64,000 nucleotides of DNA from Variovorax sp. PAMC 28711. Lineage in GTDB: Bacteria > Pseudomonadota > Gammaproteobacteria > Burkholderiales > Burkholderiaceae_C. Below are positions 1 through 64,000 of this stretch, one piece after another; the stretch's first letter is position 1; each line of letters starts with the position of its first letter. The notes beneath the pieces were generated by a model, which was not told where the DNA came from, did no database searches, and saw nothing but the letters and a program-made list of their open reading frames with translations. A program made the translations under genes and the position numbers. The DNA is taken from NCBI RefSeq assembly GCF_001577265.1, contig NZ_CP014517.1, positions 3,384,501 through 3,448,500 of the forward strand, read 5' to 3'.

Positions 1-229
1 ACTCGCGGTCGCCGCCGCGCGCATGGCCGAACACGGGCTCGGACACGTCGCGCCGCGGCAGCGTCACGTCTTCGCCTTGTTCGAGGTTGCGGATGTTGCG
101 GCCGCTCACCGCCTTGCGCACCGCCTCCTGGATCTGTCCCTTGTACCGACGAAGAAAGCGCTCGCGGTTGCCGATGGACTTGTTCTTGCCCGACAACCTT
201 CGATCGATGATCTGCTGCAGGAGGGCCAC
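1..229 (-). CDS. yeaH: YeaH/YhbH family protein (DUF444), N-terminal part
   Basis: Only the first 76 codons are present; the gene runs off the left edge. The start is a GTG, the only in-frame start after a TAG stop, with AGGAG about 9 bases before it. The N-terminus carries the family hallmarks [24 protein letters not shown] and later [11 protein letters not shown]. The start lies 15 bases after the prkA stop, so the two form an operon; the usual third member (spoVR) would lie outside the window. YeaH-type proteins partner the PrkA kinase in starvation and stress responses of proteobacteria, but their biochemical role is unclear. The family call is firm despite truncation. Confidence 0.9.
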
Positions 230-244
230 GGCGTCTCTGCTCCT

Positions 245-2167
245 CTATGAACTCTTGCGAACGCGCAGATACCACTCGCACAGCAGGCGGACCTGCTTGG
301 CGGTGTAGCCTTTTTGCACCATGCGGCTCACGAAGTCCTCGTGCTTCTTCTGCTCGTCGGCGCTGCTCTTCGTGTTGAAGCTGATCACGGGCAGCAGCTC
401 TTCGGTGTTGGAGAACATCTTCTTCTCGATCACGGTGCGCAGCTTCTCGTAGCTCGTCCACGACGGGTTGTTGCCTGCGTTGCCGGCGCGCGCCCGCAGC
501 ACGAAGTTGACGATCTCGTTGCGGAAATCCTTCGGGTTGCCGATGCCTGCGGGTCGCTCGATCTTTTCGAGCTCACCATTGAGCGAGGCGCGGTCGAACA
601 CCTCGCCCGTGTCGACGTCGCGGTATTCCTGGTCCTGGATCCAGTAGTCGGCGTAGGTCACGTAGCGATCGAAGATGTTCTGGCCGTATTCGCTGTAGCT
701 CTCCAGGTAAGCAGTCTGGATCTCCTTGCCGATGAACTCGGCATAGCGCGGCGCCAGCAGTTCCTTGATGTAGCTGATGTACTTCTGCTCGGTTTCGGCA
801 GGAAACTGCTCGCGCTCGATCTGCTGCTCCAGCACATACATGAGATGCACCGGATTGGCCGCGACTTCGGTGCTGTCGAAGTTGAACACCTTGGAGATGA
901 TCTTGAAGGCGAAGCGCGTCGACACGCCGCTCATGCCCTCGTCCACGCCCGCGTAGTCGCGGTATTCCTGCAGCGACTTGGCCTTGGGATCGGTGTCCTT
1001 CAGGTTGTCGCCGTCGTAGATCTGCATCTTGCTGAAGACGCTGGAGTTTTCGGGGTCCTTCAGCCGCGTGAGCACCGAGAACTGGGCCATCATCCGCAGC
1101 GTGCCCGGTGCGCAGGGCGCCTGCGCCAGCGACGAGTTGCGCACCAGCTTCTCGTAGATCTTGATTTCCTCCGACGGCCGCAGGCAGTAGGGCACTTTGA
1201 CGATGTAGATGCGGTCGAGGAAGGCCTCATTGTTCTTGTTGTTGCGAAACGCCTTCCACTCGCTCTCGTTGCTGTGCGCCAGCACGATGCCGTCGAACGG
1301 AATCGCGCCGAAGCCTTCGGTGCCCTTGAAGTTGCCTTCCTGCGTGGCGGTAAGAAGTGGATGCAGTACCTTGATCGGCGCCTTGAACATTTCCACGAAC
1401 TCCAGCAAGCCCTGGTTCGCCAGGCACAGCCCGCCGGAGTAGGCATACGCGTCGGGGTCGTCCTGCGCATACGTCTCGAGCTTGCGGATGTCGACCTTGC
1501 CGACCAGCGAGGAGATGTCCTGGTTGTTCTCGTCACCGGGTTCGGTCTTGGCCACCGCGATCTGCCGCAGCACGGACGGATAGCGCTTGACCACTTTGAA
1601 CTTGCGGATGTCGCCCCCGTACTCTTCGAGCCGCTTCACCGCCCAGGGCGAGAGGATGCGGTTCAGGTAGCGACGTGGGATGCCGTATTCCTTTTCGAGG
1701 ATCTCGCCATCCTCCGCCGCGTCGAAGAGGCCGAGCGGCGTTTCGTTCACGGGTGAACCCTGGATCGAATAGAAAGGCACGTGCTCCATGAGTTGCTTCA
1801 GGCGCTCGGCGATCGAACTCTTGCCGCCGCCGACCGGACCGAGCAGGTAGAGGATCTGTTTCTTTTCTTCGAGTCCCTGGGCGGCATGCCGGAAGTAAGA
1901 CACCACCTGCTCGATGGCTTCCTCCATGCCGTAGAACTCCTTGAACGCCGGGTAGATCTTGATGACCTTGTTGGCGAAGATGCGCGACAACCGCGAGTCG
2001 TTGCGGGTGTCGACCATCTGCGGCTCGCCGATCGCTTTGAGCATGCGCTCGGCGGCGGTGGCAAACGCGATCGGCTCGCGCTTGCAGAGGTCGAGATAGT
2101 CCTGCAGCGACAGGACTTCCTCACGGGTCCGCTCGTAGCGAGCGGCGAAGTTGCTCATCACGTCCAT
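245..2167 (-). CDS. prkA: PrkA/YeaG-type serine protein kinase
   Basis: A 640-residue cytoplasmic protein of full family length. The N-terminal AAA-like part has a Walker A loop, LLGPVGGGKSS, at about residues 108-118, and the C-terminal third holds the PrkA kinase-like domain. In enterobacteria the homologue YeaG works with YeaH in adaptation to nitrogen starvation and stationary phase. The ATG start is preceded by GGAGGTGAT at ideal spacing, an almost complete match to the anti-Shine-Dalgarno sequence, so translation should be strong. It is the first gene of a leftward operon with yeaH. I found no convincing alternative-sigma promoter in the 300 bases upstream. Confidence 0.95.
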   Translation of the reverse strand: MDVMSNFAARYERTREEVLSLQDYLDLCKREPIAFATAAERMLKAIGEPQMVDTRNDSRLSRIFANKVIKIYPAFKEFYGMEEAIEQVVSYFRHAAQGLEEKKQILYLLGPVGGGKSSIAERLKQLMEHVPFYSIQGSPVNETPLGLFDAAEDGEILEKEYGIPRRYLNRILSPWAVKRLEEYGGDIRKFKVVKRYPSVLRQIAVAKTEPGDENNQDISSLVGKVDIRKLETYAQDDPDAYAYSGGLCLANQGLLEFVEMFKAPIKVLHPLLTATQEGNFKGTEGFGAIPFDGIVLAHSNESEWKAFRNNKNNEAFLDRIYIVKVPYCLRPSEEIKIYEKLVRNSSLAQAPCAPGTLRMMAQFSVLTRLKDPENSSVFSKMQIYDGDNLKDTDPKAKSLQEYRDYAGVDEGMSGVSTRFAFKIISKVFNFDSTEVAANPVHLMYVLEQQIEREQFPAETEQKYISYIKELLAPRYAEFIGKEIQTAYLESYSEYGQNIFDRYVTYADYWIQDQEYRDVDTGEVFDRASLNGELEKIERPAGIGNPKDFRNEIVNFVLRARAGNAGNNPSWTSYEKLRTVIEKKMFSNTEELLPVISFNTKSSADEQKKHEDFVSRMVQKGYTAKQVRLLCEWYLRVRKSS

Positions 2168-2430
2168 GCGATCACCTCCATCGAATCAACGGGGCGCCTG
2201 CGCTCGCGAACGGGGTCTCCGCGATGAAGGCCTGCGCCGGAAAAAGCTCCCTATCGGCTCACCAATTTCCAGATCAATCAACTAGCAAAGAACGCGCCCA
2301 GAGTATTTGGGCTGCCCGATAAGAACAAGGGCTTCGATTCAAAGTTCCGCCCATGCGTGCAATGCGTCCTCTTTTTACCAACGCGACAAGGTGACGATCG
2401 GTTGTCGGGCATTCTGCAAATTGAGAAATC
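2168..2430. other. Non-coding stretch upstream of prkA
   Basis: Between the prkA start and the dnaJ terminator. Apart from the prkA ribosome-binding site at the left end I see no gene, no RNA and no clear promoter hexamers. It should hold the prkA promoter, because prkA is transcribed leftwards and begins an operon here. Confidence 0.5.
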
Positions 2431-2459
2431 AAAAAAAGCGGCCCTCGGACCGCTTTTTT
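2431..2459 (-). terminator. Rho-independent terminator after dnaJ
   Basis: Read leftward, a GC-rich hairpin (GCGGTCC against GGGCCGC with one wobble) is flanked by A-rich and T-rich runs of six or more. It begins 23 bases after the dnaJ stop. The run on each side means it could also stop transcription coming from the other strand. Confidence 0.85.
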
Positions 2460-2481
2460 ATGCAGAGGCGCGTTACGCAAT

Positions 2482-3621
2482 TCAGCTGAAAAATTCCTTG
2501 GCCTTGTCGAACCAGCCCTTGTCGGTCGGGCTGTGCTTGTTGCCGCCCTTCTTGAGCGACTCGTCCAGTTCCTTGACCAGCTTGCGTTGGTGCTCGGTGA
2601 GCTTGACCGGCGTCTCGACGCGCACATGGCAGTACAGGTCGCCCGGGTAGCTGCCGCGCACGCCCTTGATGCCCTTGCCGCGCAGGCGGAACTGCTTGCC
2701 GCTTTGCGTGCCTTCGGGGATGTCGATCGCGGCCGCGCCCTTGAGCGTCGGCACGTTGATCTCGCCGCCGAGCGCCGCGGTCGTCATGCTCACCGGCACG
2801 ACGCAATGCAGGTCGTCGCCTTCGCGCTCGAAGATCTCGTGCTTCTTGAGGCGAATCTCGATATACAGATCGCCAGGCGGCCCGCCATTGGTGCCCGGCT
2901 CGCCATTGCCGGTGCTGCGGATGCGCATGCCGTCGTCGATGCCGGCCGGGATCTTCACTTCGAGCGTCTTGTTGTTCTTGATCTTTCCCTGGCCGTGGCA
3001 TGTCGTGCAGGGCTCCGGAATGATCTTGCCGGTGCCGTGACATTGCGGGCAGGTCTGCTGCACGCTGAAGAAGCCCTGGCGCATCTGCACCGCGCCGGCC
3101 CCGTGGCAGGTCGTGCAGGTGATCGGCTTGGTGCCGGGCTTGGCGCCGGAGCCGTCGCAGGTCGCGCAGGCGTCCCAGCTCGGGATGCGGATCTGGGCAT
3201 CCTTGCCCTCGGCCGCTTCTTCGAGCGTGACTTCCATGGCGTAGCTCAGGTCGCTGCCGCGAAACACCTGGCGTCCGCCGGCCGCGCGCCCGCGTCCGCC
3301 GCCACCGAACACATCGCCGAAAATGTCGCCGAAGGCTTCGGCAAAGCCGCCCATGCCTTCCGCGCCCGGGCCACCGCGCATGTTCGGGTCGACGCCGGCG
3401 TGCCCGTACTGGTCGTACGCCGCGCGCTTCTGGCCGTCCGACAGCATTTCGTAGGCTTCTTTCACCTCCTTGAACTTCGCCTCGGCGTCGGTCGTGGTGT
3501 CGCCGTGATTCCGGTCGGGGTGATGCTTCATCGCAAGCTTGCGATAAGCCTTCTTGATCTCTTCCTCGCTCGCGTTTTTCGGGACGCCGAGGGTTTCGTA
3601 ATAGTCGCGTTTGGTGGCCAT
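2482..3621 (-). CDS. dnaJ: Chaperone DnaJ (Hsp40)
   Basis: 379 residues, normal length. The J domain has the HPD tripeptide at about residues 34-36 and is followed by a Gly/Phe-rich stretch with GGGGRGR. Four zinc-binding CxxCxGxG repeats are visible: [24 protein letters not shown] and CTTCHGQG. The C-terminal substrate-binding domains follow. DnaJ delivers unfolded clients to DnaK and stimulates its ATPase. It lies 87 bases downstream of dnaK on the same strand, with a hairpin in between, and is followed by a strong terminator. Confidence 0.98.
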
Positions 3622-3658
3622 GGTCGGTCGGGTCGGGCGGTCTCTTCAACAAGCGGAA

Positions 3659-3691
3659 AAGGCTGGACCACCCTTGAGGTGATCCAGCCTT
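3659..3691 (-). terminator. Hairpin between dnaK and dnaJ, possible attenuator
   Basis: An inverted repeat of about 14 base pairs with one mismatch and a 5-base loop. Read leftward, the right arm is followed by TTTTCC, so it resembles a weak rho-independent terminator. It sits in the dnaK-dnaJ spacer, where partial termination or RNA processing would make dnaJ less abundant than dnaK. The structure is seen; the function is inferred. Confidence 0.55.
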
Positions 3692-3708
3692 GCGTCAGGG
3701 CAGGGGAC

Positions 3709-5655
<1,947 letters not shown>

Positions 5656-5693
5656 GGTGTTGCTCCTGAAGTCTGAAAATTAAGTTGTGATGA

Positions 5694-5721
5694 AGTTGTG
5701 GATAACCGCGCCGGGTTCAAG
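5694..5721 (-). promoter_or_regulatory. Possible sigma32 promoter of dnaK
   Basis: On the minus strand CTTGAAC (consensus CTTGAAA) lies 13 bases before CCACAACT, a weak match to CCCCATNT. It sits about 40 bases upstream of the dnaK ATG. The -35 is good and the -10 poor, so confidence is modest. Confidence 0.45.
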
Positions 5722-5775
5722 GGAGAAGGCGGGGATTTCCTGTGAATTCGTCTGTATGGATTCGCGCACTCGCGC

Positions 5776-6336
5776 TCAGCTCGGCGCGCTGACCGTCACG
5801 AGCGCGGGGCGCAACACGCGCTCGTTGATCGTGTAGCCCTTTTGCAGCACCGACACCACGGTGTTGGCTTCCTGGCCGGGCGCGGGCACGACCGAGATGG
5901 CCTGGTGCTGGTGCGGATCGAATTTGGTGCCGGCAGCGGGTGCGATCTCGACGACCTTGTTGCGCTCGAGCGCGCTCTTCAACTGGCGCAGCGTGGCTTC
6001 GGCGCCTTCGCGGATTTGCTCGGGCGTGGCGTCGGCGATGGCGAGCCCGGCCTCGAGGCTGTCGGTCACCGGCAGCAGGCTTTCGGCGAAAGCTTCGACG
6101 GCGAACTTGCGCGCCTTGGTGATTTCTTCTTCGGCGCGGCGGCGCGCATTCTGCACATCGGCCTGGGCGCGCAGGTACTGGTCGGCCAACTCGGCGTTCT
6201 TTGCCTGCAGCGCGGCCAGCTGCGCGTGTGCGTCGTGTGACTCGGCTTCGTTGGCAGCCTGGGCAGCTTCCAGCTCCTCCGGGCTCGGGGCGCCGGTGAG
6301 TTGGTTCGGATCGTTGTGCGGGGTTTCAGCGGACAT
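5776..6336 (-). CDS. grpE: Nucleotide exchange factor GrpE
   Basis: 186 residues. A charged, probably disordered N-terminus is followed by a long coiled-coil region (about 35-90) containing [13 protein letters not shown]. The C-terminal beta domain has [11 protein letters not shown] and [20 protein letters not shown], diagnostic for GrpE. It releases ADP from DnaK. It is the first gene of the grpE-dnaK-dnaJ block and has a near-consensus heat-shock promoter directly upstream. Confidence 0.97.
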
Positions 6337-6380
6337 GGGTAAAAGCGGTGAGAGCCGAAAGATCGTTGGATTCCGCTCGA

Positions 6381-6407
6381 ATTGGGGCCGTTTTGGTCCA
6401 TTTCAAG
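6381..6407 (-). promoter_or_regulatory. Sigma32 heat-shock promoter of grpE
   Basis: On the minus strand a perfect -35 CTTGAAA is followed after 13 bases by CCCCAATTC, close to the consensus -10 CCCCATNT. It lies about 45 bases before the grpE ATG. Its -35 box directly abuts the T-run of the preceding gene's terminator. Confidence 0.85.
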
Positions 6408-6408
6408 C

Positions 6409-6436
6409 AAAAAAATGCGTCCCGAAGGACGCTTTT
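6409..6436 (-). terminator. Rho-independent terminator after the FKBP gene
   Basis: Read leftward: a perfect GCGTCC/GGACGC stem capped by a very stable TTCG tetraloop, then seven T residues. It is a textbook intrinsic terminator 16 bases past the FKBP stop and isolates grpE from upstream transcription. Confidence 0.95.
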
Positions 6437-6451
6437 GGGAGCGCGGCGCGA

Positions 6452-6802
6452 TCAGTGCGCGTCGAGCAGCTCGACGTCGAACTTGAGCGTGGCGTTCGGC
6501 GGGATCACGCCACCGGCGCCGCGGGCACCGTAGCCGAGCGCGGCCGGGATCACCAGCGTGCGCTGGCCGCCGATCTTCATGCCGGCGACGCCTTCATCCC
6601 AGCCCTTGATGACCTGGCCTGCGCCAAGCGAGAAGGCGAACGGATCGTTGCGGTCACGGCTGGAATCGAACTTGGCGCCCTGGACGCCATCGTTGAAGAG
6701 CCAGCCGGTGTAGTGCACATGCACGTGCTGGCCGGCCGTGGCTTCGGCGCCGTCGCCGACTTTGACGTCATCGTATTGCAGGCCGGAGGGGGTGGTGGGC
6801 AT
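6452..6802 (-). CDS. FKBP-type peptidyl-prolyl cis-trans isomerase
   Basis: 116 residues, a single FKBP domain without signal peptide, so cytoplasmic. Active-site features of the family are visible: [12 protein letters not shown], then [12 protein letters not shown], the [14 protein letters not shown] loop and [17 protein letters not shown] with the FDVELL end. It catalyses proline isomerisation during protein folding, which fits its place beside the chaperone genes. The ATG is preceded by AAGGAG. It has its own terminator, so it is probably monocistronic. Confidence 0.95.
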
Positions 6803-6872
6803 GAGAGGCTCCTTGCAGGTCGAGAGGGTGATGAGAGCCGGAGAGTTTACCGAGCCCGCGCGCGTCGCCGTT

Positions 6873-7196
6873 TTACTTGCCGACGGGCGCGACCTTCTTG
6901 ACCTGGCTCACCTGCCACTTGCCGGCGAAGGCCTGCAGGTCGGACAGGCGCTTGAGCAGGTCCTGGCCACTCAGCGTGAGGCTGTAGCCATCGCTGCCGT
7001 GGTTCACGATGCCGGCTTCGCGAAGTTCCTTGATGCGGGTGTTGAGCGTGTTGGGGGTGATGCCGCCGACGCTGTCCTGCAGCAGCCGAAAGGTTTGCGC
7101 ATGGCCGTCGCGCAAAGCCCAGAGCACGCGCAACGCGTAGCGGGCTTCGAGCAGTGCCAGCAACTGGCTGACGGCTGCGTTTTCCTTGGAACTCAT
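6873..7196 (-). CDS. Winged-helix HxlR-like transcriptional regulator
   Basis: About 107 residues from the start favoured here, an ATG (MSSKENAAV) with GAGGAG nine bases upstream. An ATG at 7238 would add 14 residues but has a weaker site. The core has [18 protein letters not shown], followed by [25 protein letters not shown] as recognition helix and wing region, then [11 protein letters not shown]. This is the layout of small HxlR/winged-helix repressors. The ligand is unknown. Its neighbours (psd and the FKBP gene) are housekeeping and do not suggest a target. The lysine-rich C-terminus is unremarkable. Confidence 0.75.
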
Positions 7197-7346
7197 CGAC
7201 ATCTTCTCCTCGGGCGCATTCGTGAACGGTTCCGACATCTTTTCCGGACCGCTCTATCGGGCCAACGACTATATCGCAAACACCCTTCGTGCTACAAGTT
7301 TTATAGCGACCGCCGCCCGCTGCATGCGGGTTGTGGCGTGGAAGCC

Positions 7347-8198
7347 TCAAATCTTTGCGAAGTTCGCCATCGTTTCGCCGAGGCGGATCGGGCGCGTCGG
7401 AGACCACGCCGGATTGAAGGTCACCGGCGGCTTGGGGAACAGCATCACGACGGTCGAACCGAGCAGAAATCGGCCCATTTCCTCACCCTTTTGCAGGGTG
7501 ATGTTCTGTTCGTCGTAGCGCCACTCGCGCAACTGACCGGTGCGCGGCGGGTTCACCACGCCGTGCCACACCGTTTCCATGCTGCCGACGATGGTGGCGC
7601 CGACCAGCACCAGCACGAACGGGCCGCGCGCCGTGTCGAACACGCACACGGTGCGCTCGTTGCGCGCAAACAGGCCCGGAACGCCGCGTGCCGTGGTCGG
7701 GTTGACCGAGAAGAGGTCGCCCGGCACGTAGATCATTCGCATGAGCCGACCGTCGCACGGCATGTGGATGCGGTGGTAGTCCTTCGGGCTCAGGTACAGC
7801 GTGGCGAAGCTGCCGTGCGCGAACTGCGCCGCCAGCACTGCGTCGCCGCCGACCAGCGCGGTCGTCGTGTAGTTGTGGCCCTTGGCCTGGAAGATCTGGT
7901 CGCCCTCGATCGCGCCGAACTGGCTGATCGCGCCGTCGACCGGCGAGACCAGGTCGGCCTCGGCGATGGGTCGCGCGCCGGGCTTGAGCGCCCGCGTGAA
8001 GAAGGCATTGAAGCTCTTGTAGTGGCCGATGTCGCTCTCAAGCGCCTCGCCCATGTTCACCTCGTACTTCGCGACGAAGCGCTGGATGATCCACGTCGTG
8101 ACACGGCCGCGTTCCTTGCCGGCGACCCACCCGGCGAAATTCGTCAGCGCCTGTTTGGGAAACAGGTATTGCGGGAGGACGGCGGAGCGATCGGACAC
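7347..8198 (-). CDS. psd: Phosphatidylserine decarboxylase
   Basis: 283 residues. It makes phosphatidylethanolamine from phosphatidylserine at the inner membrane. The key motif FLLGSTVV near residue 247 contains the LGST self-cleavage site where the serine becomes the pyruvoyl cofactor. Other family motifs are SPVDGAISQFG, GHNYTTTALVG, YHRIHMPCDG and PGDLFSVNP. The start is a GTG at 8198 with no strong ribosome-binding site. A perfect 8-bp inverted repeat lies in the leader just upstream. Confidence 0.97.
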   Translation of the reverse strand: MSDRSAVLPQYLFPKQALTNFAGWVAGKERGRVTTWIIQRFVAKYEVNMGEALESDIGHYKSFNAFFTRALKPGARPIAEADLVSPVDGAISQFGAIEGDQIFQAKGHNYTTTALVGGDAVLAAQFAHGSFATLYLSPKDYHRIHMPCDGRLMRMIYVPGDLFSVNPTTARGVPGLFARNERTVCVFDTARGPFVLVLVGATIVGSMETVWHGVVNPPRTGQLREWRYDEQNITLQKGEEMGRFLLGSTVVMLFPKPPVTFNPAWSPTRPIRLGETMANFAKI

Positions 8199-8212
8199 GT
8201 TGTTGTTCTGCT

Positions 8213-8234
8213 AATGCGAGGCGGGGCTCGCATT
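8213..8234. repeat. Inverted repeat upstream of psd
   Basis: AATGCGAG and CTCGCATT are separated by six G-rich bases: a perfect 8-bp stem between the end of the TctC gene and the psd start. No T-run follows on either side, so it is not a standard terminator. It may be an operator, or a hairpin in the psd leader. Confidence 0.5.
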
Positions 8235-8264
8235 CTATAAAGCGCTTCGTTCCCGCGCCGCCGG

Positions 8265-9257
8265 TTACTCGGCCTTGATGTTCGCGGCCTTGATGACGGC
8301 CGCCCATTTCTCGACCTCCACCTTCTGGAAGGCCGCGATCTGCGCCGTCGTCATGTCGGCCGGTTCCATGCCGAAGCCCTTGAGCTTTTCCTGCATGTCG
8401 GGTTTGGCGAGGATGGTGCGAATCTCCTTGTGCATCCGGTCGATCACCGGCGCCGGCGTGCCGGTCGGCACGAAGATCGCCTGCCACGATACGACCGAAA
8501 AATCGCTCAGGCCCGGCAAGCCGGATTCGGCCACCGTCGGCACGTCCGGCAGCGAGGCGATGCGCTTGGGCGAGGTCACCGCGATGGCGCGCAGCTTGCC
8601 GCTCTGGATGTGCGGGCCGGCAACGACGGTGGTGTCGAACATCATCTCGACCTGGCCGCCGATCACGTCCTGGATGGCCGGGCCGCTGCCCTTGTAGGGC
8701 ACGTGGGTGAACTTCACGCCCGACTTGTAGGCCAGCAGTTCGAGCGCCAGGTGCTGCGAGGTGCCGGTGCCGGCCGAAGCCGACGAGAGCCCGCCGGCAG
8801 CCGCTTTCGCCTTGCTCGCATCGAGCACGTCTTTCAGCGTCTTGTAGGGGCTCGCCTGGTTCACCACCAGCACGACAGGGTTGGTGCCGATCAGCGTGAC
8901 CGGCGCGAACGACTTGATGGGGTCATAGCCGATCTTCGGATAGAGGCTCACGTTGATGGCGTGCGAGCTGATCGTGCCGCCGAGCATCGTGTAGCCATCG
9001 GGCGTGGCCCGCGAGGCGATTTCCGAGCCGACACTGCCACCCGCGCCGCCCCGGTTGTCGATGATGACCGAGGTGCCGAGCACCGTGCCGAGCTGCTGCG
9101 AAATGATTCGCCCGAGCACATCGGTGGTGCCGCCGGCGGGAAACGGCACCAGGTAGGTGATCGCCTTGCCGGTCGGCCAGCCACCTTGTGCGAAGGCGGG
9201 CAGGCTGCCTGCAGCGAGCCCGGCCATGGCGGTTCGAATGAGTGTGCGGCGTTGCAT
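8265..9257 (-). CDS. TctC/Bug-family periplasmic solute-binding protein (first of three)
   Basis: 330 residues with a signal peptide (MQRRTLIRTAMAGLAAGSLPAFA, cleaved near residue 23). The Bug fold is shown by VPFPAGGTTDVLGRI, IIDNRGGAGGSVGSEI, DGYTMLGG and the later HVPYKGSGPAIQDVIGGQ. Such proteins capture small carboxylates in the periplasm, usually for a TctAB permease; none is present here. It is the last gene of a leftward run beginning at uronate dehydrogenase and lies 14 bases after another TctC gene. The substrate cannot be read from sequence; a sugar acid is an inference from the operon. Confidence 0.9.
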   Translation of the reverse strand: MQRRTLIRTAMAGLAAGSLPAFAQGGWPTGKAITYLVPFPAGGTTDVLGRIISQQLGTVLGTSVIIDNRGGAGGSVGSEIASRATPDGYTMLGGTISSHAINVSLYPKIGYDPIKSFAPVTLIGTNPVVLVVNQASPYKTLKDVLDASKAKAAAGGLSSASAGTGTSQHLALELLAYKSGVKFTHVPYKGSGPAIQDVIGGQVEMMFDTTVVAGPHIQSGKLRAIAVTSPKRIASLPDVPTVAESGLPGLSDFSVVSWQAIFVPTGTPAPVIDRMHKEIRTILAKPDMQEKLKGFGMEPADMTTAQIAAFQKVEVEKWAAVIKAANIKAE

Positions 9258-9271
9258 GTCGTGTCTCCTGC

Positions 9272-10282
9272 TCAGGGCTTGAGGTTGAGTTTGGTGATGA
9301 GGTTCTTGAAGTAGGTGTTGTCCTTGGCCAGCGTGTCCTTGAAGACGGCGCCGTCGGTGTAGACGTAACCCAGGTTCTGCTTGTCCATCACCTCGTGCAT
9401 CAGCGGCTCGGCGGCGGTCTTCGCGGTGATCTCGCGGAGTCGGGCCATCACTTCGGGTGGCGTGTTCTTCGGCGCGCCGAGGCCGCGCCAGGTGCCGATC
9501 GACAGGTCGATGCCGCGCTCCTTGGCGGTCGGTACTTTCTCGAAACCCTTGACGCGCTTGTCGGCCATCACCATCAACACCTTGAGCTTGCCGCCCTGCA
9601 CGAAGGTCGTGACTTCGGCCGGGCTGACCGCCACCGCTTCGATGTGACCGCCCATGAGCGACAGCACTGCGGGTGCGGCGCCCTGGAACGGAATGTGGTT
9701 GAACTTCGCACCGGTCTTGTCTTCCAGCGCGGCCGCGGCGAGGTGCCAGATCGAGCCGTTGCCCGAGTTGCCGACGCGCACGCTGCCGGGGTCTTTCTTT
9801 GCGGCGGCGAGGAATTCCTCGATCGTGTTCCAGGGCGCCTCCGCCTTGACCGTGATGGCGGCCGGATCGGCGTTGAGCTGCGCGATCGGCTGGAAGTCGT
9901 CGTAGTTGAACTTGGCCAGGCCCAGGTGCGGCAAGGTCAGCAGCTCGACGGTGAGCACGGCCAGCTTGTAGCCATCGGGCTTGGAATTGATGACTTCCTG
10001 CCAGCCGATCGCGCCGCCCGCGCCGGGCCGGTTGACGACCACGATGCTTTCCTTGATGTGCTTGCGGCTCGCCTCGGCGAAGGCGCGCGCGAGTCCGTCG
10101 GTGCCGCCGCCGGGCTGGTAGGGCACCAGCAGCTCGATGGTCTTGTTCGGGTAGTCGGTCTGCGCTGCGGCGGGCAGCGCGAGGCCGAATGCAAGAACGG
10201 CCACGGCCGAGACGGCCGAGACGGCCGAGAGGGCCGAGAGGGCCGAGAGGGCCGAGAGGGGGCGGGTCATGCTGTGCTTCAT
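9272..10282 (-). CDS. TctC/Bug-family solute-binding protein with repeat-built signal peptide
   Basis: 336 residues. The signal peptide is unusual: its hydrophobic core is six Leu/Val-Ser-Ala triplets encoded by a 9-bp tandem repeat, ending near LALPAAAQ. The mature part has VPYQPGGGTDGLARAF, VVNRPGAGGAIGWQEV, FNHIPFQGAAPAVLSLMGG and SIGTWRGLGAPKNTP. The ATG has GGAG nine bases upstream. It lies 71 bases after dctM and directly before the other TctC gene. Function: periplasmic capture of a carboxylate, identity unknown. No TctAB partner is in the window. Confidence 0.9.
   Translation of the reverse strand: MKHSMTRPLSALSALSALSAVSAVSAVAVLAFGLALPAAAQTDYPNKTIELLVPYQPGGGTDGLARAFAEASRKHIKESIVVVNRPGAGGAIGWQEVINSKPDGYKLAVLTVELLTLPHLGLAKFNYDDFQPIAQLNADPAAITVKAEAPWNTIEEFLAAAKKDPGSVRVGNSGNGSIWHLAAAALEDKTGAKFNHIPFQGAAPAVLSLMGGHIEAVAVSPAEVTTFVQGGKLKVLMVMADKRVKGFEKVPTAKERGIDLSIGTWRGLGAPKNTPPEVMARLREITAKTAAEPLMHEVMDKQNLGYVYTDGAVFKDTLAKDNTYFKNLITKLNLKP
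10205..10258. repeat. Six tandem copies of a 9-bp unit inside a signal-peptide coding region
   Basis: Six head-to-tail copies of GGCCGAGAC/G (two ending in C, four in G) fill the region coding for the hydrophobic core of the TctC signal peptide. Each unit is three codons, so gain or loss by slippage keeps the frame and only lengthens or shortens the core. Confidence 0.95.
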
Positions 10283-10353
10283 ATTTTTTGTCTCCGATAT
10301 CGATGTTGGGGCTCGGGCGCGAATCTGCGCTCAGGGCATGTACTGACCGCGGC

Positions 10354-11649
10354 TCACTTCACCACCATGAAGAGGCTCGGGAGCCAGGTCGAGAAGGCGG
10401 GCACGAAAGTCACCACGCCGAGCGCGAAGATGAGCGCGCCGTAGAAAGGCCAGATCGTCTTCATGACCGTGCCGACCGACACACCGCCGATCGCACAGCC
10501 GACGAACTGCGTTGTGCCCACTGGCGGCGTGTTGAGACCCAGCGCGCAATTGATGAGCATCACGATGCCGAACTGAACCGAGCTCATGCCGTACTGCTGC
10601 GCGATCGGCAGGAAGATCGGCGTGCACAGCAGGATGGTCGCGGCCATGTCCAGGAAGGTGCCGAGCACGAAGAGGATGACGTTGATGAGCAGGAAAATCA
10701 TCCACGGCGTGCTGGTGATCTGCGAGAGCATCTGGCCGGTGAGCTCGGCCACGCCGTAGAGGCTGATGAGGTAGCCGAAGGTGCTTGAAATACCGATGAG
10801 CAGCAGGATCACGCCGGTGGTGCGCACCGCCTTCGATGCCGCCTTGATGAAGTGTTCCCACTTCAGCGTGCGGTACACCACGATCGTCAGCACCAGCGCA
10901 TAAAGCACCGCCACCGCCGCCGATTCGGTCGCGGTGAACACGCCCGACAAAATGCCGCCGAGGATCAGCACGACGATGAACAGGCCCGGCATGGCGGCCG
11001 CAAAGCAGCGCCACACGATGGCCCATCCGGGGAAGGTGCCGGCCGGGTAGCCGCGCTTCACCGCCACGAGGTAGGCCGCTGCCAGGTTGCTGATCGTGAG
11101 GACCGCGGCGGGCAACAGCGCCGCGAGAATCAGCGCCGCGATCGACACCTTGCCGCCGGCAGCGAGCGAATAGATGATGAGGTTGTGGCTGGTCGGCATG
11201 AGCGCGCCCACCAGTGCCGCATGGGTCGTCACGTTGACCGCGTAGTCGGCGTGATAACCCTCCTTCTTCATCATCGGGATCATCACCGCGCCCATCGCCG
11301 ACACGTCGGCCACCGGCGAGCCCGACACGCCACCGAACAGCGTGCACGCCACCACGTTCGACATGCCGAGGCCGCCGCGCACGTGGCCGACCAGGCTGCG
11401 CGCGAAGTCGACGATGCGGTCGGCGATGCCGCCGTACAGCATGAGCTCGCCCGCGAAGATGAAGAACGGGATCGCCAAGAAGGAGAAGATGCCCATGCCC
11501 GAGGTCATCTGCTGGAAGCCGACCGCCAGCGGCAGGCCTTCGTAGAGCAGTGTGGCCAGGGCCGACAGGCCGATCGAGAACGCCACCGGCACGCCGAGCA
11601 GCAGGAAGACAGTGAACGAGATACAGAGGATCAGCAGTGGAATCGTCAT
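10354..11649 (-). CDS. dctM: TRAP transporter large permease DctM
   Basis: 431 residues with about twelve membrane segments, the usual DctM length. Family motifs include PVAFSIGLSALATLL, FAGELMLYGGIADRIV, GVSGSPVADVSAMGAVMIP and, near the end, NCALGLNTPPVGTTQFVG. DctM carries the substrate and sodium path of tripartite periplasmic transporters. It starts one base after the dctQ stop, so the three TRAP genes are co-translated. Its place behind uronate dehydrogenase and a lactonase makes a hexuronate the likely cargo, by inference. Confidence 0.95.
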   Translation of the reverse strand: MTIPLLILCISFTVFLLLGVPVAFSIGLSALATLLYEGLPLAVGFQQMTSGMGIFSFLAIPFFIFAGELMLYGGIADRIVDFARSLVGHVRGGLGMSNVVACTLFGGVSGSPVADVSAMGAVMIPMMKKEGYHADYAVNVTTHAALVGALMPTSHNLIIYSLAAGGKVSIAALILAALLPAAVLTISNLAAAYLVAVKRGYPAGTFPGWAIVWRCFAAAMPGLFIVVLILGGILSGVFTATESAAVAVLYALVLTIVVYRTLKWEHFIKAASKAVRTTGVILLLIGISSTFGYLISLYGVAELTGQMLSQITSTPWMIFLLINVILFVLGTFLDMAATILLCTPIFLPIAQQYGMSSVQFGIVMLINCALGLNTPPVGTTQFVGCAIGGVSVGTVMKTIWPFYGALIFALGVVTFVPAFSTWLPSLFMVVK

Positions 11650-11650
11650 G

Positions 11651-12139
11651 TCATGCCCAGGCGGGTTCTACTTCGCGGCCCCGGGCCAGCGCAATGATGT
11701 GTTCGATGGAGAACATGACGATCAGCACCCCCGAGATGGCGGCCGGCACGTACTTCCACCCTTCGGAAATCCAGAGCGTCGGCAGGCGGTAGTCCCACAC
11801 CGACTCGGCGAGGGACGCGCAGTTCCAGGCCATGGCGGCGCCGAACAGCAGCACCAGGAAATGGATGAGGTATTCCATCTTCAGGCGCAGCCAGTCGGGC
11901 GCCAGCACCAGGAAGGACTCGAGCCCGATGTGGCCTGCGTCGCGCACGCCCACCGCGACGCCGAACATGGTCACGTAGATGACCAGCAGCAACGCCAGGC
12001 TCTCGGCCCAGGTGGGCGTGTTGTTGAGCACGTAGCGGCCGAACACCTGCCAGCTCACGGCGCAGATCACTGCGACGAGGCCGACGATGCCCAGCCACAT
12101 GCAGGCACGCGCGAGCGTGCGGCAGAGGCGGGTGTACAT
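11651..12139 (-). CDS. dctQ: TRAP transporter small permease DctQ
   Basis: 162 residues with four predicted membrane helices. It shows the DctQ-type first helix (AVICAVSWQVFGRYVLNNTP) and WAESLALLLVIYVTMFG with the conserved acidic/aromatic spacing. It pairs with DctM in the inner membrane. It lies 13 bases after dctP and one base before dctM, in an uninterrupted operon. The C-terminus (ARGREVEPAWA) is short and cytoplasmic. Confidence 0.92.
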   Translation of the reverse strand: MYTRLCRTLARACMWLGIVGLVAVICAVSWQVFGRYVLNNTPTWAESLALLLVIYVTMFGVAVGVRDAGHIGLESFLVLAPDWLRLKMEYLIHFLVLLFGAAMAWNCASLAESVWDYRLPTLWISEGWKYVPAAISGVLIVMFSIEHIIALARGREVEPAWA

Positions 12140-12152
12140 GGAGACCGCCTGG

Positions 12153-13118
12153 TTACTTCGTGTCTTGCACGCGCTTGACCAGATCTTTCAGGCGTGCGTC
12201 GACGATGAACTTGTCGTATACCGGCTTCATCGCGGTTTGAAACGGGGCCTTGTCGATGTCGATGATTTCCGCGCCGCCGGCCTTGACGGTCGCGAGCGAC
12301 TTCACTTCGCGCGCTTCCCATTGCTTGCGCATGTAGGGCACCGATTCCTTGGCGGCCTGGCGGATCCAGCCCTGCTCTTCGGGCGAGAGCTTGTCCCAGG
12401 TGCGCTTGGAGAACAGCAGCATCTCGGGCGCCATCGAATGCTCGGTCTTGGTGTAGTACTTGGCCACCTCGAAAGCGCGCGCGCTCTCGTAGGTCGGGTA
12501 GTTGTTTTCGGCCGCGTCGATCAGGCCGGTCTTGAGTCCGGTGTAGACCTCGCCCATCGGCATCGGGGTCGCGTTCGCGCCCATCGCTTCGAGCATCGAC
12601 ACCCACAGGTCGGACTGCTGCACGCGGACCTTCAACCCCTTCATGTCGGCGAAGCTGCGCACCGGCTTCTTGGCGGTGAACATCGAGCGGGCGCCGCTGT
12701 CGTAGTAGGCGAGGCCGACGAAGCCCTGCTTCTCGCAGCTCTTCAGGATCTCCTCGCCGATCGGGCCGTCGAGCACCTTGTGCAGGTGGTCGACCGAGCG
12801 GAACAGGAAGGGCATGGTCGGCACCTGCGTCTCGGCGCAGATGTTGTTCATCGGCGCGATGTTCACGCGCACCATCGACAACGCACCGATCTTGGTTTGC
12901 TCGATCGTGTCTTTCTCGTTGCCGAGCGAACTGTTGTTGAACACCTTGATGGTGTGCTTGCCGCCGCTCAGCGCCTTGAGTCGTTCGCTCATGAACTTGA
13001 CGGCGGTGACGGTCGGGTAGTCGTCGGGGTGGATGTCGGCCGAGCGGAACTCGGTGGCCTGGGCGGCGAATGTGGCGGCGCACGCAGCGATCGCGACGAG
13101 TGATTTGCGGAGCTTCAT
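12153..13118 (-). CDS. dctP: TRAP transporter solute-binding protein DctP
   Basis: 321 residues from an ATG at 13118 preceded by GAGGAAGA; longer upstream reading frames lack a signal peptide and are disregarded. The signal peptide [21 protein letters not shown] ends near residue 21. The mature protein has the DctP signature region with the substrate-binding arginine in [11 protein letters not shown], followed by the conserved [22 protein letters not shown]. Uronate-binding DctP proteins of this family bind the carboxylate with that arginine. The gene sits 32 bases after the lactonase gene, which supports hexuronate uptake. Confidence 0.93.
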
Positions 13119-13150
13119 GGTGTCTTCCTCGGTGGGTGGTGATTGGTTGT

Positions 13151-14050
13151 TCAGGCCGCGGGGGCGCCGAACGCCGGCTCGGCGATGCCCTGGATGCCCG
13201 GCCGCAGTGCGAAGAGGCCGCCGGCCAGTGGCTGGTCCGACAGGTCGATGCCGGCGGGGCGGATCGAGGTGACGAACAGCGTGTCGAGCGTCGGTCCGCC
13301 GAACGCGCACATGGCGGGCTTCTTCACCGGCACGGCGAGCGATCGGTCGAGCTTGCCGTCAGGCGTGAAGCGGTGCACGAGGCCCGCGTCGTTGCCGCAG
13401 ATCCAGTAGCAGCCGTCGACATCGATGGCGGCGCCGTCGGGCCGGCCCGGCAGCGGGGTCATGTCGGCGAAGACGCGCCGCCTCGACGGCGTGCCGCTGT
13501 CGGTGTCGTAGTCGAAGGCCCAGACGAGCTGCACCGACGGATGCGAATCCGACAGGTACATCGTCCGGCCGTCGGGGCTGAAGGCCAGGCCGTTCGGCAC
13601 GATCAGGTCGTCGAGTTGCCGATGCAGCGAGGTGCCGCCTTGCTCGTAGCGGTACAGGCCCGCCACGTGCGCGCCTGCGGCCATGTCCATCAGCATCGTG
13701 CCGGCCCAGAAGCGGCCTTGCCGATCGCACCGGCCGTCGTTGAAGCGCATGCCCGGCAGGGCGTGATCGACCTCGGCGAGCCGCTCGGCCGACAGCGTGC
13801 CGTTGGTGTTCGGTTGCAGCGAGAACACGCCGCTTTCCATGCCGGCGATCCAGGCGCCGGGCAGGTCCGCACGCGGTGCGATGCATGCGAGCATTCCGTC
13901 GGCGATCCAGTGCGTGGGGTCTTCAGCCGACCAGCGGTGCAGCGTGCGGGCCGGAATATCAACCCAATACAACGCCTGCTCCTCGCTCCGCCACACAGGG
14001 CTTTCACCCGTGGCGTTGCGCGCATCGACGACCAGTTCGGCTTGGCTCAT
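13151..14050 (-). CDS. SMP-30/gluconolactonase-family lactonase
   Basis: 299 residues from an ATG at 14050, four bases past the uronate dehydrogenase stop. It is a six-bladed beta-propeller of the SMP-30 family: [20 protein letters not shown] at the start gives the first metal-binding Glu. [38 protein letters not shown] and [16 protein letters not shown] supply the Asn and Asp ligands of the divalent metal. In the oxidative uronate pathway such a lactonase opens the aldaro-lactone made by uronate dehydrogenase to the aldarate. The gene position supports that role. No signal peptide, so cytoplasmic. Confidence 0.88.
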
Positions 14051-14054
14051 CGCA

Positions 14055-14864
14055 TCAGTCGCCGAAGGGGCCCTGCGCGGTGAAGCCGCCGCCCTGGTAG
14101 ATCGCATTCGGATCGGTGGGCGCGACCGGTGGCTGCGCCTCGACCTTGGCGCGGAACACTTCCGAGCTGTCCTGCGCCACAAAGCCCAGCTTCGCGGCCC
14201 CGCTGTTGTCCCACCACACGTCCTTGTTGGCGGACATGCCGTAGACGATGGTGTGGCCGACGGCGGGCGTGAACAGCGCTTTTTCGAGCAGCGTCGTGAG
14301 GTCGCGGTAGCTGAGCCAGGTGCTCATCATCCGGCGATTGAGCGGCTCCGGAAACGACGAGCCGATGCGGATGCTCACGGTCTCGATGCCGTAGCGATCG
14401 AAGTAGAACTGGGCCACGTCTTCGCCGAAGGACTTGGAGAGGCCGTAGTAACCGTCGGGGCGCTTGGGCGCCGAGGCGTCCAGTGTCTCGGTCTGCTTGT
14501 GAAAGCCGATGACGTGGTTCGAACTGGCGAACACCGCGCGCTTCACGCCGTGGCGTCGCGCCGCCTCGTAGATGTGGAACACGCCCTTGATGTTGGCTTC
14601 GAGCACTTCCTCGAAAGGCCGCTCGACCGAGACACCACCGAGGTGGACGATGGCGTCGCAACCCGCGACCAAGGCATTGACCGCCTGCTTGTCGGCCAGG
14701 TCGCACGGCACCACTTCTTCTTGCGCGCCGCTGGCGGGCGCCATGCCCGCGATGTCGGACAGCCGCAGCACGGCGGCATAAGGCCGCAGCGTGTCGCGCA
14801 GCACCTTGCCAAGGCCGCCGGCCGCGCCGGTCAACAAAAGGCGATCGATTTTTTGGGTAGACAT
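14055..14864 (-). CDS. udh: Uronate dehydrogenase-like NAD-dependent SDR
   Basis: 269 residues from ATG 14864. The NAD-binding loop is LLTGAAGGLGKV; the DIAG segment follows strand 2, then VHLGGVSVERPFEEVLEANI, the catalytic serines in FASSNHVIG and the YGLSK catalytic motif (Tyr about 140, Lys about 144). This matches bacterial uronate dehydrogenases, which oxidise galacturonate or glucuronate to the aldaro-lactone. It is the first gene of a leftward operon with the lactonase and the TRAP transporter. A GntR-type operator candidate lies about 20 bases before its start. Confidence 0.88.
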   Translation of the reverse strand: MSTQKIDRLLLTGAAGGLGKVLRDTLRPYAAVLRLSDIAGMAPASGAQEEVVPCDLADKQAVNALVAGCDAIVHLGGVSVERPFEEVLEANIKGVFHIYEAARRHGVKRAVFASSNHVIGFHKQTETLDASAPKRPDGYYGLSKSFGEDVAQFYFDRYGIETVSIRIGSSFPEPLNRRMMSTWLSYRDLTTLLEKALFTPAVGHTIVYGMSANKDVWWDNSGAAKLGFVAQDSSEVFRAKVEAQPPVAPTDPNAIYQGGGFTAQGPFGD

Positions 14865-14885
14865 CAAAGCATTCGGGGAAGGGCA

Positions 14886-14905
14886 GTTATCAGTTGTCGT
14901 ACAAC
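14886..14905 (+). promoter_or_regulatory. GntR (FadR-type) operator candidate, site 1
   Basis: Contains TTGTCGTACAA, an exact match to the FadR-subfamily pattern TNGTNNNACNA. It lies between udh and the GntR gene, where it can control both. The whole 20-bp stretch recurs at 15798-15817 in inverse orientation with 18 of 20 identities. Confidence 0.8.
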
Positions 14906-14929
14906 GCGTTCGCGGATTATCATGACCTG

Positions 14930-15760
14930 ATGGCCCAAACGATTCCGGGAAATCCCTTGGTTACCGGTGCATCCGAGACAACTCCGAGTGCGCCCGGTCT
15001 GCTTCAGTCTGCGCCGGCGTTCGTCGGGCGGCCCCGCCCGCGTGCGCGGGGGCTGGCGCACGGCCTGGTGGACGATCTCGGCCAGAAAATCCGCGATCAG
15101 GTGCTGCGGCCGGGCGATAAATTGCCGACCGAGTCCGCGATCATGCTGGCCTACGGGGTGAGCCGGACGGTGGTGCGCGAGGCGCTGTCCAAGCTCCAGG
15201 CGTCGGGCCTCGTCGAAACGCACCACGGCATCGGCACCTTCGTGCTGGAACCGCGTTCGGCGGGGATGTTCCGCCTTGATCCGTCGGAGCTTGCGGCTTC
15301 GGTCGACGTGCTGGCCGTGCTGGAACTGCGCATCAGCCTGGAGACAGAATCCGCCGGGCTGGCGGCGGTGCGACGCAGCGATGAAAACCTGCTCGCCATG
15401 CGCAAGGCGCTGGACGATTTCGAGCACAACGTCGAAGTGGCAGGCGATACCGTGGCGCCCGACTTCCGCTTTCACCTGCAGATCGCGCAGTCGACCGGCA
15501 ACGCGTATTTCGCCGACATCATGAGCCACCTCGGCACCACGATCATTCCGCGCACCCGCATCACCGGTTTGCGCAATTCGGCGCCGCGCGGCGACTACCT
15601 GAGCCGCGTCAATCGCGAGCACGAAGAGATCTACGCGGCCATCGCGCGACGCGATGCCGAATCGGCTCGCGCGGCCATGCGCATCCATCTGACCAACAGC
15701 CGTGAGCGCCTGCGACTGGCGCAGGAAGCGGCACGCGAATCGAAGGGCGCTGAAGGCTGA
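14930..15760 (+). CDS. GntR-family (FadR/FCD) regulator of the uronate locus
   Basis: 276 residues from ATG 14930; a TTG further upstream would overlap the operator and is not preferred. The N-terminal winged helix has LGQKIRDQVLRPGDKLPTES, YGVSRTVVREALSKLQASG and HGIGTFV. The C-terminal FCD domain has LELRISLETESAGLAA, then DFRFHLQIAQSTGN, and ends with EHEEIYAAIARRDAESARAAM, which carry its metal and ligand-binding residues. It is probably a repressor released by a pathway intermediate such as an aldarate or keto-deoxy acid. It lies between the two catabolic arms, next to site 1 and about 40 bases before site 2. Confidence 0.9.
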   Translation: MAQTIPGNPLVTGASETTPSAPGLLQSAPAFVGRPRPRARGLAHGLVDDLGQKIRDQVLRPGDKLPTESAIMLAYGVSRTVVREALSKLQASGLVETHHGIGTFVLEPRSAGMFRLDPSELAASVDVLAVLELRISLETESAGLAAVRRSDENLLAMRKALDDFEHNVEVAGDTVAPDFRFHLQIAQSTGNAYFADIMSHLGTTIIPRTRITGLRNSAPRGDYLSRVNREHEEIYAAIARRDAESARAAMRIHLTNSRERLRLAQEAARESKGAEG

Positions 15761-15797
15761 CGTGGCGTGCGGATTTGCTGGACGCCCGCCAATCGTA

Positions 15798-15817
15798 GTT
15801 GTACGATGACTGATAAC
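15798..15817 (-). promoter_or_regulatory. GntR (FadR-type) operator candidate, site 2
   Basis: Inverse copy of site 1 with 18 of 20 identities; the core TTGTACGATGA fits TNGTNNNACNA with one mismatch. It lies 32 bases before the ATG of the rightward TctC-kdgD operon, a typical repressor position. Confidence 0.8.
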
Positions 15818-15849
15818 TATCGATCGTTCATCAACCGCAGGAGACAAAA

Positions 15850-16824
15850 ATGACTTTGAAACGACGTGACGTGGTGCTCGGCGCCATCGGCGGGGGTCTG
15901 ATGGCTGCGGGTGTCGCCCGCGCCGCGGATGCCTGGCCCTCCAAACCGCTGCGCATCGTGGTGCCGTACCCGCCCGGCGGCTCCTCCGACATCATCGCGC
16001 GCTCGATCAGCCAGCCGCTGTCCGAAGCGCTGAAGCAGACGGTCATCATCGACAACAAGCCCGGCGCCAACGGCAATCTGGGCGCCGACTTCGTGGCCAA
16101 GTCCGCACCCGATGGCTACACGCTGCTGTTGTGCGACGTGGGTGCGCTGGCGATCAGTCCTTCGGTCTACACCAGGCTGTCGTTCGATCCGTCGAAGGAC
16201 TTGGCCGGCGTCACGATGCTGGCCTACTCGCCGCACTTGTTGGTGGTGCATCCGTCCGTCAAGGCGAACAGCCTGCAGGAACTGGTCGCGCTGTCGAAAA
16301 CCAGCGACCTCAACTTCGCGGTGACGGCCACCGGCAGCGCGCCGCATCTGGCGGGCGTGGCGCTCGAACGTGCGAGCGGTGCCAAGTGGCAGTACGTGCC
16401 CTACAAGGGCGGCGTGCAGGCGGTGCAGGACACCGTGGGCGGCCAGACGCAGATCCTCATGAACGGCATGCTGGCCACGCTGCCGCACGTGCAGAGCGGC
16501 AAGCTCAAGGTGCTGGGCGTGTCGAAGGGCACGCGCATGCCGCTCATCGGCAACGTGCCGACCATCGCTGAGCAGGGCATTCCGGGCTACGAGTCCGGCA
16601 CCTGGCAGGGCATCCTCGTGTCGCGCGGCACGCCGGATGCGATCGTGCAGCGCCTCAACAAGGAGCTCGTCACGATCATCCGCTCGGCCGACATCCGCTC
16701 GCGCCTCGCCGGGCAGGGCGCCGAAGTGGTGACCATGGCATCCGCGGAACAGAACCAGTTTTTCATCAAGGAACGCGACCGCTGGGCCAAGGTCGTGACT
16801 GCCGCCAACATCAAACTCGACTAG
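15850..16824 (+). CDS. TctC/Bug-family solute-binding protein heading the kdgD operon
   Basis: 324 residues, ATG with AGGAG upstream. The N-terminus MTLKRRDVVLGAIGGGLM has a twin-arginine pair and cleaves after ARAA near residue 26. Bug motifs: VPYPPGGSSDIIARS, IIDNKPGANGNLGADF, DGYTLLLCD and YVPYKGGVQAVQDTVGGQ. It is the first gene of the rightward arm, ten bases before kdgD, so its ligand is probably a sugar acid or aldarate used by that arm. No membrane partner is encoded nearby, as is common for Bug proteins in this group. Confidence 0.9.
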   Translation: MTLKRRDVVLGAIGGGLMAAGVARAADAWPSKPLRIVVPYPPGGSSDIIARSISQPLSEALKQTVIIDNKPGANGNLGADFVAKSAPDGYTLLLCDVGALAISPSVYTRLSFDPSKDLAGVTMLAYSPHLLVVHPSVKANSLQELVALSKTSDLNFAVTATGSAPHLAGVALERASGAKWQYVPYKGGVQAVQDTVGGQTQILMNGMLATLPHVQSGKLKVLGVSKGTRMPLIGNVPTIAEQGIPGYESGTWQGILVSRGTPDAIVQRLNKELVTIIRSADIRSRLAGQGAEVVTMASAEQNQFFIKERDRWAKVVTAANIKLD

Positions 16825-16833
16825 TGCTATCCG

Positions 16834-17745
16834 ATGAATCCGCAAGAACTCAAAACCATCATGGGCTCCGGCCTGCTGTCGTTCCCGATCACCGATTTCG
16901 ATGCGCAGGGCGAGTTCCGCCCGAGCACGTACATCGAGCGTCTGGAGTGGCTGGCGCCTTACGGCGCGAGCGCGCTGTTCGCCGCCGGCGGCACGGGTGA
17001 ATACTTCTCGCTGGCTGGCGAGGAATACAGCCGCGTCATCAAGACGGCGGTGGACACCTGCCGCGGCAAGGTGCCGATCATTGCCGGCGCAGGCGGCCCG
17101 ACCCGCACCGCCATCGCCCACGCGCAGGAAGCCGAACGCCTGGGCGCCCACGGCATCCTGTTGTTGCCGCATTACCTGACCGAAGCCGGCCAGGAGGGCC
17201 TGATCGAACACGTGGCGGCCGTCTGCAACAGCGTGAAGTTCGGGGTCATCGTCTACAACCGCGATCGCACCAAGCTGACGCCGAATTCGCTGACGATCCT
17301 GGCCGAGCGCTGCCCGAATCTCGTCGGCTTCAAGGACGGCGTGGGCAACATCGAAACCATGTCCTCCATCTTCATGAAAATGGGCGACCGCTTCGCCTAT
17401 CTGGGCGGCCTGCCGACCGCCGAGGTCTATGCAGCGGCCTACAAGGCGCTGGGCACGCCGGTCTATTCCTCGGCGGTGTTCAACTTCATCCCGAAGACCG
17501 CGATGGACTTCTACAAGGCCGTGGCGGCCGACGATGTGCCGACGCAGCACAAATTGCTGAAGGAGTTCTTCATGCCCTACCTGGAGATCCGCAATCGTGT
17601 CGAAGGCTACGGCGTCAGCATCATCAAGGCCGGCGCCCGGATCGTCGGCCACGACGGTGGCCCGGTGCGCGCACCGCTGACCGACCTGAAGCCCAACGAG
17701 ATGGAAATGCTCAAGGCGCTGATCGACAAGTTGGGCCCGCAATGA
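16834..17745 (+). CDS. kdgD: 5-dehydro-4-deoxyglucarate dehydratase
   Basis: 303 residues of the DapA/NAL class I aldolase superfamily. KdgD dehydrates and decarboxylates 5-keto-4-deoxyglucarate to 2,5-dioxopentanoate (alpha-ketoglutarate semialdehyde) and CO2. Visible features: [16 protein letters not shown] at the start, [21 protein letters not shown] with the conserved Tyr, and the Schiff-base lysine in [11 protein letters not shown]. The start has only a weak ribosome-binding site, so it may be coupled to the TctC gene ten bases upstream. The next gene starts in its stop codon. The product feeds the aldehyde dehydrogenase at the end of the operon. Confidence 0.94.
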
Positions 17746-18113
17746 GCACGATCGAAGCGGTGGTGGCCGCTGCCGAGCGGCTGCGTCTCGCGATGATCGC
17801 TCCGGACGCCACGCTCGACCTTCTCATCGCCGACGTGGTGAGCTACGGGCACTCGGACGGCAAGGTCGAGACCAAGACGGACGTGGTCACGCACCTCCTG
17901 AGCGGGCGCTATGACTTCGTCGACATTGCCATCACCGACCAGACCGTGGTGCTGAACAACGGCGTCGCGCTCGTGCGTCACACGCTCGAAGCCGACACCA
18001 ACGACGCGGGCAAGCCCGGTCACGTCAAGCTCAAGGTGCTGCAGGTGTGGCAACTGACGGCCAGCGACTGGAAAATGATCGCGCGCCAAGCCGTCCGATT
18101 GGCCATCGCCTGA
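17742..18113 (+). CDS. SnoaL/NTF2-like small protein (DUF4440 type)
   Basis: 123 residues; its ATG overlaps the kdgD stop (ATGA). The pattern of an N-terminal helix pair ([27 protein letters not shown]), then [17 protein letters not shown] and a curved sheet ending [21 protein letters not shown] is that of NTF2-like proteins of the DUF4440 group. No specific activity can be assigned. Because it is translationally coupled to kdgD and precedes the semialdehyde dehydrogenase, it may bind or isomerise a pathway intermediate, but that is inference. Confidence 0.75.
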
Positions 18114-18140
18114 AGCCGTCCCCACCTCCAAAGAAATCGA

Positions 18141-19577
18141 ATGCAACAACACGACAACCTCATCGGCGGCGAATGGAAGAAGGGCGCGAGCTACAGCCCG
18201 AACCTGAACCCTTCGAACCTGGGCGACACCATCGCCCAATACACGCAAGGCGACGCGTCGCACGTCGAAGCGGCCGTCGCTGCGGCCACCGCCGCCTTTC
18301 CGGCGTGGGCCACGGGCAGCATCCAGGCCCGCTCCGATGCGCTCGACAAGATCGGCACCGAAATCCTCGCGCGCCGCGAAGAACTCGGAACCTTGCTCGC
18401 GCGTGAAGAAGGCAAGACCAAACCCGAGGGCATGGGCGAAGCGGCCCGCGCCGGCCAGATCTTCAAGTTCTTCGCGGGTGAGTGCCTGCGCCTCGCGGGC
18501 GAGATCCTGCCCTCGGTGCGACCGAACATCGGCGTGGAGATCACGCGCGAGCCGGTCGGCGTCGTCGGCCTGATCACGCCGTGGAACTTCCCGATCGCGA
18601 TTCCCGCCTGGAAGATCGCGCCCGCCCTGGCCTTCGGCAACTGCGTCGTGTTGAAGCCTGCCGACCTCGTGCCGGGCAGCGCCTGGGCGCTGGCAGAGAT
18701 CATCAGCCGCTCGGGCATCCCGGCGGGCGTGTTCAACCTGGTGATGGGCCGCGGCAGCGTCATCGGCAATGCGCTGGTCAATCACCCCGGCATCCATGCG
18801 ATCAGCTTCACCGGCTCGGTCGGCGTGGGCCGCAACATCGCCGTGCAGTGCGTCAAGAGCCAGAAGAAGGTGCAACTGGAGATGGGCGGCAAGAACCCGC
18901 AGGTCGTGCTGGACGACGCCGACTTGGCGCAAGCCGTCGAGCTCAGCGTGCAGAGCGCCTTCTATTCGACCGGCCAGCGCTGCACCGCGTCGAGCCGCCT
19001 GATCGTCACCGAAGGCATCTACCCGAAGTTCATCGACGCGCTGAAGGAACGCATGGCGAAGATCAAGGTGGGCGATGCACTCACCGCCGGCACCGACATC
19101 GGCCCGGTGTCCAGCCAGAGCCAGCTCGACCAGGACCTGGAATACATCGCGATCGGCAAGGGCGAGGGCGCCACGCTGGCGGCGGGCGGCGAGCGCCTCA
19201 AGCTCGCGACCGACGGCTTCTACATGTCGCCTGCACTTTTTAGCGAATCGGTCGCGTCGATGCGCATCAACAAGGAAGAAATCTTCGGCCCGGTGGCGAG
19301 CGTCATCCGGGTGAAAGACTATGAAGAAGCGCTCTTCACTGCCAACGACACCGAGTTCGGCCTCTCGGCCGGCATCGCGACCACCAGCCTCAAGCACGCG
19401 ACGCACTTCAAGCGCCACAGTCAGGCCGGGATGGTGATGGTGAACCTGCCGACGGCAGGGGTCGATTACCACGTGCCCTTCGGCGGCCGCAAGGGCTCGA
19501 GCTATGGCCCGCGCGAGCAGGGCAAGTACGCGCAGGAGTTCTTCACCACGGTGAAGACGGCCTACACGCTGGCCTGA
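18141..19577 (+). CDS. 2,5-dioxopentanoate (alpha-ketoglutarate semialdehyde) dehydrogenase
   Basis: 478 residues, the usual aldehyde dehydrogenase size. It has ITPWNFPIAIPAWKIAPAL (catalytic Asn), LKPADLVPGSAWAL, the NAD loop FTGSVGVGRNIA, the catalytic Glu in QLEMGGKNPQVVL and the nucleophile in GQRCTASSRL. It oxidises the semialdehyde made by KdgD to alpha-ketoglutarate, closing the oxidative uronate/aldarate pathway into the TCA cycle. The specificity rests on operon context; the family also contains succinate-semialdehyde enzymes. It is the last gene of the rightward arm. Confidence 0.9.
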   Translation: MQQHDNLIGGEWKKGASYSPNLNPSNLGDTIAQYTQGDASHVEAAVAAATAAFPAWATGSIQARSDALDKIGTEILARREELGTLLAREEGKTKPEGMGEAARAGQIFKFFAGECLRLAGEILPSVRPNIGVEITREPVGVVGLITPWNFPIAIPAWKIAPALAFGNCVVLKPADLVPGSAWALAEIISRSGIPAGVFNLVMGRGSVIGNALVNHPGIHAISFTGSVGVGRNIAVQCVKSQKKVQLEMGGKNPQVVLDDADLAQAVELSVQSAFYSTGQRCTASSRLIVTEGIYPKFIDALKERMAKIKVGDALTAGTDIGPVSSQSQLDQDLEYIAIGKGEGATLAAGGERLKLATDGFYMSPALFSESVASMRINKEEIFGPVASVIRVKDYEEALFTANDTEFGLSAGIATTSLKHATHFKRHSQAGMVMVNLPTAGVDYHVPFGGRKGSSYGPREQGKYAQEFFTTVKTAYTLA

Positions 19578-19606
19578 AAAAGCGGGAGGCCATGCGGGCG
19601 AGAGTG

Positions 19607-21115
19607 TCAGCCGCGTGATCGGCGCAGCAGCCAGTCGAGTGTTTCGAACAGCGCCTCGCTGACCAGCGCCAGCGCCGCGGCCGGCAGGGCGCCGGCCAGC
19701 AGCAACGCACGGTCGTTGAGCGCGAGCCCGGTCACGATGCGCTCGCCATAACCCCCGGCGCCGATGAAGGCCGCGATGGTCGCGGTGCCGATCGCGATCG
19801 TCGCCGCGGTGCGCACACCGGCCAGCACCGTCGGCAACGCGAGCGGCAACAACACCAGCCGAAGGCTTTGCCCGCGCGTCATGCCGAGCGCGGTGCCGGC
19901 CTGGCGCACGCCCTGCGGCACTTCGGTCAATCCGGTCACGGTGTTGCGCATGATCGGCAGCAGCGAATAAAGCGTGAGCGCGATGAGCGCCGGCACGGTG
20001 CCGATCGCGCCGATCACCGAGATCAGCACGGCCAGCAACGCGAGCGAAGGCACGGTCTGCAAGAGGCCCGTCAGCCCGAGCACCACGGCGCGCAACCGCC
20101 CAAATGGGAACACGACGATGGCGAGCGGCACTGCGATCAGCAAGGCCAGTCCGACCGAGATGCCCACGAGCAGCAGATGCTGGCGCGTGAGGCGCCACAG
20201 GTCGGGGCCGAATAATTTCGCCGTGAAGCCACGCGCTGCGGTGTCGGCCTTGCCGCCGCCGAGGAAGTCGCGTGCGATGGTGTCGAAGCCCGCGCCCTGC
20301 AGTTCGGCGCGTGCGTTCATCGCGATCATCGCGCGCTCGTCGATGCGGCCGGCCAGTGATTCAATCGCTTTCCACGCTGCCGGGTAACGTGCCGGCACGT
20401 CGAGCCGATAGAGCACGACCGCGTCGTAGCGCGGAAAGAATCTGCGGTCGTCATCCAGCACCCGCAGGCCCAGGCTCTCGATTTTCGCGTCGGTCGTGTA
20501 GATGTCGATCACGTCGACCTGCCGGGCGCCGAGCGCGTCGTAGGCCAGGCCGTGGTCGAGGCCGGTCGGCGATTGCGGCAGGCCGTACTGCGAGGCCAGC
20601 CCTTTCCAGCCGTCGGCGCGGCCGAGGAATTCGTTGGAGAGGCCCAGCTTCAATGCCGGATGGCGCGCGAGGTCGCTCAGTGTGCGAATGCCAAGCCGGT
20701 CCGCCTCTGCGGCCTGCATCGCCAACGCATAGCCGTCGTTGAAACCGAAGGGCATGCCGATGCCCAGACCCACCGGCGCCAGCGCGGCACTCATCGCTTC
20801 GCGGGTCATGGGCTTGTCGCTCTTGAGGATCTCCAGCGCGATGGTGCCCGTGTATTCGGCGTACAGGTCGACGCCGCCCGAGCGCAATGCTTCATAGACG
20901 ATGGCCGTGTTGCCAAGGCCTTGCCTCACCACCGGCGGCGCCGCCAGATGCGGCGCCGCGCTTTGCGCCAGCACTTCGGCCAGGATGTACGACTCGGTGA
21001 AGCGCTTGGAGCCGATGCGCAGTGGCTGGCTATCAGACTGCGCTTGCACGTTGCTGCTCATCGTGAAGAAGCAGGCCAGGGCGGCAAGCCATAGGCGAAA
21101 GGTGTGACGCAGCAT
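19607..21115 (-). CDS. OpuF-type ABC osmolyte transporter: fused binding protein and permease
   Basis: 502 residues from ATG 21115. A signal peptide (MLRHTFRLWLAALACFFT, cleaved after VQA) is followed by a glycine betaine/choline-type binding domain, about 30-290, with IGSKRFTESYILAEVLAQ, DLYAEYTGTIALEIL and DVIDIYTTDAKI. The second half (about 300-500) is a BPD-type permease with several membrane segments and the coupling motif GLTEVPQGVRQAGTALGM. Fusion of binding protein and permease is known in OpuF/OsmF-like systems for quaternary amines. No ATPase gene is next to it, so the ATPase must lie elsewhere. It converges with the aldehyde dehydrogenase. Confidence 0.9.
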   Translation of the reverse strand: MLRHTFRLWLAALACFFTMSSNVQAQSDSQPLRIGSKRFTESYILAEVLAQSAAPHLAAPPVVRQGLGNTAIVYEALRSGGVDLYAEYTGTIALEILKSDKPMTREAMSAALAPVGLGIGMPFGFNDGYALAMQAAEADRLGIRTLSDLARHPALKLGLSNEFLGRADGWKGLASQYGLPQSPTGLDHGLAYDALGARQVDVIDIYTTDAKIESLGLRVLDDDRRFFPRYDAVVLYRLDVPARYPAAWKAIESLAGRIDERAMIAMNARAELQGAGFDTIARDFLGGGKADTAARGFTAKLFGPDLWRLTRQHLLLVGISVGLALLIAVPLAIVVFPFGRLRAVVLGLTGLLQTVPSLALLAVLISVIGAIGTVPALIALTLYSLLPIMRNTVTGLTEVPQGVRQAGTALGMTRGQSLRLVLLPLALPTVLAGVRTAATIAIGTATIAAFIGAGGYGERIVTGLALNDRALLLAGALPAAALALVSEALFETLDWLLRRSRG

Positions 21116-21206
21116 CGGCGCAGTGTATCGGCGCGCCGCTTTCCTACAGGTGTTCGTGCGCGCTGCCGATGACAGGCCGCGTGCCTTGCCGCACAGTGCG
21201 GCGCAT

Positions 21207-22316
21207 ATGAAGAAAAAAACGCCGACGCCTCCCGTGACCGCGACCCTGGGCTTGCACGGTGCGACCGACTTGCCCTCGGTCATCGTCGAAAGCTACAACC
21301 TCGAAGTGCGGGACGAAGACGGATTCGTCGGCGACCGCGCAAGCCAGACGGCGTTTCGCAAACTGCTCGATGCATGGCGCAAGCGTCGCAGCAACCGCAC
21401 GAAGAGCCGGCGCCTCAATCGCGAAAACGCCGACCCGCTCGGCCACATCCATTCGGCCGACCTCACCAAGCGCGAGATCGACGAGGCGCTTCAGCAGAAG
21501 CGCGCGACCGAGTTGACCGATGCGGTGCACGGCGCCATCGAGGAATTCGCGGGCGAACTCGGCGACGTCATCAAGCGCTTTTCGCGCCAGAAGGCGTGGA
21601 AGGGCGTGGAGCGCATCGTGATCGGGGGTGGTTTTCCGGAAAGCGATGTGGGTGAACGTGCGATCCTGCAAGCGGCCGTGATGCTGGATGCCGACGCGGT
21701 GCCGATCGGCCTCGCGCGGTTGCGGCACCAGGTCGACGACGGCGGGCTGATCGGCTGGGTGCACCTCGCGCCGCCGCGCATGGTGACTGACTACGATGCG
21801 ATCCTCGCACTCGACATCGGCGGCACCAACGTGCGCTGCGGCATCGTGAAGCCGCGGCACAAGAAGGCGGCAGATCTGTCGCACGCCAAGGTCGTCAAGC
21901 GCATCAAGTGGCGGCACGCCGATGACAACCCCAAGCAGCACGAACTGATCGACGGCCTCGTCGACATGCTGAACGAGATGGTCAAGTACAGCGAGAGGAA
22001 AGGCATCCGGCTGGCGCCCTTCATCGGCATCGGGTGCCCGGGCGTCATTCGCGCCGATGGTTCGATCGCGCGCGGCGCGCAAAACCTGCCGGGCAACTGG
22101 GAGCGCGACACTTTCCACCTGCCCACCTCGCTGTGCGAACGCATCCCGTTCATCAACGACGAACCGACCGAAGCGCTGATGCACAACGACGGCGTGGTGC
22201 AGGGCTTGAGCGAACTGCCTTTCATGCAGGACGTGAAGCGCTGGGCGGTGTTGACCATCGGCACTGGTCTCGGCAACGCGAGCTACCACAACAAGAAGCC
22301 GAAGCGCGCCGGCTGA
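21207..22316 (+). CDS. ROK-family sugar kinase-like protein with N-terminal extension
   Basis: 369 residues from ATG 21207. The C-terminal part has the ROK/actin-fold elements: the phosphate-1 loop ILALDIGGTNVRCGIV, GIGCPGVIRADGSIARGAQNLPGNW, the active-site Asp in IPFINDEPTEAL and TIGTGLGNASY. The zinc-binding cysteine cluster typical of many ROK proteins is not seen. About 200 residues precede the kinase core; the first 80 are very basic (AWRKRRSNRTKSRRLNREN) and a second part has VERIVIGGGFPESDVGERAIL. That is much longer than normal. Probably a glucokinase-like enzyme of unknown substrate. Convergent with the cardiolipin synthase gene. Confidence 0.75.
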   Translation: MKKKTPTPPVTATLGLHGATDLPSVIVESYNLEVRDEDGFVGDRASQTAFRKLLDAWRKRRSNRTKSRRLNRENADPLGHIHSADLTKREIDEALQQKRATELTDAVHGAIEEFAGELGDVIKRFSRQKAWKGVERIVIGGGFPESDVGERAILQAAVMLDADAVPIGLARLRHQVDDGGLIGWVHLAPPRMVTDYDAILALDIGGTNVRCGIVKPRHKKAADLSHAKVVKRIKWRHADDNPKQHELIDGLVDMLNEMVKYSERKGIRLAPFIGIGCPGVIRADGSIARGAQNLPGNWERDTFHLPTSLCERIPFINDEPTEALMHNDGVVQGLSELPFMQDVKRWAVLTIGTGLGNASYHNKKPKRAG

Positions 22317-22325
22317 ACGGGCGCG

Positions 22326-23711
22326 CTACAGCTGGAACGCGATGGTGAGCAGCAGGCCCTCGGCCACGTCGCGCAGGATGCCCGGGCGCCGCGCACGGTA
22401 GGTGTCGCCAGCCGACGCGGTGGTCTCGATCCACTGCGCGAGCCAGTCGATGTCGTGGCTGCCGTAGAACACGACGGCGGCCTCGTGGTTGAGCAGCAGG
22501 CTGCGCAAGTCAAGGTTGATGGAGCCGCACATTGCAAGGTCTTCATCCATCACCACGGCCTTGGCATGCGCCATGAAGGGCAGCATGCGGAAGGTGACGC
22601 CTGCCCGCGCGAGGTCGCGCATCGCGCGCGTGCGCACGAAGTCGGTCAGCCGATGGTTGGAGCGCGCGGGGATCGCGATGGTCACCTGGACGCCGCGGCG
22701 CGCCGCAAGCCGCAGCGCGTTACGCAAGCCGTCGTCGGGCACGAAGTACGGCGTGATCGCCAGGATGCGGTGCTCGGCGCGAAAGCAGGCGTCGATCAGC
22801 AGCGCATGCGCGGTGTCTTCGGTCTGGTCGGGCCCGCTCGGCAGGAACTGCGCCAGCGCGCCGGCGTCGGCGTCCGTTGGCCGCGCATCGGCGAGCGCCA
22901 TTAGGCGCGGCTTGCTGCGCCGCACCGACGCCCAGTCGAGCTCGAACTGACGCGCTGCCGCGGCCGCGACGCCGCCCTGGAGGTCGAAGGACAGGTCTTT
23001 CCAAGGGACCGGATGCTCGGCGTTGCCATTGAAATATTCACCGGCCAGGTTGCGACCGCCGCTCCACAGCCAGCGGTCGTCGGCGATCGTGAGCTTGCGG
23101 TGATTGCGCAGATTGCGGGGGCCGATCCGCCGCAGGCTGAAGAAGGGACGGAACACCACGACCTCGCCACCCGCGGCGCGCAGCGCATCGAAATGCTTGC
23201 GTGGCAACGAGAGCGCGCCGAAGCCGTCGAGTAGCACGCGCACCTGGATGCCTTCGTGGGCGCGCTGCGCGAGGCGCGCCAGCACGTCCTGCCCGAAGGC
23301 GTCGTTGCCGATGATGAAGGTGCAGATGTCGAGGCGCTGTTGTGCACCGGCGATGACTTGCAGCAGCGCGTCGCGCGCGGCCTCGCCGTCGGCGTGCATG
23401 CGCACGGTGCAGCGGCTGGGCGCGGCGAGGCCGAGGCTCTCGATGAGGTCGGCCGCCCAGTGGCCGAGCGGCACCGACCGCGGCGGACGCGGCAAGCCGT
23501 CGGGCCGCAACTTGCGCTGGCCGAAGAGCAGGTACATCGGCAGCGTGAGGTAAGGAATCAGCGCGAGGCCCATCACCCAGGCGATGGCGGTGGCGGGCGC
23601 GCGCTGTTCGCGCCGCACGCGCGTGCTCAGCACATAGACCAGCAGCGCGAAGGTGACGACCAGGAAGTGCTGGGACGGTGACGGCAGCCAGTTGGCAAAC
23701 AGATGCGGCAT
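22326..23711 (-). CDS. cls: Cardiolipin synthase (phospholipase D family)
   Basis: 461 residues. Two N-terminal membrane segments (FLVVTFALLVYVLST and IAWVMGLALIPYLTLPMYLLFG) anchor it to the inner membrane. Two phospholipase D motifs are present: NHRKLTIADDRWLWSGGRN near residue 220 and MAHAKAVVMDEDLAMCGSINLD near 395, each with the H-x-K-x4-D core. It condenses phosphatidylglycerol to cardiolipin. The gene stands alone between a convergent ROK gene and a MetE-like gene on the same strand. It is about 20 residues shorter than E. coli ClsA but complete. Confidence 0.93.
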   Translation of the reverse strand: MPHLFANWLPSPSQHFLVVTFALLVYVLSTRVRREQRAPATAIAWVMGLALIPYLTLPMYLLFGQRKLRPDGLPRPPRSVPLGHWAADLIESLGLAAPSRCTVRMHADGEAARDALLQVIAGAQQRLDICTFIIGNDAFGQDVLARLAQRAHEGIQVRVLLDGFGALSLPRKHFDALRAAGGEVVVFRPFFSLRRIGPRNLRNHRKLTIADDRWLWSGGRNLAGEYFNGNAEHPVPWKDLSFDLQGGVAAAAARQFELDWASVRRSKPRLMALADARPTDADAGALAQFLPSGPDQTEDTAHALLIDACFRAEHRILAITPYFVPDDGLRNALRLAARRGVQVTIAIPARSNHRLTDFVRTRAMRDLARAGVTFRMLPFMAHAKAVVMDEDLAMCGSINLDLRSLLLNHEAAVVFYGSHDIDWLAQWIETTASAGDTYRARRPGILRDVAEGLLLTIAFQL

Positions 23712-23732
23712 GGCGCCGATGGTCCCACACGC

Positions 23733-24854
23733 TCAGGCGCTGCCCCACACCTCCTGCGCGGTTTCGATCACGAGGCGCAGCTTGGCGCGCTGCGCTTCGA
23801 CGGCGATGTTGTTGCCGTGCACGGTGCTGGAGAAGCCGCATTGCGGCGACAGCGCGAGCTGCTCCATCGGGGCGTACTTGGCGGCGTCGTCGATGCGGCG
23901 CTTGAGCTCGTCCTTGTCTTCCATCTGGCCGAACTTGGTGGTCACCAGGCCGAGCACCACGGTCTTGCCCTTGGGCAGGTAGCGCAGTGGCTTGAAGTCG
24001 CCGGAACGCGCGTCGTCGTACTCCATGAAGTAAGCGTCGAGGTCCATCTCCTGCAGCAGCGCTTCGGCGACGGGCTCGTAGTTGCCGGCCGCGGCGTGCG
24101 TGCTCTTGAAGTTGCCGCGGCACAGGTGCATCGCGAGCAGCATGCCGGGCGGCTTCTGCGCGACCACCTTGTTGATGAAGGTGGCGTAGCGATGCGGCAG
24201 TTCGTTCGGGTCGTCGCCGCGCTGGCGGGCGGCTTCGCGCATGTGCTCGTCGCACAGGTAGGCGAGGTTGGTGTCGTCCATCTGCACGTAGGTACAGCCG
24301 GCCGCAGCGAGCGAGCGCAGCTCGTCGCCGTAGGCCTTGGCCACGTCGTCGTAGAACACCGGATCGAGCTCCGGGTAGGCCGCCTTGCTGATGCCTGCCC
24401 GGCCGCCGCGAAAGTGCAGCATGGTGGGCGACGGGATCGTCACCTTGGGCGTGTTGCCGGCTGCGACCTGGCTTTTCAGGTATTCGAAATCGGCGAGCTG
24501 GATGTTCGTGGTGTGCGTCACCTTGTCGATCACACGCATCACCGGCGGTGCCAGCTCTTCGGTGCCGTCGGGCTTGCGGATCAGCACCGGAATGTCGGTC
24601 TTCACGCCACCGAGCTGCGCCAGAAAGTCGATGTGGAAGTAGGTGCGGCGGAACTCGCCGTCGGTGATGCTCTTCAAGCCGACGTCCTGCTGGAACTTGA
24701 CGATCTCGGTGATGGCCTTGTCTTCGACGGCGCGAAGCTGCTCCGGTGTGATCTCGCGTTTGGCCAGCTGCTCGCGTGCATCGAGCAGGTATTTGGGGCG
24801 CAGGAAACTGCCGACGTGATCGAAATGGGCCGGCAGGTGGGCGTGCTGTGACAT
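23733..24854 (-). CDS. MetE-like (YxjH-type) methyltransferase, cobalamin-independent
   Basis: 373 residues from ATG 24854. It corresponds to the C-terminal catalytic barrel of cobalamin-independent methionine synthase without its N-terminal half. The zinc ligands are visible: His and Cys in [13 protein letters not shown], Glu in [14 protein letters not shown] and Cys in [24 protein letters not shown] and [14 protein letters not shown] are typical of the YxjG/YxjH group. These enzymes move a methyl group to homocysteine or related thiols; the donor is not known for most. It is transcribed away from vanA with only 147 bases between, so the two may share regulation. Confidence 0.88.
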
Positions 24855-24981
24855 GGGGTCTCCGTAGCGAATTGAGAGAAGGAAGCGCACGATCGTAGCG
24901 GCTTGCGAACTCGTGACGCTGGATACATGCGAATCAGTGTTTACCCTGCTATTGGCGGTTTTCCCTGGATTTCGGTGCATC

Positions 24982-24993
24982 AATGTATACATT
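24982..24993. promoter_or_regulatory. Perfect palindrome upstream of vanA, probable VanR operator
   Basis: AATGTATACATT is a perfect 12-bp palindrome ending 9 bases before the vanA ATG. TGTATACA cores are typical operators for FCD-type GntR regulators, and a GntR gene (vanR) is the second gene of this operon. Its position over the start region fits repression. Confidence 0.75.
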
Positions 24994-25001
24994 CCGTATC
25001 C

Positions 25002-26114
25002 ATGAATACCTCTCCCAGCTTTCCCCTGAACGCCTGGTACGCGGCGGCCTACGACGTCGAAGTGAAGCACGCCCTGTTGCCCCGCACCGTGTGCAACCAG
25101 AAGCTGGTGCTCTACCGGCAGACGAACGGCCAGGTCGCTGCGCTGGAAGACGCGTGCTGGCATCGCCTGATGCCGCTGTCCATGGGGCGGCTCGAGGGCG
25201 ACGAGGTGGTCTGCGGCTATCACGGCCTGGTCTACAACGCGCAGGGCCGTTGCACCTTCATGCCGAGCCAGGAGACGCTGAACCCGTCGGCCTGCGTGCG
25301 CAGTTATCCGGTCGTGGAGAAGCACCGCTTCGTCTGGATCTGGCCGGGTGATCCGGCCAAGGCCGACCCGGCGCTGGTGCCCGACATGCACTGGAACGAC
25401 GATCCGGCCTGGGCCGGCGACGGCAAGATGATCCGGGTGGCGTGCGACTACCGGCTGGTGGTCGACAACCTGATGGACCTCACGCACGAAGCCTTCGTGC
25501 ACGGCTCGTCGATCGGCAATCGCGAGGTGGCCGAGGCGCCTTTCGTCGCGACCCACGGCGACCGCTCGGCCACCGTCACGCGCTGGATGGAGAACATCGA
25601 CGCGCCGCCGTTCTGGGCCGCGCAGATCCGCCACGGCCACGGCTACCGCGGCAAGGTCGACCGTTGGCAGATCATCCGTTTCGAGGGACCGTGCACCGTG
25701 AACATCGACGTCGGCGTGGCCGAGGCGGGCAGCGGTGCCGTGCCGAAGGCCGACGGCGACAAGGGCGACCGCAGCCGCGGCGTCAACGGCTTCGTGCTCA
25801 ACACGATCACGCCCGAGACCGACAAGACCTGCCTCTATTTCTGGGCCTTTGCGCGAAACTACTGCATCGGCGAGCAGCGGCTCACGCACGAACTGCGCGA
25901 GGGCGTGGCGACCATCTTCCGCGAAGACGAACATGTGCTCGAAGCGCAGCAGCGCGCCATCGACGAACGGCCCGACTACGCCTTCTACAACCTCAACATC
26001 GACGCCGGCGCAATGTGGGCGCGGCGCCTGATCGACCGCATGGTCGAGCGCGAGCAACCGCGCCGGCCGACCATCCCGATCCGGCCCGCCGAAACGACGG
26101 AGACCGCGCGGTGA
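25002..26114 (+). CDS. vanA: Vanillate O-demethylase, Rieske oxygenase subunit
   Basis: 370 residues from ATG 25002. The N-terminal Rieske domain has its cluster ligands in [10 protein letters not shown] (Cys 52, His 54) and VCGYHGLVY (Cys 71, His 74). The catalytic domain has [19 protein letters not shown], which contains the mononuclear-iron histidines and bridging Asp. VanA removes the methyl group of vanillate as formaldehyde, giving protocatechuate. It is followed with a 4-base overlap by vanR and then by vanB, its reductase. Substrate assignment follows from the complete vanARB set; related methoxybenzoates are possible. Confidence 0.9.
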
Positions 26115-26878
26115 GTACGGTCGCGAGCTTCGCCGTCCACGACGCGGTCGACGCTGGCACCTCGCAGGCGGTGAAAGCGCAACTGCGGCTGCGCGAAATG
26201 GTGCTGGCCGGCGAGCTGCCGGGTGGCACGCGCATCGCCGAGGTCGCGATGTCCGAGTTGCTCGGCGTGTCGCGCACGCCGGTGCGTTCGGCCCTCATGC
26301 GGCTCGAGCAGGAAGGCTTGCTCGAGAGCCTGCCGAACGGCGGCTATGCGGTGCGCACGTTTTCCGAACGCGACGTGTCGGATTCGATCGAGCTGCGTGG
26401 CACCCTCGAAGGGCTGGCGGCGCGGCTGGCCGCCGAACGCGGGGCGCCGCCGGTGGTGCTGCGCGAAGCCCGCGCCTGCCTGCAGCGCATCGACGCGCTG
26501 CTGCGCGAGCCGGCGCTCGACGACACGGCCTTTTCGCGCTACGTCGATTTCAACGCGCGCTTCCACGCGCTGCTGTCGGAACTGTCGGGCAGCCCGGTGA
26601 TCGCGCAGCAGCTGGAGCGCATCACCAACCTGCCCTTCGCGTCGCCGTCGGGCTTCGTCGTGGTGCAGGCCAACTCGCCGGCCGCGCGCGACATGCTGCT
26701 GATCGCGCAAGACCAGCACCGGCAGGTGCTCGATGCGATCGAGAGCCGCGAAGGCTCGCGCGCCGAGGCGCTGATGCGCGAGCACAGCCGCCTGGCGCAA
26801 CGCAATCTGCGCGAGGCACTGCATGGCGCGCAGGGCCATCCGCTCCCTGGTGTTCAACTGATCCGCCGCCGCAGCTGA
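26111..26878 (+). CDS. vanR: VanR, GntR-family (FCD) repressor of the vanillate operon
   Basis: 255 residues starting at a GTG that overlaps the vanA stop (GTGA). The winged helix has [43 protein letters not shown] and NGGYAVRTF. The FCD domain carries [20 protein letters not shown], then [22 protein letters not shown] and the [10 protein letters not shown] end. It is translated with vanA, giving autoregulation if it binds the palindrome before vanA. In characterised members vanillate releases the repressor. The position between oxygenase and reductase genes is a common vanA-R-B order in this group. Confidence 0.88.
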
Positions 26879-26892
26879 CGACGGCCTCCAAC

Positions 26893-27879
26893 ATGAAGAA
26901 TTCCACGCATTGGCGCGCCGCGCGCGTCGAGTCGCTGCGCGACATCACCCCCACGGTGCGCGAGTTCACGCTGCGTCCGCAGGACGCCCACGACATCTCG
27001 GCCGACTGGTCGCCCGGCAGCCACATCGAGGTCGAACTGCTGCGCGACGGCCGGCCGATCAAGCGCTCCTATTCGCTCGTCGGCCAGCCCGACGGCGAGT
27101 GCTTTCGCGTCGCGGTCAAGCGGCTCGATGCGGGGCAGGGCGGCTCACGTGCGATGTGGCAGCTCGCGGTCGGCGACCGGCTGCAGGTGAACGGGCCGCG
27201 CAACCACTTCGGGCTCGACCTGAACGCGCCGGCCTACCTGCTGGTGGCAGGCGGCATCGGCATCACGCCGATGCTGCACATGGCGCAGCATCTGCAGGCC
27301 CGCACCGGGCGTGCGCCGCTGCGCATGGTGTACGGCGCACACGAAGCCGCCGAGGTCGCGTACCGGCCCTTGCTGCGCGAACTGCTCGGCGCTGCGTTCG
27401 CTGAATTCGTGGCGTCGGAGGGGCGACACATCGACATCGCCGCCGAGATCGCCGCCCTGCCGCCGCGCGGCCAGATGTACGTCTGCGGCCCGGTGCCGAT
27501 GCTCGACGCGGTGCGCCGGCAATGGGCGGCATCGGGCCGGCCGGTGGCCGACCTGCGCTACGAAACCTTCGGCAGCAGCGGACGCTTCGCACCGCAACCG
27601 TTTCGCGTCGAAGTGCCGCGGCAGCGCATCGACATCGTGGTGCCGGCCGACAGCAGCCTGATGGATGCGTTGCACGCGGTCGGCGTGCAGACGCTGCACG
27701 ACTGCAAGCGCGGCGAGTGCGGCCTGTGCGCGGTCGACGTGCTGGCGCTCGACGGCGAGATCGATCACCGCGACGTGTTCCTGAGCGAGCACGAGAAGGC
27801 CGGCAACCAGCGCATCTGCACCTGCGTGTCGCGCGTGGTCGGCTCGATCTCAATCGACTCGGCGTACCGGCCTGACTGA
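26893..27879 (+). CDS. vanB: Vanillate O-demethylase reductase subunit
   Basis: 328 residues. FMN domain at about 10-110 with PGSHIEVEL and KRSYSLVGQPD; NAD domain at about 110-225 with LVAGGIGITPMLHMAQ and MYVCGPVPMLDAV. The C-terminal plant-type 2Fe-2S ferredoxin domain has HDCKRGECGLCAVDVL and a fourth cysteine in RICTCVSR. It passes electrons from NAD(P)H through FMN and 2Fe-2S to the VanA Rieske centre. It lies 14 bases after vanR. Full length and all cofactor ligands intact. Confidence 0.93.
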   Translation: MKNSTHWRAARVESLRDITPTVREFTLRPQDAHDISADWSPGSHIEVELLRDGRPIKRSYSLVGQPDGECFRVAVKRLDAGQGGSRAMWQLAVGDRLQVNGPRNHFGLDLNAPAYLLVAGGIGITPMLHMAQHLQARTGRAPLRMVYGAHEAAEVAYRPLLRELLGAAFAEFVASEGRHIDIAAEIAALPPRGQMYVCGPVPMLDAVRRQWAASGRPVADLRYETFGSSGRFAPQPFRVEVPRQRIDIVVPADSSLMDALHAVGVQTLHDCKRGECGLCAVDVLALDGEIDHRDVFLSEHEKAGNQRICTCVSRVVGSISIDSAYRPD

Positions 27880-27895
27880 ATTATTTTGAACAATA

Positions 27896-27910
27896 GTTCG
27901 CATAGCGAAC
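27896..27910. promoter_or_regulatory. IclR-type operator candidate upstream of the ABC importer
   Basis: GTTCGCATAGCGAAC: perfect 6-bp arms around a 3-bp spacer, about 90 bases before the binding-protein ATG. GTTCG-N5-CGAAC is the usual form of operators of IclR-family regulators of aromatic-acid genes (PcaR, PobR type). No IclR gene is in the window. Confidence 0.65.
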
Positions 27911-28001
27911 AGATTGGGTGTTTACCATGAGCGCCGATGCGCGACCTTTGCGGACAATCGTTTCAGTCGCGCGCCCGCGCTCCATTTCTCAAGGAAAAAC
28001 C

Positions 28002-29174
28002 ATGCATCGTCGCCACTTCGGCAAAGCCGCGAGCCTCGTCGCGCTCGCGCTGGCCCTGCCGGCCGCCCACGCCCAGAGCAACACCTTCAAGATCGGCCTG
28101 ATCCTGCCGATGACGGGCCAGTCGGCCTCGACGGGGCGCCAGATCGAAGCGGCGGCGAAGCTCTACATGGCGCAGAACGGCGACACGGTGGCCGGCAAGA
28201 AGGTCGAGCTGATCGTCAAGGACGACACCGGCCTGCCCGACGTCACCAAGCGCCTGGCGCAGGAACTGATCGTCAACGATAAGGTCAACGTGCTTGCCGG
28301 CTTCGGCCTCACGCCGCTCGCGCTGGCCGTGGCACCGATCGCCACGCAATCGAAAACGCCGCAGGTCGTGATGGCCGCCGCCACGTCGAGCATCACCGAA
28401 GCCTCGCCGTACATCGTGCGTTCGGGCTTCACGCTGCCGCAGGTGTCGGTGCCGATGGGCGACTGGGCGCCGAAGAACGGCATCAAGACCGTGGTGACGC
28501 TGGTGGCCGACTACGGGCCGGGCAACGACGCCGAGAAGTTCTTCAGCGAGCGCTTCCAGCTGAACGGTGGCAAGGTCATTGACAAGCTGCGCGTGCCCCT
28601 GCGCAACCCCGATTTCGCACCTTTTCTGCAGAAGGTGCGCGATGCCAAGCCCGACGCGCTGTTCGTCTTCGTGCCCTCGGGCGCGGGTGCCGCGGTCATG
28701 AAGCAGTTTCTGGAGCGCGGCATGGACAAGGCCGGCATCAGGTTCATCGCGACCGGCGATGTGACCGATGACGACCAGCTCAACGACATGGGCGACGGCG
28801 CGCTCGGCGTGGTCACTTCGCACCACTACTCGGCCGCACACCCGTCGGCGATGAACAAGAAGTTCGTCGAGGCCTTCCAGAAGGCCAATCCGAAGATGCG
28901 CCCGAACTTCATGGCGATCGGCGGCTACGACGGCATGCGAGTGATCTACGAAGCGCTCAAGACCAGCAAGGGCCAGGGCGGCGGCGATGCGCTGCTGGCC
29001 GCGATGAAAGGCCAGGTCTTCGAGAGCCCGCGCGGCCAGGTGCTGATCGATGCGCAAACACGCGACATCGTGCAGGACGTGTACCTGCGCAAGGTCGAGA
29101 AGAAGGACGGCCAGCTGTACAACGTCGAGTTCGACGTGATCAAGGCCGTCAAGGACCCCGGCAAAGCCAAGTGA
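28002..29174 (+). CDS. Branched-chain-type ABC transporter, substrate-binding protein
   Basis: 390 residues from ATG 28002 with AAGGA upstream. Signal peptide MHRRHFGKAASLVALALALPAAHAQ cleaves near residue 25. The mature part is a Leu/Ile/Val-binding (type I periplasmic) fold: FKIGLILPMTGQSASTGRQIEAA, GFGLTPLALAVAPIA and AVMKQFLERGMDKAGIRFIATGD. In this group such proteins often bind aromatic acids rather than amino acids. The gene follows vanB by 122 bases, with an IclR-type operator between, so it begins its own operon. Substrate unproven; a plant phenolic acid is plausible from context. Confidence 0.9.
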   Translation: MHRRHFGKAASLVALALALPAAHAQSNTFKIGLILPMTGQSASTGRQIEAAAKLYMAQNGDTVAGKKVELIVKDDTGLPDVTKRLAQELIVNDKVNVLAGFGLTPLALAVAPIATQSKTPQVVMAAATSSITEASPYIVRSGFTLPQVSVPMGDWAPKNGIKTVVTLVADYGPGNDAEKFFSERFQLNGGKVIDKLRVPLRNPDFAPFLQKVRDAKPDALFVFVPSGAGAAVMKQFLERGMDKAGIRFIATGDVTDDDQLNDMGDGALGVVTSHHYSAAHPSAMNKKFVEAFQKANPKMRPNFMAIGGYDGMRVIYEALKTSKGQGGGDALLAAMKGQVFESPRGQVLIDAQTRDIVQDVYLRKVEKKDGQLYNVEFDVIKAVKDPGKAK

Positions 29175-29178
29175 TCGC

Positions 29179-30051
29179 GTGCTGACGATTCTTTTCGACG
29201 GCATCGCCTACGGGATGCTGCTGTTCGTGCTGGCCGTGGGGTTGGCGATCACGCTGGGGTTGATGAACTTCATCAACCTCGCGCACGGCGCTTTCGCCAT
29301 GGCGGGTGGCTACCTCACGGTGTTCGCCATGCAGAAGTTCGGCGTGCCGTTCCTCTGGTGTCTGCCGCTGGCCTTCCTCGTCGTCGGGGGGGCGGGTGCG
29401 CTGCTCGAACGCACGCTCTACCGGCCGATGTACGGCAAGTCGCATCTTGACCAGGTGCTCTTTTCCATCGGCCTCGCCTTCATGGCGGTCGCCGCCATCG
29501 ACTACTTCGTGGGTTCGTCGCAGCAGAACGTGCAACTGCCCGAATGGCTGCGCGGCCGCACCGAGATCGGCGACGGCGCGCTCATGCTGGGCATGGGGCA
29601 TTACCGGCTCTTCATCATCGGCGTGTGCGCGGTGCTCACCGTCGTGTTGCAGCTGATCCTCAGCAAGACGCGCTTCGGCAGCCGGCTGCGCGCGGCGGTG
29701 GACGACCCCCGCGTGGCGGCGGGCATGGGCATCAACGTGAACGTGGTGTTCCTCGCGACCTTCGCGGTGGGCTCCGGGCTCGCGGGACTCGGCGGTGCGC
29801 TCGGTGCGGAGATCCTCGGGCTCGATCCGACCTTTCCGCTCAAGTACATGATCTATTTCCTCATCGTCGTCTCGGTCGGCGGCACTTCGTCGATCACCGG
29901 TCCGCTGGCGGCGGCGCTCCTGCTCGGCATCGCCGACGTCGCCGGCAAGTACTTCATCCCGAAGATGGGCGCCTTCACGGTGTACCTGCTGATGATCCTC
30001 ATCCTGATGTGGCGGCCGCAAGGGTTGTTCACGCGAAAGGGCGCCAAGTGA
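29179..30051 (+). CDS. livH: Branched-chain-type ABC transporter permease (LivH)
   Basis: 290 residues starting at GTG 29179, four bases past the binding-protein stop. About eight membrane segments: LFDGIAYGMLLFVLAVGLAITLG and the family motif NFINLAHGAFAMAGGYL at the start, then VAAGMGINVNVVFLATFAVGSGLAGLGGAL, and VGGTSSITGPLAAALLLGI toward the end. It forms the membrane channel with LivM. The stop overlaps the start of the next gene. Confidence 0.92.
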   Translation: MLTILFDGIAYGMLLFVLAVGLAITLGLMNFINLAHGAFAMAGGYLTVFAMQKFGVPFLWCLPLAFLVVGGAGALLERTLYRPMYGKSHLDQVLFSIGLAFMAVAAIDYFVGSSQQNVQLPEWLRGRTEIGDGALMLGMGHYRLFIIGVCAVLTVVLQLILSKTRFGSRLRAAVDDPRVAAGMGINVNVVFLATFAVGSGLAGLGGALGAEILGLDPTFPLKYMIYFLIVVSVGGTSSITGPLAAALLLGIADVAGKYFIPKMGAFTVYLLMILILMWRPQGLFTRKGAK

Positions 30052-31019
30052 TGGATGCCGACGCAGCGCAGTCGGCGCTGCTGAACAAGGCGCGCTGGCG
30101 CCCGTGGGAATTCGCGATCTGGATCGTCGCCCTCGCGTTGCCCGCGCTCGTGCCTTCGCACGCGCTGCTGGTGAACGAGATCGCGATCGTCGCGCTGTTC
30201 GCGATGTCGCTCGACCTGATCCTCGGCTACACGGGCATCGTGTCGCTCGGGCATGCGGCGTTCTTCGGTTTCGGCGCCTACGCGGCGGCATTGTTCGCCA
30301 AGCTGGTGATGCCCGACCCGACGGTCGGGCTCTTCTTCGCGATCGTGTTGTCGGCGGCGCTGGGTGCGGTGGCGAGCGTGACGATCCTGCGCGGCAGCGA
30401 CCTCACGCGACTGATGGTCACGCTGGGTACGGCATTGCTCCTGCTCGAACTCGCGAACAAGCTCGACTGGCTCACCGGCGGCGCCGACGGGCTCCAGGGC
30501 GTGGTGCTCGGCCCGGTGCTCGGCGTGTTCGACTTCGACCTTTACGGCCGCACGGCGGCCTGGTATTCGCTGGCCGTGATGCTGGTGCTTTTCCTCTTCA
30601 TGCGCCGGTTGGTGCAGTCGCCGTTCGGCGCGACGCTCAAGGCGATCCGCGACAACCGCCTTCGTGCGATGGCGATCGGCGTTCCGGTTGCGTCGCGGCT
30701 CGTCGTGATCTACACCATCGCGGCCGGCATCGCTGGCGCGGCCGGGGCGCTGCTCGCGCAGACCACCGGCTTCGCCTCGCTCGATGTGCTGGCGTTCGAC
30801 CGCTCGGCCGACGTGCTGCTCATGCTGGTGATCGGTGGCGTGGGCTGGCTCTACGGCGGCATCACCGGCGCGATCGTGTTCAAGCTGCTGCAGAACTGGC
30901 TCTCGGCGGTGACGCCTCAGTACTGGATGTTCTGGATCGGCCTCATCCTGGTGCTGCTCGTGCTGGTCGGTCGCGACAGGCTGCTCAAGCCCTGGACCTG
31001 GATCGGAAAGCGGGCATGA
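30051..31019 (+). CDS. livM: Branched-chain-type ABC transporter permease (LivM)
   Basis: 322 residues from ATG 30051, sharing a base with the livH stop. The LivM signature LILGYTGIVSLGHAAFFGFGAYAAAL is clear, followed by FGATLKAIRDNRLRAMAIGVP, the coupling-helix region, and several further membrane segments. It is the second channel subunit. The livG start overlaps its stop (ATGA), so all five genes are translated as a unit. Confidence 0.92.
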   Translation: MDADAAQSALLNKARWRPWEFAIWIVALALPALVPSHALLVNEIAIVALFAMSLDLILGYTGIVSLGHAAFFGFGAYAAALFAKLVMPDPTVGLFFAIVLSAALGAVASVTILRGSDLTRLMVTLGTALLLLELANKLDWLTGGADGLQGVVLGPVLGVFDFDLYGRTAAWYSLAVMLVLFLFMRRLVQSPFGATLKAIRDNRLRAMAIGVPVASRLVVIYTIAAGIAGAAGALLAQTTGFASLDVLAFDRSADVLLMLVIGGVGWLYGGITGAIVFKLLQNWLSAVTPQYWMFWIGLILVLLVLVGRDRLLKPWTWIGKRA

Positions 31020-31774
31020 CCGACACCGTTCTTTCTGCCAAAGGCCTCGTGATGCGCTTCGGCGGCATCACTGCCACCAGCAACGTGACGCTCGACCTGA
31101 AGCGCGGCGCGCGCCATGCGCTCATCGGCCCGAACGGCGCTGGCAAAACCACGCTGATCAATCTGCTCACGGGCGTGCTCACGCCGACCGAGGGCCGCAT
31201 CGCATTGCTCGGCGAAGACATCACCACGCTGGCGCCGCACAAGCGGGTGGCGCGCGGTCTGGTGCGCACCTTCCAGATCAACCAGCTGTTCGATTCGATG
31301 ACGCCGCTGGAAACGCTGGCGCTCGTGGTGTCGCAACACCACGGCATCGCGTCGCGGTGGTGGCAACCGCTCGGTGCCGCGAAGGTCGTGGCCGAGCGCG
31401 CTGCGCAACTGCTCGAACAGTTTCGCCTGGCCGACGTGGCCCGTCAGCCCGTGAAGCACCTCGCGTACGGCAAGCGTCGCCTGCTCGAGATCGCGATCGC
31501 GCTGGCCTGCGAGCCGCGTGTGCTGCTGCTCGACGAGCCGGTGGCCGGCGTGCCGGCGGGCGAGCGCGAGGAGTTGCTGCAGACCGTTGCCGCGCTGCCG
31601 GCCGATGTGTCGGTGCTGCTCATCGAGCACGACATGGACCTGGTCTTCAGCTTCGCCGATCGCATGACGGTGCTGGTCAACGGCGCGGTGCTGACCGAGG
31701 GCGATCCCGATGCGATCGCCAACGATCCCAAGGTGAAAGAGGTCTATTTGGGCCATGGAGCGGCGCATGAGTGA
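31016..31774 (+). CDS. livG: Branched-chain-type ABC transporter ATPase (LivG)
   Basis: 252 residues. Walker A GPNGAGKTT near residue 37, the Q-loop in VRTFQINQLFD, a signature region VKHLAYGKRRLLEIAIAL, in which LAYGK replaces the usual LSGGQ, and Walker B ACEPRVLLLDEPVAGVP followed by the H-loop in LLIEHDMDLV. The degenerate signature is common in LivG proteins of this group. It energises uptake together with LivF, whose start overlaps its end. Confidence 0.92.
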   Translation: MTDTVLSAKGLVMRFGGITATSNVTLDLKRGARHALIGPNGAGKTTLINLLTGVLTPTEGRIALLGEDITTLAPHKRVARGLVRTFQINQLFDSMTPLETLALVVSQHHGIASRWWQPLGAAKVVAERAAQLLEQFRLADVARQPVKHLAYGKRRLLEIAIALACEPRVLLLDEPVAGVPAGEREELLQTVAALPADVSVLLIEHDMDLVFSFADRMTVLVNGAVLTEGDPDAIANDPKVKEVYLGHGAAHE

Positions 31775-32471
31775 ACTGTTGCGCATCGAGAACCTGAGCG
31801 CCGGCTACGGTGAGGCGGTGGTGCTCACCGGCATCTCGCTCGCGCTCGGCCAGGGCGAGACGCTCGCGCTGCTCGGGCGCAACGGCACCGGCAAGACGAC
31901 GCTCATCAACACGCTGGCCGGCGCGACGCGGCAACACGCCGGCAGCATCACGCTGGGCGGACAGCCGCTGCACCAACTGCCGCCGCACCAGCGCGCCGCC
32001 GCCGGCATCGGTTGGGTGCCGCAGGAGCGCAACATCTTCAAGTCGCTCACCGTGCATGAGAACCTGACGGCCGTGGCGCGAGCCGGCCAGTGGAATCCAC
32101 AGCGCGTGTACGAGATGTTCCCGCGACTGGCCGAGCGCAAGGGCAACCTGGGCACGCAGCTCTCGGGCGGCGAACAACAGATGTTGGCGGTCGGTCGTGC
32201 GCTGGTCGTCAATCCGCGGCTGCTGCTGCTCGACGAACCGCTCGAAGGCCTGGCGCCGATCATCGTGGAAGAGTTGCTGCGCGCGATCCGCCGCATCACG
32301 CAGGGCGAGGGGCTGGCCGCGATCATCGTGGAGCAACACCCTCAGGCGATCCTCGCGATTTCCGACACGGCGGTGGTGCTCGACCACGGCACTGTCGTGC
32401 ACGCTGCCGAGGCTGCCACCTTGCGCACACAACCCGAGGTGCTGGAACGTTTGCTCGGAGTGGCGCGCTAG
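31767..32471 (+). CDS. livF: Branched-chain-type ABC transporter ATPase (LivF)
   Basis: 234 residues from ATG 31767, chosen over an upstream ATG at 31755 because GGAG is correctly spaced before it; it overlaps livG by eight bases. Walker A GRNGTGKTTLINTL, Q-loop VPQERNIFKSLTVHENL with the LivF-type sequence, signature LSGGEQQMLAVGRAL (canonical, unlike its LivG partner) and Walker B LLLLDEPLEGLAP. It is the last gene of the importer. Confidence 0.92.
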   Translation: MSELLRIENLSAGYGEAVVLTGISLALGQGETLALLGRNGTGKTTLINTLAGATRQHAGSITLGGQPLHQLPPHQRAAAGIGWVPQERNIFKSLTVHENLTAVARAGQWNPQRVYEMFPRLAERKGNLGTQLSGGEQQMLAVGRALVVNPRLLLLDEPLEGLAPIIVEELLRAIRRITQGEGLAAIIVEQHPQAILAISDTAVVLDHGTVVHAAEAATLRTQPEVLERLLGVAR

Positions 32472-32490
32472 GACGAACTCACGAACCGTC

Positions 32491-33381
32491 ATGACCCCTT
32501 TCCGTTGCTGCGCCGCGTTGGCTTTTCTCCTGACGACGTGCGCTGCAACGGCGCAGGGGCCGGCGGCCGATCTGCAGCAGCCGGAGACGATCCGCCTGAC
32601 GCTCGCGGTCGACAGCCAGCCCACCGAAGTCGTGGCGCATCTCTACAAGCCGCCGGGCGATGGTCCGTTTCCGCTGGTGCTGTTCGCGCACGGTCGCGCG
32701 GCCACGCGGCAGGAGCGCCTCGACATGAAGTTCCCGATCAGGGTCGGCCATGCGAACTACTGGCTCCGCAAGGGCGTGGCCGTGCTGGCGCCGATCCGGC
32801 CGGGCTATGGTGAGACCGGGGGCGACGACCGCGAAGACTCCGTCAGCAACTGGCACGGCGACCAGTGCCATGCGGTGCCCAGCTACGAGCGCACGGCGGA
32901 CAACGCGCGTGCCACGCAGGTGGCGGCCCTGTCGTGGGCGCGCCAGCAACCGTGGGTGCGGCGCGACCGCGTGCTGCTCGAAGGCCAGTCGGTCGGTGGG
33001 CTCACCACCCTCGCGCTTGCCACCTTCAACACACCGGGCGTGGTCGGCGCCGTCAATTTCGCGGGCGGTGCCGGTGGCAATCCGAACGAAGCGCCGGGCC
33101 GAAGCTGCAAGCCCGAACGCCTGACCGAGCTTTATCGCCTCTTCGGCAAGGCCACGAAGATGCCGACGCTGTGGCTCTACGCGAAGAACGACCTGTACTG
33201 GGGCCGCGAAGCGCCGGTCCATTGGTTCGCAGCGTTCAAGGCCGGCGGCAGCCCGGCCGCGTTGCTGATGACCGAGCCGGTCGAGGGCTCCGACGGTCAC
33301 CAGCTGATTCACCGCGGCGCGCCTCTGTGGCGCTCGGCACTTGACGACTTCGTGAAGCAGGTCGGGCTGCTCGCGCCTTGA
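32491..33381 (+). CDS. Secreted alpha/beta hydrolase (dienelactone hydrolase-like)
   Basis: 296 residues from ATG 32491, 19 bases after livF. A signal peptide (FRCCAALAFLLTTCAATAQ) directs it to the periplasm; the cysteine near the cleavage site could also be a lipobox variant. The fold is shown by PFPLVLFAHGRAAT, the nucleophile elbow GQSVGGLTTLAL, the acid in LWLYAKNDLYWG and the histidine in EGSDGHQLI. Substrate unknown. Its position after the importer suggests it could release an importable acid from an ester outside the membrane, but that is inference. Confidence 0.8.
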   Translation: MTPFRCCAALAFLLTTCAATAQGPAADLQQPETIRLTLAVDSQPTEVVAHLYKPPGDGPFPLVLFAHGRAATRQERLDMKFPIRVGHANYWLRKGVAVLAPIRPGYGETGGDDREDSVSNWHGDQCHAVPSYERTADNARATQVAALSWARQQPWVRRDRVLLEGQSVGGLTTLALATFNTPGVVGAVNFAGGAGGNPNEAPGRSCKPERLTELYRLFGKATKMPTLWLYAKNDLYWGREAPVHWFAAFKAGGSPAALLMTEPVEGSDGHQLIHRGAPLWRSALDDFVKQVGLLAP

Positions 33382-33393
33382 TCCTGTCGGTGC

Positions 33394-33799
33394 TCAGTGG
33401 CCGACGGTGAAGCGCGCGCGCGAGTGCTTTGGCGATTCGACCTCGTCGACCAGCGCGACCGCGAAATTTTCCATCGTGATGCGGCTCGCGCCGGCGGCAT
33501 CCGCCAGCAGCTGGTCGCCGCCGATGCGAAATTGGCCGGTCCGCTCGCCGGGCTCGGACAGGGCCGACGGCGAGATGAAGGTCCAGTCGAGCGCCTTCTC
33601 TTTGCGCAACGTGTCCAGGAACACGCGGCCCGTCGGCCTGTTTGGCCGATGCGACCACCGTTTCGGCGGTGCTGCCGCCGTCGAAGCGCGTGGCGCTGAC
33701 GACGGCATCGTGCCCGCGCAGGAGCGGCGCGATGGCGGTTGCGTCGCTGGCGTCTCCGGCTTTCACCGTGAGGCCGTCGCGCGCGGCGATGTGGCTCAT
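33394..33799 (-). pseudogene. Decayed NmrA-like NAD(P)-binding oxidoreductase
   Basis: Two pieces in different frames match one NAD(H)-binding family. The first (MSH, then IAARDGLTVKAGDASD and GHDAVVSATRF) lacks the N-terminal nucleotide-binding loop of about 35 residues. The second (GRVFLDTLRKEKALDWTFISPSAL through SPKHSRARFTVGH) starts after a shift in frame and after the loss of about 35-40 residues that normally follow SAKQAGVP. The piece retains ATGA overlap with the upstream gene and a good AAGGAG site. So a translated remnant remains, but it cannot bind cofactor normally. Confidence 0.8.
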
Positions 33800-34461
33800 G
33801 GGGTGCTCCTTGACGCGGCGAGGTTGGAAATCGATTGGGTGAGATGCGCAATCCATGCATCAGGCTGGCCGAGGAAGCGGCTCGCGTCGATGCGGGTGCG
33901 CGAGCCTTCCGCATCGGCAAGCGCGAAGGTCGGAAAGCCCTGGCCGCCGACCTCCACGAGCAGCGCGCGGCTCTCGGCGAAATGCGCGTCGGTGCGTGCG
34001 CCCAAAAGGTCCGTGAAAGCCGCTTCGAATGCCGCCGCGTCGGGGCCGATGTCGGCTGCGAGCGCCAGCAGCAGGTCGGTGTCTGCGATGCGCAGGCCGT
34101 CGACGTAGTGCGCGCGCTGCAGCCGATGCAGCAGGTCGAGTCCGCGTCCGCCGACTTGCTCCGCCGCGAGGATCGCGGTGGTCGGCGGGGCCGAGTCCGT
34201 CACGGCGGTGGTGTCGTTCAGGAGGCCGTCGAAATAGCCGCTGCCAAAAGGCTGGCCGCTGAGCTGCGCGATGCGGCGGTCGTGCGGCATCACGTGCTCG
34301 CGCCACTGCGGCGTGATCGTGCGACGGTTCGGGCCGGTCATCATTCCGCCGCCGTGCAGCGCGATCGTGAGGCCCGGCACGTCGCGCGCAGCAGCGACCA
34401 GCGGCGCGGCCGCGTAGCACCAGCCGCAGAGCGGATCGAAGAGGTAGTGGAGGGTGGTCAT
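33796..34461 (-). CDS. DsbA-family (FrnE-like) thioredoxin-fold protein
   Basis: 221 residues from ATG 34461, which overlaps the stop of the upstream metallo-beta-lactamase gene (ATGA). The N-terminus MTTLHYLFDPLCGWCYAAAP has the CGWC active site, without signal peptide, so it is cytoplasmic. GPNRRTITPQWREHVMPHDRRIA and the helical insert with HRLQRAHYVDGLRI are typical of the DsbA/FrnE protein-disulfide isomerase family, and VGGQGFPTFAL supplies the cis-proline. It probably reduces or isomerises disulfides or acts as a GST-like enzyme; substrate unknown. Confidence 0.85.
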   Translation of the reverse strand: MTTLHYLFDPLCGWCYAAAPLVAAARDVPGLTIALHGGGMMTGPNRRTITPQWREHVMPHDRRIAQLSGQPFGSGYFDGLLNDTTAVTDSAPPTTAILAAEQVGGRGLDLLHRLQRAHYVDGLRIADTDLLLALAADIGPDAAAFEAAFTDLLGARTDAHFAESRALLVEVGGQGFPTFALADAEGSRTRIDASRFLGQPDAWIAHLTQSISNLAASRSTP

Positions 34462-35351
34462 TGCGGCCATTTCATGTCGCCCTTGATCACCTTGGCGCTG
34501 AGGTCGAGCGATGACGCGTCGGAAAGCGTCGGGTAGCGCTTCTTCATGGCCGCGATGAGCGTGACCGAGTCCTTTGCCTTGGCCGCCTCGGTCTCGAAGG
34601 CCTTCAGGTAGCCGCGGGTGAACGCCACGCCCGTCGTGTACGACACCTTGCCGTTGGCGGCCGGCAGCGCATGGCCCGGCACCACGGCGCGCGGTCGCAG
34701 CGCGTCGATGCGGTCGAGGGTTTGGAGCCAGTCCTTGCGCGAGGCGGCGCTTTGCGTGTCGGCGATCCACACATGGATGTTGTTGCTCACCGGAATGCCA
34801 CCGACCACCGTCTTGAGCGACGGAATCCAGGCGAAGCTGCGCGCCGGTGTCGGGACGTCGAGGCCGACGATGCGGATCTGCCGACCTTCAAGCGTGATCG
34901 TGTCGCCTGCAAGCACCTCAGGCACCACCAAGGTCTTCGGTGCGTTGTCTTTCAGGATCGGCCCCCAGTGCGCGAGCTTGCCGTCCTTCGAAGCCTGGAT
35001 GGCCGCGACGGTGGGCGCAGTGGCGACGATCCTCGCGTCCGGAAACGCAGCGTGCACCACGTCGAGACCGAAGTAGTAGTCGGGGTCGCTGTGGCTGATG
35101 TAGACCGTGGTCAGCTTCTTGCCGCTGGCCTTGATCTTCTGCACCAGCGCCTCGGCATCGTTGCGCTGGAACTGCGCGTCGATGAGCACGGCCTCGGTGG
35201 CGCCGGTGATCAATTCCGAAGCGACCGGAAACATCGACTTGGTGTCCGCGCTGTGCACCATGAGTTGGAGCGGTTGCGCGGCATGCGCCGCACCCACCAG
35301 CGCCAACGTGGCGGAAGCGAGGGCGGTGCGTAGAAAAGTGGAGCGAAGCAT
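34458..35351 (-). CDS. Exported metallo-beta-lactamase-fold protein with altered metal motif
   Basis: 297 residues from ATG 35351. Signal peptide LRTALASATLALVGAAHAA. The fold is recognisable (AVLIDAQF, VYISHSDPDYYFGLD, and TLEGRQIRIVGLD, later VVPGHALP), but the usual HxHxDH reads HSDPDY: the second and third histidine positions are Asp 89 and Tyr 92. The normal two-zinc site therefore cannot form as in standard members. It may bind one metal or none. It is first in a three-gene leftward run and diverges from a LysR gene, its likely regulator. Confidence 0.82.
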   Translation of the reverse strand: MLRSTFLRTALASATLALVGAAHAAQPLQLMVHSADTKSMFPVASELITGATEAVLIDAQFQRNDAEALVQKIKASGKKLTTVYISHSDPDYYFGLDVVHAAFPDARIVATAPTVAAIQASKDGKLAHWGPILKDNAPKTLVVPEVLAGDTITLEGRQIRIVGLDVPTPARSFAWIPSLKTVVGGIPVSNNIHVWIADTQSAASRKDWLQTLDRIDALRPRAVVPGHALPAANGKVSYTTGVAFTRGYLKAFETEAAKAKDSVTLIAAMKKRYPTLSDASSLDLSAKVIKGDMKWPQ

Positions 35352-35478
35352 GAATGAGTCCCTGAGCGGTGCGTGGAGCGAGCGTTGAAGCCACGATGCT
35401 AAGTTTCTCGAAGCGATAGAAAAAGCGCTGAAAATGCGCTTCTTTGTTTCACCGATCGATGCAATTCGAATCGCCGCC

Positions 35479-36411
35479 ATGGACCGCCTCACCGCCGCCG
35501 AAGTGTTCGTGACCATCGCCGCGCGCGGCAGCCTGACCGGCGCGGCCGATGCGCTGGCGATGTCGCGGCCGATGGTCACGCGCTACCTGGCCGAAATGGA
35601 AAGCTGGGCCGGCGCCCGCCTGCTGCACCGCACGACGCGCCGCGTGAGCCTCACGCCCGCGGGCGAAGAAGCGTTGGCGCGCTGCCAACGCATGCTCGAG
35701 GTGGCCGGCGACATGGCCGCAACGTCAGCGCCGGGCGAAGACCTGCCGCGCGGCTTGTTGCGCATCGCGTGTTCGCAGTCGCTCGCGCAGGATGTGCTGG
35801 CCGGCGCGGTGGCCGAATACCTGCGTCGCTGGCCGCAAGTGGCGATCGACCTGCACATCGATGCGCGCGCAGTGAACCTGGTCGAAGACCGCATCGACCT
35901 CGCGATTCGCATCACCAACGACATCGACCCCAACCTCATCGCACGGCCATTCGCGCAATGCGCGTCGGTCGTGTGCGCGTCGCCCGCGTGGGTCGCGGCG
36001 CATGGCCGGCCGCAGCGCGCCGAAGACCTCGCGCTGCACAACTGCCTCACGTACTCCTATTTCGGCAAGAGTCTCTGGGCGTTCGACCACGCGGGCGAGC
36101 GCATCGTCGTGCCGGTCGGCGGCAACCTGAGCGCGAACGAAACGCATGTGCTGCTTGCCGCCGCACTCGAAGGCGTCGGCGTGGCGATGCAGCCGCTGTA
36201 TTCGGTGGCATCGCTCATCGCAGAGGGCAGGCTGGTGCCGCTCCTGCCCGACTACGCGCCGCAATCGCTGGGTGTTCACGGCATCTATGCATCGCGCCGG
36301 CAGATGAGCGCGGCGCTGCGCACGTTCATCGATTTCCTCGTCGAGTGGTTTGCCGACGCTGCGCACTGGGCGCCGGGCCTGGCGGCAGTCAGGCGTCGCC
36401 GGAAGTCCTGA
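35479..36411 (+). CDS. LysR-family transcriptional regulator
   Basis: 310 residues from ATG 35479 (MDRLTAAEVFVTIAARGS). The helix-turn-helix is GSLTGAADALAMSRPMVTRYLAEMESWAGARLLHRTTRRVSLT. The effector domain has LLRIACSQSLAQDVLAGAVAEYL and DLAIRITNDIDPNLIARPFA. It diverges from the metallo-beta-lactamase/DsbA set, the classic LysR arrangement. The gap contains AAGCGC and GCGCTT arms separated by seven bases, a possible binding site. Its end overlaps the convergent LysR gene by 23 bases. Confidence 0.9.
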   Translation: MDRLTAAEVFVTIAARGSLTGAADALAMSRPMVTRYLAEMESWAGARLLHRTTRRVSLTPAGEEALARCQRMLEVAGDMAATSAPGEDLPRGLLRIACSQSLAQDVLAGAVAEYLRRWPQVAIDLHIDARAVNLVEDRIDLAIRITNDIDPNLIARPFAQCASVVCASPAWVAAHGRPQRAEDLALHNCLTYSYFGKSLWAFDHAGERIVVPVGGNLSANETHVLLAAALEGVGVAMQPLYSVASLIAEGRLVPLLPDYAPQSLGVHGIYASRRQMSAALRTFIDFLVEWFADAAHWAPGLAAVRRRRKS

Positions 36412-37294
36412 TGAAATCCACGAACGCGCGCAGCGGCGCCGGCACCAGGCGCCGGCCCGGGTAGTAGAGAAACGGTCCGGAGAAAGTCACCCACCAAGGT
36501 TCCAGCAGTGGGACGAGCGCGCCGCTTTCCAGGTATGGCCGCAGCCAGTCCTCGAAGAGAAAGATGACGCCGGCGCCAGCGATCGCGGCCTCGACGCCGA
36601 GCTCGACCGCCTCGCCCGCGCGCACGATCAGGTTGCCGGTCGGATTGACCCGCACCTTTTCGCCCTTGCGTTCGAACTCCCAGGTCGGCATGACGCCGCT
36701 GCTGAAGCGCCCGCGGATGCACGTGTGTTTCAGCAGGTCGCGGGGATGGTCGGGGCGACCGCGCGCCGCCAGGTATGCCGGCGCTGCAGCGGTCGCGAAG
36801 CGCTGCACGCGCGGACCGATGGGCACCGCGATCATGTCCTGCTCGAGCCGCTCGTCGTAGCGGATGCCGGCATCGCAACCGGCTGCGATCACGTCGATGA
36901 AGCTGTCTTCGGCCACGATCTCCAGCACGATGTCGGGGTACGCCGCCAGGAAGCTCGGCACGATGGCCGGCAGCACGAGCCGCGACGCGCTGATCGGAAC
37001 GTTCAGCCTCAACGTGCCGGCAGGCCGGTCGCGAAAACCGTTGACCACGTCCAGCGCCGCTTCGACTTCAGTCAACGCCGGGGCGAGCCGCTCGAGCAAG
37101 CGCTGGCCTGCCTCGGTCGGCACGACGCTTCGGGTGGTGCGGTTCAGCAGCCGGACGCCCAGCTGGGTTTCCAGCCGGCGCACCGCCTCGCTGATGGCCG
37201 AGGCACTGGTGCCGCTCATGCGCGCACCGCCCCTGAAACCCTTTGCCCGCACCACGGCGACGAAGGCGTTGAGATCACCCAGATTTGCTTTCAT
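36389..37294 (-). CDS. LysR-family regulator divergent from the aldo/keto reductase
   Basis: 301 residues. N-terminal helix-turn-helix: DLNAFVAVVRAKGFRGGARMSGTSASAISEAVRRLETQLGVRLLNRTTRSV. The effector domain has GTLRLNVPISASRLVLPAIV, DAGIRYDERLEQDMIAVPI and ends RLVPAPLRAFVDFIRTSG, typical of the group that controls oxidoreductases. It lies 92 bases from the divergently transcribed reductase and probably controls it. It overlaps the 3' end of the convergent LysR gene. Confidence 0.92.
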   Translation of the reverse strand: MKANLGDLNAFVAVVRAKGFRGGARMSGTSASAISEAVRRLETQLGVRLLNRTTRSVVPTEAGQRLLERLAPALTEVEAALDVVNGFRDRPAGTLRLNVPISASRLVLPAIVPSFLAAYPDIVLEIVAEDSFIDVIAAGCDAGIRYDERLEQDMIAVPIGPRVQRFATAAAPAYLAARGRPDHPRDLLKHTCIRGRFSSGVMPTWEFERKGEKVRVNPTGNLIVRAGEAVELGVEAAIAGAGVIFLFEDWLRPYLESGALVPLLEPWWVTFSGPFLYYPGRRLVPAPLRAFVDFIRTSGDA

Positions 37295-37386
37295 TGCTTG
37301 GATTCCCGCACAGCGTGTGCCGAGTGTGCCGGCTTATCGCATGCGCGCTGCAAACCTAGACTGGCTTTCAACGCAAAGGAAACATT

Positions 37387-38244
37387 ATGAATTCCATCGA
37401 CGACGCAGGCACCTTCACACTGGGGGGCCGCACCGTGAGACGGCTCGGCTACGGCGCCATGCAACTCGCTGGGCCCGGCGTGTTCGGCCCACCCAAAGAC
37501 CGTGAAGATGCGCTCGCCGTCTTGCGAGAAGCCGTCGCCAGCGGCGTGAACCACATCGACACGAGCGACTTCTACGGCCCGCACGTCACCAATCGATTGA
37601 TCCGCGAGGCGCTGCATCCGTACAAGGACGACCTCCTCATCGTCACCAAGGTCGGCGCCTCGCGCGACGACAAGGGCGGGTGGCTGCCGGCGCTCACGGC
37701 CGAGGCGCTCGCAGCAGCGGTGCACGACAACTTGCGCAGCCTCGGGCTCGACGTGTTGGAGGTCGTCAACCTGCGGATCATGTTCGACGTGCACGGCCCG
37801 GCCGAGGGCAGCATCGAGGCACCGCTCGCCGCGCTGGCCGAGCTGCAGGCACAAGGGCTGGTTCGGCACATCGGACTCAGCAACGTGACGCGAGCGCAGG
37901 TCGCGCAAGGGCGCAGCATGTGCGAGGTCGTGTGCGTGCAGAACCAGTACAACCTGGCCAACCGAAGCGACGATGGGCTCGTCGATGCGCTGGCACGCGA
38001 CGGCATCGCGTACGTGCCGTTCTTTCCGATGGGCGGCTTCACGCCGCTGCAGTCGGCCGCACTGACAAAGGTGGCCGAGTCGCTGGGCGCCACGCCGATG
38101 CAGGTGGCTTTGGCGTGGTTGCTCCAGCGGTCACCGAACGTCCTGTTGATTCCCGGGACTTCGTCGGTGAGTCACCTTCGCGAAAACCTGGCGGCGTCGC
38201 AACTCGTGCTGCCGCCCGAAGCGCTGCAGGCGCTGTCGGCCTGA
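37387..38244 (+). CDS. Aldo/keto reductase
   Basis: 285 residues, AAAGGAAAC before the ATG. TIM-barrel reductase: RRLGYGAMQLAGPGVFGPP, the catalytic Asp and Tyr in NHIDTSDFYGPH, the Lys in LIVTKVG and the NADPH-binding end LLIPGTSSVSHLRENLAAS. In place of the usual catalytic His the sequence has VVNLRIM, a substitution shared by the subgroup with Asn. It reduces small aldehydes or ketones with NADPH; substrate unknown. Controlled in all likelihood by the divergent LysR. Confidence 0.92.
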   Translation: MNSIDDAGTFTLGGRTVRRLGYGAMQLAGPGVFGPPKDREDALAVLREAVASGVNHIDTSDFYGPHVTNRLIREALHPYKDDLLIVTKVGASRDDKGGWLPALTAEALAAAVHDNLRSLGLDVLEVVNLRIMFDVHGPAEGSIEAPLAALAELQAQGLVRHIGLSNVTRAQVAQGRSMCEVVCVQNQYNLANRSDDGLVDALARDGIAYVPFFPMGGFTPLQSAALTKVAESLGATPMQVALAWLLQRSPNVLLIPGTSSVSHLRENLAASQLVLPPEALQALSA

Positions 38245-38246
38245 AA

Positions 38247-38495
38247 TCAGCCCGCGTTCTTCAGCGACTGCTTTGCCTTGCTGGCCGAGCTCTTGGCGCG
38301 GTTCTTGTGGTAGCCCGACTTGACGTTGTTCACGGCCTTGCCGACCGGGCCGCTCTTCTTCGCCTTGCTGTCGGCCTGCTTTTCGTCGATCTTGTGCTGC
38401 GCGGCATCGGTGGCTTCCGACGCGGCCTTGCCGATCTGCGCGCTGGCGCCGAGGACGGTGAGGGATGCGGCGAGGGCGATGAGGATCTTGTGCAT
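38247..38495 (-). CDS. Small exported lysine-rich protein
   Basis: 82 residues from ATG 38495 with GGAGAAGA upstream. Signal peptide MHKILIALAASLTVLGASAQ, cleaved near residue 20. The mature 60 residues are rich in Lys, Ala and Ser (KIDEKQADSKAKKSGPVGKAV) with no cysteine, and are probably flexible or helical. No known domain. It may be a periplasmic stress or DNA/envelope-binding protein; I cannot assign a function. It lies between the reductase, with which it converges, and the nir-linked kinase gene, on the same strand as the latter but 83 bases beyond it. Confidence 0.75.
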   Translation of the reverse strand: MHKILIALAASLTVLGASAQIGKAASEATDAAQHKIDEKQADSKAKKSGPVGKAVNNVKSGYHKNRAKSSASKAKQSLKNAG

Positions 38496-38578
38496 GAGAG
38501 TCTTCTCCAGATGTGATGTAAGCGATACACATCGTTGCATGCGCTCCGGAGTCACCCTGTCAGCCAGGGCCGACAGCT

Positions 38579-40303
38579 TCAATGGCCGAAAACGCGCAGG
38601 CCGAGCAGGACGACCACGCCGGCGCCCGCCAACGCCGTGGTCCCTTGCCAGAAGCGCACCGGGTGGCGCTCGATCAGCGGCGGCATGCGCGCTCGCAGGA
38701 ACTCTTGCCCCGGTGCTTTGAGGTCGTGCGCGAACTCGGACACGGCTTGCTGCCGCTTCGCAGGATTGGGGTGCAGCGCCTTCTGCAACACCGCATCGAC
38801 CCAGATGGGCAGCGCCGGGCGGAAATGGCGGACCGGCACATAGTGCAACCGGCTCGCGTCGGCGGGCGCACGCACGCGCGAGGCATGCAGGCCATAGGGC
38901 AGCTGGCCCGTGAGCATCTGGTAAGTGATGACCGCCAGCGAGAAGAGATCGGACCGTGCGCTGCCGCCGTGCCCCGTGAAGTACTCGGGCGCCGTGTACT
39001 GCAGGGTGCCTGCGATGGCGTGGGCGTCGCGCGAGCCGGCGCTGTCGGCCAGGCCCGCCACATGGGCCGAAGCAAGGTCAATGATCTTGACGGTGCCGGT
39101 GCCGTCGATCATCACGTTCTCCGGTCGCAGGTCCTGGTGCAGCATCTCGCGGCCGTGCAGCGCCTGCAGGCCCGACGCCAGTTGCGCGACGATGGCGCGC
39201 ACGCTGTCCAGGCTCGGCGCGGGGTGGTCGACCATCCACTGCGCCAACGTCTGGCCGTCGACGTACTCCATGGCGACGAACAGGTGACCGCGCGTGCGGT
39301 CGATCGCGCTCGCCTTGAGTACATGCGGGCTGTCGACGCGCCGCGCCACCCATTCCTCGAGCACGAAGCGGTCGAGGTAGTCGGCGTCCTCGCGCATGTC
39401 GATCGACGGCAGCTTGAGCACCACCTGCTCGCCGGTGACATCGTCCACAGCCAGGTGCACATGGCTGCGCGAACTGACCTGCAGTTCGCGCACGAGCGTG
39501 AAGCCCTCGAAGCGCGCCCGCGGCGCCAGCGGCGGCGACAACGCCAGCGCCTGCCGTTGCAATTGAAGCTGCGCCGCGTCCGCTGCAGGGAGCTCATCGA
39601 TGCGCAGCAGCTGGAGGGTGGCGTCGTCGTCACCGCCGCGGGCCCGCGCTGCCGTCGCAAGCAGCCGCGCCGCTTCGTCGAAGTCGTCACCGCAGCGCGC
39701 GAGCGCGTCGTGCACCGCTTCGGCACCGAGATGCGCATGCGCCCCGTCGGTGGCGAGCAGGTACACCTCGCCGACTTCCGCCGTCCAGTCGCGGTAGTCG
39801 ATCTCCACATGCGCGCCGACACCGAGTGCACGCCCGAGGTACGACTCGACCGAGGACAGATGCACACGATGGTCTTCGGTGAGCTGCTCGAGGGCGTGCG
39901 GATGCAGCCGGTAGATGCGCGAATCGCCGACGTGCAGCATGTGCACGTCGCGCCCCTTGAAGATGAGCGCGCTGAAGGTGCAGACATAGCCGGCGTCCTT
40001 GTCGAAACGCGCGTCGCTGCGCATCGTCTGCGCGTGCAGCCAGGAGTTGGTGGCGGCGAGCACGCGCTGCGCCGAACGCCGCACCGACCATGCATCGGAG
40101 GTGGCGTAGTAGTCGTCGAGAAAGCCGCGCACCGCCGCGGCGCTGGCGACCTGGCTGACGCGGCTGGAGCCGATACCGTCGGCGATCGCCACCGCGATGC
40201 CCTTGGCGGTGCGCAGCGGTCCCTCCGGCAGCATCGCGCCGTGGAAATCCTGGTTGACCCGACCGGCTCCGGCCAGCGAGTGCTGGCCGAGCGTCTTGCG
40301 CAT
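38579..40303 (-). CDS. PP2C phosphatase-Ser/Thr kinase fusion linked to nitrite assimilation
   Basis: 574 residues. Residues 1-235 form a PP2C phosphatase: IADGIGSSR at 40-48, HVGDSRIYR at 124-132, LATDGAHAHLG near 183 and GGDDDATLQLL near 223. Residues 265-530 form a protein kinase with the ATP-binding Lys 297 (VVLKLPS), catalytic HQDLRPENV (Asp 391) and GTLQYTAPEY. The DFG triad reads DLA (409-411). A single C-terminal membrane helix (about 550-570) ends the protein. Gene order nirB-nirD-transporter-kinase is conserved in pseudomonads, where the order differs slightly. It probably modulates nitrite uptake or reduction, by inference. Confidence 0.88.
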   Translation of the reverse strand: MRKTLGQHSLAGAGRVNQDFHGAMLPEGPLRTAKGIAVAIADGIGSSRVSQVASAAAVRGFLDDYYATSDAWSVRRSAQRVLAATNSWLHAQTMRSDARFDKDAGYVCTFSALIFKGRDVHMLHVGDSRIYRLHPHALEQLTEDHRVHLSSVESYLGRALGVGAHVEIDYRDWTAEVGEVYLLATDGAHAHLGAEAVHDALARCGDDFDEAARLLATAARARGGDDDATLQLLRIDELPAADAAQLQLQRQALALSPPLAPRARFEGFTLVRELQVSSRSHVHLAVDDVTGEQVVLKLPSIDMREDADYLDRFVLEEWVARRVDSPHVLKASAIDRTRGHLFVAMEYVDGQTLAQWMVDHPAPSLDSVRAIVAQLASGLQALHGREMLHQDLRPENVMIDGTGTVKIIDLASAHVAGLADSAGSRDAHAIAGTLQYTAPEYFTGHGGSARSDLFSLAVITYQMLTGQLPYGLHASRVRAPADASRLHYVPVRHFRPALPIWVDAVLQKALHPNPAKRQQAVSEFAHDLKAPGQEFLRARMPPLIERHPVRFWQGTTALAGAGVVVLLGLRVFGH

Positions 40304-40322
40304 CGAGGGCGCGGCGATGCGT

Positions 40323-41135
40323 TCAGCTCACGACGCGCTTGGCCGCCGTCTTGTAGTGCGTCGCGTAGAGCGTCAGACCGACGAAGGTCAGGCCGCCGAC
40401 CAGGTTGCCCAGCACCGTCGGGATCTCGTTCCAGACGAGGTAGTCCATCAGCGTGAACTTGCCGCCGAGCATCAGGCCGGTGGGGAACAGGAACATGTTC
40501 ACGACCGAATGCTCGAAGCCCATGTAGAAAAAGATCGTGATCGGCATCCACATGCCGATCGCCTTGCCCGACACGGTGGTCGACATCATGGCCGCGACCA
40601 CGCCGGTCGACACCATCCAGTTGCACATCACCCCGCGAACGAACAGCGTCAGCATGCCGGCCGCCCCGTGCGATTGATAGCCCAGCGTGCGGCCTTCGCC
40701 GATGTGGCCGAGCCGCTCGCCGATGGCGTTGGGCGCCTCGCTGAAACCGAAGGTGAAGATGATCGCCATGAACAACGCCACCGTCAGTGCACCGGCGAAG
40801 TTGCCGACGAACACCAGGCCCCAATTGCGCAGCACGCCTTTCCAGGTGGCGCCGGGGCGCTTGTCGAGCACGGCCAGCGGCGCCAGCGTGAACACGCCGG
40901 TGAGCAGGTCGAAACCCATCAGGTACAGCATGATGAAACCGACCGGGAACAGCATCGCGCCGACCAGTGCGTTGCCCGTATTGACGGTGATGGTGACAGC
41001 GAAGGCGGCTGCCAGCGCGAGGATTGCGCCCGCCATGTAGGAGCGGATCAGCGTGTCGCGGGTGGACATGAGGAGCTTGGATTCGCCGGCGTCGACCATC
41101 TTGGTGACGAACTCGGCAGGGGCTAGGTAGGCCAT
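40323..41135 (-). CDS. nirC: Formate/nitrite transporter family protein
   Basis: 270 residues from ATG 41135. Six membrane helices of the FocA/NirC fold: MAYLAPAEFVTKMVDAGESKL at the amphipathic start, NTGNALVGAMLFPVGFIML, GVMCNWMVSTGVVAAM and the conserved GFEHSVVNMFLFP. It moves nitrite across the inner membrane as a pentamer. It lies between nirD and the phosphatase-kinase gene in one operon, so nitrite import for assimilation is the likely role. Confidence 0.92.
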   Translation of the reverse strand: MAYLAPAEFVTKMVDAGESKLLMSTRDTLIRSYMAGAILALAAAFAVTITVNTGNALVGAMLFPVGFIMLYLMGFDLLTGVFTLAPLAVLDKRPGATWKGVLRNWGLVFVGNFAGALTVALFMAIIFTFGFSEAPNAIGERLGHIGEGRTLGYQSHGAAGMLTLFVRGVMCNWMVSTGVVAAMMSTTVSGKAIGMWMPITIFFYMGFEHSVVNMFLFPTGLMLGGKFTLMDYLVWNEIPTVLGNLVGGLTFVGLTLYATHYKTAAKRVVS

Positions 41136-41175
41136 GGGGATTCCTTGAAAACGATGAAAAAAAGAAGGGCGACCC

Positions 41176-41517
41176 TCAGGCCAGCGAGATCTGTACGCGA
41201 CCGTCTTCGACGCGCACCGCATGGGCGCGCACCGAGTGCTCCGGCGCTTCGAGGCACTCGCCGTTGCGCAGGTCGAAGTGGTTCTTGTAGAGCGGCGACG
41301 CGACGACGATGCGGTCGCCCAGGCTGCCCACAAGGCCGCGCGACAGCACGCTGGCCTGCGACTTCGGGTCGACGTTGTCGATCGCGAAGAACGGCCCCGC
41401 AGCGCCGATGCGGAAGATCGCGACATGCACGCCCTCCACGAGCGCGCACACGCCGGTGTCGGGGAGGATGTCGGTGGCCGCGCACACGGCGGTCCAGCGA
41501 AGGGTTTCGGTGGTCAT
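41176..41517 (-). CDS. nirD: Nitrite reductase small subunit NirD
   Basis: 113 residues from ATG 41517, 14 bases after nirB. Rieske-like fold without cluster ligands, as usual for NirD: TGVCALVEGVHVAIFRI, FFAIDNVDPKSQASVLSRGLVGSLGDRIVVASPLYKNHFDL and HSVRAHAVRVEDGRVQI. It pairs with NirB in the NADH-dependent reduction of nitrite to ammonium in the cytoplasm. Confidence 0.95.
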   Translation of the reverse strand: MTTETLRWTAVCAATDILPDTGVCALVEGVHVAIFRIGAAGPFFAIDNVDPKSQASVLSRGLVGSLGDRIVVASPLYKNHFDLRNGECLEAPEHSVRAHAVRVEDGRVQISLA

Positions 41518-41531
41518 GGGTGTTCCTGGGT

Positions 41532-44057
41532 TCAGGCCGTGGCGACGCCGGCTTCCGCGCGTTCTTCGTTGCGGGCGGGCCGGATCTGTCCGCGTTCTTC
41601 GACGAACACGATGTGCTCGTCTTTCTTCTCGCTGTTGACGAAGGAGCGAAAGCGCTGGCGCGTGGCGGGGTCGTTCACCGCTGTTTTCCACTCGCACTGG
41701 TAGGTGTCGACCACGTGCTGCATCTGCGCTTCGAGCTCGGCGCCCAGGCCGAGCGTGTCGTCGATGAGCACGCCCTTCAGGTAGTCGAGTCCGCCCTCGA
41801 GGTTGTCGCGCCAGGTGCTGGTGCGCTGCAACCGGTCGGCCGTGTGCACGTAGAACATGAGGAAGCGGTCGACCAGCTTCACCAGCTCGGCCTTGGAGAG
41901 ATCGGACGCGATCAGTTCGGCATGGCGCGGCTTCATGCCGCCGTTGCCGCACACGTACAGGTTCCAGCCCTTCTCGGTGGCGATGATGCCGACGTCCTTG
42001 CTCTGCGCCTCGGCGCATTCGCGGGTGCAACCCGACACGCCGAACTTGATCTTGTGCGGCGTGCGCAAGCCCTTGTAGCGGTGCTCCAGTTCGATCGCCA
42101 TGCCCATGCTGTCGTCCACGCCGTAGCGGCACCAGGTCGAGCCGACGCAGCTCTTCACCGTGCGCAATGATTTGCCGTACGCATGGCCGGACTCGAAACC
42201 GGCCGCGATGAGCTCTTCCCAGATCGGCGGCAACTGCTCCACGCGGGCGCCGAACAGATCCACGCGCTGGCCGCCGGTGATCTTGGTGTACAGGCCGTAC
42301 TTCTTCGCGACCTGGCCCACGGCGATCAGGCCATCGGCCGTGACCTCGCCGCCCGGCATGCGCGGCACCACCGAGTAGCTGCCGTCCTTCTGGATATTGC
42401 CGAGGAAGTAGTCGTTGCTGTCCTGCAGGCTCGCCAGGTCTTTCTGGAGCACGAAGTCGTTCCAGCACGACGCGAGCACGCTGGCCGCGGTCGGCTTGCA
42501 GATGTCGCAGCCCAGGCCCTTGCCGTGTTGGGCGAGCAGGTCGGCGAAGGTCTTGATCTGGCCGACGCGCACCAGGTGGTAGAGCTCTTGGCGCGAGTAG
42601 GGGAAGTGTTCGCACAGATGGTTGTTGACGGCCATGCCGCGCTGGGCCATCTCCATCTTCATGACCTGCGTGACCAGCGGCACGCAGCCACCGCACGAGG
42701 CGCCGGCCTTGTTGCAGGCCTTCATGTCGGCGATGGTGCAGGCGCCTTCGCCGACCGCAGCGCAGATGGCGCCTTTGCTCACGTTGTTGCAGGAGCAGAT
42801 CTGTGCGGTGTCGGGCAACGCCTCGACGCCGAGGCCCGGCCTGGCCTTGCCGTCGCTCGACGGCAGGATCAGAAACTCCGGGTCGGCCGGCAGCGCGATG
42901 CCGTTGAGCGCCAGCTGCAGCAAGGTGCCGTATTCGGCTGCGTCGCCCACCAACACGGCGCCGAGCAGTTGCTTGCCGTCTTCGCTCACCACGATCTTCT
43001 TGTAGATCTGCTTGTGCTCGTTGACGTACTGGTACGCACGCGACCTCGGCGTCCTGCCGTGCGCGTCGCCGATGCTCGCGACATCGACGCCCATCAGCTT
43101 GAGCTTGGTGCTCATGTCGGCGCCGGTGAAGGCGGCGTCTTCCTCGCCGGCGATGTGCTTTGCGGCAACGCGCGCCATGTCGTAGCCCGGCGCGACGAGG
43201 CCGAAGGTCTGGTCGTTCCAGGCGGCGCATTCGCCGATCGCGTAGACGTTGCGGTCGCTGGTGCGGCAATGCGTGTCGACCGCGATGCCGCCGCGCGCGC
43301 CGAGGGCCAGCAGGCTCTGACGCGCCAGCTCGTCGCGCGGCCGGATGCCCGCGGAGAACACGATCATGTCGGTCTCCAGGTGCGTGCCGTCAGCGAAGAC
43401 CATGCGGTGCCGGCCCGTCGCACCATCGACGATCCCGACCGTGTTGCGGCCCGTGTGCACCTGCAGGCCGAGCGCCTCGATGCTGTTGCGCAGCGCGCGC
43501 CCACCGCCTTCGTCGACCTGCACGGCCATCAGGCGGGGTGCGAATTCGACGACGTGCGTCTCGAGGCCCATGTCGCGCAACGCCTTGGCGCATTCGAGGC
43601 CCAGCAGGCCACCGCCCACGACGACGCCGGTCTTCGAGCGCGCGCCGCATTCCTTCATCGCCTCCAGGTCTTCGATGGTGCGGTAGACGAAGCAGTTCGC
43701 GCGGTCGCGCCCGGGCACCGGCGGCACGAAAGGCGAAGAACCCGTGGCCAGCACCAGCTTGTCGTAGTGCACCACCTCTCCATCGGCGGTGGTGACCGTG
43801 TTGTCGCGGCGTTCGATGGCCACGGCGCGTGCCGCCAGGCGCAGCGTGAAGCCGCTGCGCTCGAAGAAGCCCGGTTCGACCAGCGAAAGATCTTCGGCGG
43901 TTTTGCCGGCAAAGAATTCGGAGAGGTGAACCCGGTCGTAGGCCGGGCGGGGTTCCTCGCACAGCACCGTGACTTCGGCGTCTGTGATTCCGAGCGCATG
44001 GAGTTGCTCCAGAAACTTGTGGCCCACCATGCCGTGGCCGATCACTGCGATTTTCAT
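41532..44057 (-). CDS. nirB: Nitrite reductase (NADH) large subunit NirB
   Basis: 841 residues from ATG 44057. N-terminal FAD/NAD domains with VIGHGMVGHKFLEQL and ARSKTGVVVGGGLLGLECAKAL. BFD-like 2Fe-2S region with AQICSCNNVSKGAIC and KAGASCGGCVPLV. C-terminal siroheme/4Fe-4S domain with VGSTWCRYGVDDS and GVSGCTRECAEAQSKDVG. It reduces nitrite to ammonium with six electrons from NADH. It is the first gene of nirB-nirD-nirC-phosphatase/kinase. A sigma54-type promoter with an NtrC-like upstream site lies in the leader, indicating nitrogen control. Confidence 0.97.
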   Translation of the reverse strand: MKIAVIGHGMVGHKFLEQLHALGITDAEVTVLCEEPRPAYDRVHLSEFFAGKTAEDLSLVEPGFFERSGFTLRLAARAVAIERRDNTVTTADGEVVHYDKLVLATGSSPFVPPVPGRDRANCFVYRTIEDLEAMKECGARSKTGVVVGGGLLGLECAKALRDMGLETHVVEFAPRLMAVQVDEGGGRALRNSIEALGLQVHTGRNTVGIVDGATGRHRMVFADGTHLETDMIVFSAGIRPRDELARQSLLALGARGGIAVDTHCRTSDRNVYAIGECAAWNDQTFGLVAPGYDMARVAAKHIAGEEDAAFTGADMSTKLKLMGVDVASIGDAHGRTPRSRAYQYVNEHKQIYKKIVVSEDGKQLLGAVLVGDAAEYGTLLQLALNGIALPADPEFLILPSSDGKARPGLGVEALPDTAQICSCNNVSKGAICAAVGEGACTIADMKACNKAGASCGGCVPLVTQVMKMEMAQRGMAVNNHLCEHFPYSRQELYHLVRVGQIKTFADLLAQHGKGLGCDICKPTAASVLASCWNDFVLQKDLASLQDSNDYFLGNIQKDGSYSVVPRMPGGEVTADGLIAVGQVAKKYGLYTKITGGQRVDLFGARVEQLPPIWEELIAAGFESGHAYGKSLRTVKSCVGSTWCRYGVDDSMGMAIELEHRYKGLRTPHKIKFGVSGCTRECAEAQSKDVGIIATEKGWNLYVCGNGGMKPRHAELIASDLSKAELVKLVDRFLMFYVHTADRLQRTSTWRDNLEGGLDYLKGVLIDDTLGLGAELEAQMQHVVDTYQCEWKTAVNDPATRQRFRSFVNSEKKDEHIVFVEERGQIRPARNEERAEAGVATA

Positions 44058-44194
44058 GTCATGTCCTGCGCGCTTACCGGTTGGAGCAGGCGAAACGCCA
44101 GCGTGTTCGCTGTCGATTCGCTCGAATCCCGCCCTCATTAGCGGAGGCACTGTGAAACCCGCGGCAACGGCGCCGGGGACAGTTCACAGGTTCA
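44058..44194 (-). other. Leader region between the sigma54 promoter and nirB
   Basis: About 125 bases of untranslated leader are predicted between the promoter and the nirB ATG. It contains a short inverted repeat, GATTCG-AG-CGAATC at about 44124-44137, but no hairpin with a T-run, so an attenuator is not evident. No small gene is seen. Confidence 0.45.
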
Positions 44195-44210
44195 AGCAAT
44201 GTCCGTGCCG
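44195..44210 (-). promoter_or_regulatory. Sigma54 (RpoN) promoter of nirB
   Basis: On the minus strand CGGCAC-GGACA-TTGCT, against the consensus TGGCAC-N5-TTGCA: invariant GG and GC dinucleotides are present at the required spacing. Predicted start of transcription is near 44184. Confidence 0.75.
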
Positions 44211-44288
44211 ACCGATAGGCCGCCTTCGGCCCCGATTTTCGGTTTTCCGCACTGCGATCGAGCCGGTTCGTCCGGAGAACAGCATTCG

Positions 44289-44304
44289 TCACCGCATTGG
44301 TGCG
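44289..44304. promoter_or_regulatory. NtrC-like enhancer site upstream of nirB
   Basis: TCACCGCATTGGTGCG, near the NtrC consensus TGCACC-N5-GGTGCA, differs at three outer positions. Its centre is about 113 bases upstream of the predicted sigma54 start point, a normal enhancer distance. Confidence 0.65.
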
Positions 44305-44406
44305 CCGGCCCGTGCGCGCGACGGCCTTAACGAAAAGAAAAGGTCGGCGAACCATCATCGCCCGGCAGGCGGCGCTCTTGCGGCCCACACGATCGAGGAG
44401 ATGACG

Positions 44407-44643
44407 ATGCAAACCGACGCCGACCGCACTGCGCTGAAAGCGCGCGCGCCCGCGCGCGACCCCGAGCCGGCCTGTCTGCCCGCGGTGCTCGCCGCCATCG
44501 GCGCGGCGGTGGCGCTGGCGGCCGTCGTCTGGACCACCTACGACGCGTTCGACGAGAGCGGCTTCGACTTTCGGGCGGCCGTTGTGCAGCCCGTGCTTTC
44601 GGCACTGGGGCTTGCGCCTTCGCCGGGGGCCGGGCCGAAATGA
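44407..44643 (+). CDS. Small single-span membrane protein
   Basis: 78 residues from ATG 44407, with GAGGAG six bases upstream; an in-frame ATG at 44401 would put the site too close. A charged cytoplasmic N-terminus (DADRTALKARAPARDPE) is followed by one membrane segment, about residues 25-45 (VLAAIGAAVALAAVVW), and a short outer tail with TTYDAFDESGFDF. No recognised domain. It is transcribed away from nirB and precedes the two-component genes by about 100 bases. The strong ribosome-binding site supports it being real. Confidence 0.65.
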   Translation: MQTDADRTALKARAPARDPEPACLPAVLAAIGAAVALAAVVWTTYDAFDESGFDFRAAVVQPVLSALGLAPSPGAGPK

Positions 44644-44739
44644 AGGACGCCCGGGCGACCGACTCGTTCTTTTCCGGCGTGAGAACCGGTCCTGATAATG
44701 ACCTGCGGCACCGATCCACGTGGCCGGGAGTGAACTGAC

Positions 44740-45414
44740 ATGCGTTTGCTGGTGGTTGAAGATGACGTCCTGCTGGGCGAGGCGCTCGCCGTCGGCTTGC
44801 GGCAGCTGGGGCACGCGGTCGACTGGTTCGGCGACGGTGCCAAGGCCGATGCGGCGTTGGCCGGCGCGGCGTTCGACGCCGTGGTGCTGGACCTGGGCCT
44901 GCCGCGTGGCGACGGCATGGTGTGGCTCCGGCGCTGGCGCGAACGGGGTCTCAAGGTGCCGCTGTTGATCCTCACCGCGCGTGACGGCGTCGAAGAGCGC
45001 ATCGCCGGGCTCGACGCCGGTGCCGACGACTACCTCGTCAAGCCGCTCACCATCGATGAACTGGCAGCCCGCCTGCGCGCGTTGGTGCGGCGTGCCGCCG
45101 GGCAGGCGCAGGCGGCATGGCAGCACGGCCAGCTCCACTATGACCCGGCCACCAAGGTCGTGTTGTGGAAGGGCGCAAAGGTCGACCTCACGGGCCGCGA
45201 ACTGGCGGTGCTCGAAGCCTTGCTGGGCCAGTCGCAGCGGGTGCTGTCGAAGGCGCACCTGCTGGAAAAACTGTACGACTGGAGCGGGGTCGAGCCGGAA
45301 AGCAATGCGCTGGAGGTGCACATCCACCATCTGCGTCGCAAGATCGATCCGAACATCGTGCGCACGGTGCGCGGCGTCGGTTATGCCATCGGTTCCGGCG
45401 AGGCCGGCCCATGA
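44740..45414 (+). CDS. OmpR/QseB-type response regulator
   Basis: 224 residues. Receiver domain 1-115: MRLLVVEDDVLLGEAL with the acidic pair, phospho-acceptor Asp 51 in VVLDLGLPRGDG, Thr in LLILTARDG and Lys in DDYLVKPLTIDEL. C-terminal winged helix 125-220: LTGRELAVLEALLGQSQRVLSKAHLLEKLYDW and NALEVHIHHLRRKIDPNIVRTVRGVGY. It pairs with the kinase whose start overlaps its stop. QseB/TctD-like; the target genes are not evident. Confidence 0.94.
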   Translation: MRLLVVEDDVLLGEALAVGLRQLGHAVDWFGDGAKADAALAGAAFDAVVLDLGLPRGDGMVWLRRWRERGLKVPLLILTARDGVEERIAGLDAGADDYLVKPLTIDELAARLRALVRRAAGQAQAAWQHGQLHYDPATKVVLWKGAKVDLTGRELAVLEALLGQSQRVLSKAHLLEKLYDWSGVEPESNALEVHIHHLRRKIDPNIVRTVRGVGYAIGSGEAGP

Positions 45415-46763
45415 GCCTGCAACGCCGCCTGCTGCTGTATCTGCTGGTGTGTGCTCCCCTGGTGTGGGGCGTCGCGCTGTACTTTTCGATCGACCAGGCG
45501 CGGCACCAGATCAACGAGCTTTTCGACACCGAACTGATCCGGCTCGCGCGGCAGCTGCAGTCCACGCTGGGTCCCGACATTGGCCGGGCGGAAGGTCCGT
45601 TGCCGCCTGCGCCGCAGGAAGGTGCGCCGGACGCGGGCGAATCCGACGTGCGCGACCTCGCGGTGGCGGTGTGGGACCAGCACGGGCAACTCATGCTGGC
45701 GGACCGTGAAGGCGTGCAGCTGCCCAACTTGCCGAACCGCAGCGGCTTCTTCAACGAGGATGTCGCGGGTCGCCCCTGGCGCGTGTACTACCTGCAATCG
45801 CTGGACGGTCGCTGGCAGGTGGCGGCAGGGCAGGGCACCTACGAGCGCGACGAGCTGATCTTCGGGCTGATGACCAGCCAGGTTGCGCCCTGGTTGCTGG
45901 TGTTGCCCTTCTTGCTCGCGTTGATGGCGTGGGCGGTGCGGCGCGCGCTGGCACCGATTGCCGATCTCACCACCGAGCTGGCGAATCGCCAGGCAGACGA
46001 CCTCCAACCCATTCCCGAAGGCCCCACGCCCGCCGAGCTCAAACCGATGATCGGCGCGATGAACGGCCTTTTCGCGCGCATCGACGCGTTGCTCGTGCGG
46101 GAGCGCCGGTTCACCGCCGATGCGGCCCATGAACTGCGCACACCGCTGGCCGTGCTGCGCGCCCAGTGGGACGTGGTGCGCCGCTCGGGCAGTCCGGACG
46201 AGCGCACGCAGGCTGAACGCAAGCTCGATGCGGGCCTCGATCGAATGGGGCGGCTCGTGACGCAGATGCTGGCGCTGTCGCGCGTGGAGTCCGGCGCGCT
46301 GCCCGCGCTCGTCGAAGTGGCCTGGACGCCCGTCGTCGAGCAGGCGATGAGCGACTGTCTGTTGCTGGCCGAACGTCGCGGCATCGAATTGTCGTGCGAA
46401 TGGCCGCCGGTTGGCCAGTACCCCTTCCCGCTGATGGGCGACGAGAACCTGCTGACTGTCCTGCTGCGCAACCTGCTGGACAACGCCATCCGTTATGCGC
46501 CGGTCGGCACCGGCGTTGTCCTGCGTTTCACGCAGGACACGGTCGAGGTCGCCAACGACGGCCCGCCGCTCAGCGACGCGCAGTTGCGTCGGCTTGGCGA
46601 ACGTTTTTACCGGCCGGACGGCCAGGAGGAGGGCGGCAGCGGCCTCGGCGTGTCGATCGTGCGACGCATTGCCGAAATGCACGGCCTGGAAGTCGTGTTC
46701 GGCACGGCCAGAGGCGGACAGGGTGTCAGTGTGCAGCTGCGCTTCGACGCAGCGCACCGCTGA
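45411..46763 (+). CDS. QseC/TctE-type sensor histidine kinase
   Basis: 450 residues from ATG 45411, overlapping the regulator stop (ATGA). Membrane helices near 8-27 and 160-180 enclose a periplasmic sensor of about 130 residues (DQARHQINELFDTELIRLARQLQ through WRVYYLQSLDGRWQVAAGQ), of the 2CSK_N type. The phospho-acceptor His is in ADAAHELRTPLAVLRAQ, followed by N-box LLRNLLDNAIRYAP and G-box GGSGLGVSIVRRIAEMHG. It is complete. The signal is unknown; the TctD/TctE link in this group would suggest a carboxylate. Confidence 0.92.
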   Translation: MSLQRRLLLYLLVCAPLVWGVALYFSIDQARHQINELFDTELIRLARQLQSTLGPDIGRAEGPLPPAPQEGAPDAGESDVRDLAVAVWDQHGQLMLADREGVQLPNLPNRSGFFNEDVAGRPWRVYYLQSLDGRWQVAAGQGTYERDELIFGLMTSQVAPWLLVLPFLLALMAWAVRRALAPIADLTTELANRQADDLQPIPEGPTPAELKPMIGAMNGLFARIDALLVRERRFTADAAHELRTPLAVLRAQWDVVRRSGSPDERTQAERKLDAGLDRMGRLVTQMLALSRVESGALPALVEVAWTPVVEQAMSDCLLLAERRGIELSCEWPPVGQYPFPLMGDENLLTVLLRNLLDNAIRYAPVGTGVVLRFTQDTVEVANDGPPLSDAQLRRLGERFYRPDGQEEGGSGLGVSIVRRIAEMHGLEVVFGTARGGQGVSVQLRFDAAHR

Positions 46764-46791
46764 GCCCCGCGCCGCGCCGCGCTGCGGCCTG

Positions 46792-47475
46792 CTACTTTGC
46801 CCTGGTCTTTTCGAGCAGGGCGCGGGCTTCTTCGCGGCGTCCGGTGTCGGCCACCAGGCGGCCGGGCCGTGCCGGCGCACCGATCGCCCGCTCGAGGTAG
46901 GGCACCGCCTGTTCCGGCTGCTTGGTCTCGACCAGGTACTCGCCGTAGAAGAAGTTCGGATCGATGCCCTTGGGATTGAGCGCCAGCGCTTTCTGCAGGA
47001 GGTCTTTCGCCTTGGCCTTGTCGCCGAAACCCACGGGCCACCCGGGCACTTTGTAGTAGAGGACGCCCAGGCTGTTGTAGGCCGAGCCGTCGAGCGCGTT
47101 GCCGTCGATGGCAATGGCCGATTCGTAGAGCGACTTGGCCTGCTTGACGAGGCCGAGCGCGCCCAGCCCGCCCTTCTCGCCGGCCCACGAGCTCACGACG
47201 ATGCCTTCCCAGACCAGCGGCTCTGCACGGCCCGCATGGTTCTCGCTGATCTTGTGTGCCTTGGCGGCGAGCGCCTCGAAGCGTTTTTCGCGCTCGGCCG
47301 GCGGGCTCTGGTAGCGGATGACTTCCCAGTCGTGCTGGAGTTCGACCACGGCGTCGTCCACCGGAGCCGCCTGCACGGGCAGGGCCACGAAGGCGAGTGT
47401 CGCAAGGCTGGCGGCGGCGGCCAGCGCGGTGATGACGCGTCGTCGCATGGGGGCGGAGGTGTGCTTGTCTTTCAT
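46792..47475 (-). CDS. Exported TPR-repeat protein, last gene of the hemolysin-family operon
   Basis: 227 residues. Signal peptide (RRRVITALAAAASLATLAFVALPVQA), cleaved near residue 36. Tetratricopeptide-type helical pairs follow: AKSLYESAIAIDGNALDGSAYNSLGVLYYK, AKDLLQKALALNPKGIDPNFFYGEYLVE and PEQAVPYLERAI. It is periplasmic and probably a scaffold or binding protein. It lies 13 bases after the SDR gene with an AAGGAA site, so it appears co-transcribed with the biosynthetic genes; a role in handling their product is inference. Confidence 0.82.
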   Translation of the reverse strand: MKDKHTSAPMRRRVITALAAAASLATLAFVALPVQAAPVDDAVVELQHDWEVIRYQSPPAEREKRFEALAAKAHKISENHAGRAEPLVWEGIVVSSWAGEKGGLGALGLVKQAKSLYESAIAIDGNALDGSAYNSLGVLYYKVPGWPVGFGDKAKAKDLLQKALALNPKGIDPNFFYGEYLVETKQPEQAVPYLERAIGAPARPGRLVADTGRREEARALLEKTRAK

Positions 47476-47488
47476 TTTTTTCCTTGGT

Positions 47489-48370
47489 TCAGGGGGAGCT
47501 GTGCATCAGCGAATGGGTGTCGGCATCGGTCGGGCCTTCTGGCGGGCAGTCGAGCGACAGGGTGGCGGGTTGCGAAAGGGCCGGCAGGCTGGCCCGGTGT
47601 TTGGTGAACGCGCCGTCGAGCCATGCCGGGACCAGTCCGTTGAGTCGCACGGCGAGCTTTTCGGGGAAGCCGAGAAACCGCTCGACAGCGCCGCTCTCCA
47701 GCAGGTCCACCAACGCACGCGCCACCGACTGCGGATCGTCCATGGCGGTCGCGGTTGCAGCGTTGTAGTGGCTGACGGCCTCGCTGTTGAACGCAGTGCG
47801 CGTGCTGCGCGGCCCGAGGTATTGCACGCCGATGCGCGTGTCACCGAGTTCGCGGCGCAACGACTCCGCGAAGCCGCGCAAGCCGAATTTGCTCGCGCTG
47901 TACACGCTGTAGCCAGGCAGGCCGAGGCGCCCGAGCACCGAGCCGACGAAGAGGATGCGGGCTTCGGGCAGCGCGCGCAAATGCGGCAGCAGCGTCTGCG
48001 TGAGGAGCATCGGCACGAAAAGATTCAGGTGCAGCACCTGTGCCATTTCGGTGGCGCTGAGCGCTTCGAGCCTCCCGAAGCCGGGCAACCCGGCGTTGTG
48101 CACCACGACGTTGGCGCCCCAACCGGCGGCCACTTCGGCCAGCCCGGTGATGCTGGCTGTTCGCGTGAGGTCCGCTGCATACCACTCCACCTGGGGCTTC
48201 ATCGGGTCCTTGCATTCGCGCAGCAACGCACGGGCCTGCGCGGCCAGCCGCGCCGGTGAGCGGCCGACCAGCATCACCGAGGCACTCGCGCCCACCAGCG
48301 CTTCGGCAGCAGCCTGCCCGATGCCGCCGCTGGCACCGGTGAGCAGGACGCGCGCGCCGGCCGCCTTCAT
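47489..48370 (-). CDS. Short-chain dehydrogenase/reductase of the hemolysin-family operon
   Basis: 293 residues. Cofactor loop VLLTGASGGIGQAAAE, VHNAGLPGFGRLEAL, catalytic Ser in FVGSVLGRLGLPGYS and the YSASKFG catalytic Tyr/Lys pair. A longer C-terminus (residues 230-290, with FLGFPEKLAVRLNGLVPAWLDGAF) resembles SDRs that act on lipid-like substrates. The start overlaps the stop of the diiron gene (ATGA). A ketone or acyl-derived carbonyl is the likely substrate. The operon setting is unusual for a housekeeping reductase. Confidence 0.88.
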   Translation of the reverse strand: MKAAGARVLLTGASGGIGQAAAEALVGASASVMLVGRSPARLAAQARALLRECKDPMKPQVEWYAADLTRTASITGLAEVAAGWGANVVVHNAGLPGFGRLEALSATEMAQVLHLNLFVPMLLTQTLLPHLRALPEARILFVGSVLGRLGLPGYSVYSASKFGLRGFAESLRRELGDTRIGVQYLGPRSTRTAFNSEAVSHYNAATATAMDDPQSVARALVDLLESGAVERFLGFPEKLAVRLNGLVPAWLDGAFTKHRASLPALSQPATLSLDCPPEGPTDADTHSLMHSSP

Positions 48371-49050
48371 GCCGCCACCGCGCTTTGCGTCACTGCGGTC
48401 TGCGGCAAGGGCAGGCCCCGGAACACGTCGCTGTAGAGCCAGTAGAAGGCGCGCGCCGCGTGGACAATGTCGGCCTGGTCCTGTGCATCGTCGACCTGGT
48501 CCATCAGCAGTTCGAAGTGGGCGGTGTGTTCCTGGTCGAGCGTGCCGTGCGAGCGCAGGTAGCTGAAAGCCGCGTCGGGCAACTGCAGGGGCTTCTGGAT
48601 CTGGTCTGCCGCGAGCAGGGCCAGCGACACGCTGGTGCCTTCGAGCACATGCACCATGCCGAAGAAGCCCAGCGGATTGCGCCGCGCGATGGTGTCGTAG
48701 GCATACGCGACCATCACTTCGGTCGCATGGCCGGGCGGCCCGTTGCGCACGGCTTCCTCGTCGCCTCCCGTGGCACGGATGTCGTTCAGGATCCATTCGT
48801 CGTGGCCCTGTTCTTCTTCGATGTACTCGTCCAGCGGTTCGCGCAGCCAGAGGTTGGACTTCGGCAACGCGGCCTGGCACGCATGCAGCAGGGGCACCGT
48901 GTGACGCACGTGGTGATAGGCCTCGCGCAGGAAGGCCTGGTAGCTCGACAGCGAAACCTCGCCGCGCAGGCAGCCCTGGATGATCGGCGTGGCCAGCAAG
49001 CGCATGCGGGCGTCGGTGGTCTCGGCGACCAGTCTTTTGTAGAAGCTCAT
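48367..49050 (-). CDS. Heme-oxygenase-like diiron oxidase (TenA/UndA-type fold)
   Basis: 227 residues. An all-helical protein with putative metal ligands: Glu 43 and nearby His in REAYHHVRHTV, Glu 80 and His 83 in IEEEQGHDEW, Glu 137 in GMVHVLEGTS and Asp 172/His 178 in LDQEHTAHFELL. The E-x2-H and D-x5-H spacings match those in UndA-like diiron oxidases, which act on fatty or amino acid chains. It may oxidise or cleave the acyl chain activated by the ligase encoded 14 bases upstream. The assignment to the superfamily is fairly sure, the reaction is not. Confidence 0.78.
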   Translation of the reverse strand: MSFYKRLVAETTDARMRLLATPIIQGCLRGEVSLSSYQAFLREAYHHVRHTVPLLHACQAALPKSNLWLREPLDEYIEEEQGHDEWILNDIRATGGDEEAVRNGPPGHATEVMVAYAYDTIARRNPLGFFGMVHVLEGTSVSLALLAADQIQKPLQLPDAAFSYLRSHGTLDQEHTAHFELLMDQVDDAQDQADIVHAARAFYWLYSDVFRGLPLPQTAVTQSAVAA

Positions 49051-49064
49051 GGGAGTCTCGGTTG

Positions 49065-50525
49065 TCAGGAAAGGGAAGGTGCCGTGGTGCCCAGTGCGTC
49101 GGCATGCAGGGCGAGGATGGCTGCGCGCTGCGGTCGCCCGTTGGCTGTCGCCAGACCCGAGGCGACGCTGAAGTCCGCCTGGCCGCGCGTCCAGCGTGCG
49201 ATGCGCGCGTAGTCGGGCAAGGTGGCGTTGGCGGTTTCGACGGCGGCCTGAAGTGCATCGTCGGTCGCGCCCGGAAGCACCGGCCACAGCACGGCGCTCA
49301 ATGCGGGTTCGCCGTCGCCGAAGACCACCGCGTGCGCGATCGCGTGCTCGCTGCGCAGCGCCGTCTCGACCCACTCGGGCGAGACGTTCCGACCGAACCC
49401 GGTGATCAGCACATGCTTCTTGCGGCCGCTGATGTGGAGGAATCCGTCGGCGTCGATGTGACCGAGGTCCCCGGTCGACCAGCGATCGCGGTGCGGGGCG
49501 TCGGCGCCTTGTCCGAGGTAGCCCAGAAACAGGCTGCCCGCCACTTCGATTTCGCCGTCGGCGGCGATGTGCACTTGCGCATGGGGCAGCGCGCGGCCCG
49601 CGCTGCCGGGCAGGTCGGCACCGGGCAGGTTGAGTGTTTGAACCGATGCGCCTTCAGACAGGCCGTAGCCCTCGCAGGCCGGGATGCCCATCGCGCGCGC
49701 AGCTTGCAGAAGCTTGACGCCGACCGCGGCGCCACCCACTGCGACGAGCTTGAGCGACGCCGGCGCGCGCTGGCCGGTCTGCAACAGGTAGCCGGTCCAG
49801 ACGCGCAGCATCTGCGGCAGCAGGATGACGCTGTCCGGTTGTTGCGCCACCACCGCGGCATGGAAACGTGCGGCGTCGAAGCTCGACGAGCCCGACAGGC
49901 CCAGCGCCGCCAGCGGCAACGTCACGCAAGTGGCGCCGCGCATCAGCGGCGCCATCACACCCGCGATGTTTTCCAGCAGCACCGCGAAAGGCAGCGCGCA
50001 CAGATGGCGGCGGATGTCGAGCGGCTCCATGGCCTCCACGAGTCCGCTGGCCACACCCTGCATCGCGACGGCGTCGAGGCAAACCCCTTTGGGTGCGCCG
50101 GTGGTGCCGGAGGTAAAGGTGATCTTGGCCGTGCCTTCGGGCATCGCCACGGTGGCCGCCGGCAGCCGCACCATCGCCAGCGACTGGCCGGCGACCGTGC
50201 AGGACGAAGCGGGCGCCTGGGGCCAGCGTGCCGCCATCGTCGGCATCGTCAACACGGTGTCGACGCCGGCCGCGGCCAGTGCGTGAGCGATCTGCTCGGC
50301 GGTGAAGAAGACGGGCAGCGGCACGTGCACGACCTGTGCCTCGGTGGCCGCACGGTCGGCCACCACCCAGGCAGGAGAGTTGTCCATCAGGGTCGCGAGC
50401 ACGCGGGTGCCTTGCGTCTTCAACCGGGCGGCCAGCGCATGGGTTTCCGAGGCCAGTTGCGCGAAGGTCCAGCGCAGCCCACCGTCGTCGAGCGCAATGG
50501 CTTGCGGGTCGGCAAGCGCGTTCAT
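49065..50525 (-). CDS. AMP-dependent acyl/aryl ligase of the hemolysin-family operon
   Basis: 486 residues, slightly short for the family, from ATG 50525, which overlaps the upstream stop (ATGA). Adenylation motifs: ITFTSGTTGAPKGVCL, EGYGLSEGASVQ, STGDLGHIDADG and HISGRKKHVLITGFGRNVSP. The conserved C-terminal lysine motif (NGK) reads ATANGRPQR, so the usual catalytic Lys is Arg. It presumably activates a carboxylic acid, perhaps a fatty acid, for the acyltransferase or diiron enzyme encoded beside it. It is not a classic p-coumarate ligase from context. Confidence 0.88.
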   Translation of the reverse strand: MNALADPQAIALDDGGLRWTFAQLASETHALAARLKTQGTRVLATLMDNSPAWVVADRAATEAQVVHVPLPVFFTAEQIAHALAAAGVDTVLTMPTMAARWPQAPASSCTVAGQSLAMVRLPAATVAMPEGTAKITFTSGTTGAPKGVCLDAVAMQGVASGLVEAMEPLDIRRHLCALPFAVLLENIAGVMAPLMRGATCVTLPLAALGLSGSSSFDAARFHAAVVAQQPDSVILLPQMLRVWTGYLLQTGQRAPASLKLVAVGGAAVGVKLLQAARAMGIPACEGYGLSEGASVQTLNLPGADLPGSAGRALPHAQVHIAADGEIEVAGSLFLGYLGQGADAPHRDRWSTGDLGHIDADGFLHISGRKKHVLITGFGRNVSPEWVETALRSEHAIAHAVVFGDGEPALSAVLWPVLPGATDDALQAAVETANATLPDYARIARWTRGQADFSVASGLATANGRPQRAAILALHADALGTTAPSLS

Positions 50526-51166
50526 TGGCCGGCTTTCGGGGCGCGTGCAGGCCGCGCCAGTCGTCGAAGCGCCTGATGAAGGTGGCCCGCGAGCACCACC
50601 GGGCGATGGTCGTAGTAGCTGCCCCAGCTCGTAGCATCCGGACCCAGCGCCTGCGGATCGGCCATGCCGAGAGCGAGCGGCGTCACGCCCATGCGCATGA
50701 AGAGGTGGCGCAGTTCGCTGGTGATGGTGCCCACGACCCACACGAAGCCCTGCGATGCGAGGTGCGGTCCGATCAGCGAAATGAGCCGTCGACCTTCGCC
50801 GGCGCGGCTGGCGGCCAGATGGCCGACCTCGACGATGTGATGGCGTTCGGGCTGGGCCTCGGCCTGCGAGGCGAGCAGGGTTTCGACGGGCGACGGCAGG
50901 TAGCGCTCAAGAAAGAGCGTGGCGCCGCCAGCGCTGCGGTAACCCGCTGCCGCGACGATCTCGCCGCGGTCCTGCAGGCTGACCAGCATGGGCGCGAAGT
51001 GCTGCACGTCCGCGCCATAGCGCCTCGCGAACACGTCGCCGATGAACTGTTCGACCTCGGCGCGACGGGCGTCACCGAGGCCATGAACCTGCAGTCGCGG
51101 AGCCGAAGCCCGGGCGCTGGCAGACGACGCGCCGTCGCCGTCGTGCGGGGACAAAGCCATGAACAT
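50522..51166 (-). CDS. Thermostable-hemolysin-family protein (GNAT-like acyltransferase fold)
   Basis: 214 residues from ATG 51166, chosen because AAGGAG stands five bases before it; an ATG at 51187 is possible. Family hallmarks: EVEQFIGDVFARRYGADVQHFAP, TLFLERYLPSPVE, HIVEVGHLAASRAGEGR, VVGTITSELRHLFMRMGVTPLALG and YYDHRPVVLAG. The family is named after a Vibrio protein, but its fold resembles acyltransferases and autoinducer synthases more than toxins. It is the first gene of the operon with the ligase, diiron protein, SDR and TPR protein. Biochemical role unknown. Confidence 0.85.
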   Translation of the reverse strand: MFMALSPHDGDGASSASARASAPRLQVHGLGDARRAEVEQFIGDVFARRYGADVQHFAPMLVSLQDRGEIVAAAGYRSAGGATLFLERYLPSPVETLLASQAEAQPERHHIVEVGHLAASRAGEGRRLISLIGPHLASQGFVWVVGTITSELRHLFMRMGVTPLALGMADPQALGPDATSWGSYYDHRPVVLAGHLHQALRRLARPARAPKAGQ

Positions 51167-51233
51167 TCGCTCTCCTTGGAGTTCCACGGCAAACGGTGGA
51201 TGAACTCAAGGAGCGAATGCTGCCGGCCGAGGA

Positions 51234-52154
51234 TTAAGGTGGGATTAAGTGGCTCGCGACGTTCCAGAATGATTCTGCGGCTGTTCCCGACAGGCTGACC
51301 TCGCGGTACAGCCGGATCTCCAGCGGCACCTTCCAGTCGTCGTTGGCGGCGGCGACGAGCCGGCCTTGCGCGATGTCTTCGTCCACCAGCGTCAGCGGCA
51401 ACCAGGCGATGCCGCGCCCGTCGAGCACCATGGTGCGCAGCACCGACGCGAGGTGCGCGGTCAACACCGTCTGGACCGGGACCGGCAGCGTCTCCAGCCG
51501 CCGGCCGATGACGGCCCGCAGGATGCGGCCGAGCCCGGACTCCTGCGTGTAGTCGAGCACTGGCACCGGCACCGCGGATGCACCTTCGTGTTCCAGCCGA
51601 TGGCGCGGTCGCCCCGCACCGTCGGGCGCGGACACCGGGATCAGCATGTCGTGTCCGATGGCGGCCGAGCGATAGGGCGCCGCATCCAGCGCGCCCTGCG
51701 CCTGCGGATGGGCATGGCTCAACACGAATTGCACCTTGCTCTGCAGCATCAGCGTTTCGCAACGCTGCAGCACGTCGGACATGAGTTGCACCGGCCCGAG
51801 CGCCTTACTCGATTCGAGCCCGCGCAACCAGCGCGGCAGGAAGGTGAAGGACAGCGCGTGCGTCGACGCGATGCGCAAGGTCACCGAATCGGCTTCGGCG
51901 ATCTTCTTCGCCTCGCCCGGAACGCGCGCCACCCGCGCGAGGATTTCCTGCGCCACGCCGGTAAACCATTCGCCGACCTCGGTGAGCTGCGCGGGTTGCG
52001 AGCTGCGATCGAAGAGTGCGGCACCGAGCCAGGCTTCGAGCGCACGAATGCGCGGGCTGAACGCGGGCTGCGAGCGGTGCCGGTCTTCTGCCGCGCGCGG
52101 GAAATTGCCGGTGGCGGCCAGCGCGAGAAAGTCTTCGAGCCGGATGCGGTTCAT
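51234..52154 (-). CDS. LysR-family regulator divergent from tarD
   Basis: 306 residues from ATG 52154. Helix-turn-helix: RLEDFLALAATGNFPRAAEDRHRSQPAFSPRIRALEAWLGAALFDRS. The effector domain has VTLRIASTHALSFTFLPRWLRGL, DMLIPVSAPD and TVLTAHLASVLRTMVLDGRGIAWLP. It diverges from tarD across 111 bases containing the palindrome CGATGCATCG (52176-52185). It also ends only 67 bases before the hemolysin-family gene on the same strand, so it could regulate either side. Tartrate response is more likely by arrangement. Confidence 0.9.
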   Translation of the reverse strand: MNRIRLEDFLALAATGNFPRAAEDRHRSQPAFSPRIRALEAWLGAALFDRSSQPAQLTEVGEWFTGVAQEILARVARVPGEAKKIAEADSVTLRIASTHALSFTFLPRWLRGLESSKALGPVQLMSDVLQRCETLMLQSKVQFVLSHAHPQAQGALDAAPYRSAAIGHDMLIPVSAPDGAGRPRHRLEHEGASAVPVPVLDYTQESGLGRILRAVIGRRLETLPVPVQTVLTAHLASVLRTMVLDGRGIAWLPLTLVDEDIAQGRLVAAANDDWKVPLEIRLYREVSLSGTAAESFWNVASHLIPP

Positions 52155-52265
52155 GAGCAGGGTTCCCGGTTCGTCCGATGCATCGAAGCAGCAAAAAGAG
52201 CATTGGCCGAAAACCGTGCAGAGGCGGACGATGTGGGCTCTCAATCAAACCGCACTGGAGCCCCT

Positions 52266-53432
52266 GTGAAAATCGTCGAAATCCGCGAGAAGACCATTCC
52301 CATCAGTTCGCCGATCCGCAACGCCTACATCGACTTCAGCAAGATGACCTTGAGTCTGGTGGCCGTCGTCACCGACGTGGTCCGCGACGGCAAGCCGGTC
52401 ATCGGCTACGGCTTCAACTCGAACGGCCGCTACGGCCAGGGCAAGCTGATGCGCGAGCGCTTCGTCCCGCGCCTCCTCGAGGCCGACCCGGCCACGCTGA
52501 TCGCCGACACCGGCGACAACCTCGATCCGCACAAGATCTGGAACGCGATGTTCACCAACGAAAAGCCGGGCGGACACGGTGAGCGTTCGGTGGCGATCGG
52601 CACCATCGACATGGCGGTGTGGGACGCGGTGGCCAAGATCGAAGGCAAGCCGCTCTTCCAGCTGCTGGCCGACCGCTACGGCACTGGGCAGCCCGACCGC
52701 AAGATCTTCGTGTACGCAGCGGGCGGCTATTACTACCCCGGACAAGACCACCGGAAGCTGCAGGACGAGATGCGCAGCTACATCGACCGCGGCTACACGG
52801 TGGTCAAGAAGAAGATCGGCGGCGCCTCGCTCGACGAAGACCTGCGCCGCATCGACTCGATCATGGAAGTGCTGCAAGACGGCCAGAAGCTGTGCGTCGA
52901 CGCCAACGGTCGTTTCGACCTGGAAACCGCTATTCGTTATGCCAAGGCGCTCTCGCAATACGACCTCTTCTGGTACGAGGAGCCGGGCGATCCGCTCGAC
53001 TTCGAACTGCAGGCGGCGCTCCGAAATTTCTACAAGAACCCGATGGCGACGGGCGAGAACCTGTTCTCAATGCAGGACGCACGCAACCTGATCCGTTATG
53101 GCGGCATGCGGCCCGACCGCGACTGGCTCCAGTTCGATTGCGCACTGAGCTACGGCCTGGTCGAGTACCTGCGCACGCTCGACATGCTGAAGGAGCACGG
53201 CTGGTCGGCCACGCGTTGCATCCCCCACGGCGGGCACCAGATGTCGCTCAACATTGCGGCCGGTCTCGGGCTCGGCGGCAACGAGTCGTACCCCGACCTG
53301 TTCCAGCCCTTCGGTGGTTTCCCCGACGGCGCCAAGGTGGAGCAGGGTTTCGTCACGCTGCCCGATTTGCCGGGCATCGGTTTCGAAGGCAAGGCCGACC
53401 TGTACCGCGAAATGCAGGCGCTGTCGGCCTGA
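52266..53432 (+). CDS. tarD: D(-)-tartrate dehydratase (enolase superfamily)
   Basis: 388 residues from GTG 52266, with GGAG upstream. It strongly resembles Bradyrhizobium TarD: SSPIRNAYIDFSKM, GYGFNSNGRYGQG, GGHGERSVA and YAAGGYYYPGQ. The barrel carries the acid/base lysines in VVKKKIGG (about 181 and 183), metal ligands Asp 212 (VDANGRF), Glu 238 (WYEEPGDP) and Glu 264 (ATGENLF), and the catalytic His in CIPHGGHQMS. It dehydrates D-tartrate to oxaloacetate. It lies alone, divergent from a LysR gene; no tartrate transporter is adjacent. Confidence 0.93.
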   Translation: MKIVEIREKTIPISSPIRNAYIDFSKMTLSLVAVVTDVVRDGKPVIGYGFNSNGRYGQGKLMRERFVPRLLEADPATLIADTGDNLDPHKIWNAMFTNEKPGGHGERSVAIGTIDMAVWDAVAKIEGKPLFQLLADRYGTGQPDRKIFVYAAGGYYYPGQDHRKLQDEMRSYIDRGYTVVKKKIGGASLDEDLRRIDSIMEVLQDGQKLCVDANGRFDLETAIRYAKALSQYDLFWYEEPGDPLDFELQAALRNFYKNPMATGENLFSMQDARNLIRYGGMRPDRDWLQFDCALSYGLVEYLRTLDMLKEHGWSATRCIPHGGHQMSLNIAAGLGLGGNESYPDLFQPFGGFPDGAKVEQGFVTLPDLPGIGFEGKADLYREMQALSA

Positions 53433-53436
53433 ACCG

Positions 53437-53886
53437 TCAAGCGATCAGGTAGCGGGGGAACACTTTTGCCGCGTCCGTCAGCAGGGCGAATTCTTCTTCG
53501 GCGAGCGCCATCGCTTCCATGTCGAAATGGGAAAGCGTGCCCCACAGTTCAAGCGAAGCCGACACGATCGGCACGCTGTGGTACGACACGATGACGCCTT
53601 GAAAAGGATGATGTGCGAGGCGGTGATCGGCCAGCGCGTCGTTGGTCCGAAAGGCCCGGTCGCGCTGCACGAACTGGCAGTAGCTGCGCTCGAAGGGCAC
53701 CACCGACAAAAAGTCCGGCTTGGCCTCGTGGCGCTTGTCGTGCAGCAACACGTTCTTCAGCACACGCCCCGAGAACCGGTACACCGCGCTGAAGCGATGC
53801 GGCGCGCCGGCGTTGAGGTAGCCGAGCGCGGCGGCAGGGCCCGCTGCCCGCAGGACCGAACGGAAGGTGTTCAGGTCGTTGACCAT
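53437..53886 (-). CDS. Small single-domain GAF protein
   Basis: 149 residues forming one GAF domain: RFSAVYRFSGRVLKNVLLHD, FLSVVPFERSYCQFV, RTNDALADHRLAHHPFQGVIVSYHSVPIV and LWGTLSHFDMEAM. These correspond to the conserved GAF strands, including the YC-x2-V and GTL-x-HFD features. No output domain is attached. It lies 31 bases after the SGNH lipoprotein gene, the last gene of the two-component operon, so it may be a cytoplasmic sensing partner. The ligand is unknown. Confidence 0.8.
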   Translation of the reverse strand: MVNDLNTFRSVLRAAGPAAALGYLNAGAPHRFSAVYRFSGRVLKNVLLHDKRHEAKPDFLSVVPFERSYCQFVQRDRAFRTNDALADHRLAHHPFQGVIVSYHSVPIVSASLELWGTLSHFDMEAMALAEEEFALLTDAAKVFPRYLIA

Positions 53887-53917
53887 GCGAAATTATCCGC
53901 CCGCGCGGCCTGGCAGG

Positions 53918-54732
53918 CTACTGTTTTGCGTAGGCCTGCGCCGTGTCCCATGCCACTTGCTGCAGGTGGCGCGCCACGGACGGGTCGAGCCCGGCGGTGT
54001 AGCTCGACCCGACCGGCGAGCGCTTGAAAAGGGTCGCGTAGGTCGTGCAGGCCGCGAGGTAGGAGCCTGCCAGCGTCGGGTGCCGCTTGTCGGCGATGTA
54101 GAGGTTGACGTCGGGGCGCAGCTCGACGGACCGCGCGAAGGCCAGGCCGGCCGGAATCACCTGTGCGTTGTTGTCCTTGCCGGCCTGCGTGTAGGCGTCG
54201 GCCAGCTGCTTCGTCATGGCCGGCACGTCCTGGTAGGCCCAGGACATGAAGAACACCGGGCGCGCGCCGTTCTGGCGGGCGATGTCGGCGTTCTTCTTCG
54301 CGTAGTCGGTGAAGACGCTCTTGAGCTGCGGGTGGATCGGGCACTGGCTGCAATCCATCATCACCGCGACGTCGAACAGCCGGTCGAGCTTGTTGAAGAC
54401 CACGTTGTTGTTGGCGTCGAACGAGTATTTGCCCACCGCGTCGGGCCGGAAATACGACGCCACGTCGTGCCAGTCGGCGCCCGAGCCGCTGATGGTGATC
54501 ATGGTCGAACGGTGCTTGAAGCCCGGCATGCCGGCCGCGATCAGCGGCGCCATGTGGGAGGTGATGCCGTTGTTGAAATAGAAGAAGCTGTTGCCGATGT
54601 AGACCGACGACGTCGGGTTGCTGTACGCGGCATCGGCCGGCGAAGGAATGGCGTAGGCCGTGGTCTTCGGGAGCGGCGCGCAGGCGGCCAGCGCCAGGGC
54701 AGCAGAAGCGAGCAGCGCCCGCAAGAAAATCG

Positions 54733-54736
<4 letters not shown>
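53918..54736 (-). CDS. SGNH-hydrolase-like lipoprotein
   Basis: 272 residues from ATG 54736, overlapping the kinase stop (ATGA). A lipobox ends at Cys 19 (ALALAAC), so the mature protein is lipid-anchored, probably in the outer membrane. The catalytic serine block is YIGNSFFYFNNG (Ser 50, GNS in place of GDS) and the Asp-x2-His block is IADKRHPTLAGSYL (Asp 216, His 219). It is expected to hydrolyse esters or remove acyl groups from polysaccharides. Its translation is coupled to the hybrid sensor kinase, which is uncommon. Confidence 0.82.
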
Positions 54737-56521
<1,785 letters not shown>

Positions 56522-56529
<8 letters not shown>

Positions 56530-57151
56530 TCCGCAGGCCCTCGCGAGAAGCCTGGTAGGCGGCTTCGGTCCGGTTGCGCACGCCCAGTGCCCCGTACACC
56601 GCGGTGAGGTGGGCCTTGACCGTGGATTCTGCGATGTTCAGTTGGCGCGCGATGAGCTTGTTCGGCAGGCCGCGCGCCGCGGCGCGATACACGTCCATCT
56701 GCCGCGCGGTCAGGCCGGCCACGCGCGGGTCGACGGCCGGCGCGACTTCCTCCCAATGAGCCTGCGAGGTTTCCGAAGGCAGGAAAATTCGCCCGGCCAG
56801 CACATGCCGCAACGCCGCGACCATCATTTCCGAGCTGTACATCTTGGGGATGAACCCGGCCGCGCCGAGCTCGACCGACTGGCGGATCAATGCCGCGCTG
56901 GTTTCCCCCGACAGCACCACCACCCGCGCCGTGCAGCCGGTCTCGCGCAGCAGCCGGATCGATTCCGCGCCGTCGGTGGCGTTCAGGTGCCAGTCGAGCA
57001 GCACCAGGTCGAAATCGGTCGCCTGCACCAGCTGCGCGGCGTGGGCGATGTCGCCGGCGGTTTCGACGCGCAGCTCGGGCACCAGCACGCTGAGCAGGTT
57101 TTTTATCCCTTGCAGAAACATCACGTGGTCGTCGACCATCAACACATTCAT
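56522..57151 (-). CDS. NarL/LuxR-type response regulator
   Basis: 209 residues from ATG 57151. Receiver 1-120: MNVLMVDDHVMFLQGI with the acidic pair, Asp in LVLLDWHLNATDGAESI, VVVLSGETSAALI and the Lys in AGFIPKMYSSEMM. LuxR-type helix-turn-helix 145-205: VAGLTARQMDVYRAAARGLPNKLIARQLNIAESTVKAHLTAVYGALGV. It is the first gene of the operon with the hybrid kinase, the SGNH lipoprotein and the GAF protein, and diverges from the acetyltransferase gene. Confidence 0.93.
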
Positions 57152-57275
57152 GGGTACCTCTGGCGCCGAGTATTCACCAGATTGGTGGATTTGTACGTTT
57201 GGACATACTTTTAGTGAAGTGTCAACGCGACCGTTGGAGGAAGTCAAAGTCGCCATTTTTCCTAAGCTGCTGCCC

Positions 57276-57971
57276 ATGAAAGCGCGAGCAGTTAACACCA
57301 TCGTGGCAACGGGGGCGCACGAAGCGCTCCCGTTGGCCGACGCCCACCTCATCACCCACTACCCGACCAGCCTGATCGACATCCGCACGCTGCGCGACGG
57401 CCGGCGGCTCACGCTGCGACCGGTGCTGCCGCAAGACGCACGCCTGCTGGCCGCGCTGATCAACGGACTTTCCGACACCTCGCGGCAGCAGCGCTTTCCG
57501 AACGCACGGCAGCCGGCCACGCCGGCCGAACTGGCCGCGCTCACCTGCGTCGATTACCGGCGCCATCTGGCCGTGGTGGTCAGCGTCCAGGAGGACGGTC
57601 GGGAGCGCCTGGTGGCCGAGGCACGCTACCTGATCGACGACGACGGCCACGCCGAAGTCGCGTTGGTGGTCGACGATCCGTGGCAGCGCAGCGGCATCGG
57701 CACCTGGGCGATGTTCACCCTGAGCCGCGCCGCCGACGCGGCCGGCGCGGGCTGGCTGCGCGGCGAGGTGCTGGCCGGCAACACAGCCATGCTCGCGCTG
57801 ATGCGCCGCTGCCGCTTCTGCTGCACGGTCGACCGGACCGACCCGGACATCGTGCATGTGGAAACGCGGCCGCGCGCACTCAATGCGCACCGCAGGGCCG
57901 GCCCCGCGCGGCCGCTGGGATGGGTGCAGCGCCTGCTTGGTGCGGGCCAGACAGCCGCGACGCAGTACTGA
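57276..57971 (+). CDS. GNAT-family N-acetyltransferase
   Basis: 231 residues from ATG 57276. The GNAT domain at 50-195 has GRRLTLRPVLPQDARLLAALI, EARYLIDDDGHAEVALVVDDPWQRSGIGTWAMFTL (acetyl-CoA loop with Q-x2-G-I-G) and WLRGEVLAGNTAMLALMRRCRF. This layout resembles the catalytic domain of Pat-type protein acetyltransferases, but the large CoA-ligase-like domain of those proteins is absent. Substrate unknown. It diverges from the two-component operon over 124 bases and may be controlled by it. Confidence 0.85.
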   Translation: MKARAVNTIVATGAHEALPLADAHLITHYPTSLIDIRTLRDGRRLTLRPVLPQDARLLAALINGLSDTSRQQRFPNARQPATPAELAALTCVDYRRHLAVVVSVQEDGRERLVAEARYLIDDDGHAEVALVVDDPWQRSGIGTWAMFTLSRAADAAGAGWLRGEVLAGNTAMLALMRRCRFCCTVDRTDPDIVHVETRPRALNAHRRAGPARPLGWVQRLLGAGQTAATQY

Positions 57972-58078
57972 AAGTCCGTCATCGCGCGCCTACAGACGAT
58001 GCGGGCGTCTGCGGGCAGGAGTGATCGACGGGATGCGCCTTCAATGCAAGGCATCCATTCACTCTTTCGATAAAAATC

Positions 58079-59206
58079 ATGTCGTCGATTCCGCGTCTTC
58101 CCTTTTCCCTCCGTTCCGTTTCCCTCCGTTCCGTTTCCATCGCCGTGGCCGTCGTCTGTGCGGTCGCCGTGGTGCTGCCCGCCGTCTCGACGTCCGCGCG
58201 CGCGGCGGATGCCGCCACCAGCGTCACCGGCACGAAATTCAAGGCCGATGCCGACATGCAAGGCGTGCTCCAGGAACTCGCCGCATTGGGTGGCAAGCCC
58301 ATCGAATCGCTCACGCCGGAAGAAGCGCGCAAGCAGCCAACGCCCGCCGATGCGGTGATGGCCGTGCTCAAGAAGCAGGGCAAGGACACCGCGCCCACCG
58401 CGCTCGTGCCCGGCGTGACCAGCGTTGACACCGAGGTCGGTGGCGCCGTCGGCAAGCTGCCGGCGCGCGTCTACACGCCAGACGGTGCAGGCCCGTTCCC
58501 GGTGGTCGTGTACTTCCACGGCGGCGGCTGGGTCATCGCCGACAAAGAGGTCTACGACGGCGGTGCGCGCGCGCTCGCCAAGGAGGCGAAGGCCATCGTG
58601 GTGTCGGTGGACTACCGCCGTTCGCCCGAGGCGAAATTCCCGGCCGCATGGGATGACGCGCTGGCGTCGTACAAGTGGGTGTCGGAGAACGCCGCGTCGA
58701 TGAAGGGCGATCCGAAGCGCATGGCCTTGGCCGGCGAAAGCGCGGGTGGCAATCTCGCGGTGTCGACCGCCGTCGCGGTGCGCGATGCCGGCCTGCAAAT
58801 GCCGACGCACGTGCTCGCCGTGTACCCGGTGGCGCAAACCGGTAACCTGAACACGAAGTCTTACGTCGACAGCGCGACGGCCAAGCCGCTCAACAAACCG
58901 ATGATCGGCTGGTTCGTCGACAAGCTGCTCGCCAAGCCCGAAGACAAGACGAATCCGCGCCTGGACATCGTGAATGCCAACCTCAAGGGCCTGCCGCCGG
59001 TGACGATCATCAACGCGCAGATCGATCCGCTGCGTGAAGACGGCGCCATGCTGCAAAGCGCGCTCAAGAAGGCCGGGGTGAAGGTCGACCGCAAGCTCTA
59101 TTCGGGCGTAACGCACGAATTCTTCGGCATGGGCGCTGCGGTGAAGAAGGCTGCCGAAGCTGAAAAGCTGGGCGGCCAGGCGCTGGCCGCTTCGTTCAAG
59201 CAGTAA
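58079..59206 (+). CDS. Exported HSL-type carboxylesterase
   Basis: 375 residues. Signal peptide over residues 1-45 (ending STSARAAD); its start contains a direct duplication, SLRSV-SLRSV. The hormone-sensitive-lipase family motif VVVYFHGGGWVIADKEV forms the oxyanion hole, the nucleophile is in LAGESAGGNLAVS, the acid in NAQIDPLREDG and the His in GVTHEFFGM. It hydrolyses short acyl esters in the periplasm or outside. It stands alone, convergent with the DUF2817 gene, with no clear regulator adjacent. Confidence 0.9.
   Translation: MSSIPRLPFSLRSVSLRSVSIAVAVVCAVAVVLPAVSTSARAADAATSVTGTKFKADADMQGVLQELAALGGKPIESLTPEEARKQPTPADAVMAVLKKQGKDTAPTALVPGVTSVDTEVGGAVGKLPARVYTPDGAGPFPVVVYFHGGGWVIADKEVYDGGARALAKEAKAIVVSVDYRRSPEAKFPAAWDDALASYKWVSENAASMKGDPKRMALAGESAGGNLAVSTAVAVRDAGLQMPTHVLAVYPVAQTGNLNTKSYVDSATAKPLNKPMIGWFVDKLLAKPEDKTNPRLDIVNANLKGLPPVTIINAQIDPLREDGAMLQSALKKAGVKVDRKLYSGVTHEFFGMGAAVKKAAEAEKLGGQALAASFKQ
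58106..58135. repeat. Direct 15-bp duplication in the esterase signal-peptide region
   Basis: Two identical adjacent 15-bp units (TCCCTCCGTTCCGTT) encode the duplicated SLRSV segment before the hydrophobic core. The unit is five codons, so the frame is kept. Confidence 0.9.
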
Positions 59207-59222
59207 TCGGCTGGCCGGGCGC

Positions 59223-60326
59223 TCAGCCTTGCGCGCGCAGACCCTGCAAGGTCTGCAACAGCACCACGCGCGCCTGGCCGAGCACCATGCCTTTCCACTC
59301 GTCGTTGTCGCAATAAAAAGCGTCGCGCGTCTGTTCGCGGATCAGGCGCTTCTGCGCATCGGGCGCCTCCGGGTGGCGGCGCAACCAGGTGTCGGCCCGC
59401 AGGCGGTCGAGCACTTCGAGGTCGGGCAGTGTGCCGAATTCCAGCCCCATGAGCGTGGCACTGGCGCCCGGGCATTCGCCGTACACGGTCGAGACCACCG
59501 GCCCCGACACATCGGCTGACGCCGAATTGCCTTCGAAGGGCGCGAACACATCGGCACCCCACCAGGCGCGCGCCCGCGCGAGGTCGGTGGCGTCGTTGCG
59601 GCCGGGGTAGATTTTTTCGCCGTGTCCATACGGCCCGAGGCCGGTGTGCACATCGATCCACGCGATGTGGCGGGCCGCCGTGCCATGGGTGCGCAGGATG
59701 GCGCGTACGGTGCGGTTGCTCCACGAGGGCGCGGTGCCGCCATAGAACAAGCCTTCGGGCGATGCGTATTGGCCGCTCGTGACCGCGACGCGGTACGCAC
59801 GCAAACCGTTCTTCTCGATGTAGGCCGCCATGGCCGCAACGTCGGCGGGCGCCGGTGGCCAGGTTGCCGGCAGTGCGAGCGGTTCGACCTCTTCATAGCC
59901 GGCGTTCACCGGCAGCGGCGCATCGAAGTCGATGCAGTTGCGGTTCAGGTCGATGTTGTCTTCGTTGGTTCGGTGCAGGTGCGAAAAGCCGTGCGGATTG
60001 ACCGCGTGCACCAGCAGCAGCGCCACGTCGGCCTGCGCCAGCCGGCCGAGCAGATCGGCGTCGTGCAGTGTTGCCACCTGGCAGCCTGAGCCGCTGAAGC
60101 CTTCGGGCCCGTGCGTGCCCGAACTCACGATCAGCAGGCGTGCGGCATCGCGTGCGCCGATGCGCGCCACGTCGGTCGCCAGCGTTTCGCCGACCGCGCC
60201 GAGTTGCCCGGGCATGACATGCGATTCGACGTCGGCGCCGGCATGCGCGGCGGCGGCCAGGAACTTCTGGCGCGCTTCGGCGTAGCTGCCGGAAAAGCTC
60301 GATGCGGTGAGGGTGCGTTGCAGCAT
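59223..60326 (-). CDS. DUF2817 M14-like zinc peptidase/deacylase
   Basis: 367 residues. An M14 carboxypeptidase-like fold of the DUF2817 family: zinc ligands in IVSSGTHGPEGFSG (His and Glu) and HIAWIDVHTGLGPYG (His), with NPHGFSHLHRTNEDNIDLNRN containing the substrate-binding Asn-Arg. No signal peptide, so cytoplasmic. It lies 19 bases after the MFS transporter gene on the same strand and is probably co-transcribed, which suggests it processes an imported amide or peptide-like compound. Substrate unknown. Confidence 0.85.
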   Translation of the reverse strand: MLQRTLTASSFSGSYAEARQKFLAAAAHAGADVESHVMPGQLGAVGETLATDVARIGARDAARLLIVSSGTHGPEGFSGSGCQVATLHDADLLGRLAQADVALLLVHAVNPHGFSHLHRTNEDNIDLNRNCIDFDAPLPVNAGYEEVEPLALPATWPPAPADVAAMAAYIEKNGLRAYRVAVTSGQYASPEGLFYGGTAPSWSNRTVRAILRTHGTAARHIAWIDVHTGLGPYGHGEKIYPGRNDATDLARARAWWGADVFAPFEGNSASADVSGPVVSTVYGECPGASATLMGLEFGTLPDLEVLDRLRADTWLRRHPEAPDAQKRLIREQTRDAFYCDNDEWKGMVLGQARVVLLQTLQGLRAQG

Positions 60327-60345
60327 GAAGAAATTCCTGTCGGGG

Positions 60346-61671
60346 TCAGCGTGCGTTGTGCGCGCCGGGGGCGTCGATGTCGCGGCCGGTGTGGTCCTTG
60401 AGCCAGATCAGGCCGACAAGCGAGACCAGCGTCATGACGATGAGGTACCAGGCGGGCGCCAGCTTGCTGCCGGTCGCGTTCACCAGCCAGGTGCCGATGA
60501 ACGGCGAGAAGCCGCCGAACAACGCCACGCCCACGCTGTACACCAGCGACATGCCGCTGGCCCGCACGGCCTTCGGGAACATCTCGGGCAGCATCGTGAT
60601 GCCGGGCACGGTCTGGATCACCAGGCCCACGCTCAGGATGCCGACCACGGTGAGCAGCACGGCCGGCGTCGGCGAGTTGATGAGCCACAGGAAGCAGGGA
60701 TAGATCACGATCGCCAGCGCGACCCGGCTCCAGACGATGAGCGGCTTGCGCCCGACCTTGTCCGACCACTTGCCGACGAAAGGTGCGAGCCCGAAGGAGA
60801 TCAACCCGGTGAGCGCGGCGCCGAGCAGTGCCACCGGCGGCGCCATGCCCAATTCGCGGATCGCGTAGGTCGGCATGTAGAAGGCCACCACGTACGCGGC
60901 CACCGTGCCGCCGACGATGGTGAGCGTGGCGGCCAGCACCGTGCGGCCATGTTCGCGGCACACCACCGACAAGCTGCTCGGGCGATCGGTGCGTTGGGCG
61001 TCGGGCAGCACTTCGAGCGACTCGTGCAGATGCCGACGGATGTACATGCCGACCGGCGCGATCAGCATGCCGATGACGAAAGGCACGCGCCAGCCCCAGC
61101 TGCTCATGGCTTCGGGCGACAGCGACACGGTGAGCCCACCCACCACCACCGCGCCCATGAGGATGCCGAGGCCCTGGCTCGCGAACTGCCAGCTCGCCAT
61201 GTAGCCGCGGTCGGTCGGCGTCGCGTGCTCGACCAGCAACGTCGTTGATGCGCCGACTTCGCCGCCGGCCGAGAAACCCTGGATCAACCGGGCCACCACG
61301 ATGAGCACCGGCGCCGCGACGCCGATCTGCGCGTAGGTCGGCGTGAGCGCGATCACCGCGCAGCCGAGCGCCATCAGGAAGATGGTGAGCGTCATGGCCT
61401 TCTTGCGCCCGGCGCGGTCGGCGTAGGCGCCGATCACGATCCCGCCGAGCGGCCGCATGATGAACCCGACACCGAAGCCCGCCACCGTGAGCAGCAGCTG
61501 GCCGTACGGCGTGAAGGTCGGGAAGAACAGCTTGCCGATGGTCAGCGCCAGGAAGCCGTACACCGTGAAGTCGAAGAACTCGAGGCCGTTGCCGATGGTC
61601 GTGGCGACGATGGTGCGGCGGCGCTCGGCAGGGCGCGTGGCGCTGGAGGGGTTCAAGCTGGCAGATGACAT
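60346..61671 (-). CDS. MFS transporter of the MHS (metabolite:proton symporter) family
   Basis: 441 residues, twelve membrane helices. MHS features: GNGLEFFDFTVYGFLAL at helix 1, FIMRPLGGIVIGAYADRAGRKKAM (the loop 2-3 motif), RLIQGFSAGGEVGASTTLLVEHA and VGKWSDKVGRKPLIV at the mid loop. These carriers bring in organic acids and similar metabolites with protons. It diverges from a LysR gene across 114 bases and precedes the DUF2817 enzyme, forming an uptake-and-hydrolysis pair. Confidence 0.93.
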   Translation of the reverse strand: MSSASLNPSSATRPAERRRTIVATTIGNGLEFFDFTVYGFLALTIGKLFFPTFTPYGQLLLTVAGFGVGFIMRPLGGIVIGAYADRAGRKKAMTLTIFLMALGCAVIALTPTYAQIGVAAPVLIVVARLIQGFSAGGEVGASTTLLVEHATPTDRGYMASWQFASQGLGILMGAVVVGGLTVSLSPEAMSSWGWRVPFVIGMLIAPVGMYIRRHLHESLEVLPDAQRTDRPSSLSVVCREHGRTVLAATLTIVGGTVAAYVVAFYMPTYAIRELGMAPPVALLGAALTGLISFGLAPFVGKWSDKVGRKPLIVWSRVALAIVIYPCFLWLINSPTPAVLLTVVGILSVGLVIQTVPGITMLPEMFPKAVRASGMSLVYSVGVALFGGFSPFIGTWLVNATGSKLAPAWYLIVMTLVSLVGLIWLKDHTGRDIDAPGAHNAR

Positions 61672-61785
61672 CGGTAGCCGTTTTGGAGTTGTCGTGTGCG
61701 GCGCATGCTAATGACCACCCCTGATTCTGAAAAGACAATAATTGCAGCTTGAAGATAACTTCTGGTTGTCATTGCCAGTGCCGCC

Positions 61786-62682
61786 TTGAAACCCGCTCAA
61801 CTCACCGCCTTTGTCGCTGTTGCCGAACAGATGAGCATCCGCGCGGCGGCGCGTGCGCTCGGCATTTCGCAGCCGGCCGTGACCAAGATCGTGCGCGAGC
61901 TGGAGCGCGAGCTCGGCGCGCCTCTCGTCGAACGCAGCGTGCGCGGCGTGTCGCTCACGGCCTACGGCGCCGCGTTCGCGCCGCGGGCCCGCATGCTGCT
62001 GGCCGACATGGGCCGGGCGCGCGACGAGATCGCACAGATCCGCGACGGCGCGACCGGCCGCGTGTCGGTGGCGGTCAGCACGTCGTTCGCGCTCACGGTG
62101 CTGCCGGCCGCCTTCAAGGCCTTTCACACGCGGCTGCCGGCGGTCGAGGTGCGCTTCAGCGAGGCGGTGCTGCCGTCGATGCTCGCGCGCCTGCGCGACG
62201 GCAATCTGGACTTCGCCGTGGCGCATGTGATGCCCGGCATGCTCGACGACGAGTTCGAGCGCACCGAACTTTTCCCGGTCGGCCTCGTGGTCGGCGCGCG
62301 CACCCGGCACCCGCTGCGCAACGCAGTTTCGCTGGCCGAACTCCACGACGCCGAATGGATCCTGCCCGGTGACGGCGACATGGGCCGCGAGGCGGTGGCG
62401 CCGCTGTTTGCGCCGCTCGGTTTTGCACCGCCCGCCCGCGTCATCCAGGGGCAGTCCGTCACCGTGGCGCTCGGACTGGTCGGGCACATGGACCTGATCG
62501 GCCTGTTCGTCGAACCGCTCGCGACGCTGGCCTTCAAGCGCCACGGGATCCGGCGCATCGAGGTGAAGGAACAGTTGCCTGCGCTGCCGGTGTGCGTGAT
62601 CCGGCGGCGCGGCCAGAAGTCGACGCCCGCGGCGCAGCACTTCGTGGAGTGCATTCAGGGTGCGGCAGGATGGCGGGCATGA
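61786..62682 (+). CDS. LysR-family regulator of the MFS/DUF2817 pair
   Basis: 298 residues starting at a TTG (61786), the only reasonable start before the helix-turn-helix: QLTAFVAVAEQMSIRAAARALGISQPAVTKIVRELERELGAPLVERSVRGV. The effector domain has RVSVAVSTSFALTVLPAAFKAF and DLIGLFVEPLATLAF. It diverges from the MFS gene, which it probably activates. Its stop overlaps the start of the next gene (ATGA), so it leads a two-gene unit with a membrane-anchored protein of unknown role. Confidence 0.9.
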   Translation: MKPAQLTAFVAVAEQMSIRAAARALGISQPAVTKIVRELERELGAPLVERSVRGVSLTAYGAAFAPRARMLLADMGRARDEIAQIRDGATGRVSVAVSTSFALTVLPAAFKAFHTRLPAVEVRFSEAVLPSMLARLRDGNLDFAVAHVMPGMLDDEFERTELFPVGLVVGARTRHPLRNAVSLAELHDAEWILPGDGDMGREAVAPLFAPLGFAPPARVIQGQSVTVALGLVGHMDLIGLFVEPLATLAFKRHGIRRIEVKEQLPALPVCVIRRRGQKSTPAAQHFVECIQGAAGWRA

Positions 62683-63317
62683 ACAGGTTGTCGAAGTCGC
62701 TGGCGGCGTTGGCGGTCGTCGCGCTCGTCGTTGCCGGGCTGTGGACTGGCACCACGGTGTTGCGGTCGAAAGAAGAAAAGGTCACCTTGCTCGACCCCGC
62801 GCAAGTCGTCGTGCTGCGCACGCCCGGCGGCTTCCTCGAGGTGGCGACGCTCGTGAAGACCGAAACGTTCGGTTGGCGGTCGTCGTACACCTGCCTCGGG
62901 CAGGATTGCGGCGCGTTTCTGGGCGAACGCGTCGGCGAGATCCGGGTGCCGGTGCACTACACCTACCGCGTGCCGCTCGCCGAATCGTGGATCCTGAAGC
63001 TCGAAGGCGACGCCTACGTGCTTACCGTGCCGGCGCCCGTGCCGCTGCTGCCGCCGGCCATCGACACCGCCAAAGCCGAGATCACCAGCGTCGGCGGTGG
63101 CCTTCTGCCGCCCGGCGCAGCCGGCAACCAGACGAACCTGCTGAAGAACCTCGGCCCCGAACTCACTGCGCGCGCGCAGCGCGTCGAGTACCTGCGCGCC
63201 CAACTGCCAGCCGCCGAAAAAACGGTCGGCGAGTTTGCCGGGAAATGGATGAAGGCGCAGACCCGGGGGCCTTCCAGGCCCGTGCGGGTCAGGTTCGACC
63301 TGGCGCCGGGGAACTGA
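62679..63317 (+). CDS. Membrane-anchored protein of unknown function
   Basis: 212 residues from ATG 62679, overlapping the LysR stop (ATGA). One N-terminal membrane segment (SLAALAVVALVVAGLWTGTTVL) is followed by a soluble region with LLDPAQVVVLRTPGGFLEVATLVKTE, a possible disulfide pair in YTCLGQDCGAF, VPVHYTYRVPLAESW and PVPLLPPAID. I do not recognise the family with certainty; the first motif recalls small DUF4230-like proteins. The C-terminal half is helical and basic (ARAQRVEYLRAQLPAAEKTVGEFAGKW). Confidence 0.7.
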   Translation: MNRLSKSLAALAVVALVVAGLWTGTTVLRSKEEKVTLLDPAQVVVLRTPGGFLEVATLVKTETFGWRSSYTCLGQDCGAFLGERVGEIRVPVHYTYRVPLAESWILKLEGDAYVLTVPAPVPLLPPAIDTAKAEITSVGGGLLPPGAAGNQTNLLKNLGPELTARAQRVEYLRAQLPAAEKTVGEFAGKWMKAQTRGPSRPVRVRFDLAPGN

Positions 63318-63415
63318 TTGCCGCTTTTGCGGCACTCCCGTGATGCGGCGCCGGATGTCGGCCAGCATGTCTGGTCGGTGTCGCGGAAATTCTGCGACGT
63401 CTCCGACAGATGGTC

Positions 63416-63442
63416 TTCAGTTTGCCGTCATGTTGCCGATAT
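63416..63442 (+). promoter_or_regulatory. Sigma28 (FliA) type promoter of the PYP-like gene
   Basis: TTCAGTTT, 11 bases, then GCCGATAT, against the flagellar consensus TAAAGTTT-N11-GCCGATAA: six of eight and seven of eight matches at exactly the right spacing. Predicted start of transcription near 63450, about 85 bases before the ATG. Confidence 0.7.
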
Positions 63443-63535
63443 CAAGGCACATGTTTCACGCACGCGGAGATTGGTTCGCCGGTCAAAGTGACGCACCACC
63501 CGGCCACTCCGTTCTCGTTCCTTGAAAGATTCTCG

Positions 63536-63928
63536 ATGACCATCACAACCCGTGTCGACTTCTCGACAGACAATCTTTTGCAGGGCCTGGAAACGTGCAC
63601 GGATGCGCAACTGGATGAACTCGCATTCGGGGTGATCGGTTTCGGCGCAGACGGCATCGTTCGCCGTTACAACGCTTTTGAATCCAAAGCCGCCGCGCTC
63701 TCGCCGCAAAGGGTGCTCGGGCAGCCTTTGTTCACGTCTGTCGCACCTTGCATGAACAATTTCATGGTCGCCCAGCGCTTCGAAGATGCAGCCGAAGCCA
63801 AGCAGGCGCTCGATGAAAGCATCGACTACGTTCTCACCCTTCGCATGCGACCCGTCAAGGTTCGGTTGCGGCTACTGGCATCGCCCGGTGCCGCGCAGCG
63901 CTATGTGTTGGTGAAGCGTGCGGTCTGA
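63536..63928 (+). CDS. Photoactive yellow protein (PYP) homologue
   Basis: 130 residues from ATG 63536, close to the 125 of Halorhodospira PYP. It aligns along its length with an offset of three. Tyr 45 and Glu 49 (RRYNAFES) match Tyr 42 and Glu 46, which hydrogen-bond the chromophore, and Cys 72 (SVAPCMNN) matches Cys 69, which carries p-coumaric acid as a thioester. Thr 50 is Ala and Arg 52 is Leu here. ELAFGVIGFGADGIV and DYVLTLRMRPVKVRLRLL match the PAS-fold strands. A blue-light receptor is likely if the chromophore is supplied. No chromophore enzyme is in the window. Confidence 0.85.
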   Translation: MTITTRVDFSTDNLLQGLETCTDAQLDELAFGVIGFGADGIVRRYNAFESKAAALSPQRVLGQPLFTSVAPCMNNFMVAQRFEDAAEAKQALDESIDYVLTLRMRPVKVRLRLLASPGAAQRYVLVKRAV

Positions 63929-63940
63929 ACGGTCGATGCC

Positions 63941-64000
63941 ATGGACGATTCCCTCGAGGAAGACTACGAAGCGCTGACACAGTTTTTGTACATCGCGCCC
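63941..64000 (+). CDS. Start of a gene downstream of the PYP homologue, truncated
   Basis: Twenty codons from ATG 63941 to the window end: MDDSLEEDYEALTQFLYIAP. It begins 12 bases after the PYP stop, so the two are probably co-transcribed. The acidic helix leading to FLYIAP looks like the entry to a PAS-type sensor domain, which would fit a signalling partner for the photoreceptor, but too little is present for a firm call. Confidence 0.6.
   Translation, partial: MDDSLEEDYEALTQFLYIAP

Follow-up and report, generated by a model that had tools for sequence, protein, structure and literature searches.

The genome of Variovorax sp. PAMC 28711 is a single contig of 4.3 Mb, of which we analysed the 64,000-nt stretch corresponding to bases 3384501-3448500 (hereafter, the window). 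At the right edge of the window lies pyp, a gene for a homologue of photoactive yellow protein (PYP, of the PAS superfamily; coding part 63536-63925, stop codon 63926-63928), which is preceded by a FliA-type (sigma28) site and followed, 12 nt after its stop codon, by the ATG of another gene (Table 1). These three elements had been pointed out in the initial annotation and our analysis confirms all of them. An alternative start of pyp (ATG at 63410, yielding 172 aa), which would put the promoter inside the gene, was rejected, as relatives of the protein begin at or near the position equivalent to 63536, their start codons being taken as those nearest to that position.

Table 1. Features identified around pyp, with positions in the window.
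Feature	Positions	Strand	Details
Upstream gene	62670..63317	+	215 aa; open reading frame and coding score
-35 element TTCAGTTT	63416..63423	+	6/8 to TAAAGTTT
-10 element GCCGATAT, spacer 11	63435..63442	+	7/8 to GCCGATAA
Predicted leader, 93 nt	63443..63535	+	site and ATG positions
pyp, PYP homologue	63536..63928	+	130 aa; Y45/E49/C72, A53/L55 = PYP positions 50/52; profile, alignment, model
Start of partner gene, PAS-GGDEF diguanylate cyclase	63941..64000	+	452 aa; extends to genome position 3449799 (L009:2442-3800)

Among solved structures, the encoded protein is closest to Ppr-PYP (1mzu, 2.2e-16) and to Halorhodospira-type PYPs. Against the NCBIfam profile photo_yellow (TIGR02373) it scores 81.6 bits (E 4.9e-23) and, because the curated cut-off of 143.05 is not reached, we label it a PYP homologue of Burkholderiales type and not a TIGR02373 equivalog; the same profile matches all 19 scanned relatives (best E 1.5e-24). 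In the alignment, residue 7 of the query corresponds to PYP residue 4, with no gap as far as the chromophore Cys. Tyr42, Glu46 and Cys69 of PYP, which provide chromophore attachment and hydrogen bonds, are all present, as the initial annotation had stated (Y45, E49 and C72), and they are kept in each of the 90 pyp loci compared below. Positions 50 and 52 are occupied by Ala and Leu, which PMC12826048 gives as the PYP family consensus. A PYP fold is also predicted by modelling, as the AlphaFold model (pLDDT 88.3) has PYPs as its most similar PDB structures (TM-score 0.84, about 30% identity). From the chromophore Cys onwards, the stretch CMNNFMVAQRFED (residues 72-84 of the window's protein) is almost invariant in the alignment of relatives, whereas Halorhodospira-type PYPs have a quite different sequence there; this stretch is a candidate partner-binding surface.

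The FliA-type site, TTCAGTTT-N11-GCCGATAT (63416-63442), begins 120 nt upstream of pyp and matches 13 of the 16 positions of TAAAGTTT-N11-GCCGATAA, which we take to be the sigma28/FliA consensus and used for scoring. It is intergenic, since the upstream gene stops 98 nt before it, and it is the only site of at least 13/16 on either strand of the 64-kb window. The match to the consensus at exact spacing described in the initial annotation holds for the 11-nt spacer and for the -10 element, while the -35 element is looser. When the whole genome was scanned with a slightly altered consensus (TCAAGTTT-N11-GCCGATAW), the window site was one of six with at most two mismatches; at up to three mismatches, there were 29 sites versus 18 for the reversed control. 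Taken within its own genome only, the putative promoter is thus weakly founded, a lead rather than a proof.

Upstream regions were compared among 90 distinct pyp loci, namely 80 of the 90 qualifying species-genome loci, the locus of the window and 11 same-genus genes, minus two duplicates; a same-genus match in G097, which is 29% identical and forms part of a 768-aa frame, was left out. Some genomes hold additional copies: two pyp genes each are found in the same-genus genomes G070 and G075, and three loci contain, in the vicinity of pyp, a further stretch that distantly resembles PYP (30-36% identity; L033:10824-11153 on the minus strand, L062:2282-2662 and L095:8970-9332). The one in L062 has a 12/16 FliA-like site located 152 nt ahead of the start called for it.

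Within 250 nt upstream of pyp, a FliA-type site of at least 12/16 is present in 30 of the 90 loci, and one of at least 13/16 in 22 of them. Permuted boxes (298 draws) gave on average 0.35 sites of at least 12/16 (maximum 4) and 0.04 of at least 13/16 (maximum 2), and random stretches of the same loci (100 draws) gave 0.32 (maximum 2) and 0.03 (maximum 1), respectively. The opposite strand of the 90 pyp upstream regions carries no site of at least 12/16, and the other eleven spacings between 6 and 17 yield 0 to 6 such sites, never with a score of 13. Upstream regions of other genes of the same loci reach 12/16 in 3 of 647 cases (the raw count was 4/648, one being a mis-started call of pyp itself, which was left out). 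The difference from 30/90 corresponds to a Fisher p of about 1e-26 if shared ancestry is ignored; as near relatives share ancestry, the pyp loci are not independent events. Finally, a matrix was built from sites upstream of flagellin genes in the same genomes (16 distinct sites; a site was present in 19 of the 30 flagellin loci). With this matrix, 32 of the 90 pyp upstream regions exceed the 99% control level, against 0.9 expected, and 19 exceed the 99.9% level, against 0.1 expected; the latter include the window site with 14.0 bits (level 13.03). This test is not fully independent, as the consensus itself had served to select the flagellin sites. Taken together, permuted boxes, random stretches, opposite strand, spacings, other upstream regions and matrix rule out a chance match for the group of loci, and they support a sigma28-type promoter before pyp that is conserved beyond chance. 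The case for a FliA-type promoter is strong because the site recurs in a third of the pyp loci, while the evidence from the window's own genome is moderate.

The site-positive loci belong to ten named genera (Variovorax, Roseateles, Rubrivivax, Methylibium, Methyloversatilis, Pandoraea, Paraburkholderia, Burkholderia, Cupriavidus and Caballeronia), with predicted leaders of 16-141 nt, spacer sequences and leader lengths being variable. The best sites match at all 16 positions and are found in Pandoraea and Paraburkholderia. The nearest relative of the window's gene by tree (L028, another Variovorax, protein 73% identical) shares 15 of the 16 box positions with it, including TTCAG at the start of the -35 element, while much of the remaining upstream sequence differs; the second pyp copy of the L028 genome (L160) has 10 as its best FliA-type score. 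A general association of PYP with FliA was ruled out, as six further PYPs from 369 genomes of the same class (seven with the one of the window) have no FliA site at promoter distance, one of them having a 12/16 match 292 nt upstream.

The distribution of sites is uneven. They occur in 10 of 12 Burkholderiaceae-labelled loci, 4 of 4 Sterolibacteriaceae (Methyloversatilis), 5 of 9 Sphaerotilaceae and 4 of 12 Variovorax loci, and the 60 loci without a site of at least 12/16 include all 28 Oxalobacteraceae. On a quick PYP tree, the site label needs 12 changes versus 24.6 with shuffled labels (the seven loci scoring 11 being excluded from this count), and well-supported branches force at least three label changes, 41 of the 86 inner branches being unresolved.

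The site-negative loci bring up the possibility that pyp of the window, too, is transcribed from an ordinary sigma70 promoter or some other one, the FliA-like match being fortuitous and the gene belonging to a general light-to-biofilm switch with no flagellar tie. A sigma70 score of at least 9 is indeed reached by 23 of the 60 FliA-negative loci versus 1 of the 30 FliA-positive ones and 50 of 1800 control stretches. Moreover, the best sigma70 pair in 14 of the 28 Oxalobacteraceae consists of TTGACA and a -10-like hexamer spaced 16-18 nt apart; these TTGACA elements account for 14 of the 23 high scorers, all of them Oxalobacteraceae, and are then followed by CAACAT in 8 of the 14. The 13/16 score of the window site would also fit a fortuitous match. 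Against it stand the 30 sites among 90 loci where about 0.3 are expected, found solely at the correct strand and spacing, and the agreement of the flagellin-derived matrix with them, and we regard the sigma70 explanation as unlikely for the window. Promoter exchange, FliA-type versus sigma70-like, is possible for one and the same operon, and the site-positive group and the many Massilia and relatives with sigma70-like promoters offer a natural comparison in this respect. The TTGACA-based loci are from Massilia, Telluria and Pseudoduganella (L030, L031, L032, L034, L036, L059, L080 and others).

The initial annotation implied a FliA-type promoter in a flagellated bacterium, which is borne out both by the spread of the site over the ten genera and by the genome itself. 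The latter carries fliA (C1:2467708-2468379; profile score 275.9 bits, cut-off 189.6) as well as flhDC-like genes, flagellin and, at 2.455-2.497 Mb, a large flagellar cluster (assigned by eye from protein sequence). FliA-like sites precede fliS (score 14 if the second position may be A or C) and flgM (score 12) in this genome. No clear site was found upstream of fliC (best score 11, at spacing 12) and none upstream of motA (best score 9), so that the exact FliA preference of this species is uncertain. Of the 80 pyp genomes, 50 were checked for flagellar genes: 49 have flagellin and 47 have FliA over the cut-off. The sole genome with no flagellin match, that of Glaciimonas immobilis, is also one with no FliA over the cut-off, and its pyp upstream region reaches 9/16 only; the draft genome of L028, which is site-positive, has a partial FliA match (117 bits). 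Among the Oxalobacteraceae checked, 16 of 17 have both flagellin and FliA, yet they have no site, and loss of FliA thus does not explain its absence from this family. With flagellin and FliA in nearly all genomes checked, the presence of FliA was rejected as uninformative about which loci carry a site.

Extending the sequence to the right, as the initial annotation had proposed in order to find a partner and chemotaxis genes, gave a PAS-GGDEF gene and then a PAS-GGDEF-EAL gene. The product of the former matches Pfam GGDEF (1.4e-42) and PAS_9 (2.7e-07) and contains a GGEEF motif. In the window's genome, the latter (L009:3757-5543, C1:3449756-3451542) falls into two separate reading frames containing GGDEF and GGDEF/EAL parts (EAL 2.2e-73), while it forms one open stop-to-stop frame of 612-637 aa in the four other loci inspected; the split may be either a real loss or an assembly error. 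As the three genes are adjacent on the same strand, we predict a pyp - PAS-GGDEF - PAS-GGDEF-EAL operon. The association is widespread: in a tblastn census, 87 of the 90 pyp loci had GGDEF and/or EAL stretches encoded in the same orientation no more than about 3 kb away (69 with both, 15 with GGDEF only, 3 with EAL only), and GGDEF is present in 30 of 30 site-positive loci. Of the three remaining loci, two show a PAS match only, one of which is at a contig end.

The gene following pyp is thus likely to be its signalling partner, as had been suggested, and it encodes a diguanylate cyclase, not a chemotaxis protein. Among the genes of the window's genome that were scanned (the operon and two genes located about 5-7.6 kb downstream of pyp), no MCP or che gene was found. 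With PAS-GGDEF and PAS-GGDEF-EAL partners, the output is therefore likely to be cyclic-di-GMP and not classical phototaxis. Phototaxis proper, with PYP acting on the chemotaxis system, would be in keeping with the fact that chemotaxis genes are compatible with FliA control; in addition, PYP triggers negative phototaxis in Halorhodospira and PYP-MCP fusions occur, according to PMC12826048. The pairing of pyp with GGDEF and/or EAL in nearly all loci and the lack of MCP or che genes among those scanned nevertheless make such a route very improbable. The light-controlled swimming proposed in the initial annotation is accordingly retained in part and redirected by the GGDEF/EAL partners, from phototaxis to a cyclic-di-GMP effect on the choice between swimming and settling or on a motor brake. 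Two pairs of hybrid histidine kinase and LuxR-type regulator genes were also noticed near the operon, one at 54733-57151 of the window (by eye) and the other at L009:7460-9996, on the same strand as pyp and about 5 kb downstream.

Chromophore supply bears on whether the protein senses light at all. In the window's genome, we found no tyrosine ammonia lyase (TAL), no aromatic lyase except hutH of a hut operon (neighbours named by eye) and no PYP-type 4-coumarate-CoA ligase (TIGR02372; best score 93 bits, cut-off 334.7). The best ligase match was rejected as a PYP-type enzyme; it lies in what appears by eye to be an aryl polyene type pigment cluster (L198:5632-14000). As these dedicated genes were not found, the organism would need p-coumarate or ligase activity from elsewhere. 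Among the pyp genomes, only 10 of 49 pass the TIGR02372 cut-off and 16 of 49 have a match of at least 300 bits. FliA might then drive an operon whose PYP has an empty pocket or another ligand, forming a cyclic-di-GMP module with chemical or redox input. The replacement by Leu of both Phe62 and Phe96 of the classical pocket in the alignment would fit such a module, as would the redox sensing proposed for some PYPs in PMC9664959. This explanation has to account, however, for the retention of Tyr42, Glu46 and Cys69 in every locus. Furthermore, according to PMC12826048, only 5% of pyp operons contain TAL and 32% contain the ligase, which makes the lack of these genes nearby usual, and p-coumarate from plants together with a generic CoA ligase may be sufficient. 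We therefore hold a light-insensitive module to be rather improbable, though less so than the two alternatives discussed above.

No photosynthetic reaction-centre protein was found in the window's genome either, in line with the non-phototrophic host assumed in the initial annotation. Reaction-centre proteins are present in 11 of 26 other site-positive genomes (26 of 29 covered), and the FliA wiring of pyp is thus not peculiar to non-phototrophs.

As a third of the pyp loci share this promoter arrangement, light sensing seems to be wired into the swimming programme. The sequence itself shows pyp with its pocket residues, the conservation of the promoter and the operon, and on this basis we consider it fairly probable that FliA makes swimming cells also produce a light-tuned cyclic-di-GMP switch, the pyp - PAS-GGDEF - PAS-GGDEF-EAL operon being part of the FliA regulon. 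Once the hook is completed and FliA is free, cells would produce late flagellar proteins together with a soluble blue-light sensor and cyclic-di-GMP enzymes. Upon illumination, the photocycle of p-coumaroyl-PYP would lead to a signalling state altering the activity of the co-produced GGDEF cyclase and/or EAL phosphodiesterase. The cyclic-di-GMP level, motor braking and the choice between motility and settling would then depend on blue light, and only in cells capable of swimming. FliA dependence, the chromophore, the effect of light on the enzymes and the sign of the swimming effect are presumed in this scheme. The interpretation given in the initial annotation is thereby partly supported, with cyclic-di-GMP in place of phototaxis.

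Several elements of this scheme have known counterparts. Clade C PYPs of Burkholderiales likewise have adjacent GGDEF/EAL genes, for which cyclic-di-GMP control has been proposed (Xing et al. 2022, PMC9664959), and the Variovorax protein fits this clade by taxon and neighbourhood only. Dohmen et al. (2025, PMC12826048) count GGDEF/EAL genes in 29 of their 113 predicted pyp operons. In Idiomarina loihiensis, PYP also lies beside a cyclase and a cyclic-di-GMP output has been proposed, blue light lowering biofilm formation (cited in PMC9664959 and PMC12826048), but this PYP belongs to clade A of Xing et al. On the flagellar side, yhjH of E. coli, which encodes a phosphodiesterase, is expressed under FliA control, and so, partly, is bifA of P. 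putida (PMC5300878, PMC4866697). As proposed for the Variovorax operon, a cyclic-di-GMP gene is thereby included in the flagellar regulon, which keeps the messenger under control in motile cells; unlike in Variovorax, a light sensor is not mentioned in the accessible text of these two reports.

Both PYP-GGDEF/EAL neighbourhoods in Burkholderiales and FliA-controlled cyclic-di-GMP phosphodiesterases have thus been published, and the new part would be the predicted sigma28 wiring of pyp. The main text of PMC9664959 contains neither 'flagell' nor 'sigma', making the sigma28 link an addition from the present analysis. Similarly, the accessible main text of PMC12826048 describes pyp-GGDEF/EAL operons with neither 'promoter' nor 'FliA', motility being addressed through MCP fusions. 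More generally, no report of a sigma28-controlled PYP came up in our searches of open-licence papers, including the accessible portions of PMC12826048, PMC5812497 and PMC4053972. How the signal is passed on from PYP has been described as an important knowledge gap (PMC12826048), and PYPs of Burkholderiales as previously lacking thorough characterisation (PMC9664959). The conserved sigma28 promoter provides a concrete and cheap handle here, as it indicates when the receptor should be made, namely in swimming cells, and, together with the adjacent cyclic-di-GMP genes, predicts which phenotype to measure.

A broader and much more speculative extension, to which we give little credence at present, is that a whole branch of Burkholderiales PYPs evolved to provide the flagellar class-3 regulon with its light input, members with no chromophore genes using plant p-coumarate via a borrowed CoA ligase. 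If so, PYPs of this branch would be made only in cells with a finished flagellum, and the Variovorax receptor would report light and plant phenolics jointly when a swimmer decides for or against settling on a root or leaf.

Other FliA-like sites and cyclic-di-GMP genes were noticed outside the pyp loci. In a same-genus genome, a long gene on the minus strand (L151:13553-15517) has a 13/16 FliA-like site 85 nt upstream, with the TTCAG start also seen before pyp of the window. Inside the flagellar cluster of the window's genome (L144:2636-5993, 2.4826-2.4860 Mb), genes for a Cache-HAMP-PAS-GGDEF protein and a stand-alone EAL protein adjoin a T2SSE/MshEN ATPase gene. Finally, the best FliA-like site of this genome, with one mismatch (G000:C1:4010783-4010809; L146, L216), begins 75 nt before an HDOD ORF that appears by eye to contain a degenerate EAL domain, and which possibly encodes another cyclic-di-GMP protein of the flagellar regulon.
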